Positions 1-35,768 of a stretch of 35,768 nucleotides of DNA are shown here, piece by piece (position 1 is the first letter of the stretch; each line of letters opens with the position of its first letter). This DNA comes from an uncultured Bacteroidales bacterium. Its GTDB lineage: Bacteria; Bacteroidota; Bacteroidia; Bacteroidales; UBA932. The notes beneath the pieces were generated by a model. The model searched no databases. It had not been told where the DNA came from and worked only from the letters and a program-made list of their open reading frames with translations. Both the position numbers and the translations under genes were made by a program. The stretch lies in contig CALUTT010000021.1 in assembly GCA_944323775.1 (NCBI GenBank), positions 1 through 35,768 of the forward strand. Reading direction: 5' to 3'.

Positions 1-3000
1 TTAAATGGTCTAACATGAAAATCAAAACCGACGAGGTTAACCGGTAATCCTATAAGTGTAGAATAGTAAACATCCTGAAACTTATTTATCCTAAATGTCC
101 CATTCTCATAATCAAACGTGTTTGAAAGCACTTCGCTGCCAGTAACAATTATAACATCTTTAATACTAGCTTTCATAAGTGAACGCAGTAATTTGATACC
201 TGATTTCACGCCACTCTTCACGATGCTGCCACCAGCAGTCGCGAACCCTTCGCCAAAAGCTATACCTATATCGAAGATATCCACATCCTTAAATGCATCC
301 CATGCTGATTTCTCCGTATTACCATCTCTTCTATAACTAATTAGATTTGAAATAACCTGTCCACCATAATTAATTACCGCAGAAATAGCACCGCCTACAA
401 GATTTACTACTATAATAGCCTTCCCATTAGCATCTACTAAATTTACGGGATTACCAGCACAGTAGGTATAGGGACTTACAGAACGGTACTTCTCCGCATC
501 AGGATCAAGAGTAATAAAACGCCCTGTCGACGGATCCATAAGCCGCGCATGAAAATCATAGAGGGAAGTATCAGGATTAAGTTCCTTACCGGTATACAAG
601 AACCGATTGTCACCACTTCCTGTACTGAAACGTAAGCCATATGGATAGTAATGGCTTATCTGCGTCACCTCTCCAGATTCAGAGGCAACGACCCTAATGC
701 TGCCGAGATGATCGCGTAAGAAGAAATAATATGAAACCTGAGAACCAGACAAAGAAGCATATGCCCCGTCAAGTAATATTCGTTTTAAACTACCGTCCTC
801 ATAGATACAGTTTCCTACGTAGTCAACAGTTTTCACAATTCCTCCTACGACAGTCTTTTCCTGCAGTTTACTCCCATCCGCAGCATATTTATAGTCAATT
901 ATCCTTCCATCAGAAAGTGTTATTTTCCGCGGCCGATCGAGCAAGTTGTAAGAAATAGTCCTTCCATCATATACAGACGAAATCTGACGTCCCTTGGCAT
1001 CGTATGCAAAAACTGCCGTTCCTATTCTGTCTATCCTATTACCTGAAATTACAAGAGAGAGCAAATTACTCCCTTCGGAAATTGATGTAAGATTGCTTCC
1101 AAGATCATACTGGTAAGAACCTGAAAACGAGGATTTAAAAGTTGTTCCCTCAAAATAAGAAGCTGAGATTAGTCGCGCTGCAAAATCGTATGAATAGCGG
1201 TATGTCCGAGACAGTTCTTCCATTCCAGCATTCCAAGTAATCTCACTTATGAAACCGCTCCACGATGGTACGTTTCCATCTTGATATTTCAGTGATTCGT
1301 TAAAAAGTTGTCCTCCTATACTCCTCAACATTGAACGGATATCATATGTCCTACTCTCAGAAAGGATGGGCAAGCCGTTTCTAGCATCTCCGATCAGGCG
1401 TCCTATCAGATCATACTGTTTATCTGCCACAGTCTTTATCTCTGCACCACCAATGCTATGTCCAATGGTTAGTAACCTACCCATTAAATCGTAAGTCATA
1501 ATCCTAACTTCTGTAATTGAACTGCCATCGTTTCCGACATGCACCGTCTTCTGTTTAAGAATATTGCCTAGAAAGTCATACTTAAAGTAGTCTTTTTCAA
1601 CCCCACCAAGATGTGTCGATTTCCTGATCTGAACGGGCCGTCCTTTATCATCATAGTAACTGACTTTCCATAAAAACACGTCTTGGGAACTATCATCAAG
1701 AACCTTTGTGAGACTTCCAGTCGCGACACCACGAACAGAAGAAGAATATTTTGCATCAAACTCCACCTCTGCTTCCGAATCATAACTTACATCAGAATCA
1801 GTATCAGCAGGGAAAGATGCATGGCCCAAGAAGTCGTATGAATCATAATAGTTGACATTCAATATACATATCTCAGAGCCCAACGATAACCCGCTTAAAA
1901 TATAACCTTTCAGAGTACCGCTATATGATGGACTCTCTGGAAGCGACACATAAACCGCAGTACTCAACAAAGGTTCATCCGTTACATTTATGTCTAATAT
2001 TGCCGTACCACTTAGGCACTCACGTCCAAATATATCGGTAAACACGAACGACCATTCGTTACTCTGACGCTGTACAGCATCTTGGCTCAGTATACGTCTA
2101 TTACCACTATCATATATGTAGTATGACCAGCCTCCACCAGGTAGTAGTTTCGCTATACAGTTTCCTCTGCTATCATATCGGTACAAATATGCAAGATGAC
2201 TTATCTCACTTTCCGACCATGCACTCTTGCCACTATTTTCAAGTTCTTGAACCAATTTCGGCGGAATGACAGCTGCAAGCCTGCCAAAACCGTCATACGC
2301 GAAATATGTATCTAGAGTATCAGAAGAATTACTACCGTAACACCTTTTCAATACTAGATTTCCATATACATCATGAAACTCCAAGGTAGTCCTTCCATCC
2401 TCGTCAATTGTCTTATTTACAACAAGGCTCCCCGAGGACGAAGCAGCTGCATTCCGCTCTAGCATAACGCTACCTGAACTGACAGATATGTGATATAGCC
2501 TAGCATATAGCGGCGATGATGAATCGTTGGCATTCGAAAGAAATGCATAGCACAGCTTCTTCTCACTCTGTCGCCAAGCAGAGCCAGCACCAAATTGCTC
2601 TAGTTTCCTTTCTTCTGGAGCATCGTCATATACAGACAAGATATGCCGCACCATATCATCTGTCGGATATACCTGATTTCCGCCTGATAATATTTGGGAT
2701 TCAGTTGCATACGTACCTGCGCTACGGCTTGCGTCAGATTGAATTGGAGCAGGAAGCCATTCTCGGTACAACCTACCAAAACCATCATAGTCTTTCCTTG
2801 AAACAACATCCCAACCTTGTCCTCCAGCATCAACGGCAATATTCTGTATGAGATTCCCTAATCCATCAAAATAGTCGATTGAGCGCTTACGGGAAGCTTT
2901 AGCTTCAGTTGTATAAGTATCCGTTATTACACTTCCTTTCTCATCAGAAGCACTAGGATAATTGTATACATATCCAACTGTAGCATTATCAGAATTGTTA

Positions 3001-6000
3001 TCCACTTCACATAATCGACCGCACGTATCATATTTATATGATTCACAAATTCCCCGATCATCAGTTTTTGCCGACACACCATCGAACACCATGTTGCAAT
3101 AAGACTCGACTTTGCTATCAGCAGGAAATATACGAATGTTATCTATTATGGATAAAAGAGAGCCTATGGTCACGGGGATGCCGTTATATTCTTGCTGCCT
3201 GAATTCCCAATGTCCTCCTGTAAATATAAAATAATCAAAAAGGTACTTTTTCCCGGTTTCTATAGGATAGCTAAGAGTAATGGGTCCTCGATGTCCCTTC
3301 GCACTATGAAAACCAACCGCTGTCTCAACCTCCGTCTCGAAATCATAAAATGCACTTCTCTGCGACACAGAAGACTCCTCATAATAACTATAATTAATTT
3401 GTCCAACATTTCTTGTATCATCAGTAGTCGTAAGTTCATCAGAGATATAAATCATCAACCTATGATTTCCAGCAGGGACTTCTACTTGTACTGAATTAGG
3501 ATACATATTCAGATATTCAGTCCATTTAGCATCAGGCTGCTGAGGCACAGAATACTGAACCATTCCATATGTTTCACCATCAAGCACTACCATAGCTAGA
3601 CACGCAAACTGATAATTAACACTAAGGCGGCAAGTCACGGTAGATGAGGTGTTACCGGTAGTAAAGCTTATATCCAAAGAAGGCGTCTGGGCATAGGTCA
3701 ATTGAAGAATACCATTTTTATAGGTATCACCTCCGTATCTAACTTTACGAGAAATCATTCCTAGGTAACAATGGCGAGCACCCCAATGATACTCACATTG
3801 AGAACCATCATTGAACCCTGCAAGCAGAACGTTGGCATACTCATCATATAATTTAAGTTCAATATCCGGAGCATCGCACAAATATGCAGACGGATTATTC
3901 TCATAGACGCCTACCGCAACCGGCGATGACAGTTTCGTCGTGAATATCCGATAAGGAACATAAATCATCCTTGCACTTTCGAGTTCCGGATTAATATCAA
4001 GTTCCTTGAAGATTAATTCTGTTCCTTTCACCACATAACCATCTATAATCTCTGCCTTACCTACTGGGATACCAAACATAACACCTTCATGCATCGTTCT
4101 ATAGATGTCACCTGTCCTATCTTCGGGATAATATATCCTTTCTTCCTTGTTATATCCACTCCTACTGATACGGGACGAATAGTTCAGCCTTGTACTTTCT
4201 TTGTATAAATATGAGTATGTATCTACAATATCATTGTCATCATCAGTGTACCTAGTAACTCTCTTCCAATTTAAAGCCGGATAAACACAAGGCCTTTCAA
4301 CATAGGAAATCAAAAAAATGTTTCCGCCACAATAATCATCTTGAGACACAGACTTCAAAACACCATCTCCCACATCGGTATAATTGTACTCTTCTTTCAC
4401 TACAACATCGCCATCCGACCTATATGTAGTCTTGCTCAGCAAAAGTCCCCGGTGTAAACTACCGGAAGTAAATTCAGGATGTATCGGGCAGCCTGAAACG
4501 AGCCCGTACTGACTTTTCGGCGCAGCATCCATATACTCTTCGCTGTCATAATTGCTAAAACGGTACTCTATGCTTCCTCCTGATGAATAAGTCTCTTTCA
4601 CATACCCATAGGTCACTACCCCGCAGTCGTTCTCTGAAAGAGGAAGGACTGGCAGTTCACTATACATACCAAATGAAGCTTCATAATCTAAAGTCTGCGT
4701 CAAAACCTTATGTCTGCCCTCTACATAATTAGTCGCAAGAGAGTTCATAACTCCAGACGAACGCCCATTCTCAAAATACTCGAAAGATCTTTGCTGCACA
4801 ATTTGTCCATCGGAATAATCGGTTATCTTTTTTATTCGCAAACCTCCTGCAATACTATCCACCGCTACTGAATTCACTGCGAATGGAAATACAGTAGCTT
4901 TTTTTGAATATCGATGAGCTTCATATTCATACTCAGTATAGCCTCCTGTAGGATAATTAATCGAGGTAAGAATCTCTGCCACCATATATTGTTCAGAAGG
5001 AGATCGTGTCTCGTCAAGAGTATGACCAAAAGACCCCAATTCGGAGCTATAATCGATATTATTATAATACCCCCATATATCTGTCTTGCGAGAGTTATAG
5101 GAGGGCATAGGTATAGTATTATAACCGAAACTATAACGCCTATCCTCGGATTCTCCGTCAAAGAACTGTACTGATAATAGTTTCAGACGCGTGTTCTCAT
5201 TTGACGTATAATTCAGGCGTATATCCCTGTGCGTACCCTCAATACGCACAAGTTGCTTATAGTAGTTATTTGTTTGAAAATCTTCGAAAGAGAATGGTCC
5301 AGGTGTCGCAATCGAACTGAAATCGCCAACATATTTGTTGAAATCTTCTTGATTAATATTATATGGCAGTTCAGTACTTTTTTCTGTTTCGAATATCAAT
5401 TCATCGCCAGACATAACACACAATATTCTTTTCAGGTATGATGGCAAGAGAAAAGAAAAATTTAGATTTACTTTAATATTTTGCTGATATCTTGCATACG
5501 TATCAGTATTCACTTCTATCGGATTTAAATCATCTGTTCTATAAAGTTCTCCATGATGCACATCTCTGAGTACAATAGGGACACCATCTTTCTCATATTC
5601 GAACTTGATGACTTCTCCGTTTGCCAGTTCTATCTTTGTCAGCATCCATGTGTTAGCCGTTGCAATTGCACGCCACAAGCCGGTATTCACCACTTCCGTA
5701 CCATTTATAACCAGATTAGGGAACTGAAACACCGAATACTCTATACAACTATCATCACCACCGAAACAATATAGGTTTCCTGATTTGTCAGAGATAACGA
5801 AATTTTTCAAGTACTTATATCTTCTTGCTTTCAATGGTTTATCACACTGTTCAGGATACATATCCAATGCCGTAGCGTCATTATCTTGCCCTATTTCATA
5901 ACTTACGAGTTTAATTGCAGATTCATTCTTAGATATAATCCTTATATCAGATTCCCCTACTATGCAGAACGATGCCGAGATTCCAGGAATATTTATCAAA

Positions 6001-6434
6001 TATTCGTCAGGTTCATATTCTTTAACAAAAGACGCAGACTCTCTCAATACAGATTCACTATTCCAATCCTTTTCAATCTGTGTCTCATACATATGATATA
6101 AATACCCTGGATCTTCGGAAGGTGTAATACCATGTCTGGCGTTATATTCTTCTTTAGACATCTCATCTTTCATACCGTTCACAACTCTCGTAATACAACC
6201 ACCAGCCTGCAAAGACCAACCTTGTCCCACCCAACCAGGATGCTGATCGGGACGATTACCACCAGTATAATACCTTAGGCTTACTGGAAGCTTATAGTTC
6301 TTTCCTCTAACTTCAGTTAATGGAACTGAAATATCCGCAAGACCATAATGCAAACTTACTGATGTACGTCCATAACGTCCAAGTTCTGACGCCGACGGTG
6401 ATATTATCTGCGGCAAATAATTAAAATCGCTCAT
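1..6434 (-). CDS. Giant RHS/YD-repeat protein, 3' end outside the window
   Basis: A single stop-free frame of 2,144 codons reads leftward from an ATG at 6434 and leaves the window at base 1, so the C-terminus is missing. Residues about 10-95 resemble the opening of Bacteroidetes YD-repeat proteins (SPSASELGRYG, then GWVGQGWSL and GGCITRVVNG). A beta-rich insert lies around residues 880-1090 (about 3,790-3,160). YD-type repeats such as YKYDTCGRL and YDGFGRL follow. The RHS-associated core sits at residues about 1905-1990 (DHLGSIRVV, YYPYGLRF, FLYTGKELNPDTSLYDFHAR, SPYTYCAGNPVNLVD). After it comes a different, hydrophobic then mixed tail of at least 150 residues, the place where RHS proteins carry their variable, often toxic, tip. 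No signal peptide is visible, and an in-frame stop at 6477-6479 rules out a longer N-terminus. The DNA is much more AT-rich than the genes to its right, which suggests acquisition. Role inferred: contact-dependent or secreted polymorphic toxin/adhesin. The effector type cannot be read here. Confidence 0.93.
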   Translation of the reverse strand, partial: MSDFNYLPQIISPSASELGRYGRTSVSLHYGLADISVPLTEVRGKNYKLPVSLRYYTGGNRPDQHPGWVGQGWSLQAGGCITRVVNGMKDEMSKEEYNARHGITPSEDPGYLYHMYETQIEKDWNSESVLRESASFVKEYEPDEYLINIPGISASFCIVGESDIRIISKNESAIKLVSYEIGQDNDATALDMYPEQCDKPLKARRYKYLKNFVISDKSGNLYCFGGDDSCIEYSVFQFPNLVINGTEVVNTGLWRAIATANTWMLTKIELANGEVIKFEYEKDGVPIVLRDVHHGELYRTDDLNPIEVNTDTYARYQQNIKVNLNFSFLLPSYLKRILCVMSGDELIFETEKSTELPYNINQEDFNKYVGDFSSIATPGPFSFEDFQTNNYYKQLVRIEGTHRDIRLNYTSNENTRLKLLSVQFFDGESEDRRYSFGYNTIPMPSYNSRKTDIWGYYNNIDYSSELGSFGHTLDETRSPSEQYMVAEILTSINYPTGGYTEYEYEAHRYSKKATVFPFAVNSVAVDSIAGGLRIKKITDYSDGQIVQQRSFEYFENGRSSGVMNSLATNYVEGRHKVLTQTLDYEASFGMYSELPVLPLSENDCGVVTYGYVKETYSSGGSIEYRFSNYDSEEYMDAAPKSQYGLVSGCPIHPEFTSGSLHRGLLLSKTTYRSDGDVVVKEEYNYTDVGDGVLKSVSQDDYCGGNIFLISYVERPCVYPALNWKRVTRYTDDDNDIVDTYSYLYKESTRLNYSSRISRSGYNKEERIYYPEDRTGDIYRTMHEGVMFGIPVGKAEIIDGYVVKGTELIFKELDINPELESARMIYVPYRIFTTKLSSPVAVGVYENNPSAYLCDAPDIELKLYDEYANVLLAGFNDGSQCEYHWGARHCYLGMISRKVRYGGDTYKNGILQLTYAQTPSLDISFTTGNTSSTVTCRLSVNYQFACLAMVVLDGETYGMVQYSVPQQPDAKWTEYLNMYPNSVQVEVPAGNHRLMIYISDELTTTDDTRNVGQINYSYYEESSVSQRSAFYDFETEVETAVGFHSAKGHRGPITLSYPIETGKKYLFDYFIFTGGHWEFRQQEYNGIPVTIGSLLSIIDNIRIFPADSKVESYCNMVFDGVSAKTDDRGICESYKYDTCGRLCEVDNNSDNATVGYVYNYPSASDEKGSVITDTYTTEAKASRKRSIDYFDGLGNLIQNIAVDAGGQGWDVVSRKDYDGFGRLYREWLPAPIQSDASRSAGTYATESQILSGGNQVYPTDDMVRHILSVYDDAPEERKLEQFGAGSAWRQSEKKLCYAFLSNANDSSSPLYARLYHISVSSGSVMLERNAAASSSGSLVVNKTIDEDGRTTLEFHDVYGNLVLKRCYGSNSSDTLDTYFAYDGFGRLAAVIPPKLVQELENSGKSAWSESEISHLAYLYRYDSRGNCIAKLLPGGGWSYYIYDSGNRRILSQDAVQRQSNEWSFVFTDIFGRECLSGTAILDINVTDEPLLSTAVYVSLPESPSYSGTLKGYILSGLSLGSEICILNVNYYDSYDFLGHASFPADTDSDVSYDSEAEVEFDAKYSSSVRGVATGSLTKVLDDSSQDVFLWKVSYYDDKGRPVQIRKSTHLGGVEKDYFKYDFLGNILKQKTVHVGNDGSSITEVRIMTYDLMGRLLTIGHSIGGAEIKTVADKQYDLIGRLIGDARNGLPILSESRTYDIRSMLRSIGGQLFNESLKYQDGNVPSWSGFISEITWNAGMEELSRTYRYSYDFAARLISASYFEGTTFKSSFSGSYQYDLGSNLTSISEGSNLLSLVISGNRIDRIGTAVFAYDAKGRQISSVYDGRTISYNLLDRPRKITLSDGRIIDYKYAADGSKLQEKTVVGGIVKTVDYVGNCIYEDGSLKRILLDGAYASLSGSQVSYYFFLRDHLGSIRVVASESGEVTQISHYYPYGLRFSTGSGDNRFLYTGKELNPDTSLYDFHARLMDPSTGRFITLDPDAEKYRSVSPYTYCAGNPVNLVDANGKAIIVVNLVGGAISAVINYGGQVISNLISYRRDGNTEKSAWDAFKDVDIFDIGIAFGEGFATAGGSIVKSGVKSGIKLLRSLMKASIKDVIIVTGSEVLSNTFDYENGTFRINKFQDVYYSTLIGLPVNLVGFDFHVRPF

Positions 6435-6461
6435 ATTGTTAATTATGTAATTAGTTGATTT

Positions 6462-6469
6462 CAAATATA
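6462..6469 (-). promoter_or_regulatory. Putative -7 element of the RHS gene
   Basis: On the minus strand the sequence reads TATATTTG, matching the Bacteroidetes TAnnTTTG element, 27 bases before the ATG. The nearest upstream TTG is 22 bases away, slightly longer than usual. Spacing is reasonable but the match is short. Confidence 0.4.
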
Positions 6470-6836
6470 GGGATATTTATGGAATTATATGCAACAATAG
6501 GATTCCCTTGCAATAATATTACTGCTGACAGAGAGTCTATAGCATCATATTCAACAACGACATGGTTCACTGAATTGGCCCTATTATATTGAAAGGCTCA
6601 TTTAGCATTCAACTGTACACACATATATAAATTTTAAAACACTAGATACAGACAATTTTTATGTCTTCCTGATAGCAATCTACTCCAATCCAAGTAATTC
6701 TACTGTCTTTATTGGATAAGTTCGCTTATATACCGCCCCCGAAATCCTTGAATTCCTTAATTAGTCTACCCCACAATGAGTTATTCTCAACGTTTTCCTT
6801 TTCTAATGCTACCTATAATACTATAAAATTAATCCG

Positions 6837-6844
6837 TATCTTTG
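6837..6844 (+). promoter_or_regulatory. Putative -7 element of the MATE gene
   Basis: TATCTTTG fits TAnnTTTG and lies 71 bases before the ATG at 6916. No clear TTG box is seen upstream. Its position inside the longest frame argues that translation starts downstream of it. Confidence 0.5.
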
Positions 6845-6915
6845 ACCCGAAAAATTCCGAGGCTGTGCGCGAAGGCAAGGACATACTGCTCGGAAAACTC
6901 AGGAGTTCTTCCGGC

Positions 6916-8292
6916 ATGACCCGCGGCGAACAGACAAGGCTCACCTTTCTGCTCGCGCTGCCTTCCATTTTCGCGCAGCTCTCTTCCTGCCTGATGAGCT
7001 ATATTGACGCGGCGATGGTGGGAGCGCTCGGCTCCGCCCAGGCCGCCGCAGTAGGTCTGGTAAGTACCACGACCTGGATATTCGGGAGCTTCTGCTACGC
7101 CAACAGTTCGGGGTTCAGCGTCCAGATGGCCCACAAGTGCGGATCAAGGGATTTCGCGGCCGCAAGGTCGCTGTTCCGGCTCGGCATACGCAGCGTGCTT
7201 GTCTTCAGCGTCGGTCTTGCCGCACTCGGACTCGCGATAAGCGGCGCCCTTCCCCGGTGGCTCGGCGGAGAGGAGATCCTGTGGGAAGATGCAAGTGAAT
7301 ATTTCGCCGTGTACGCCGCATTCCTGCCTGTACTGCAGATCGAGAACTTCTGCGTGATGGCGCTTGTAGCAAGCGGCAACACAAGGGTCTCAGGACTTGC
7401 AAGCATAGTGATGTGCCTGCTGGATGTCATGTTCAACTACCTGTTCATCAACATTTTCGGGCTCGGCGTCATGGGAGCTGCGATAGGCACGGGCCTCGCG
7501 ATACTCTGTGCCGGAGCCTTCCTGCTGTACTATGTGCTACGCCGCAGCCGCGAACTCGCGACTATACGGAGACAGGACGAGCCGGCCACGGAAGATGACG
7601 CAGGCAGGTTCTCGCGCCCGGGCTCAAGGGCTGTCCTCGGCAATGCGCTCAGGATCAGTTCGCCCCTGTGGCTGCAGAATCTCGTTACCCGCGGGGCCTA
7701 CATAATAGCGACAGTCCTGATAGCCCCTCTCGGGACCATAGCCGTAGCCGCAAACTCCTTTGCGATAATAGCCGAGGGCTTCTGTTATCTTCCGGGCTAC
7801 GGCATGCAGGATGCCGCAACCTCGCTTGTCGGGCAGAGCCTCGGATCGGGGAAGCCTGACCTCGCACGCGGCTTTGCACGCATATCGATATTCAGCGGGG
7901 CGGCCATGATGGGGGCGCTTGCAGTCGTGATGTGGGCGGGAGCCCCTGCAATAATGGACATGCTCAGCGACGACCATGAAGTGATAAGCCTGGGAGCAAG
8001 ATGCCTGCGCATAGAAGCGTGGGCCGAAATCCTGTACGGCGTGAGTATTGTTGCCTACGGCTGCTGCGTCGGGGCCGGAGGCACGCTTGTCCCCTCGCTG
8101 ATAAACCTGCTCTGCATGTGGTTCGTGCGCATTGGGCTGTCGATGGTGCTGATTCCCCGTTTCGGGCTTGAGGGATACTGGACGGCAATGGCCGTAGAAC
8201 TGTGTCTGAAGGGGGTGATTTTTGCCGTCTGGATAAAGTCGGGCAGATGGATGCGCTCCGGTTTATTTGCTAAAGTCAAATTATATTCATAA
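6916..8292 (+). CDS. MATE family efflux transporter
   Basis: An inner-membrane antiporter of the multidrug and toxin extrusion family, which exchanges cations for organic drugs or metabolites. From ATG 6916 it is 458 residues, the usual MATE length. It consists of about twelve hydrophobic segments in two similar halves. The start MTRGEQTRLTFLLALPSIFA leads straight into the first helix, and the family-typical phrase SYIDAAMVGALGSAQAAAVG follows. The frame is open back to 6712, but that extension is AT-rich and contains the TATCTTTG promoter, so the ATG at 6916 is preferred. It lies upstream of purA with a 42-base gap and no strong promoter in between, so read-through is possible. The substrate cannot be predicted. 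Confidence 0.9.
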   Translation: MTRGEQTRLTFLLALPSIFAQLSSCLMSYIDAAMVGALGSAQAAAVGLVSTTTWIFGSFCYANSSGFSVQMAHKCGSRDFAAARSLFRLGIRSVLVFSVGLAALGLAISGALPRWLGGEEILWEDASEYFAVYAAFLPVLQIENFCVMALVASGNTRVSGLASIVMCLLDVMFNYLFINIFGLGVMGAAIGTGLAILCAGAFLLYYVLRRSRELATIRRQDEPATEDDAGRFSRPGSRAVLGNALRISSPLWLQNLVTRGAYIIATVLIAPLGTIAVAANSFAIIAEGFCYLPGYGMQDAATSLVGQSLGSGKPDLARGFARISIFSGAAMMGALAVVMWAGAPAIMDMLSDDHEVISLGARCLRIEAWAEILYGVSIVAYGCCVGAGGTLVPSLINLLCMWFVRIGLSMVLIPRFGLEGYWTAMAVELCLKGVIFAVWIKSGRWMRSGLFAKVKLYS

Positions 8293-8334
8293 TTTTAGAG
8301 GTTGTTTGACATTTCAAAATTACAATAGCATACA

Positions 8335-9600
8335 ATGAAAAAAGTTGACGTAGTGCTCGGACTCCAGTGGGGTGACGAGGGAAAGGGAAAGGTTGTCGAT
8401 GTCCTGACACCTGACTACAAGGTTATAGCGCGTTTCCAGGGAGGCCCCAACGCCGGCCACTCGATCAAGTTCGGCAATGACGGGTTCGTACTGCACACCG
8501 TGCCTTCAGGAATCTTCAGGAAGGACTCCATCAACATTATAGGAAACGGTGTCGTCATTGACCCCGTGATACTCGACGAGGAGATACAGGACATAGAACA
8601 GAAGATAGGCGACATCAGCGGCAGGCTTCTGATCTCCAAGAAGGCTCACCTGATACTTCCCACCCACAGAATCATCGATGCGGCCAGCGAGGCGGCGAAG
8701 GGCAAGGCCAAGATAGGCTCGACGCTCAAGGGCATAGGCCCCACCTACATGGACAAGACAGGGCGCAACGGCCTCAGGGTCGGAGACATCCTCTCCCCTG
8801 AATTCATGAAGCGCTACGAGACGCTGCGCAAGAAGCACGCAGGGCTGCTCAGCCAGTACGACTACGGATACGACATCACAGAATACGAATCCAAGTGGAT
8901 GGAAGCCATCGGGCATCTCAGGCGCTTCCAGCTCATAGAGAGCGAGATTGTAATCAACAAATACATAAACGATGACGTGCCGATACTCGCCGAGGGCGCC
9001 CAGGGTTCCATGCTGGACATCGACTTCGGGACATATCCCTTCGTCACCTCGTCCAACACCATGAGTGCCGGAGCCTGCACCGGACTGGGAATCGCACCGA
9101 GCAGGATAGGCAAGGTGATGGGCATATTCAAGGCATACTGCACCAGAGTGGGCAGCGGTCCATTCCCCACCGAACTCGAGAACGAAACGGGAGAGACGCT
9201 CAGAAGCATAGGCAATGAATACGGTGCCACCACAGGACGCCCGCGCCGCTGCGGCTGGCTCGACCTTGTGGCCCTCAAGTATGCGGTAATGATGAGCGGC
9301 GTGGACGAACTGATAATGATGAAATCGGACGTGCTGAACGGATTCGACACGATCAAGGCTGCCGTCGCATATGAAATTGACGGCCGTACGGTCGACTATT
9401 TCCCGTTCGAGAGCAACGAGAAGATAACCCCGGTCTACAGAGAGTTCAAGGGCTGGAACTGCGACATCCGCAACATCAGGAACTACGAAGACTTCCCGAC
9501 AGAGTTCAAGGACTACGTATCCTTCATCGAGAAAGAGACATCCTGCCCCGTCAGGATCATTTCCGTCGGTCCTGACAGGAGCGAGATTGTCATCAGATAG
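8335..9600 (+). CDS. purA: Adenylosuccinate synthetase
   Basis: Joins IMP and aspartate using GTP to form adenylosuccinate, the first step of the AMP branch of purine synthesis, in the cytoplasm. The 421 residues are full length. The N-terminal VVLGLQWGDEGKGK phosphate-binding loop is present, followed by GGPNAGHS, the GIGPTYMDK segment, and TSSNTMSAGACTGLG and TTGRPRRCGWLD near the C-terminal half, all diagnostic of PurA. The ATG at 8335 gives the standard N-terminus. The gene converges on purB, whose product cleaves adenylosuccinate; the two genes end 13 bases apart. Confidence 0.98.
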   Translation: MKKVDVVLGLQWGDEGKGKVVDVLTPDYKVIARFQGGPNAGHSIKFGNDGFVLHTVPSGIFRKDSINIIGNGVVIDPVILDEEIQDIEQKIGDISGRLLISKKAHLILPTHRIIDAASEAAKGKAKIGSTLKGIGPTYMDKTGRNGLRVGDILSPEFMKRYETLRKKHAGLLSQYDYGYDITEYESKWMEAIGHLRRFQLIESEIVINKYINDDVPILAEGAQGSMLDIDFGTYPFVTSSNTMSAGACTGLGIAPSRIGKVMGIFKAYCTRVGSGPFPTELENETGETLRSIGNEYGATTGRPRRCGWLDLVALKYAVMMSGVDELIMMKSDVLNGFDTIKAAVAYEIDGRTVDYFPFESNEKITPVYREFKGWNCDIRNIRNYEDFPTEFKDYVSFIEKETSCPVRIISVGPDRSEIVIR

Positions 9601-9613
9601 TTTTTCCGGGGCG

Positions 9614-10909
9614 TCAGAGTATTCCGACGCGCCCGAAAATATAGTCGACGTTCTTAAAGTAGTACTCGAGGGTGAAACAGCTCTCGAGTTCTTCTTTTGT
9701 GAGCAGTCCGGTCACCTTTTCGGACTCGCCGAGCAGAGTCCGGTAGTCCAGTCCCTCGGTCCAGGCCTTCATCGCAATGGGCTGCACAGTGTCATACGCC
9801 TCTTCGCGTGAAAGGCCCTTGCCTATCAGGGCGTTCATCACCCTCTGGGCAAAGATGACGCCCTTGGTACGGTAGATGTTGGAGAGCATGTTCTCAGGAT
9901 ATACCACGAGATTCTCCAGCACTCCCCTGAAACGGGTCAGCATGTAGTCGAGAAGTTCGGTGGCGTCGGGAAGGATTATCCTCTCTGTAGAGGAATGGGA
10001 AATGTCCCTCTCGTGCCACAGCGCCACATTCTCGGAAGAGGCACACATGTAGCCGCGCATTACCCTGGCACAGCCGCAGATGTTCTCGCTGCTGATGGGA
10101 TTGCGCTTGTGAGGCATGGCGCTCGAACCTTTCTGGCCCTTGGAGAACGCCTCCTCCACCTCACGCACCTCCGTACGCTGGAGATTGCGGACCTCGAACG
10201 CCATCTGCTCGAGGGTAGACGCTATTATCGCGAGAGTCGCGATATAGAACGCATGCCGGTCGCGCTGGAGCACCTGCGTCGAGATGTTGGCAGACGCGAT
10301 GCCGAGCTTCTCGCACACGTAGTCCTGGATGAACGGGGGTATATTGGCAAAATTGCCTACCGCGCCGCTCATCTTGCCGGCTTCAACCCCTTTGCTTGCA
10401 TATTTGAACCTGTCGATGTTGCGGCCCATCTCCTCGTACCACAGCGCCCACTTCAGCCCGAAAGAGGTTATGTCGGCATGGATGCCGTGTGTCCTGCCGA
10501 TGCAGGGGGTGTTCTTGAACTCAAGCGCCCTCTTGCGCAGCATGTCGCGGAAATCCTCCAGATCCTTCAGAAGTATCGCGTCGGCCTGCTTGAGCAGGTA
10601 GCCGTTGGCCGTGTCAACGACATCGGTCGAGGTGAGTCCGTAGTGCACCCACTTCTTCTCCTCGCCGAGACTCTCGCTCACAGCCCTCGTGAATGCTACC
10701 ACGTCATGACGGGTCTGCTCCTCGATTTCCTTGATGCGTTCGACCTTGAACGTAGCGTTTGCCCTGATCTTCTCGACATCCTCAGCGGGAACCACTCCGA
10801 GCTTGCTCCATGCCTCGGCGGCAAGAGTCTCTACCTCGAGATATGCCCCGAACTTGTTCTCCTCGGTCCATACGTCCCGCATGACCTTGCGTGAATACCT
10901 TTCAATCAT
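9614..10909 (-). CDS. purB: Adenylosuccinate lyase
   Basis: Fumarase/aspartase superfamily lyase acting twice in purine synthesis: it releases fumarate from SAICAR and from adenylosuccinate. It is 431 residues long, about normal. The signature loop [18 protein letters not shown], with the catalytic serine region, lies at about residues 260-280. The earlier [16 protein letters not shown] segment carries the catalytic histidine region, and [13 protein letters not shown] follows the family pattern. The ATG lies 5 bases after the purC stop, so purC and purB form one transcript. This order places the enzyme that makes SAICAR directly before the one that uses it. Confidence 0.97.
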
Positions 10910-10914
10910 GATGC

Positions 10915-11868
10915 TCAGCCGATCTTATTGTTTGCAAGAAAAGTACGGATGTTGTTCTCGATGCGCGCGGCAGGGTCGTCACATTCCGCAGGGACGAAAC
11001 GCTCGCCGGTGATATGCTCGAAAAGCTCCACATACCTGTCCGTAATGCCTTTGACCACTTCAGGGGTCATCTCGGGCACCTTCTGCCCCTCGAGGCCCTG
11101 GAATCCTGAGGCCATGAGCCACTCGCGGACGAATTCCTTGGAAAGCTGGCGCTGCCTCTCGCCTGCGGCAAGCCTCTGTTCGTAGCCGTCGGCATAGAAA
11201 TAGCGGGACGAATCGGGAGTGTGTATCTCGTCCATCAGCATGATCTTGCCGTCACGCTTTCCGAACTCGTACTTCGTGTCCACGAGAATGAGACCCTTGC
11301 CTGCCGCCATCTCGCAGCCTCTTTTGTAAAGGGCCCTTGTGTATTCCTCGAGACGAGCATAGTCCTCGGCAGAGACTATCCCCCTTGAGATTATCTCCTC
11401 ACGGCTGATATCCTCGTCGTGCCCCTCCGCAGCCTTTGTGGTAGGAGTGATTATGGGCTCAGGGAACTTCTGGTTCTCGACCATCCCTTCAGGAAGGGCG
11501 ACTCCGCACAGAGTGCGCTTGCCTGACTTGTACTCACGCCATGCGTGTCCGGTGAGGTAACCCCTGATCACCATCTCGACCTTGAACGGCTCGCAGCGGT
11601 ATCCTACAGTCGCCATAGGGTCGACTTGGGCAATTTTCCAGTTGGGGATAATGTCTGCGGTGGCGTCAAGGAATCTGGACGCAATCTGGTTGAGAACCTG
11701 CCCCTTGTAGGGTATGCCTTCCGGAAGAACGACGTCAAATGCGGAGATACGGTCTGTGACGACCATCACAAGACAGTCATCTCCAATGCTGTAGACATCG
11801 CGGACCTTGCCTTCGTACTTGGCTTTCAGGCCCTCGAACTTGAAATCGGTACTGACCAATGCTTTCAT
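10915..11868 (-). CDS. purC: Phosphoribosylaminoimidazole-succinocarboxamide (SAICAR) synthase
   Basis: ATP-dependent ligase that joins CAIR and aspartate to SAICAR in de novo purine synthesis. The 317 residues fit the longer PurC subtype. Recognisable segments are [14 protein letters not shown] (nucleotide loop), [60 protein letters not shown] and [12 protein letters not shown]. It is first in the purC-purB operon and divergent from purF, with a 79-base shared control region containing an inverted repeat (see the separate entry). The ATG at 11868 gives the usual start. Confidence 0.97.
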
Positions 11869-11895
11869 AAAATGAAGAAGAAATTAAAACAAGCG

Positions 11896-11903
11896 TAAAG
11901 TTA
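11896..11903 (-). promoter_or_regulatory. Putative -7 element of purC-purB
   Basis: The minus strand reads TAACTTTA, one base off TAnnTTTG, 27 bases before the purC ATG. No TTG box is apparent at standard spacing, so this is tentative. Confidence 0.35.
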
Positions 11904-11907
11904 GATG

Positions 11908-11930
11908 TTTTTTTCGATACCGAAGAAAAA
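11908..11930. promoter_or_regulatory. Inverted repeat between divergent purC and purF promoters
   Basis: TTTTTTTCG and CGAAGAAAAA face each other across the 4-base spacer ATAC, with one imperfect position. The repeat lies midway between the -7 elements of purC (11896-11903) and purF (11934-11941). A shared operator is one explanation. The flanking T and A tracts could also make the symmetry trivial. Confidence 0.35.
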
Positions 11931-11933
11931 TAT

Positions 11934-11941
11934 TACATTTG
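11934..11941 (+). promoter_or_regulatory. Putative -7 element of purF
   Basis: TACATTTG matches TAnnTTTG and ends only six bases before the purF ATG at 11948, so the transcript would have almost no leader. No TTG is seen at the -33 position, where a T-tract lies instead. Confidence 0.55.
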
Positions 11942-11947
11942 CATGTT

Positions 11948-13360
11948 ATGAACTTTCAGGATAGGGAAATCCACGAAGAATGCGGCGTCTTCGGGGTGTA
12001 TGGCGTTCAGAACGCCTCAAACCTGGTGTATTACGGTCTGCACGCCCTGCAGCACAGGGGGCAGGAAGGATGCGGAATTGTCGCCCGCAACGCAGAAGGC
12101 AACCTCAACAGAATCAAGGGCGAGGGGCTTGTCACGGAAATATTCAACGGTGACGCTCTTGCCCGGCTTGACGGAGACATGGCCATCGGCCACGTAAGAT
12201 ACTCCACCACGGGAGGGGGAGGTATCGACAACGTCCAGCCTTTCCTGTTCAGGCACAATACGGGTGACTTCGCCATCGCCCACAACGGGAACATAGTCAA
12301 TTCCCACCAGCTCCGCCGCTATCTCGAGGACCACGGCACCCTGTTCCAGTCCACCTCGGACAGCGAAATCCTCGCACACCTGATCCGCAAGGACCCCAAG
12401 GACAGGAAGCGTCCGCGCATTATGGCTATAAAGGACGCCCTCAACAGGATGGAAGGAGCCTTTGCATTCCTTATAATGACCCAGAACAGGATATACGCCT
12501 GCAGGGACAAGCACGGTCTGAGACCGCTGTCGATCGGGTCACTGGGCGACGGATATGTCGTCAGCAGCGAGACCTGCGCCCTGGATGTCATCGGCGCAAA
12601 GTTCATCCGCGACGTCGAACCCGGTGAAATAGTGACCATCGACCACAAGGGAATACGCTCAAGCAGGTATTCCGACTTCCAGCACCACTTCATGTGCGCA
12701 ATGGAATACATCTACTTCTCACGTCCGGACAGCGACATCGAAGGCTGCAACGTACACAATTTCCGCAAGCTCTCCGGCCGCCTTCTGTTCGAGGAGGCTC
12801 CCGCCGACGCAGACATCGTGGTCGGAGTCCCTGACTCCAGCCTCAGCGCGGCGATGGGCTATGCCGAAGCCGCCGGACTCCCCTACGAGATGGGTCTCGT
12901 CAAGAACAAGTACATAGGCAGGACTTTCATCCAGCCGTCCCAGGAACTTCGGGACAGGGGCGTGAGGATGAAGCTTTCCCCCGTAAAGAGCGTTGTGAGC
13001 GGAAAGAGGGTCGTGCTGATAGACGACTCCGTCGTCAGGGGCACTACGTCACGCAGGATAGTCGGGATGCTCAGGGATTCCGGCGCAAGGGAAGTGCACC
13101 TCAGGATAGCAAGTCCGCAGATCACCCGCCCGTGTTTCTACGGCATCGACATTTCCACATACGAGGAACTTCTGTGCGCCCACAAGACTCTTGACGAGGT
13201 GAAGGAACTGCTTGGAGTAGACTCTATAGCTTTCCTTTCGGAAAAGGCCCTTTTCGAGGCCGGACACCGCAGCGAACTGTGCCTCGCCTGCTTCAACGGA
13301 AACTATCCTACATATCTCTACCAGAGTCTGGAAGAGGCAAACAAAGACGGGAAATTCTGA
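11948..13360 (+). CDS. purF: Amidophosphoribosyltransferase
   Basis: First committed enzyme of purine synthesis: it moves the amide nitrogen of glutamine onto PRPP. It has 470 residues from ATG 11948. The N-terminal Ntn glutaminase domain has its nucleophile Cys in EECGVFGVYG after a short propeptide, plus GLHALQHRGQEGCGI and GHVRYSTTG. The C-terminal phosphoribosyltransferase domain has the PRPP loop VVLIDDSVVRGTTSRR. Cysteines in HFMCAMEY, RPCFYGID and CLACFNGNYPT match the iron-sulfur-cluster type known from Bacillus. The frame also has a TTG at 11939, but that base triplet is part of the promoter element TACATTTG, so the ATG is the start. One base separates the stop from the next radical SAM gene. 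Confidence 0.96.
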   Translation: MNFQDREIHEECGVFGVYGVQNASNLVYYGLHALQHRGQEGCGIVARNAEGNLNRIKGEGLVTEIFNGDALARLDGDMAIGHVRYSTTGGGGIDNVQPFLFRHNTGDFAIAHNGNIVNSHQLRRYLEDHGTLFQSTSDSEILAHLIRKDPKDRKRPRIMAIKDALNRMEGAFAFLIMTQNRIYACRDKHGLRPLSIGSLGDGYVVSSETCALDVIGAKFIRDVEPGEIVTIDHKGIRSSRYSDFQHHFMCAMEYIYFSRPDSDIEGCNVHNFRKLSGRLLFEEAPADADIVVGVPDSSLSAAMGYAEAAGLPYEMGLVKNKYIGRTFIQPSQELRDRGVRMKLSPVKSVVSGKRVVLIDDSVVRGTTSRRIVGMLRDSGAREVHLRIASPQITRPCFYGIDISTYEELLCAHKTLDEVKELLGVDSIAFLSEKALFEAGHRSELCLACFNGNYPTYLYQSLEEANKDGKF

Positions 13361-13361
13361 A

Positions 13362-14117
13362 ATGCTCAGGGAAGATACTGTATTCGGTCCGATACACAGC
13401 AGGCGCCTCGGCTCCTCGCTGGGCATCAACCTGCTCCCCAGGGAGGGAAAGATATGTAATTTCGACTGCATCTACTGCGAATGCGGCTGGAACAGGGACG
13501 GACGTCTGGACAGCCGCATCCCTTCGGCAGCCGAGGTGCGCACAGCCCTCGAGACACACCTGAGGGATCTGCGCGACGCAGGGGCTTCAATCGACTCGAT
13601 AACCTTCTCGGGCGACGGCGAGCCCACGCTGAACCCGGAGTTTCCGGCCATAATCGACGACACCCTGAAACTCAGGGACAGGTATTTCCCGGGAACCGGA
13701 GTCTCCGTGCTGTCCAATGCCACCAGAGTCCACGTCCCGGAGATATTCGCCGCGCTGCGCAGGGTGGACAACCCCATAATGAAGATCGACGCACCGTCTG
13801 ACAGCCTTGCGGCCAGAATCAACCGTCCTGCACCGGGATACAGCCTGCAGCGCGTAATCGGTGCCCTCAGGGGGTTCAACGGTGACTTCATACTCCAGAC
13901 CATGTTCCTCAGAAGTCCGGGGTTCGACTCCTCCTCCCCGGAAGTGCTCGACGGATGGAAAGCCATAGTGAGAGACCTGCATCCCAGAGAAATCATGGTA
14001 TACACTATCAACCGTCCCACCCCGGAAAAGGATCTTGTCAAGTTCTCCATGGAAGAGATGTCAGTCCTCGTCAGGGATCTGATCGACGAAGGCTTCAACA
14101 TCGACATAAAAGATTAG
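13362..14117 (+). CDS. Radical SAM protein, COG0731-like Fe-S oxidoreductase
   Basis: A 251-residue radical SAM enzyme. The S-adenosylmethionine iron-sulfur motif is CNFDCIYCECGW (Cys-x3-Cys-x2-Cys) at residues about 32-43. It is preceded by the family opening FGPIHSRRLGSSLGINLLP and followed by ITFSGDGEPTLNPEF (the GGE-like SAM-binding strand). Family resemblance is to the COG0731 group, which includes relatives of wybutosine-type tRNA modification enzymes, but no substrate is established for the bacterial members. It starts one base after purF, so it is very probably co-transcribed and translationally linked. Nothing in the sequence ties its chemistry to purines. Confidence 0.87.
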   Translation: MLREDTVFGPIHSRRLGSSLGINLLPREGKICNFDCIYCECGWNRDGRLDSRIPSAAEVRTALETHLRDLRDAGASIDSITFSGDGEPTLNPEFPAIIDDTLKLRDRYFPGTGVSVLSNATRVHVPEIFAALRRVDNPIMKIDAPSDSLAARINRPAPGYSLQRVIGALRGFNGDFILQTMFLRSPGFDSSSPEVLDGWKAIVRDLHPREIMVYTINRPTPEKDLVKFSMEEMSVLVRDLIDEGFNIDIKD

Positions 14118-14159
14118 CGGCAGGATCCGGCCAGGCGAGCGCTTTTCCCGGTTTTTGAC

Positions 14160-14167
14160 TATCTTTG
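14160..14167 (+). promoter_or_regulatory. Putative -7 element of the riboswitch-btuB transcript
   Basis: TATCTTTG matches TAnnTTTG and lies directly before the conserved start of the cobalamin aptamer, as expected for a riboswitch leader. Confidence 0.6.
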
Positions 14168-14170
14168 CGC

Positions 14171-14386
14171 CCGGTTTGTGGTGCGATGTTTCCGGGAGGC
14201 CGTCCCGGACATCCTCAAAAGGGAATCCGGTCGGAATCCGGAACTGTGCCCGCAGCTGTATGTCCACTGCATGGTTACCGCTTCGCATGCCATTGCCCCG
14301 CAAGGGGTGAGAAGGCGCGGAAAGCCTGGACAAGTCAGAAGACCTGCCACTTACAAGTTGAACAGCAAGACTCGGGGGCAAGTCTT
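14171..14386 (+). ncRNA. Cobalamin (B12) riboswitch
   Basis: The leader shows the conserved cobalamin aptamer order. GGGAATCCGGT and GAATCCGGAACTGTGCCCGC lie around 14221-14253, GCATGCCATTGCC around 14285-14297, and the B12 box AGTCAGAAGACCTGCC at 14333-14348. Downstream, AAGACT and AGTCTT (14367-14386) form the P13 hairpin with loop CGGGGGCA. Its GGGCA can pair with TGCCC in L5 (14247-14251), the kissing interaction that senses the ligand. P13 ends 18 bases before the btuB ATG and no T-tract follows, so control of translation initiation is more likely than termination. High B12 should switch btuB off. Confidence 0.93.
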
Positions 14387-14404
14387 CTCAAGACGCAGAT
14401 CAAA

Positions 14405-16195
14405 ATGTTGTTTTCCATCATGATGATGGCGCTTATGCCAGTTGCACAGGCGCCAGACACCCTTCAGGGTGTCACGGTCGTAGCAGACCGGGGTGTAGTC
14501 GTATCCAGGACTGACACACTTTCCCTAGAAAACGTAAGCTCGGCGGACGAGCTTGTCTACATGGTACCCTCGCTCGGACTGAGCGACTATGGCGGACTCT
14601 CAGGACTGAAAAGCGTCAGCCTGCGCGGCCTGGGAAGCGCCCACACGGCCATATACATTGACGGTGTGAGGGTTTCTAACGTACAGAGCGGCCAGCCGGA
14701 CCTGAGCTTCATCGATTTCAGCTCGCTGTCGACTGCGGTTGTCGACTATGCCCAGAACAGCATAAGCTTCAATACGCGCAAGCCCGTTTTCACAGATAAC
14801 GGAATAAACGGGCGGGCAGGACTGGAAGCCGGTTCGTTCGGCACATGGATGCCGTCGGCCAGGCTCAATTTCAGACTCTCGGACAAAGTCAGCGCAAGCG
14901 CCGGACTGAGCGCTCTGTGGAGCAGAGGAGACTATCCCTGCCCTGACGGGAGCACAAGGACCAACAACGACATACGCCAGCTGAAGGCTGGAGCTGATTT
15001 CTGGGGAGCCCTCTCCAAGGGAGAATGGCATGCAAAGGCCTACGTCAACGATGCTGCAAGGGGTGTTCCCGGATCGGTGACATACCCGTCGGACGACCGG
15101 CAGAAAGACAGGAACGCATTCCTGCAGGGCAGCCTGCACAATGCCTTCTCAAGACTGTACACCCTTGACCTGAGCGCCAAGGCATCCATGGACGAAATGT
15201 ATTACCAGAGCGCCTGGGGGAACAACGAATACCTCCAGCGCAGCTTCCAGCTGAACTCGACGCACATATTCAGGATATCGGAAAAGATAGGAGCTTCGCT
15301 GAGCGCAGGCGCGGACTATGACGGACTCGACTCTGACACCTACACCGCGTCCCGCACAAATATCACCGGCGCGGCATCCGCATTTTTCAGGCTTGGAATG
15401 CTTGACGCAAACATCGGAGTCCAGTACGACTTGTGGGCTGACGCAGGAAAATCCTCCAGGCAGGCGCTCTCCCCTTCCGCAAATCTCACGCTTTCACTCA
15501 CCAGGGAACTGAGCATTAACGGATTCGCCAGAAGAGCGTACAGGGTCCCCACATTCAACGAACTGTATTACGTCGGCTACGGCAATCCTGAACTGAAGCC
15601 TGAAGACGCTCTGCTGAGCGGAATCGGGATAGAATGGAACCACGGTCTCGGAGAAGCTCTCAGGCTGTCGATGAGCCTCGACGGATTCTACAACCTGCTC
15701 AAAGACAGGATCACTTCCGCACCGACTGAGGAAGACCCCAATATCTGGCTGCCTTACAACATAGGAAGAATGCAGGCAGCAGGCGCAGATCTTGGGGTCA
15801 GCCTCAGATACGGCGGTCCACGGTGGGACTGGGGATTCAACCTGAAGTATGCCTTCCAGGATGCCACAGACCGTACCCCCGGCAGTTCCAGCTTCGGCAT
15901 GCAGGTCCCCTATATCGCAAGGCATTCTCTGAGCGCCGGCGCCGATGCTCTCTACAGAGGCTGGAGACTCGCCCTCGACTGGATACTCCGCAGCGGACGG
16001 TTCGACTCTTACGGACAGATGCCGGACTGGAACAGTCTCAACGCAGCCATAGAGAAAGAGTTCAGCCTCTCCGGGTCACTCGGAGTGAAGATCGGAATCA
16101 AGGCGACAGACCTGCTCGATACAAGGTATGAGGCAGTGAGGTACTATCCCCTTCCGGGACGGACAGTGCTCTGCAACATCTCGATAATGTTCTGA
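14405..16195 (+). CDS. btuB: BtuB-like TonB-dependent outer membrane receptor
   Basis: Outer-membrane receptor for corrinoids, energised by TonB. From ATG 14405 the protein is 596 residues. The signal peptide is MLFSIMMMALMPVAQA. A TonB-box-like stretch follows at DTLQGVTVVAD, then a plug domain (about residues 20-130, with SLRGLGSAHTAIYIDGVRVS) and a beta barrel ending in ISIMF with a terminal phenylalanine. The frame stays open back to 14165, but that part is the riboswitch, so the earlier start is rejected. The assignment to B12 rests on the riboswitch and on the BtuC-like gene that starts 3 bases after the stop. It is on the short side for this family. Confidence 0.9.
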   Translation: MLFSIMMMALMPVAQAPDTLQGVTVVADRGVVVSRTDTLSLENVSSADELVYMVPSLGLSDYGGLSGLKSVSLRGLGSAHTAIYIDGVRVSNVQSGQPDLSFIDFSSLSTAVVDYAQNSISFNTRKPVFTDNGINGRAGLEAGSFGTWMPSARLNFRLSDKVSASAGLSALWSRGDYPCPDGSTRTNNDIRQLKAGADFWGALSKGEWHAKAYVNDAARGVPGSVTYPSDDRQKDRNAFLQGSLHNAFSRLYTLDLSAKASMDEMYYQSAWGNNEYLQRSFQLNSTHIFRISEKIGASLSAGADYDGLDSDTYTASRTNITGAASAFFRLGMLDANIGVQYDLWADAGKSSRQALSPSANLTLSLTRELSINGFARRAYRVPTFNELYYVGYGNPELKPEDALLSGIGIEWNHGLGEALRLSMSLDGFYNLLKDRITSAPTEEDPNIWLPYNIGRMQAAGADLGVSLRYGGPRWDWGFNLKYAFQDATDRTPGSSSFGMQVPYIARHSLSAGADALYRGWRLALDWILRSGRFDSYGQMPDWNSLNAAIEKEFSLSGSLGVKIGIKATDLLDTRYEAVRYYPLPGRTVLCNISIMF

Positions 16196-16198
16196 GCC

Positions 16199-17023
16199 AT
16201 GCTGCTGAGTATTCTATATGTCATCCTTTCCGGGATAGCGCTCCCTGTGGGAGGCATCCAGATGCAGTATCTCTGGCGGAACCAGCTCGGGGATGTCTAT
16301 TCCCTCGGGCTTGGCTCCGCAGCCTGCCTGGGCGCTGCCGCGGCAACCATGTCCGGATGGTGCTCGCTGACTGTCGGATCGTTCATCTGCACTCTGATAT
16401 GCACCGCGGTGTGCTTTGTCGTGACCCTGAAGGTGTCAACACGCAACCTGATAACTTTCGGCATACTTTTCGGCACTTTCATCGGCTCTCTCGGGACTAT
16501 CGTAGTGACAAACGCTCCCAGCCCCGAGCTGATGCAGAAGTACTACCTGTGGGGTGCGGCTAATTTCAGGATGGAAGGGGTCACAACATCGGACATCGTG
16601 TTTTCACTCGCACTTTTCGCCCTGGGAATGGGCGCCGCCATGGCCGGCCACCGCACCCTGACCAGACATTTCCGCGGCGAAATCGAGATGACCGCATTCA
16701 GCAAGGCCATGAGCCTGCTGATGATAATGTTTCTGGTGACTTCGGCCGTAAGCATCTGCGGCCCGATAGGCTTCATCTCGCTCGGAGTCCCGAACCTCAG
16801 CCGTACTGTATGCCGCAGCACTGACATCAGGAAGCATTACCTGATATCTTCAGGCATGGGCATTACTCTGCTCCTTGTGACCTTCCTGGTCACTGAATAC
16901 GTGAATTTCGGGATATACCTGCCCATCAGCGCGACCATGGCAATCATTGCGCTGCCGCTGACCGCGCTCCTTTTCATCAGGCAGAACAAAGACGCAGACA
17001 GTCCTTCTCAGCCGAGCAGATAA
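16199..17023 (+). CDS. BtuC/FecCD-family ABC transporter permease, N-terminally short
   Basis: Inner-membrane permease subunit of the type that moves B12 or iron chelates. The 274 residues include the family landmarks VGGIQMQYLWRNQLGDVYSLG (normally the GxxLQxxxRNPLADPxxLG region) and GPIGFISLGVPNLSRTV near residue 185, and end in LPISATMAIIALPLTALLF. Typical members have about 330 residues; here the first helix (roughly 50-60 residues) is missing. The ATG follows btuB by 3 bases, so an upstream start would lie inside btuB. It shares the cobalamin riboswitch transcript, which supports corrinoid uptake. No ATPase (BtuD) or binding protein (BtuF) gene is next to it. The 3' end overlaps the convergent phosphatase gene by 16 bases. 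Confidence 0.85.
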   Translation: MLLSILYVILSGIALPVGGIQMQYLWRNQLGDVYSLGLGSAACLGAAAATMSGWCSLTVGSFICTLICTAVCFVVTLKVSTRNLITFGILFGTFIGSLGTIVVTNAPSPELMQKYYLWGAANFRMEGVTTSDIVFSLALFALGMGAAMAGHRTLTRHFRGEIEMTAFSKAMSLLMIMFLVTSAVSICGPIGFISLGVPNLSRTVCRSTDIRKHYLISSGMGITLLLVTFLVTEYVNFGIYLPISATMAIIALPLTALLFIRQNKDADSPSQPSR

Positions 17024-17658
17024 GACTCCAGAGTCTGGACGTCGGTCACGTAACGGTCTGCAAGCTTTGCGGCATCAGGACGGAACCCCCATGAGACTCC
17101 TATGCTGTCCACACCAGCAGCCCTCGCCGTATTCACATCGGTTCCCGAATCACCGACCATGACTGTTTCGGCAGCCGTAAGTCCGGCCTCGGAAATTATT
17201 TCAAGGAGCACTGCCGGATCCGGCTTGAGAGGCACGCCGTCAGCTCCACCCATGACTCTTACGAAACTTATTCCCGGGAAGAAGCGGCTCACCAGCTGCC
17301 TTGCGCCGCTCTGGAACTTGTTCGAGGCAACGGCAAGCAGCATGCCCGAAGCGCTGAGCTTCGACACCAGAGCCTCGATCCCGGGATAGGGTTTCGTATG
17401 TTCGTCGATATGTGAGCAATAATAGTCCATGAAGTCCGCAAGCATCCCGTCTACGGCGGCAGCGTCCTGCGAGAGATCCTCCGGCATCGCCCTCTCGACA
17501 AGTTTGCGCACTCCGTTCCCTACCATCAGTTCGTATTCAGGCACAGTGTGGAGAGGCAGACCTCTGAGCGAGAGCGCATGGTTGACAGCTTCGCCGAGAT
17601 CCTGTATAGTATTGAGAAGTGTACCGTCAAGGTCAAAAACCGCAAGTCTGTATTTCAT
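17008..17658 (-). CDS. gph: HAD-family hydrolase, phosphoglycolate phosphatase-like
   Basis: A 216-residue haloacid dehalogenase-fold phosphatase. Motif I is FDLDGTLLNT with the nucleophile Asp at residue 9. Motif II is VASNK, motif III is the lysine in PLKPDPAVL, and motif IV is VMVGDSGTDVNTARAAG. The cap domain of about 65 residues and the overall pattern fit phosphoglycolate phosphatase, which clears 2-phosphoglycolate formed during DNA repair. Related beta-phosphoglucomutase or pyrophosphatase activities cannot be excluded. It converges on the BtuC-like gene with a 16-base overlap and is divergent from tRNA-Ala. Confidence 0.85.
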   Translation of the reverse strand: MKYRLAVFDLDGTLLNTIQDLGEAVNHALSLRGLPLHTVPEYELMVGNGVRKLVERAMPEDLSQDAAAVDGMLADFMDYYCSHIDEHTKPYPGIEALVSKLSASGMLLAVASNKFQSGARQLVSRFFPGISFVRVMGGADGVPLKPDPAVLLEIISEAGLTAAETVMVGDSGTDVNTARAAGVDSIGVSWGFRPDAAKLADRYVTDVQTLESYLLG

Positions 17659-17705
17659 GATATCTTATGTTTTTTGTGACAAGGTCGCGAAGATAATACA
17701 AAAGA

Positions 17706-17737
17706 TTTGTTCTTGTCCAAGCTTTTTGCTATATTTG
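17706..17737 (+). promoter_or_regulatory. Promoter of tRNA-Ala
   Basis: TTTG at 17706-17709 and TATATTTG at 17730-17737 are separated by 20 bases, matching the Bacteroidetes -33/-7 arrangement. The tRNA begins 12 bases downstream. Confidence 0.7.
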
Positions 17738-17748
17738 CATCCTCAAAC

Positions 17749-17821
17749 GGGGTATTAGCTCAGTTGGTAGAGCGTTTGAATGGCATTCAAAAGGTCAGCG
17801 GTTCGATTCCGCTATGCTCCA
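17749..17821 (+). tRNA. tRNA-Ala, anticodon GGC
   Basis: A 73-base cloverleaf: acceptor GGGGTAT/ATGCTCC, D stem GCTC/GAGC, anticodon stem TTTGA/TCAAA with loop ATGGCAT (anticodon GGC), T stem AGCGG/CCGCT with loop TTCGATT, discriminator A. The G3-T70 wobble, the alanine identity element, is present. CCA is not encoded. Confidence 0.96.
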
Positions 17822-17973
17822 CAAGACTACAGCGTCCGGACCGGGCGGCTTCCGATTGCCGCAGCTGTGTGCCGCGACATCCTCGGACACAGTCGGGAAA
17901 CCATCCAGCATTTCCACACCCAATGTCGCCTCTGCGGACAGCCACGGCGATTAACCAGTAATTCCAGTCCAAG

Positions 17974-18492
17974 TTGAAAAGGGAAATCTATCTCGCAGCC
18001 GGTTGCTTTTGGGGCGCCGAACATTATTTCAAGCAGATCCGCGGCGTGGTATCCACGGAAGTCGGATATGCCAACGGAAACATATTCCATCCCACCTATG
18101 AGGAAGTCTCGACGGACTTCACCGGCTACGCCGAGACCGTACGCGTAGTATTCGATACCGATGTGATAGGTCTCGAGCGCATTCTCCAGTTCTATTTCAA
18201 GGCGATAGACCCGCTCAGCCTGAACCGGCAGGGCCCCGATACCGGGACAAGGTACCGTACCGGCATATACTACACCGATCCGGCAGACCTCCCTTCGATC
18301 CGCAACATCTACGACCGTGTAGCCGGAGAGCTCAAGGCTCCGCTCGCCGTCGAGGTCAAACCTCTCAAGAATTTCTACAAGGCTGAGGAATGCCATCAGG
18401 ACTATCTTGACAAGCACCCTGACGGATACTGCCATATTCCGAAGGCGCTGATGGAATTCGCCCGCAGCGCATCAGACATCTCCAACGACTGA
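17974..18492 (+). CDS. msrA: Peptide methionine sulfoxide reductase MsrA
   Basis: Repairs oxidised methionine (S-sulfoxide form) in proteins. The 172 residues are full length for MsrA. Near the N-terminus AAGCFWGAEHYF carries the catalytic Cys. Then come TEVGYANGN, TYEEVSTDFTGYAET, DPLSLNRQGPDTGTRYRTGI and, near the end, FYKAEECHQDYLDKHPDGYC, where further cysteines could act as resolving residues. The only in-frame start after the stop at 17959 is TTG at 17974, which leaves just seven residues before the first strand. No separate promoter is evident between tRNA-Ala and this gene, so it may be transcribed together with the tRNA. The PriA-like gene follows 20 bases downstream. Confidence 0.93.
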   Translation: MKREIYLAAGCFWGAEHYFKQIRGVVSTEVGYANGNIFHPTYEEVSTDFTGYAETVRVVFDTDVIGLERILQFYFKAIDPLSLNRQGPDTGTRYRTGIYYTDPADLPSIRNIYDRVAGELKAPLAVEVKPLKNFYKAEECHQDYLDKHPDGYCHIPKALMEFARSASDISND

Positions 18493-18512
18493 TCCCGCCC
18501 TCAAGCGAGCCG

Positions 18513-20090
18513 ATGCAAGCCAGCTTCATACAGGTTCTCCTGCCGCTGAAGATCCGGTGGATGCCTTTCTACCGTACGGACAGAGCGGTGGAGCCGGGAA
18601 CAGCCGTCAATGTCGTGTTCTCGGGCAGAGAATACACTGGCATAGTATGGGGCTCCGGAAAGCCAGGGCCTGAACTTCAGGAAAACAAGATCAGAGACAT
18701 ACTCCGCATCAGAGACGACATCCCCGCCATTTCCGTTACGGAAATGAAACTGTGGGAGTTCATGGCCTCATACTATCTCTGCACAGTCGGGGAGGTTTTC
18801 AAAGCTGCATACCCGGCCCTGCGTATCAGGGGGGAAAACATGTATTCCTCCAGAATCGCAAGACTGAGACAGAGGGCGGAGACACTGCGTGCCCAGCTGT
18901 CGCGGCGGCACAGGGAGGACATCAGGCTCAGACTCGAAGAGTCCCTTAGAGCGGTAGAAGCTGAACTGGAATGCCATGAGAGCATGCCGCAGCTCCCGAC
19001 TGCACCAGCGGCCGCGGCGCCGCAGCCGCTGCTGATCCAGGGGAACGACAGGACAGACAGATACCGGATGCTGGCCAGGCAGGCCCTCTCTGACAACAGG
19101 CAGGTTCTTGTCCTGACCCCCGAAATCGCATTCTGCAACAGAATGGCTGAAGAGCTCGGCCATAGTTTCGGCCAGCGCCTGTACTGTGTCAATGCCGACA
19201 GGAGTGCCGGATACAGACAGTCCGTCTCAGGGGTCCTGCGATCCGGAAGTCCGGCAGTGGTAGTAGGTACAAGATCATCGGTATTCCTTCCGTTTACAAG
19301 ACTCGGCCTGGTGATAATCGACGAGGAGCAGGACAGTTCGTACAAACAGGAAGACCCGGCACCGAGATACAACGCCCGCGACACGGCTGTGTTCCTGGCG
19401 TCGATACACGGAGCCGCCGCCGTACTCGGCTCTGCTCTCCCCTCTCTGGAGAGCCTGCTGAACGTCCGCAACGGCAAATACTCCTGCGAATATACAGGAC
19501 GGCACGGTGCAGATCCTGCTTTCATCGACATCCGCGCTGAAAAGCGCAAGAACGGCATGCTCGGCCCGATATCCCGCAAGCTGGTATCACAGATACACTC
19601 TGCCGGTTGCCGCGTACTGCTGCTGCGCGGATGGGAAGACAGGCAGGAGCTTGACTCCAGAGTCAGCACCCTCTTTCCGGACGATGACGTCTGCGTGACT
19701 ACCTTGTCAGAACTGAAACGCCTCGGCCCGCGTGGAGCGGGAATCATCGCCGTCCTGCAGATCGAGGCTTTCTGTCCATCGGATGATTTCAGGAGCGACG
19801 AAAGAGCGCTGCAGACGGTAGCCATGCTCGGAGGGCTCGCGCCAAGAGTCATAGTGCAGACCTCTATGCCGGAAAAGTTCGCTCCGGAAAGGGGAACCGA
19901 CGCCCTGCTCGAAGAGAGACGGGAGTTCTCCTTCCCGCCCTACACCAGGCTGGTCGAGATAAGAAAGCGCGAAGACGGATCAACTACTGAGCGCCATTTC
20001 CTTCCAAAGGACTCCACTCTCCAGCAGCGCAAGGCCATGATAGCCGAGACCGTACCCGAAGATTGCTACGTAGATGTCGATCCCATATAG
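18513..20090 (+). CDS. priA: Degenerate PriA-like primosomal protein N'
   Basis: PriA restarts stalled replication forks and is normally a zinc-binding 3'-to-5' helicase of about 730-820 residues. This protein has 525. The N-terminal DNA-binding domain is recognisable (FIQVLLPLKIRWMPFY, EPGTAVNVVFSGREYTGIVW). So are VLTPEIAF, VVVGTRSSVFLPF, LVIIDEEQDSSYKQEDPAPR (motif II, residues 267-286), LGSALPSLESLLNV and a C-terminal CYVDVDPI. The Walker A loop, expected near residues 176-183 as GVTGSGKT, reads QGNDRTDR. The paired cysteines of the zinc domain are absent (only C366, C394, C421 and C518 after residue 350). The GRAGR of motif VI is replaced by LGGLAPR at 439-445. The frame is intact, so this is a maintained but probably ATPase-inactive protein. 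It is 6 bases upstream of the histidine-phosphatase gene. Confidence 0.88.
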   Translation: MQASFIQVLLPLKIRWMPFYRTDRAVEPGTAVNVVFSGREYTGIVWGSGKPGPELQENKIRDILRIRDDIPAISVTEMKLWEFMASYYLCTVGEVFKAAYPALRIRGENMYSSRIARLRQRAETLRAQLSRRHREDIRLRLEESLRAVEAELECHESMPQLPTAPAAAAPQPLLIQGNDRTDRYRMLARQALSDNRQVLVLTPEIAFCNRMAEELGHSFGQRLYCVNADRSAGYRQSVSGVLRSGSPAVVVGTRSSVFLPFTRLGLVIIDEEQDSSYKQEDPAPRYNARDTAVFLASIHGAAAVLGSALPSLESLLNVRNGKYSCEYTGRHGADPAFIDIRAEKRKNGMLGPISRKLVSQIHSAGCRVLLLRGWEDRQELDSRVSTLFPDDDVCVTTLSELKRLGPRGAGIIAVLQIEAFCPSDDFRSDERALQTVAMLGGLAPRVIVQTSMPEKFAPERGTDALLEERREFSFPPYTRLVEIRKREDGSTTERHFLPKDSTLQQRKAMIAETVPEDCYVDVDPI

Positions 20091-20096
20091 AATGCC

Positions 20097-20777
20097 ATGA
20101 CAAAAACAATCTACCTTCTCAGACATGCCCAGACCCGGTGCAACGTTCACAGCGAAATCATAGGAGGACGCAGTTCATCCGTTCCTCTCACTGAAACCGG
20201 GACGGCTCTGGCCAGGCAGGCAGGGGATGCACTCAGGGCTCTCGACCCGTATTTCGACGCCATATTCTGTTCGACAGCACTCAGAGCCAGAGAGACATTC
20301 CAGTGCCTTGGCCTCAGGCACGGAGAGCATTATGGCTCGGCTTCATTTTCGGAACAGCTCGAAGAACTTGACCAGGGAGAATGGACCGGACTCGTCAGGG
20401 CAGAGGTCTACACACCCGAGATGGTACGGCGTCTGGAAAGGGAGAACCCGTTCTTCACACCTCCCGGAGGTGAAAGCCAGCACGATGTGGAGGTGAGGAT
20501 GACCGAATTCATCAGAAAGGAAATCCTGACACGCCCGGGAGACGGGACCTTCCTGATTGTCGGACACGGGAATGCATTCAGGTGCCTGCTGCGCGGCATC
20601 CTCGACTCTGATGCCAGCGTCACATACAAGATCGGTATCGACAACCTGTCTACAATCAGGCTGAGGCATGACACTGAACGCGGATGGAGCATAGACTGGA
20701 TAAACCGCAGCGTCACTGACGGTTTTTTCAGTGGAATGGTTAAGAATACCGGGGAAACCGGTCAGTGCGTCAGGTGA
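20097..20777 (+). CDS. Histidine phosphatase family protein
   Basis: A 226-residue member of the phosphoglycerate-mutase-like branch-1 histidine phosphatases. The phosphate-accepting motif is LLRHAQTRCN at residues 7-16 and the second catalytic histidine lies in IVGHGNAFRCLLRG. FCSTALRARETFQCLG and LEELDQGEWTG are the other family landmarks. Members dephosphorylate sugars, alpha-ribazole phosphate or other small molecules; the sequence alone does not decide which. It follows the PriA-like gene by 6 bases and probably belongs to the msrA operon. The last 30 or so residues extend beyond the core fold. Confidence 0.87.
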   Translation: MTKTIYLLRHAQTRCNVHSEIIGGRSSSVPLTETGTALARQAGDALRALDPYFDAIFCSTALRARETFQCLGLRHGEHYGSASFSEQLEELDQGEWTGLVRAEVYTPEMVRRLERENPFFTPPGGESQHDVEVRMTEFIRKEILTRPGDGTFLIVGHGNAFRCLLRGILDSDASVTYKIGIDNLSTIRLRHDTERGWSIDWINRSVTDGFFSGMVKNTGETGQCVR

Positions 20778-20785
20778 GAATACGG

Positions 20786-20807
20786 TATTTTTGCGTAAAA
20801 AACGCAA
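20786..20807 (+). promoter_or_regulatory. Putative -7 element with a palindrome abutting a start codon
   Basis: TATTTTTG at 20786-20793 resembles TAnnTTTG. Overlapping it, TTGCGT and ACGCAA (20791-20807) form a perfect 6-base inverted repeat with a 5-base spacer that ends right before the ATG at 20808. It could be an operator or a small hairpin at the very start of the transcript. Confidence 0.4.
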
Positions 20808-21620
20808 ATGAGCAGAATTGCACTCACCTTGTCACTCTGTTTGCTTACATTGAATCTTATGGCACAGGAAAAAGTTGTACAGACGGCTGGAAGAGACCAG
20901 CTGGGCGGATTCGCCCCCAAATTCGCGGAATTGAACGACGACGTACTGTTCGGTGAGGTGTGGAGCCGTACCGACAGGCTCGGCCTGCGGGACAGAAGCC
21001 TTGTCACCATCACCTCGCTGATCAGCCAGGGGATTACAGACAGTTCGCTGGTCTATCACCTCAGGACAGCCAGGCAAAACGGCATTACCAGGACAGAAAT
21101 CTCAGAGATAATAACCCACATCGCCTTCTATGCCGGATGGCCGAAGGCATGGGCGGCATTCAATCTCGCAAAGACAGTATGGGCCGACGATACTGCCGGC
21201 GAAGACGGGCTGGCGGCATTCCAGCGCAGCATGATTTTCCCTGTCGGCGAACCCAACACGGCATATGCCGCATATTTTACAGGAAAGAGCTACCTCGCAC
21301 CTGTTTCCTCCGAACAGGTCAACGTGTCCAACGTTACCTTCGAGCCAGGATGCAGGAACTTCTGGCATATCCACCATGCGGCAAAAGGAGGCGGCCAGAT
21401 GCTTGTAGGAGTCGCAGGGCGCGGCTGGTACCAGGAAGAAGGGAAGAAGGCAGTCGAGATACTGCCCGGAACAGTCATACACATACCCGCCGGCGTCAAG
21501 CACTGGCACGGTGCGGCCGCAGACAGCTGGTTCGCGCACCTCGCTTTCGAAGTACCCGGCGAACAGGTCTCAAACGAATGGCTTGAGCCTGTATCGGACG
21601 AACAGTACAACAGCCTCTGA
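20808..21620 (+). CDS. Secreted carboxymuconolactone decarboxylase-like / cupin fusion protein
   Basis: A 270-residue two-domain protein. An N-terminal signal sequence (MSRIALTLSLCLLTLNLMAQ) suggests export to the periplasm. Residues about 28-115 form an AhpD/CMD-like helical domain (LGLRDRSLVTITSLISQGI, EISEIITHIAFYAGWPKAWAA), but I see no CxxC pair, so peroxidase activity of the AhpD type is unlikely. Residues about 150-255 are a cupin with metal-binding histidines in FWHIHHAAKGGGQML and IPAGVKHWHGA. Such fusions are common, but their substrates are unknown to me. It appears to have its own promoter and ends before the strong hairpin at 21641. Confidence 0.85.
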   Translation: MSRIALTLSLCLLTLNLMAQEKVVQTAGRDQLGGFAPKFAELNDDVLFGEVWSRTDRLGLRDRSLVTITSLISQGITDSSLVYHLRTARQNGITRTEISEIITHIAFYAGWPKAWAAFNLAKTVWADDTAGEDGLAAFQRSMIFPVGEPNTAYAAYFTGKSYLAPVSSEQVNVSNVTFEPGCRNFWHIHHAAKGGGQMLVGVAGRGWYQEEGKKAVEILPGTVIHIPAGVKHWHGAAADSWFAHLAFEVPGEQVSNEWLEPVSDEQYNSL

Positions 21621-21640
21621 GACTCTCCTGCAGAAAAGGA

Positions 21641-21676
21641 AAACGGGCGGATGAAATCAGTTTCATCCGCCCGTTT
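21641..21676. terminator. Bidirectional hairpin terminator
   Basis: AAACGGGCGGATGAAA and its exact complement flank a TCAG loop, giving a 16-base-pair perfect stem between two converging genes (ending at 21620 and 21695). Short T-runs occur on the 3' side in both directions, 3-4 bases long, so it can serve both transcripts. Confidence 0.75.
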
Positions 21677-21694
21677 GCGTCCATCGCAAGCAAC

Positions 21695-21946
21695 TTACTT
21701 CTTGCGTGACTTGTATCTCTGGTAGAACATATCAACTCGTCCGGCAGTATCGACAATCTTCATCTTGCCGGTATAGAACGGGTGAGACGTGTTCGAAATC
21801 TCAAGCTTGACGAGAGGGTACACGACTCCGTCGATAGTGATGTCCTCCTTGCTGGTAGCGCAGGAACGGGTGATGAACACCACATCGTTTGACATATCCT
21901 TGAAAGCTACAAGTCGGTAGTTTTCGGGATGAATTCCTTTTTTCAT
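21695..21946 (-). CDS. rpmE2: 50S ribosomal protein bL31, type B
   Basis: Small protein of the large ribosomal subunit. From the ATG at 21946 it is 83 residues, beginning MKKGIHPENYRLVAFKDM and continuing with FITRSCATSKE, PLVKLEISNTSHPFYTGK and RVDMFYQRYKSRKK, the standard type B pattern. The CxxC zinc pair of type A is absent, so it is the zinc-independent form. The frame extends upstream to 22027 but would include the promoter, so the later start is chosen. It is divergent from glmM with overlapping promoters. Confidence 0.97.
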   Translation of the reverse strand: MKKGIHPENYRLVAFKDMSNDVVFITRSCATSKEDITIDGVVYPLVKLEISNTSHPFYTGKMKIVDTAGRVDMFYQRYKSRKK

Positions 21947-21973
21947 AATGATGATAGTAATGTTAAGCGGGCG

Positions 21974-22005
21974 CAAATATAGCAATTTATTTCGTAACTT
22001 TGCAA
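21974..22005 (-). promoter_or_regulatory. Promoter of rpmE2
   Basis: On the minus strand a TTG (22005-22003) and TATATTTG (21981-21974) are 21 bases apart, a good fit to the Bacteroidetes consensus. The rpmE2 ATG is 27 bases downstream. The TTG-to-TATATTTG spacer contains the -7 element of the divergent glmM gene. Confidence 0.65.
21995..22002 (+). promoter_or_regulatory. Putative -7 element of glmM
   Basis: TAACTTTG matches TAnnTTTG and ends 6 bases before the ATG at 22009, predicting a leaderless or nearly leaderless transcript. No TTG box is found 19-21 bases upstream. Confidence 0.55.
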
Positions 22006-22008
22006 AAT

Positions 22009-23442
22009 ATGACACTGATAAAATCAATTTCCGGAATTCGCGGAACTATCGGAGGGCAATGCGGTGATGCCCTGACACCCACGGACATAGTCAAGTTCAC
22101 CGCGGCATACTGTGCAACGCTTCCGTCCAGGAAGCCGTCTCCGTCAAACGGCTCGCGCTACAGGATAGTCGTGGGCAGGGACGCACGCATCAGCGGCAGC
22201 ATGGTGGAGCAGCTTGTCTGCGGCACCCTCGCCGGATGCGGAGTGGATGTCATAAGGTGCGGGCTCGCCTCTACCCCTACCACCGAACTTGCCGTACGTT
22301 TCAGTTCGGCAGACGGAGGCATCATCATTACCGCGAGCCATAACCCCAGGCAATGGAATGCACTGAAGCTTCTGAACGACCGTGGGGAATTCCTGTCAGC
22401 ATCCCAGGGTGAGGAGATCCTGCGTACCGCGGAAGAGGGCAATTTCGACTTCGCGACTGTCGACAGGCTCGGAAACATCAGCGACCATGATTTTACCGAC
22501 GAGCACATAGACTCAGTGCTTGCACTCGACGCAGTGGACGCGCCTGCAATAAGGCGGGCCGGGTTCAAGGTCGTACTGGACCCCGTAAATTCGGTGGGCG
22601 CGATAATAATGCCGAGACTTCTGCAGAGGCTCGGAGTCGAATGCATAACCCTTAACAGCGAGGTCAACGGGGAATTCGCCCACAACCCGGAACCCCTGCC
22701 TGCAAACCTTCGGGGGCTGTGCGATGCAGTCAGGCAGAACTCTGCGGATCTGGGAATCAGCGTGGACCCCGATGTCGACAGGCTTGCCTTCATCTGCGAA
22801 AACGGAGAGCCTTTCGTCGAGGAATACACCCTGGTTGCAGTCGCCGACTACCTCCTGGACAGGGCAAGGGAGCAGCATGCCGCAAATATGGACACCGTCT
22901 CCAACCTGAGTTCCAGCAGGGCGCTCAGGGATGTGACCGAAGCCCATGGAGGACACTACCACGCTTCGGCCGTCGGTGAAGTCAATGTCACGACCATGAT
23001 GCATGAAGTCGGTGCGCTGATCGGAGGGGAAGGCAACGGAGGTGTGATATATCCGGCAAGCCACTACGGAAGGGATGCCATGGTCGGAGTGGCTCTGTTC
23101 CTGAGCCAGCTCGCCAGAAAACACATGAAAGCCAGCGAGTACAAGGCCTGCCTGCCTCAGTATTTCATTGCAAAGAACAGAATAGAGCTCAGCGACCCCG
23201 CCCTCATCGACAGGATACTGACAAAAGTCCGGGAGCACTTCAGTTCAGAGAAAATCAACACCGTTGACGGAGTCAGGATAGACTTCGAGCAGAGCAGGCG
23301 CTGGGTGCACCTCAGAAGGTCCAATACCGAACCGATCATAAGAATATATTCAGAAGCTCCGACAATGGCGGAGGCGCAAAGCCTCGCCGACGAAGTGATT
23401 TCAATCGCAGAATCGTGTTTTCATTCAGGACAAGCCCGATAG
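22009..23442 (+). CDS. glmM: Phosphoglucosamine mutase
   Basis: Interconverts glucosamine-6-phosphate and glucosamine-1-phosphate, supplying UDP-GlcNAc for cell wall and surface glycans. It has 477 residues from ATG 22009. The N-terminus MTLIKSISGIRGTIGG is the usual Bacteroidetes form. The active-site phosphoserine loop is TASHNPRQWNA, the metal-binding loop is VDPDVDRLAF (DPDVD in place of the common DGDAD), the sugar-binding loop is GGEGNGGVIYP, and the phosphate-binding loop is RRSNTEPIIRIYSEA. A TTG at 22000 is in frame but belongs to the promoter element. The last 28 bases overlap the NamZ-like gene. Confidence 0.93.
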   Translation: MTLIKSISGIRGTIGGQCGDALTPTDIVKFTAAYCATLPSRKPSPSNGSRYRIVVGRDARISGSMVEQLVCGTLAGCGVDVIRCGLASTPTTELAVRFSSADGGIIITASHNPRQWNALKLLNDRGEFLSASQGEEILRTAEEGNFDFATVDRLGNISDHDFTDEHIDSVLALDAVDAPAIRRAGFKVVLDPVNSVGAIIMPRLLQRLGVECITLNSEVNGEFAHNPEPLPANLRGLCDAVRQNSADLGISVDPDVDRLAFICENGEPFVEEYTLVAVADYLLDRAREQHAANMDTVSNLSSSRALRDVTEAHGGHYHASAVGEVNVTTMMHEVGALIGGEGNGGVIYPASHYGRDAMVGVALFLSQLARKHMKASEYKACLPQYFIAKNRIELSDPALIDRILTKVREHFSSEKINTVDGVRIDFEQSRRWVHLRRSNTEPIIRIYSEAPTMAEAQSLADEVISIAESCFHSGQAR

Positions 23443-24479
23443 AGGAACAGCTTGACAAGGCCCTGCGGGACGGCAGGGTCGGCTGCTTCTGCACGCAGAA
23501 CTGCTGGGACCCCGGCAGCGGCCGGTATGTCTATGATATATTCAGGCAGAGAGGCAACCTCGAAAAACTCTTTCTGCCGCGCGACACGGAGATTTCTCCG
23601 CTGACGAACCACATCGACTTCACGGCAGACGACATCGAAGGCCTTGATGCCATAGTCGTCGAAATCCAGGACGTCGGCTCACGCTATTTCAACTACACCC
23701 GCGACGTGATGCGGCTGATGAGCACATGTGCACGCTCCGAGCAGTCCCCGGCCGTCTACATAGTCGACCATATCAATCCGGCCGGCAGGGTCGTAGAGGG
23801 CAGCTGCCCCGCAATCGAGCCTGACATATGGACACCCAGAGTCCCTCACAGGCACGGAATGACTCTCGGCGAGCTGTGCTGCCTGTACTACAACGAAATC
23901 GGCGCCCGGTTCCCCCTGCACGTGGTCTCCGCCCTGGCCTCTCCTGTAGGAAAGGACATCATGCCATGGGTCATAGCTCCGGCATCCGACATTCCGGGAA
24001 TGTTCACCTGCGACATGTATCCTGGAGGAGGACTCTGGAACAACACGAACATCTGCCCGGCCATCGGCACACCGAGACCGTACGAATACATAGGCGCTCC
24101 GTTCATCCGCACTGACGGACAGGAGCCGCTTCCTTGTCCGGACGGAGTCATGACAAGGCCCTGCTCGTTCACCCCGTCGGCGGGAATATACGCCGGAGTA
24201 AAATGCTTCGGATATCAGATCATGCTGCGCCCGGCCGCCCAGTACCACGCTCTGCTGCACGCTCTCATGCTGATACGCCACTTTGCGGACCTGTATGAGG
24301 AGTTCACGATGTACGACTCCCTGTTTGCAAAGGTGGCGGATCCCGTCATGGAAGAATATCTCAGAGGGAAACTGAGCTTCGACGTCGTGGAGGAACACGT
24401 AAAGGCTGAAGAACAGAAATGGATACGCAAGGCAAAACGGTACTGCCTCTACTCCGACGCCCCCTACAGAATGAAATAA
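23415..24479 (+). CDS. DUF1343 (NamZ-like) protein, divergent
   Basis: DUF1343 proteins include NamZ, an exo-beta-N-acetylmuramidase acting on peptidoglycan fragments. Family landmarks here are EIQDVGSRYFNY at residues 83-94, DHINPAGRVVEG, PHRHGMTLGELCCLYYNE, MYPGGGLWNNTNICPAIGTP and FEYIGAPF-like PYEYIGAPF. At 354 residues from a GTG start it is shorter than usual, and there is no signal peptide, though relatives are commonly exported. The segment normally reading LFGPEHG is LFLPRDTE (52-59), so the conserved Glu-His pair is lost. It overlaps glmM by 28 bases, so translational coupling is likely and a link with amino-sugar metabolism is natural. Whether it is still a hydrolase is uncertain. 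Confidence 0.8.
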   Translation: MFSFRTSPIEEQLDKALRDGRVGCFCTQNCWDPGSGRYVYDIFRQRGNLEKLFLPRDTEISPLTNHIDFTADDIEGLDAIVVEIQDVGSRYFNYTRDVMRLMSTCARSEQSPAVYIVDHINPAGRVVEGSCPAIEPDIWTPRVPHRHGMTLGELCCLYYNEIGARFPLHVVSALASPVGKDIMPWVIAPASDIPGMFTCDMYPGGGLWNNTNICPAIGTPRPYEYIGAPFIRTDGQEPLPCPDGVMTRPCSFTPSAGIYAGVKCFGYQIMLRPAAQYHALLHALMLIRHFADLYEEFTMYDSLFAKVADPVMEEYLRGKLSFDVVEEHVKAEEQKWIRKAKRYCLYSDAPYRMK

Positions 24480-24504
24480 TTTTACATTTTTATTTGCCTG
24501 TTGC

Positions 24505-24534
24505 TTGACAATTCCAAAATAATTGCTACCTTTG
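24505..24534 (+). promoter_or_regulatory. Promoter of tRNA-Glu
   Basis: TTG at 24505-24507 and TACCTTTG at 24527-24534 are separated by 19 bases, the consensus spacing. The tRNA starts 18 bases downstream. Confidence 0.65.
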
Positions 24535-24551
24535 CATTCCCCGACACCTAT

Positions 24552-24623
24552 GGTGGGTTCGTATAACGGTTAGTACTCAAGATTCTCAATCTTGCAATAG
24601 GAGTTCGATTCTCCTACCCACTA
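24552..24623 (+). tRNA. tRNA-Glu, anticodon CTC
   Basis: A 72-base cloverleaf: acceptor GGTGGGT/ACCCACT, anticodon stem CAAGA/TCTTG with loop TTCTCAA (anticodon CTC, reading GAG), T stem AGGAG/CTCCT with loop TTCGATT, discriminator A. CCA is not encoded. The first acceptor pair is G1-T72, an unusual wobble for an elongator tRNA. Confidence 0.93.
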
Positions 24624-24630
24624 CGCTTTC

Positions 24631-24664
24631 AAGGCGGCTGAAAGTTTTTCAGCCGCCTTTTTTT
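24631..24664 (+). terminator. Rho-independent terminator after tRNA-Glu
   Basis: AAGGCGGCTGAAA pairs perfectly with TTTCAGCCGCCTT across a 3-base loop, followed by a run of seven T (24658-24664). It lies 8 bases after the tRNA, a textbook intrinsic terminator. Confidence 0.93.
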
Positions 24665-24686
24665 CGTTGAAATGCCATATCTTTTA

Positions 24687-24694
24687 TATCTTTG
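24687..24694 (+). promoter_or_regulatory. Putative -7 element of the 24718-28134 operon
   Basis: TATCTTTG lies 23 bases before the ATG at 24718. A TTG sits 17 bases upstream (24667-24669), a little close. This element lies inside the longest open frame, which is why the start is placed downstream. Confidence 0.55.
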
Positions 24695-24717
24695 CATCTG
24701 TTAGATTCTTATCCATA

Positions 24718-25140
24718 ATGACTACAAAGGGCAAAATCATCACCTGGGTTGCGGCGACAGTCGCCGTTGCGCTCGCGGTTTTCATCTATTTCAAGTTCTA
24801 TTTCGTCTTCGGAGAAGGCGTCAAGGCCGGGGAACTGAACCAGATCATGTACAAGGGGTGGGTCTGGAAAACCTACGAAGGGCGCCTGATCCAGACAGGT
24901 TTCAACAGCGCCAACAGTGGCGGGACCATCCAGTCCAACGAATTCAACTTTTCCGTTGTCGACAAGCAGGTAGCCGACTCCCTTATGAGATGCAGCGGCA
25001 AGATGGTCGAGCTCCATTACAAGGAATACAACGGACGCCTGCCATGGAGAGGCATGCAGAAGCACATCGTTGACGGCATCATTTCCGTCAGCAAGTCCAA
25101 CATGGATTCCACGGTTCCATATATTACTCCGGCCCAATAG
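24718..25140 (+). CDS. Small membrane-anchored protein of unknown function
   Basis: From ATG 24718 the protein is 140 residues. One N-terminal membrane segment follows a short basic start (MTTKGKIITWVAATVAVALA). The rest, with GVKAGELNQIMYKGWVWKTYEG, FNFSVVDKQVADSLMRCSGK and VELHYKEYNGRLPWRG, is presumably periplasmic. The pattern resembles a widespread Bacteroidetes family of small anchored proteins with no proven function. Some relatives carry what I believe are erroneous dehydrogenase labels. It is first in an operon with the PtpA-like peptidase, which starts 10 bases after its stop. Confidence 0.8.
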   Translation: MTTKGKIITWVAATVAVALAVFIYFKFYFVFGEGVKAGELNQIMYKGWVWKTYEGRLIQTGFNSANSGGTIQSNEFNFSVVDKQVADSLMRCSGKMVELHYKEYNGRLPWRGMQKHIVDGIISVSKSNMDSTVPYITPAQ

Positions 25141-25150
25141 TCGTCCTGTC

Positions 25151-26995
25151 ATGCTGAAGTGTCTGATACTGCTCTTTACGGGAATTCTGGCTTCACAGCC
25201 GGAAGGGAATCCCGGTGCGAGGCTGCTCACCGTCGAGGAATCCGTCGGACAGGGCATAAGGTCGGTAACTCCGGAAAGGGTCCGGCTATACTGGGACTCC
25301 GACAGCCAGCTGACCAGGGAGTACCGGAGGGAAGTCCAGGAATACGCCCTCCCGGCAAGTGACACCGCCGGCATCAGCTACGGGGGTGTAGTCAGCCGCA
25401 ACGAATTCGGCTACCGCGGAGGCTCGTTCCTGTCACCTGACGGGGAAAAAGTGGCCGTATACCGCAAGGACGAGAGGAACGTGGGGATTTTCCCGATTTT
25501 CAACATCAGCCTTCAGGACGGCAGCACTGTGCCTGTCAGATACCCTATGGCCGGAACTCCCTCCGAGAAGCTCGGGCTCGTGGTCTGTGATACCATGGGC
25601 GGCCGGATATGCGAACTCGAGATAAGCGATTTCGACAGTGAGCGATACCTGACCGGGGTCACATGGTCGCCTGACAGCAGGTATCTGTTCGTCCAGGTCC
25701 TCGACAGGACTCAGCACGACATGCACCTGAACATGTACCGCGCTTCGGACGGAAGCTTCGTGCGCACGATACTGACCGAGCACAACCAGGACTGGGTGGA
25801 GCCGCTCGACCCTCTATACTTCATTAAAGGGAGCTACAGGTTCATATACCGTACCGACAACCGGGACGGCTACCGCAGCCTCTATGTCTGCGACACTACA
25901 GGAAGGCTCGACAGACTCACAACATGCAGTGCCGACGTCAGCTATATAGCCAACGACGGCAGGTATGTCTACTATACTTCCGCCGAGGTCTCCCCTGTCG
26001 AGAATCATCTTTTCAGGATACGCATCAGGGGCAACTCGTTCGGCAGACCGGAGAGGCTGACTCACGAAGAGGGATGGCATGACATAGACATGTCGCCGGA
26101 CTGCACAAAATTCATAGACCGCTACAGCAGTTTCAATGTCCCCGGTGTCACGGTCGTGAAGGATTGCGAGGGAAATGTGCTCAACAGGATACTCACGGCG
26201 CTTGATCCGCTGGACGAATATGCCAAGTGCCGCGCGGAACTCGGCACAGTCAGGTCGGCTGACGGGAAGTTCGACAACTACTACAGGCTGTTCTATCCGA
26301 GGGACTACGACCCTTCAAAAAAATATCCCCTTATCGTTTACGTATACGGCGGACCACATTCCCAGATGGTCACCGACAGCTATCTCGGAGGTATCAGGAT
26401 GTGGGAGATGCTTATGGCCCAGAAGGGGTACTTCGTCTATGTCCAGGACAACAGGGGGACCCAGAACCGGGGAGCGGCATACGAGAAGGCCATTAACAGG
26501 AACTGCGGGGCTGCCGAAAGTGCAGACCAGATGGCGGGCATCAACGCTCTGCTTGACAGGATTCCCTCCATTGACAGGGACCGCATAGGCATACATGGCT
26601 GGAGCTACGGCGGCTTCATGACCCTTACGCTCGTCTGTGACAATCCCGGATTCTTCAAGACCGCGGTTGCCGGCGGACCGGTAATTGACTGGAAATGGTA
26701 CGAGGTCATGTATGGAGAGAGATACATGGACACTCCCCAGTCAAATCCTGAAGGCTATGCAGGCAGCTCTCTGCTGAACAAGGCCGGGAACATCCAGGGA
26801 AGAGTCCTGATATGCCAGGGCGTCCTCGACGACACCGTCGTATGGGAACACTCGCTGTCGTTCATCCAGGAATGCATAAACGCCGAAAGACCTGTAGACT
26901 ATTTCCCCTATCCGCAGGAGGCGCACAACATGATGGGCCGCGCGAGAGTCCATCTCTACGAAAAGATAACAGACTATTTCGAGACATATCTATGA
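25151..26995 (+). CDS. ptpA: Prolyl tripeptidyl peptidase (PtpA-like, family S9B)
   Basis: Exported serine peptidase that removes Xaa-Xaa-Pro tripeptides from peptide N-termini. It has 614 residues from ATG 25151, with a hydrophobic signal (LKCLILLFTGILAS). The catalytic triad reads as Ser485 (GWSYGGFMT), Asp560 (GVLDDTVVWEH) and His592 (EAHNMMG). The amino-terminus-binding glutamates are Glu85 (VSRNEFG) and Glu518 (WYEVMYGERYM). As I recall the Porphyromonas gingivalis enzyme (732 residues, Ser603/Asp678/His710, Glu205/Glu636), all C-terminal positions are offset by exactly 118. The catalytic half is therefore collinear, and about 118 residues are missing from the N-terminal propeller. The frame is open upstream to 25070, but that overlaps the previous gene. 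The stop overlaps the next ATG (ATGA). Confidence 0.9.
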   Translation: MLKCLILLFTGILASQPEGNPGARLLTVEESVGQGIRSVTPERVRLYWDSDSQLTREYRREVQEYALPASDTAGISYGGVVSRNEFGYRGGSFLSPDGEKVAVYRKDERNVGIFPIFNISLQDGSTVPVRYPMAGTPSEKLGLVVCDTMGGRICELEISDFDSERYLTGVTWSPDSRYLFVQVLDRTQHDMHLNMYRASDGSFVRTILTEHNQDWVEPLDPLYFIKGSYRFIYRTDNRDGYRSLYVCDTTGRLDRLTTCSADVSYIANDGRYVYYTSAEVSPVENHLFRIRIRGNSFGRPERLTHEEGWHDIDMSPDCTKFIDRYSSFNVPGVTVVKDCEGNVLNRILTALDPLDEYAKCRAELGTVRSADGKFDNYYRLFYPRDYDPSKKYPLIVYVYGGPHSQMVTDSYLGGIRMWEMLMAQKGYFVYVQDNRGTQNRGAAYEKAINRNCGAAESADQMAGINALLDRIPSIDRDRIGIHGWSYGGFMTLTLVCDNPGFFKTAVAGGPVIDWKWYEVMYGERYMDTPQSNPEGYAGSSLLNKAGNIQGRVLICQGVLDDTVVWEHSLSFIQECINAERPVDYFPYPQEAHNMMGRARVHLYEKITDYFETYL

Positions 26996-28134
26996 CACGA
27001 CTGCCATTTATGGTGATCTGCACGCTGCTGCTGTCGGCCTATGCCGGAGCAGACGCGTCCGCCCAGAGCAGGGCTGAAACACGCAACTATCTCAAGGCCG
27101 TGGAAAAGGCCGACATCAAGTCTTACGACAACTTCCTGAAACGTTACCCGGAATCCGTCTACTGCGCGGATATCCTGGCAAGGAAAGACACCATTCTGAA
27201 CATCAGTCCATACGGGATGGACGAAGCTGCCGGTATCATGGCTCAATATGTCCCCGAAGGGCAGCAGTTCAGGGCTTTCGGACGCAGGAAGGATGCCGTT
27301 GACAGGATATATGCCCTGTCACTCCCCCAGGACTCGCTTGACTTCGTGCAGGTCCTGTGCATCGAGAAGACATCTGACGGAAAATGGAAAGAGATGACTC
27401 CGTATCTCGCCTATTGTGCAGACGCTCATGGAATGGACACAAGGGAAATCGTCGACTCGTGCGTTTCCTATGACATACGTGGCGAAAGGTTCTTCCAGAT
27501 GTATTATCTTCTCTCGTCACCCGGAGGGAACGAAACTTCTTATGTAGGGGTGTGCTACGGCCCGGACAGCGGATTCATAGGCAGCATAAGCTTCACCGGT
27601 AAGCCTCTTCCCTCTGACGGCGGCCGGCAGTACAGGATCAGCGGCAGGAGCAATGAATCCATTGCACCTTCGATGGACCAGCCACAGATGCGTCTGCTTG
27701 CGGAAAGCATAAGGGAGAATCCGGCCCTTGAGGAAATCCCGATGCGCGACTATCTCACCGACCTGTCGATCCAGTGGTGGATACAGAACAACCCGGGGGC
27801 CATGACTGACGCCACAGACCTCAAATTCAACATCCTCTCTCCCGAGAGTTCACTGGTCATGGACTTTGCGTCCGCAGGAGGAAAGCAGCAGAGTGCCAGG
27901 TACAGCGCCGTGATAATGGATATCCGCGGATACAGCGTGATAGTAGTATATCAGAAAGAAGACGGCAACTATGTCCTCGCCTGGGCCGAGCCTGAGAGCC
28001 GGGACCACATGAAGGACAGGCTGCTGAACGATATCCGCTTCATTGATGCAAATACGCTGAACGTGCACTTCTACCACGGGAGGCGTGACTTCAGCTACAA
28101 GCTGAACCTCTCGAGCAAGAAGGTCAGGAGATAG
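26992..28134 (+). CDS. Secreted protein of unknown function
   Basis: A 380-residue protein I do not recognise. It begins with a signal peptide (MTRLPFMVICTLLLSAYAGA, then DASAQS as a likely cleavage region). Residues about 28-65 look like a short helical repeat of tetratricopeptide style (AVEKADIKSYDNFLKRYPES). The remainder is mixed alpha/beta, with a tail rich in beta strands (SVIVVYQKEDGNYVLAWAE). No catalytic motif stands out. Its ATG overlaps the ptpA stop in ATGA, so the two are translationally coupled, which makes a role beside the peptidase plausible. The frame continues upstream to 26812 only as a shadow of ptpA. It converges on the radical SAM gene with a 10-base gap. Confidence 0.82.
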   Translation: MTRLPFMVICTLLLSAYAGADASAQSRAETRNYLKAVEKADIKSYDNFLKRYPESVYCADILARKDTILNISPYGMDEAAGIMAQYVPEGQQFRAFGRRKDAVDRIYALSLPQDSLDFVQVLCIEKTSDGKWKEMTPYLAYCADAHGMDTREIVDSCVSYDIRGERFFQMYYLLSSPGGNETSYVGVCYGPDSGFIGSISFTGKPLPSDGGRQYRISGRSNESIAPSMDQPQMRLLAESIRENPALEEIPMRDYLTDLSIQWWIQNNPGAMTDATDLKFNILSPESSLVMDFASAGGKQQSARYSAVIMDIRGYSVIVVYQKEDGNYVLAWAEPESRDHMKDRLLNDIRFIDANTLNVHFYHGRRDFSYKLNLSSKKVRR

Positions 28135-28144
28135 CGGGCGGCGG

Positions 28145-29044
28145 TCAGATACGGAGCCTGAGGGCCGAGAGTATCGTATCCGGCCTGAGTTCCATTACGG
28201 CAGACTCTTCTCCGGCCATGCAGAAGCCGCATTTGGCACAGATCCCCTGTTCGTAGCCGATGCACTGCGGACTCCGCGACCCGTCGGCGAATATGAAGTT
28301 CGTCATCCAGCAGCGCATGACGAAATCGTTGTCCCTCATCTTTTTCAGTCCGCTCGCCGAATTCATTATCGGGAAGCCCTTCTTCTTGTATTCCAGAGCC
28401 ATGTCTATGATCTCCGAGCGCTTGTCATGAGGCACTTCAAGGCTTTCCGTACCCGGGAACGGAGTATGGAAATTGAGCGATATGCACTTGAAAGCCGGAT
28501 TGGAGGCAACATATTCGATAGTCTGGGCAACATTGTCACAGTTCAGTGAATTAATGGCCATGTTCGCGCTCAGGTTGCGGCATCCGCATGAGGCGATGTT
28601 CTTCTCCAGACGGGAGAATGTCCCTTTGCCACGTATTCTCTCATGATATTCGCCCACGCCGTCGAGAGATACCCATATGCTGTCCGCCACAGTCCCGTCA
28701 AAGGGCATCTGCGCATTTGTCGTGATAGTGCAGGAATAGAAACCGATCGAACGGGCCAGACGGCAGAGATCATTCACGCCGCGGCCGGCATCATTCCACA
28801 GGAAAGGCTCCCCTCCCTCGAAATCCACGAAGCGAGACCCGAGTGAATAGCAGTACCTCAGCTCTTCCTCAATCTGCGAGAAGGTCTTGTCCACGGGAGC
28901 CTCGTGATTGTATACGCTGCAGTGCCTGCAGCTGAGATTGCATCTGTCCGAGATGAATATCACGCTCTGGAGAGGCTTCCTCCTGCCCAGAACGGCGCGG
29001 ATCCACCACCATGGAAGATATGCCAACTGTCCAAGTTTGTTCAT
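28145..29044 (-). CDS. Radical SAM protein with C-terminal cysteine cluster
   Basis: A 299-residue radical SAM enzyme. The SAM cluster motif is SDRCNLSCRHCSVYN (Cys-x3-Cys-x2-Cys) near residue 37, followed by FVDFEGGEPFLW, TITTNAQMP and IWVSLDG, the normal TIM-barrel strands. The C-terminal part has extra cysteines in FVMRCWMTNF, PQCIGYEQGICAKCGFCMAG, suited to a second iron-sulfur cluster of SPASM type. The start is the ATG at 29044; a TTG 12 bases upstream would add four residues. The gene follows the UbiA-family gene by 12 bases and forms an operon with it. The substrate is unknown. A lipid, quinone or peptide substrate linked to the prenyltransferase is only a guess. Confidence 0.87.
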   Translation of the reverse strand: MNKLGQLAYLPWWWIRAVLGRRKPLQSVIFISDRCNLSCRHCSVYNHEAPVDKTFSQIEEELRYCYSLGSRFVDFEGGEPFLWNDAGRGVNDLCRLARSIGFYSCTITTNAQMPFDGTVADSIWVSLDGVGEYHERIRGKGTFSRLEKNIASCGCRNLSANMAINSLNCDNVAQTIEYVASNPAFKCISLNFHTPFPGTESLEVPHDKRSEIIDMALEYKKKGFPIMNSASGLKKMRDNDFVMRCWMTNFIFADGSRSPQCIGYEQGICAKCGFCMAGEESAVMELRPDTILSALRLRI

Positions 29045-29056
29045 GTCAGAAAACAA

Positions 29057-30103
29057 TTAATTTACCGTAAACATCAATACCAGCCTGACTGCGGCTGCAA
29101 TTGTACAGAAAGCCACAAGAATATTTCTCGAAGCAAGCCAGCGCATCATGAACCAGCCGACTCCGGCCTCGTTCATCTGCTCCCACCTGGGCATCCTTCC
29201 AAGCCAGCGGCTCGGTCTCGAAGGAACCTCCGTATGCCCCGAAGCATATTCGTACAGTGAACGGCACAGCCACACACTGCGCGGAACGACAACAAGAAGC
29301 ACGAGATAGGCCGGATGCAGGTACCCTACGCTGACAGCCACCACGACCAGCACGTAGGGAAGCAGGTTGATGAACACGGCAGCACGCACATTGCGTGCAT
29401 AGGACCCTATAAGCCTTGCCAGAGTCATCTTGTTCGATTCCTCGTCGCTGTCCTTCTCGACAAAGCTGTGAGTATAGAGTATGTTCATCACAAGGACTCC
29501 TACGGGCAGCGATACCCACACAACTTCGGAATCGACCTCTCCGCACGATGCATAATACACTCCAGTCATCAGCAGCGGACCGAAGATGAGGCCGATCACC
29601 GGCTCGCCGAGCCCCCTGTATGCAAGCTTGAGAGGCGGAGCAGAATAGAAAATGCCAAGGAAGCCGGCAGCCAGGCAAATAGCAGGCACCCACCAGCTTC
29701 CGTCAGGTCCCAGGAATCCGTATTGCGCGCCGCGGCCGAAGAACACTGCCGCCCCGCACAGAGCGGCGAGTCCGAAAAAGCATGCGATCGCTCTCAGCAG
29801 ACTGCGGGGAGTCTGGCTGCCGTCCGTCAGATACGGGTACTTGAGCATCATGGCCCTGAAACCCTTGCGCACCACCCTGTCACGGTCCGAGAGCATGTCA
29901 GCCTTATAGTCGAAATAATCATCGGCCAGATTCATTCCCAGATGGGCGCACGCCGCTCCGAACACGGCTGCCAAGGCATACAGGATGCTGAAACCGCTCC
30001 TTCCGGCCGCAAGGACAACAGCCAGAATCCCCGGCAGCACACTCTGCGCCAGGGATACGGACCTGGCATTCCTCAGCCAGGAAGAAACAGAGCCGCCAGC
30101 CAT
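29057..30103 (-). CDS. UbiA-family prenyltransferase, MenA-like
   Basis: Integral membrane prenyltransferase of 348 residues with about eight to nine hydrophobic helices. The first diphosphate/magnesium motif is HLGMNLADDYFDYKADM (N-x3-D-x3-D) at about residue 58. The second lies in the THSFVEKDSDEESNKMT loop at about residue 215, between FYSAPPLKLAYRGLGEPVIG and LARLIGSYARN. These fit enzymes attaching a polyprenyl chain to an aromatic acceptor, with MenA of menaquinone synthesis as the closest known function. Its pairing with a radical SAM gene rather than men genes leaves the acceptor open. Its ATG shares one base with the stop of the M16 gene (TGATG), so translation is coupled. Confidence 0.87.
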   Translation of the reverse strand: MAGGSVSSWLRNARSVSLAQSVLPGILAVVLAAGRSGFSILYALAAVFGAACAHLGMNLADDYFDYKADMLSDRDRVVRKGFRAMMLKYPYLTDGSQTPRSLLRAIACFFGLAALCGAAVFFGRGAQYGFLGPDGSWWVPAICLAAGFLGIFYSAPPLKLAYRGLGEPVIGLIFGPLLMTGVYYASCGEVDSEVVWVSLPVGVLVMNILYTHSFVEKDSDEESNKMTLARLIGSYARNVRAAVFINLLPYVLVVVAVSVGYLHPAYLVLLVVVPRSVWLCRSLYEYASGHTEVPSRPSRWLGRMPRWEQMNEAGVGWFMMRWLASRNILVAFCTIAAAVRLVLMFTVN

Positions 30104-33006
30104 CAGTATCCGAAAATCTCCTCCAGACTTACCTGTCTGACAGGTCCAAGAGTCGACAGGAATCCTGTATCCAGATCGTCGATATCGCCGAGTATCGCAT
30201 AGCAGTACTTGCGGTCCTTGACCCAGGTCTGCTGGAAGGCGACGACGTCATCCAGGGTAAGGTCCTGGACCTGTTCGAACACCTGCTTTGTCAATGGTTC
30301 GTCAAGTCCCATCCTCCGGCAGGAAAGATATGAACCGAGAACCTGCATTCCTATAACCCTTTCTGTACGTATGCGTCCCAGAAGAGCATCCTTGGCTACG
30401 TCGAAAGCAGCCTCGGAACGTGGCATATCGTTGATGATGGAGTCGAAAGCCTCGATGGCCTGACGCATCTTGTCATTCTGAGTGGCGATGAAGGCCGTAT
30501 ATGAATAGCTGCCGTCCTTGTATGAAGGAGTGTCAAGAGAAGCCCAGGCACTGTACGCCAGACCTCTCGCCTCCCTCATCTCCTGGAACACCACGGAGTT
30601 CATTCCGCCTCCGAAATATTCGTTGTACAGCCTTTCTACCGGGGCCAGAGCAGGATCAAAGATCCTTCCGTCGTCAGAGTACTGGAAATAGTAGATCTGG
30701 TTTGCATCATACTGGGCCATCACGACGCTGTTTTCCGGAGTCTGGCACATCCCGATGAATTTCTCGGGAAGAGGTTCGGCATCAGGATTGAACTTGTGCC
30801 CTGAGACAAGGACGTCCTTCAGGCCGCTCTCTGACATAGGCCCGTAATACAGAAGCTCGTGCCCGAGTGAGAACAGGTCGCGCACGCTGGCAAGCAGCCT
30901 GTCTGAGGTCAGACTCTCGATTTCCTGATCCTTGAGTGTCACTCTGTCTATATAGTCCTTTCCATAATATACATACTTTGAAAGAGCATAGTAGCAGCCT
31001 CTCTGCGATTTCTTCGAGTTGGCCCTGGTCTTGAGCATGTCGGACTTGAGCCCGGAGAGTATGTCTTCGTCCGCGACGGCTCCTGTCAGAAGTTTCTCGA
31101 CAAGGCCGAGAGCCTCCGGCATGTTCTCGCTCAGGCCGTTTATTGACAGTGAAGTAGAAGTAGCCCCGCTCGAGAACAGATAGCCGCATCCGAGTTCATA
31201 CATTCTGGAAGCGAACTCGGCGGCACTCATGTCCGCAGTCCCGAGGTAAGATACGTACCAGGCCGCCATGTCGAGAGCAGGATCGTCAAGCAGGCCCCTG
31301 TTGAAGGTAATCTTGAGATTGAACAGGTCATTGAGTTCGTTGCGCTTGTACAGGACTTCGACTCCGTCACAGAGGTTGAACCTGGACATGTCTTTGGAGA
31401 AGTCCACGAATACAGGCTCTATCGGCTTGACATCGGAGTTCTGGATTTCCACAAGGAAGTCACTCTGTTCGTCCCTGTTGGAGACTATCGGAGTGATACT
31501 GGGAGCCGAAATCTTCTGCACGGTTGTATCCTCACCCTGACGCTTGTATACGATCGCATATGAATTGTCTCCGAGATATTTGTTGGCAAACTCGACCACA
31601 TCCTCCTTTGTAACGCCGGAGAGCATGTCGAATTCACGCACGGCGTCGCTCCATGGAATGCCGTTTATGAAGGCCGTGACATAGTTCATCGCCCTGTCCG
31701 AGTTGTTCTCGAGAGCCGTCATCTGCTCAAGTTTCAAATTGTTTATCGTCGCCTGGATCAGAGTGCTGTCAAAATCACCCTCACGCAGTTTCGCGATCTC
31801 CTCAAGCGCTATGGCCTTTACCTCGTCGAGGCTCTGACCCTGCTTGGGATACCCTATCACCAGCATTGCTCCATAGTCGGCAAGCGGTACAGTCCCGGCA
31901 TTCATCCCGAGGACTTTCTGCTCCTGGTTCACGTCAAGGTCTATGAGTCCGCAGGATCCGTTCTGCAGTATGTATGAGGCAATGTCCGAAACTGCGGCAG
32001 TCTCGAGATCGGAAGCTGCAGGAAGCGCCCACGCAAGCGTTACGAACTCGGATTCAAGCCCGTATACCTCCTTCACGACAGGAGTCTCTATAGGCGCTTC
32101 CTTTTCGTATGAAAGGGCAGGAATCGCCGGATTCGGGGCCCAGTCGCCGAAGTATTTCTCAACGGCTGCGACCATCTCGTCCGGATCGAAGTCACCGGAC
32201 ACGCAAATCGCGATATTGTTCGGGACATAATAGGTGTCATGGTACTTCTTGACGTTGGTGATCGAAGGGTTCTTGAGATGCTCCTGGGTTCCGAGAGTTG
32301 TCTGCTGCCCATAAGGATGGTGAGGGAAAAGCGCTTCGAAAACCGCATCCCACATCTTGTCCGAGTCACTGGTCAGGGACATGTTCTTTTCCTCATAAAT
32401 GGTTTCAAGTTCCGTGTGGAAGCCTCTTATGACCCCGTGGCGGAACCTGTCGGCCTGAATGCGGGCCCAGTTGTCAATCTGGTTCGAGGGGATATCCTCC
32501 GTGTAGACTGTCTCGTCGTAAGAGGTCCAGGCGTTCGTGCCTTCCGCGCCTATCATGGCCATAAGCTTGTCATACTCGTTAGGGATGGCAAGCTTTGAAG
32601 CCTCGTAGCTGACAGAGTCTATCAGGTGATATATCGCGGCACGCTCGGACTCGTCGTCCGTCATGCGGTATTTCTCGAAAAGTGTCTCAATCTCGTCCAG
32701 CATCGGCTTTTCCGCAGCATAGTCGGATGTACCGAAACTTTCGGTACCCTTGAACATCAGGTGTTCGAAATAATGGGCAAGACCCGTAGTCTCGGACAGA
32801 TCGTTCTTGCTGCCGACCTTGACGGCAATGTAGGTCTGGATCCTCGGGGTCTCCTTGTTGACTGACATATAGAGTTTCAGTCCGTTGTCCAGAGTGTAGA
32901 TTTTGGTTTTCAGAGGATCGTTCCTGAAGGTTTCGTACTTCTTGCCGCAACCGGCAAGCACTACCATGGCAAGAACCGATAAGACGATCAGCTTGATAGG
33001 TTTCAT
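30103..33006 (-). CDS. M16 family zinc metallopeptidase lipoprotein
   Basis: A 967-residue pitrilysin-type protease, anchored as a lipoprotein (MKPIKLIVLSVLAMVVLAGC, with Cys as the lipid-bearing residue). The zinc motif HxxEH is in LAHYFEHLMFKGTESF, and the third ligand Glu lies in FHTELETIYEEKNM. It has four M16 domains in two halves: an active N-terminal half followed by a degenerate half (VFQEMREARGLAYSAWASL). This type degrades peptides within a closed chamber in the periplasm. The frame runs back to 33036, but MKPIKL is the natural lipoprotein start. It is first in the operon with the UbiA-family and radical SAM genes, sharing one base with the former. Confidence 0.93.
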   Translation of the reverse strand: MKPIKLIVLSVLAMVVLAGCGKKYETFRNDPLKTKIYTLDNGLKLYMSVNKETPRIQTYIAVKVGSKNDLSETTGLAHYFEHLMFKGTESFGTSDYAAEKPMLDEIETLFEKYRMTDDESERAAIYHLIDSVSYEASKLAIPNEYDKLMAMIGAEGTNAWTSYDETVYTEDIPSNQIDNWARIQADRFRHGVIRGFHTELETIYEEKNMSLTSDSDKMWDAVFEALFPHHPYGQQTTLGTQEHLKNPSITNVKKYHDTYYVPNNIAICVSGDFDPDEMVAAVEKYFGDWAPNPAIPALSYEKEAPIETPVVKEVYGLESEFVTLAWALPAASDLETAAVSDIASYILQNGSCGLIDLDVNQEQKVLGMNAGTVPLADYGAMLVIGYPKQGQSLDEVKAIALEEIAKLREGDFDSTLIQATINNLKLEQMTALENNSDRAMNYVTAFINGIPWSDAVREFDMLSGVTKEDVVEFANKYLGDNSYAIVYKRQGEDTTVQKISAPSITPIVSNRDEQSDFLVEIQNSDVKPIEPVFVDFSKDMSRFNLCDGVEVLYKRNELNDLFNLKITFNRGLLDDPALDMAAWYVSYLGTADMSAAEFASRMYELGCGYLFSSGATSTSLSINGLSENMPEALGLVEKLLTGAVADEDILSGLKSDMLKTRANSKKSQRGCYYALSKYVYYGKDYIDRVTLKDQEIESLTSDRLLASVRDLFSLGHELLYYGPMSESGLKDVLVSGHKFNPDAEPLPEKFIGMCQTPENSVVMAQYDANQIYYFQYSDDGRIFDPALAPVERLYNEYFGGGMNSVVFQEMREARGLAYSAWASLDTPSYKDGSYSYTAFIATQNDKMRQAIEAFDSIINDMPRSEAAFDVAKDALLGRIRTERVIGMQVLGSYLSCRRMGLDEPLTKQVFEQVQDLTLDDVVAFQQTWVKDRKYCYAILGDIDDLDTGFLSTLGPVRQVSLEEIFGY

Positions 33007-33033
33007 TGTTACAGATATTATGGTAATACAGCA

Positions 33034-33041
33034 CAAAAATA
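33034..33041 (-). promoter_or_regulatory. Putative -7 element of the M16-UbiA-radical SAM operon
   Basis: The minus strand reads TATTTTTG, 27 bases before the ATG at 33006. No TTG is found at standard distance, so the match is modest. Confidence 0.4.
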
Positions 33042-33061
33042 GAAAATTTTATGAAAGTTTA

Positions 33062-33091
33062 TTGCTTTTCTGAAAAAAGACAGTATCTTTG
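33062..33091 (+). promoter_or_regulatory. Promoter of a small structured transcript
   Basis: TTG at 33062-33064 and TATCTTTG at 33084-33091 are separated by 19 bases. This is one of the best consensus promoters in the window, yet it lies about 145 bases before the next gene, which has its own -7 element. Confidence 0.6.
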
Positions 33092-33094
33092 GAA

Positions 33095-33170
33095 TGAAGT
33101 TTTTCATAGTTTAAGTTTAGGTTAAAGTAGCCCCTTCCTCGCAGTGATTGCAAGGAAGGGGTGAAGTTTT
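33095..33170 (+). ncRNA. Candidate small RNA or attenuated leader
   Basis: Downstream of a consensus promoter, ATGAA/TTCAT (33094-33107) forms a small hairpin. An unstructured A/T/G-rich linker follows. Then CCCCTTCCT/AGGAAGGGG (33131-33161) forms a strong stem extended by GCA/TGC around a GTGAT loop, followed by TTTT at 33167-33170. The end would be near 33170, giving about 75 bases. A six-codon frame (MKFFIV) from 33094 is in the 5' part; it is too short to call. The transcript may stop here or read through into the lipoprotein gene. I cannot assign it to a known RNA family. Confidence 0.45.
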
Positions 33171-33211
33171 ATATATTTCCGTTTCTTTTCCCGATTATCC
33201 CGGGAAGCCGG

Positions 33212-33219
33212 TATATTTG
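33212..33219 (+). promoter_or_regulatory. Putative -7 element of the lipoprotein gene
   Basis: TATATTTG ends 15 bases before the ATG at 33235. Just upstream, TTCCCG and CGGGAA (33188-33206) form an inverted repeat with a 7-base spacer, covering the place where RNA polymerase would contact the -33 region. Confidence 0.5.
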
Positions 33220-33234
33220 CAAAAAACTTGAATT

Positions 33235-34314
33235 ATGAAACACTTCACAAGAATCACTCTCGCAAGTCTTGCCGTTCTCGGGACTCTCGCAACCGTCGGA
33301 TGCTCCCCTCTGTCAGGTGGCAAGGGCACACTCACAGTGTGGCTGGATGTTCCCGGGATGAAAGGGACTCCGCTCAGCATTCCGGACACTGACGACTTCA
33401 TTCTTACGGTCACCGATTCAAAAGGCGGGACCATATATGACGGACGCTTCGGGGACTCCCCCGACGAATTCGAACTCAAGGCAGGAAGCTATACGGTCAG
33501 CGCCAGTTCCATACGTTTCGACTCCCCTGCCTTCGGGTCTCCGTGCTTCTCGGACAGCAGAGTAGTCATCGTCGGACGCGGGGATGCAGTCGTGGCTGAT
33601 CTCCTGTGCGTACAGAGCAACTGCGGAATCAGGGTCATTGCCGACGGGAGTTTCAAGGAAGCTTTTCCCGACGCCACGATACGTTTCAGTTCCCGGGATG
33701 AATATCTTGAATGCGGATACGACATGGACGACTATGCCTACTTCAGTCCCGGTAGCATAACTGTGAGCCTCCACGCACTGGGAGAAGGTCAGGACTTGTT
33801 CTCACGCACTCTAGAAGCCCAGCAGATGCTCTCGGTCAGGCTTTCCGCAGGAAGTGGGGATTCCGCTTCTCCGTCTGACGGGATAAGCATCCATGTCGAC
33901 AGCAGCCGTAACTATCTTTCGGACAGCTACCGCTACGGGGACAGCTACGCTGGAGACATCGACAACGCTTTCACCGTACAGCAGGCACGCGACCATGCCG
34001 GTTCAAAGGATGTATGGGTGAAAGGATATATTGTCGGAGTTGCCACCGGAACGGGGAAGATCAGATTCGAAGGCCCTTATGACAGGGAGACGAACATTGT
34101 GCTGGGCGGGAAAAGCGCCACTTCCGACCCCGACCACTGTCTAAGCGTGGAATTGAAAAGCGGGAGCATACGCGACGAGCTGAACCTGTGCACCAATCCG
34201 GAACTTGAGGGCCGCCAGATATATATTAAAGGAGACCTGGTCTCCGCATACTACGGAATACCAGGTCTGAAAAACGTCTCTGAATACCAGTTCAGCGGCA
34301 AGCAGACACCCTAG
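33235..34314 (+). CDS. DUF4493/DUF6359-type lipoprotein
   Basis: A 359-residue lipoprotein (signal ending LGTLATVGC, with Cys as the lipid attachment site). Residues about 30-220 match the style of DUF4493, a Bacteroidetes surface lipoprotein module (GTLTVWLDVPG, DDFILTVTDSKGG, FELKAGSYTVSASS). Residues about 240-355 look like DUF6359, an OB-type fold (AFTVQQARDHAGSKDVWVKG, YIVGVATG, GRQIYIKGDLVSAYYG). The function of neither module is established. In related species they sit on the cell surface. The gene has its own promoter and follows the candidate small RNA. Its stop overlaps that of the convergent pgi gene in CTAG. Confidence 0.82.
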   Translation: MKHFTRITLASLAVLGTLATVGCSPLSGGKGTLTVWLDVPGMKGTPLSIPDTDDFILTVTDSKGGTIYDGRFGDSPDEFELKAGSYTVSASSIRFDSPAFGSPCFSDSRVVIVGRGDAVVADLLCVQSNCGIRVIADGSFKEAFPDATIRFSSRDEYLECGYDMDDYAYFSPGSITVSLHALGEGQDLFSRTLEAQQMLSVRLSAGSGDSASPSDGISIHVDSSRNYLSDSYRYGDSYAGDIDNAFTVQQARDHAGSKDVWVKGYIVGVATGTGKIRFEGPYDRETNIVLGGKSATSDPDHCLSVELKSGSIRDELNLCTNPELEGRQIYIKGDLVSAYYGIPGLKNVSEYQFSGKQTP

Positions 34315-35639
34315 AGCCTCTTTTCCAGCTCCTCGGTCATTGCCTCGTATCCAGGCTTGTGCAGCAGCGCGAACATGTTTTTCTTGTACGCCTCGACGCC
34401 CGGCTGGTTGAATGGATTGACGCCGAGCACATACGCACTGATTCCGCAGGCGAATTCGAAGAAATAGAACAGTTCTCCCAGGCTTTCGGGACTGATTCTG
34501 TCGATGCAGACCTCGATCTGGGGTACACCGCCGTCAATATGGGCAAGTTTCGTCCCGATGCGGGCCATGGAATTGCAGTGCTCCACCCTCTCGCCCGAGA
34601 GGTAATTCAGCTGGTCAAGGTTGTCTGGATCGCTGCCTATCACAACCTCGCGGTTGGAGTTTTCCACGACGACCGTAGTCTCGAACATTACCCTGTCACC
34701 TTCCTGGATGAACTGGCCCATTGAATGGCGATCGGTCGTGCATACGACGGAGGCAGGGAATATTCCCTTGCCATCCTTGCCTTCCGACTCTCCGAAAAGC
34801 TGCTTCCACCATTCACCGAGATACTGCAGCTTGGGATTGAAAGTCACGAGAATCTCCACCTTCTTGCCGAGCACACCGTACAGCAGGTTGCGCATGGCAG
34901 CGTAACGTACTGCAGGATTGTCAGCGGAACGCTCCATCAGAGCCTCTCTCTGCGCTGCAGCGCCTTTCAGAATCGCACGTACGTCAAATCCGGCTAGCAC
35001 GATCGGAAGAATCCCCACAGGAGTCATCACCGAGAAACGGCCTCCGACATTGTCAGGCACAACGAAACTTCTGTATCCCTCGCGGGTGGCAAGAGTCTTG
35101 AGCGCTCCCTTGACAGCATCGGTCACGGCGACGATCCTGCTTGCGGCGCCGCTCTTGCCATATGTCTTTTCAATGTATTCCTTCACTATGCGGAACGCCA
35201 CGGCAGGTTCCGTGGTCGTACCGGACTTTGATATGACTACGCAGGCTACATTGCTCTGTGAGACGAGATCCATAAGTTCAGCCAGGTATTCCTCTGAAAG
35301 GTTGTTGCCCGCGAAGACGATACGCGGAGCCGACTGGGTCCTCAGGAACTGGTGTGACAGAGCCTCGACCGCGCATCTGGCACCGAGATACGAACCGCCT
35401 ATACCTATGACGACGACAAGGTCCACATTGAGCCCTGCCCAGGAATCACGCACAGCCTCGCAATCCCTGATGAGACTCTCCGGGATGTCGACCGGAAGGC
35501 TCTTCCAGCCGAGAAAGTCATTGCCTTCCCCGTTGCCTGCCTGCAAGGTATCGTAGGCGGCAAGAGCTTTCTGCACATAAGAGTTATAATCGGCCGCACT
35601 GACAAATGAGCCGCAGCCGTCAATGTTGACACTGACCAT
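34311..35639 (-). CDS. pgi: Glucose-6-phosphate isomerase
   Basis: Interconverts glucose-6-phosphate and fructose-6-phosphate in glycolysis, in the cytoplasm. The 442 residues are the usual Bacteroidetes size. VVVIGIGGSYLGARCAVEAL, VISKSGTTTEPAVAFRIV, DNVGGRFSVMTPVGILP and VNPFNQPGVEAYKK give the sugar-phosphate-binding and catalytic segments, including the GRFS-type signature. The ATG at 35639 fits the family. It converges on the lipoprotein gene with a 4-base overlap of the two stop codons. Confidence 0.97.
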   Translation of the reverse strand: MVSVNIDGCGSFVSAADYNSYVQKALAAYDTLQAGNGEGNDFLGWKSLPVDIPESLIRDCEAVRDSWAGLNVDLVVVIGIGGSYLGARCAVEALSHQFLRTQSAPRIVFAGNNLSEEYLAELMDLVSQSNVACVVISKSGTTTEPAVAFRIVKEYIEKTYGKSGAASRIVAVTDAVKGALKTLATREGYRSFVVPDNVGGRFSVMTPVGILPIVLAGFDVRAILKGAAAQREALMERSADNPAVRYAAMRNLLYGVLGKKVEILVTFNPKLQYLGEWWKQLFGESEGKDGKGIFPASVVCTTDRHSMGQFIQEGDRVMFETTVVVENSNREVVIGSDPDNLDQLNYLSGERVEHCNSMARIGTKLAHIDGGVPQIEVCIDRISPESLGELFYFFEFACGISAYVLGVNPFNQPGVEAYKKNMFALLHKPGYEAMTEELEKRL

Positions 35640-35692
35640 AGATAGTGATATTGGTTTGATTAAAGTTTTGCAAAAGAGCTTGGTTATTTCCG

Positions 35693-35700
35693 CAAATTTA
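35693..35700 (-). promoter_or_regulatory. Putative -7 element of pgi
   Basis: The minus strand reads TAAATTTG, 53 bases before the ATG at 35639. The TTG upstream is about 23 bases away, a little long, so the call is moderate. I see nothing else in 35640-35768. Confidence 0.45.
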
Positions 35701-35768
35701 ACAAACTGTTTGGATTATTCCCACAAAACTTTACGCAAAATGGCATGGCGCCGTCAATCGCCGGCACC

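Follow-up and report, generated by a model that had tools for sequence, protein, structure and literature searches.

The closest described systems to the protein treated here are the PriA proteins of Escherichia coli, of the Deinococcus-Thermus group, and of the Actinobacteria. In the E. coli fork complex the 3' DNA-end-binding domain (3'BD) holds the 3' end of the leading strand and helicase domain 1 wedges a loop into the junction, while the cysteine-rich zinc-binding region (CRR), HD2, and the C-terminal domain (CTD) frame the lagging-strand pore, with the CRR also docking PriB (PMC10175261). A triple mutant of the CRR docking site loads no DnaB, so that a PriA without the CRR could be unable to act as a loader, and the ATPase-site mutant K230A has been used in DnaB-loading assays, which makes the motor dispensable for loading on that substrate (PMC10175261). 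The K230R mutant of E. coli PriA is ATPase-dead, and E. coli is viable with an ATPase-dead form (PMC4504706), which makes it puzzling that almost every PriA is an active helicase. A pseudohelicase PriA is already known in Deinococcus: the D. radiodurans protein shows neither ATPase nor helicase activity yet binds both forks and DnaB, the Deinococcus-Thermus proteins carry a natural Lys-to-Arg change at the Walker lysine together with a poor motif II, and D. radiodurans is described as having no clear PriB or DnaT (PMC4504706). Actinobacterial PriA has been called “smaller and very divergent” (PMC1193525). A literature search, outside which most subscription journals lay, returned the Deinococcus case and the remark on Actinobacteria but no report of the genus-level PriA loss described below; what appears to be new in our alignments is the repeated loss inside one genus, the excision of the CRR as a unit, the intermediates, and the tie between both losses.

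The stretch of DNA analyzed here (the window; 35,768 nucleotides) is one whole contig of a Bacteroidales assembly of 1.71 Mb in 35 contigs, judged 94.5% complete. Its forward strand carries, at 18513-20090, a frame of 525 aa with an ATG start and zero internal stops, which the alignments identify as a priA orthologue by descent, and which we refer to as a degenerate PriA or pseudohelicase. We judge it an even call whether the following account holds as a whole: PriA would have turned motorless at least twice in one Bacteroidales genus, the CRR being removed whole, with almost the same borders each time, and the P-loop eroding afterward, up to a fixed Lys-to-Arg change in the larger lineage, and restart would be served by a passive scaffold with DnaB and DciA, neither motor nor zinc domain being needed for the main job. 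The features of the window that bear on it are as follows.

17974..18492, + strand: peptide methionine sulfoxide reductase, upstream neighbour (Pfam)
18513..20090, + strand: degenerate PriA, pseudohelicase; the only PriA detected in the genome
18531..18815, + strand: 3'BD (PF17764); of 19 columns conserved in canonical PriA, 16 persist in 80% or more of the degenerate rows
18825..19007 (approximate borders), + strand: charged, coiled-coil-like linker (by eye) at the E. coli winged-helix region (alignments)
19038..19064, + strand: eroded P-loop QGNDRTDRY, Walker lysine replaced by Arg180 (alignments with genus relatives)
19263..19295, + strand: motif Ib VGTRSSVFLPF, residues 251-261, kept (alignment)
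19314..19331, + strand: motif II, reading IIDEEQ with Gln in place of His; all 50 degenerate rows share E272 (alignment)
19335..19382, + strand: SSYKQEDPAPRYNARD, region of the aromatic-rich loop, kept (alignment)
19425..19457, + strand: motif III LGSALPSLESL, residues 305-315, kept (alignment)
19539..19583, + strand: EKRKNGMLGPISRKL, kept (alignment)
19626..19646, + strand: scar RGWEDRQ replacing the excised zinc-binding CRR of about 60 residues and 8 Cys (alignment)
19785..19802, + strand: DFRSDE, in which all 50 degenerate rows share F, R, the second D, and E (alignment)
19824..19859, + strand: remnant of motif VI, GRxGR loop deleted (alignment)
19935..19949, + strand: PPYTR of the C-terminal domain, kept (alignment)
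20073..20084, + strand: C-terminus DVDP, residues 521-524; second D and P invariant in 50/50 degenerate rows (alignment)
20097..20777, + strand: histidine phosphatase, downstream neighbour (Pfam)

An earlier, sequence-only reading of this DNA had described an intact frame in which many PriA motifs survive, and VGTRSSVFLPF, IIDEEQDSSYKQ (residues 268-279), LGSALPSLESL, and DVDP were all located in the 525 open residues, along with SYKQ-PAPRYNARD and KNGMLG. The SSYKQEDPAPRYNARD region we take to be the aromatic-rich loop that is the counterpart of the helicase-domain-1 loop wedged in the fork junction by the E. coli protein. Walker B, normally DEEH, reads DEEQ, a position at which Q or N is also found in 15 of 76 canonical sequences. 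The residues invariant in all 50 degenerate sequences extend past the 3'BD, into DFRxDE, PPYTR, DVDP, and KxGMxG. Among profile models, PF17764 (PriA_3primeBD) matches above its cut-off (E 7.9e-18; 64.5 against 22.7 bits), TIGR00595 falls below its own (159.3 against 230.35 bits), as do the PRK05580 models (best scores up to 187), and the DEAD match is sub-threshold in the Pfam search; that this protein lies under the PriA equivalog cut-off though it is the PriA of its genome is a warning for annotation. A profile built from 23 degenerate proteins (the window protein and 22 relatives) aligns to solved PriA structures over two stretches, and in comparison with E. coli and Klebsiella PriA (PDB 4nl4, 6dgd, 6dcr, 8fak) the 3'BD, the helicase-domain-1 core, and the DFR and PP segments align with the window protein, whereas the segments of the ATPase site, the CRR, and HD2 are absent from it.

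Compared with its relatives in the genus, the protein lacks a normal P-loop, the whole CRR, the motif V and VI segments, and the central part of the C-terminal domain, where a segment after PPYTR is deleted. At the P-loop, GVTGSGKTEIY has become G-NDRTDRY through a three-residue deletion and a Lys-to-Arg change, leaving GNDRT where the Walker A pattern GxxxxGKT would stand; the CRR segment, with eight cysteines in its normal form, has been excised and contains none; and the GRxGR of motif VI is gone. The degenerate Walker A (QGNDRTDRY), the absent zinc-domain cysteines, and the lost motif VI that had been proposed earlier were thus all borne out by alignment. The change to Arg180 repeats the natural Lys-to-Arg change of Deinococcus-Thermus PriA. 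Unlike Deinococcus PriA, however, the window protein has lost motif VI and part of the CTD as well, and its state is patchy within one genus; moreover, Zn_ribbon_PriA was found in two control genomes, Thermus composti and Deinobacterium chartae, but not in the window genome. The K230R and K230A mutants of E. coli are laboratory analogues of the P-loop loss only. The analogy with K230R that the earlier reading had drawn therefore stands for the P-loop and does not extend to the CRR, since DnaB loading in E. coli depends on the residues with which the CRR docks PriB (PMC10175261).

The actinobacterial proteins offer a further comparison. To our knowledge they lack the helicase motifs, and PRK14873 (NCBIfam), presumably the actinobacterial PriA model, matches residues 25-321 of the window protein at 68.8 bits, below its cut-off of 812. 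In a Corynebacterium glutamicum control the 3'BD was found and the PriA zinc ribbon was not, as in the window genome, so lack of the motor and lack of the CRR may coincide in Actinobacteria too; the ribbon result is weak evidence, since a Caulobacter vibrioides control with a 3'BD match also returned no ribbon.

A TIGR00595 profile search detected no second PriA in the assembly, its other three places being assigned to RecG, to a larger RecG-related frame read as Mfd, and, by eye, to UvrB; on this check, which the earlier reading had called for, the window protein replaces a normal PriA there. The PriA zinc ribbon (PF18319) was likewise searched for across the genome of the window and not found, and a split priA with its CRR encoded elsewhere was rejected on the same assembled sequence. 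A gamma-type PriB model, searched in the window genome only, gave no match, a likeness to D. radiodurans. The open frame is not a matter of chance, given that in a neutral simulation of it none of 500 copies stayed open at 0.3 changes per site, nor any of 500 at 0.5; at lower drift 1 of 500 remained open at 0.1 and 21 of 500 at 0.05 changes per site.

The two losses are tied to each other across the genus. We aligned 129 sequences, 128 from the genus and one (L025) from another family, omitting an edge piece of G236, and classed 126 of them by their CxxC pairs into 76 canonical rows (three to five pairs, L025 included) and 50 degenerate rows (none or one), with none between; the class is defined by cysteines, and the remaining features are independent of it. 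The 76 and 50 rows come from 76 and 50 different genomes, and the degenerate ones represent one species each. In canonical rows the CRR segment spans 65-103 residues, 7-9 of them Cys, whereas degenerate rows have 3-9 residues there and no Cys; the Walker lysine is present in 76/76 of the former (in one of these, L028, the contig ends within the P-loop) against 4/50 of the latter. Among the classed rows there is no protein that has lost the P-loop and kept the CRR, and CRR-less rows that retain the lysine do exist, with G078 reading APAGSGKT and G289 GVSGSGKK; from this pattern the CRR seems to have been excised first, or at the same time, and the P-loop to have eroded after. Both degenerate lineages are left with the same short stub after the excision. 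In the larger lineage the Walker lysine column holds Arg in 41 of 44 rows and C, S, and Q once each, the loop being otherwise variable, and in the smaller nested group of six rows it holds K four times, R once, and T once. Whether close relatives encode a canonical Walker A, as a sequencing error would have it, is hence answered in the negative: lysine occurs in 0/44 rows of the larger lineage, though canonical PriA with its CRR occurs in other species of the genus. Degenerate proteins are mostly 490-660 aa long, the longest being L141 (G351:C77) with 740 aa in its stop-to-stop frame. At the scar, an RGWE-like motif has W in 35/50 degenerate rows, while R stands there in 76/76 canonical rows, adjoining the CRR start; the motif is a possible new contact or fold cap.

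The frequency of the degenerate state was counted in 101 genomes, comprising 100 of the genus that are at least 95% complete and the window genome. PriA is degenerate in 32 of these, canonical in 65, canonical and frameshifted in one (G367), represented by contig-edge pieces in two (G022 and G180), and absent in one (G259, the genome without a 3'BD). The 3'BD was found in 100/101 genomes, in one place each apart from G236, which has two, and the zinc-ribbon search was positive in 66, none of which is degenerate, and negative in 35. A wider draw of 400 genomes of the genus gave the 3'BD in 346 and none in 54, of which six belong to the 151 good-quality ones. Across the order (140 genomes, 107 genera), judged by frame length alone, PriA is at least 667 aa long except in the window genome and in one frame of 313 aa. 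In the frameshifted case (L085; G367:C13:36189-39089) a canonical PriA with Walker A breaks after 330 aa and its zinc ribbon lies further on in another frame, through either sequencing error or early loss.

The gene trees indicate repeated origins of the degenerate state within the genus. In the DnaB tree, which covers 100 genomes (G071 lacks a DnaB match) and has 97 of them labeled as 66 canonical and 31 degenerate, four changes of PriA state are required (bootstrap range 3-4), two of which are forced by well-supported branches. A RecG tree of 20 chosen genomes requires three, and a PriA tree, built by a quick method on shared columns with the P-loop and motif II excluded, requires two. A single origin was rejected on DnaB (AU p 7e-8) and on RecG as well (AU p 1e-4), the groups for the AU test having been defined by trait and the DnaB tree having been inspected beforehand. 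The smaller degenerate group, composed of G165, G289, G277, and G078 together with G019 and G028 (the last two placed by PriA distances only), is nested among canonical species and, for that reason, is probably the younger. For the larger lineage, seven rows stand in an unresolved fork with canonical rows in the DnaB tree, and it may not form a single clade. The RecG tree places G334 and G061, both with canonical PriA, inside the small degenerate group, implying either more than one loss there or a re-gain of a canonical copy. The PriA proteins of these two genomes (L154 and L151, respectively) are canonical but short, at 646-656 aa.

Nei-Gojobori counts indicate that selection on the degenerate proteins is real, though weaker than on the canonical ones. 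In all close pairs (dS 0.05-0.8, none of which includes the window gene), dN/dS spans 0.08-0.38 with a median of 0.29 for 34 degenerate pairs, against a median of 0.10 for 15 canonical pairs; when the pairs are restricted to non-overlapping ones, the median is 0.18 for six degenerate pairs (range 0.08-0.32) against 0.10 for seven canonical pairs (range 0.06-0.27). For the window gene, the pairs listed give about 0.34-0.40 at a dS of 1.35-1.59, where dS is poor, and the distant pairs among those listed reach about 0.7 in the degenerate class and about 0.5 in the canonical, with dS near saturation. The raised dN/dS and the lesser conservation of helicase domain 1 point to partly relaxed selection. 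We took the 150 columns whose conservation among canonical rows reaches 95% or more (three rows excluded; some columns fall outside the named stretches); those that persist in 80% or more of the degenerate rows number 16/19 in the 3'BD, 33/59 in helicase domain 1, 2/29 in HD2/CRR (where 23/29 are kept in under 20% of the degenerate rows), 7/17 at the end of HD2, and 11/15 in the C-terminal part. Mean pairwise identity in degenerate and canonical rows is 0.48 vs 0.50 for the 3'BD and 0.45 vs 0.63 for helicase domain 1, and the median Pfam score of the 3'BD is 65.0 bits (n=32) vs 63.1 bits (n=66; p 0.29). Recent decay in a single strain, which had been named as a refutation of the earlier reading, is rejected by the 32/101 genomes that share the state and by the dN/dS of the 34 close pairs.

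The proteins that would work with a motorless PriA are present almost throughout. DnaB was found in 100/101 genomes (absent from G071) and DciA in 100/101, with 95 over the cut-off, the window genome included; the genome without a DciA match, G152, is small (1.5 Mb), has a canonical PriA, and sits on a very long DnaB branch. A search for a DnaC-like loader gave one IstB match over the cut-off, in a 505-aa frame, and two weaker ones. In E. coli, priA helicase mutants interact with recG, and RecG might have been expected to be lost along with the PriA motor, an idea refuted by its presence over the cut-off in 98/101 genomes, again including that of the window.

The reading to which we incline, with somewhat better than even confidence, is that the motorless PriA is a replication-restart protein, a fork reader that hands on DnaB. 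The sequences for 3'-end binding and for the junction loop are kept and the pore-framing parts cut back, and a static fork reader is likeliest. Such a protein would recognize abandoned forks and D-loops through the leading-strand 3' end, wedge its helicase-domain-1 loop into the junction, leave the lagging strand wound, and act as a static landing platform for DnaB, which would be loaded with DciA, while forks with a duplex lagging strand at the junction would have to be resected or opened by another helicase, RecG being present. Arg180 might pair with the motif II acid and so keep the empty site locked, or it might touch a DNA phosphate. The loader role that the earlier reading proposed is one that we infer for the window protein, and a different outcome, unlikely in our view, is that it still binds forks or 3' ends and loads no DnaB, serving as a repurposed cap, guard, or brake on D-loops while restart proceeds otherwise. 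The loss of the CRR and HD2 segments would fit this, given that loading in E. coli needs the CRR docking site (PMC10175261), as would the fact that the 3'BD is the best-kept part; yet the invariant residues reach beyond the 3'BD, DnaB and DciA are each near-universal in the sample, and no other PriA was detected in the window assembly. Still less probable is a split activity, with a recruited helicase supplying unwinding and perhaps ATP-dependent loading, for which RecG would be a candidate by its presence; RecG accompanies canonical PriA too, however, and so does not track the loss of the motor, and the genes next to priA do not encode helicases.

That the gene is decaying slowly under relaxed selection and is on its way out strikes us as very improbable, even though its dN/dS is some two to three times the canonical median, ratios climb to about 0.7 in the distant, dS-saturated degenerate pairs listed, and the 3'BD is undetectable in G259 and in the 54 genomes of the wider draw, six of them of good quality. 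Against decay, 50/50 degenerate frames are open to a C-terminal DxDP or VVDP, an outcome that neutral drift at 0.3 changes per site did not once produce in 500 copies, the 3'BD is as conserved as in canonical proteins, and the state recurs in 50 species. An assembly or sequencing artefact has a negligible chance of being the explanation: relatives with titled records are mostly metagenome-assembled, but 50 proteins from 50 genomes share the same excision and the same invariants, which refutes it.

The PriA motor is apparently dispensable in nature, about a third of the sampled species of the genus having lost it, and relatives with and without the motor inside one genus allow paired comparisons of what the motor and the CRR each do. 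A restart protein this small may also lend itself better to reconstitution with DnaB and DciA than does the PriA-PriB-DnaT-DnaC system of E. coli. Elsewhere in the window, a 2154-aa open frame at 3-6464 on the minus strand runs off the contig end and was read by eye as an RHS-repeat protein, and a cobalamin riboswitch at 14162-14365 overlaps the start given for a TonB-dependent receptor frame (14165-16195), which is followed by a FecCD transporter; owing to this overlap, the real start of the receptor frame is probably downstream.
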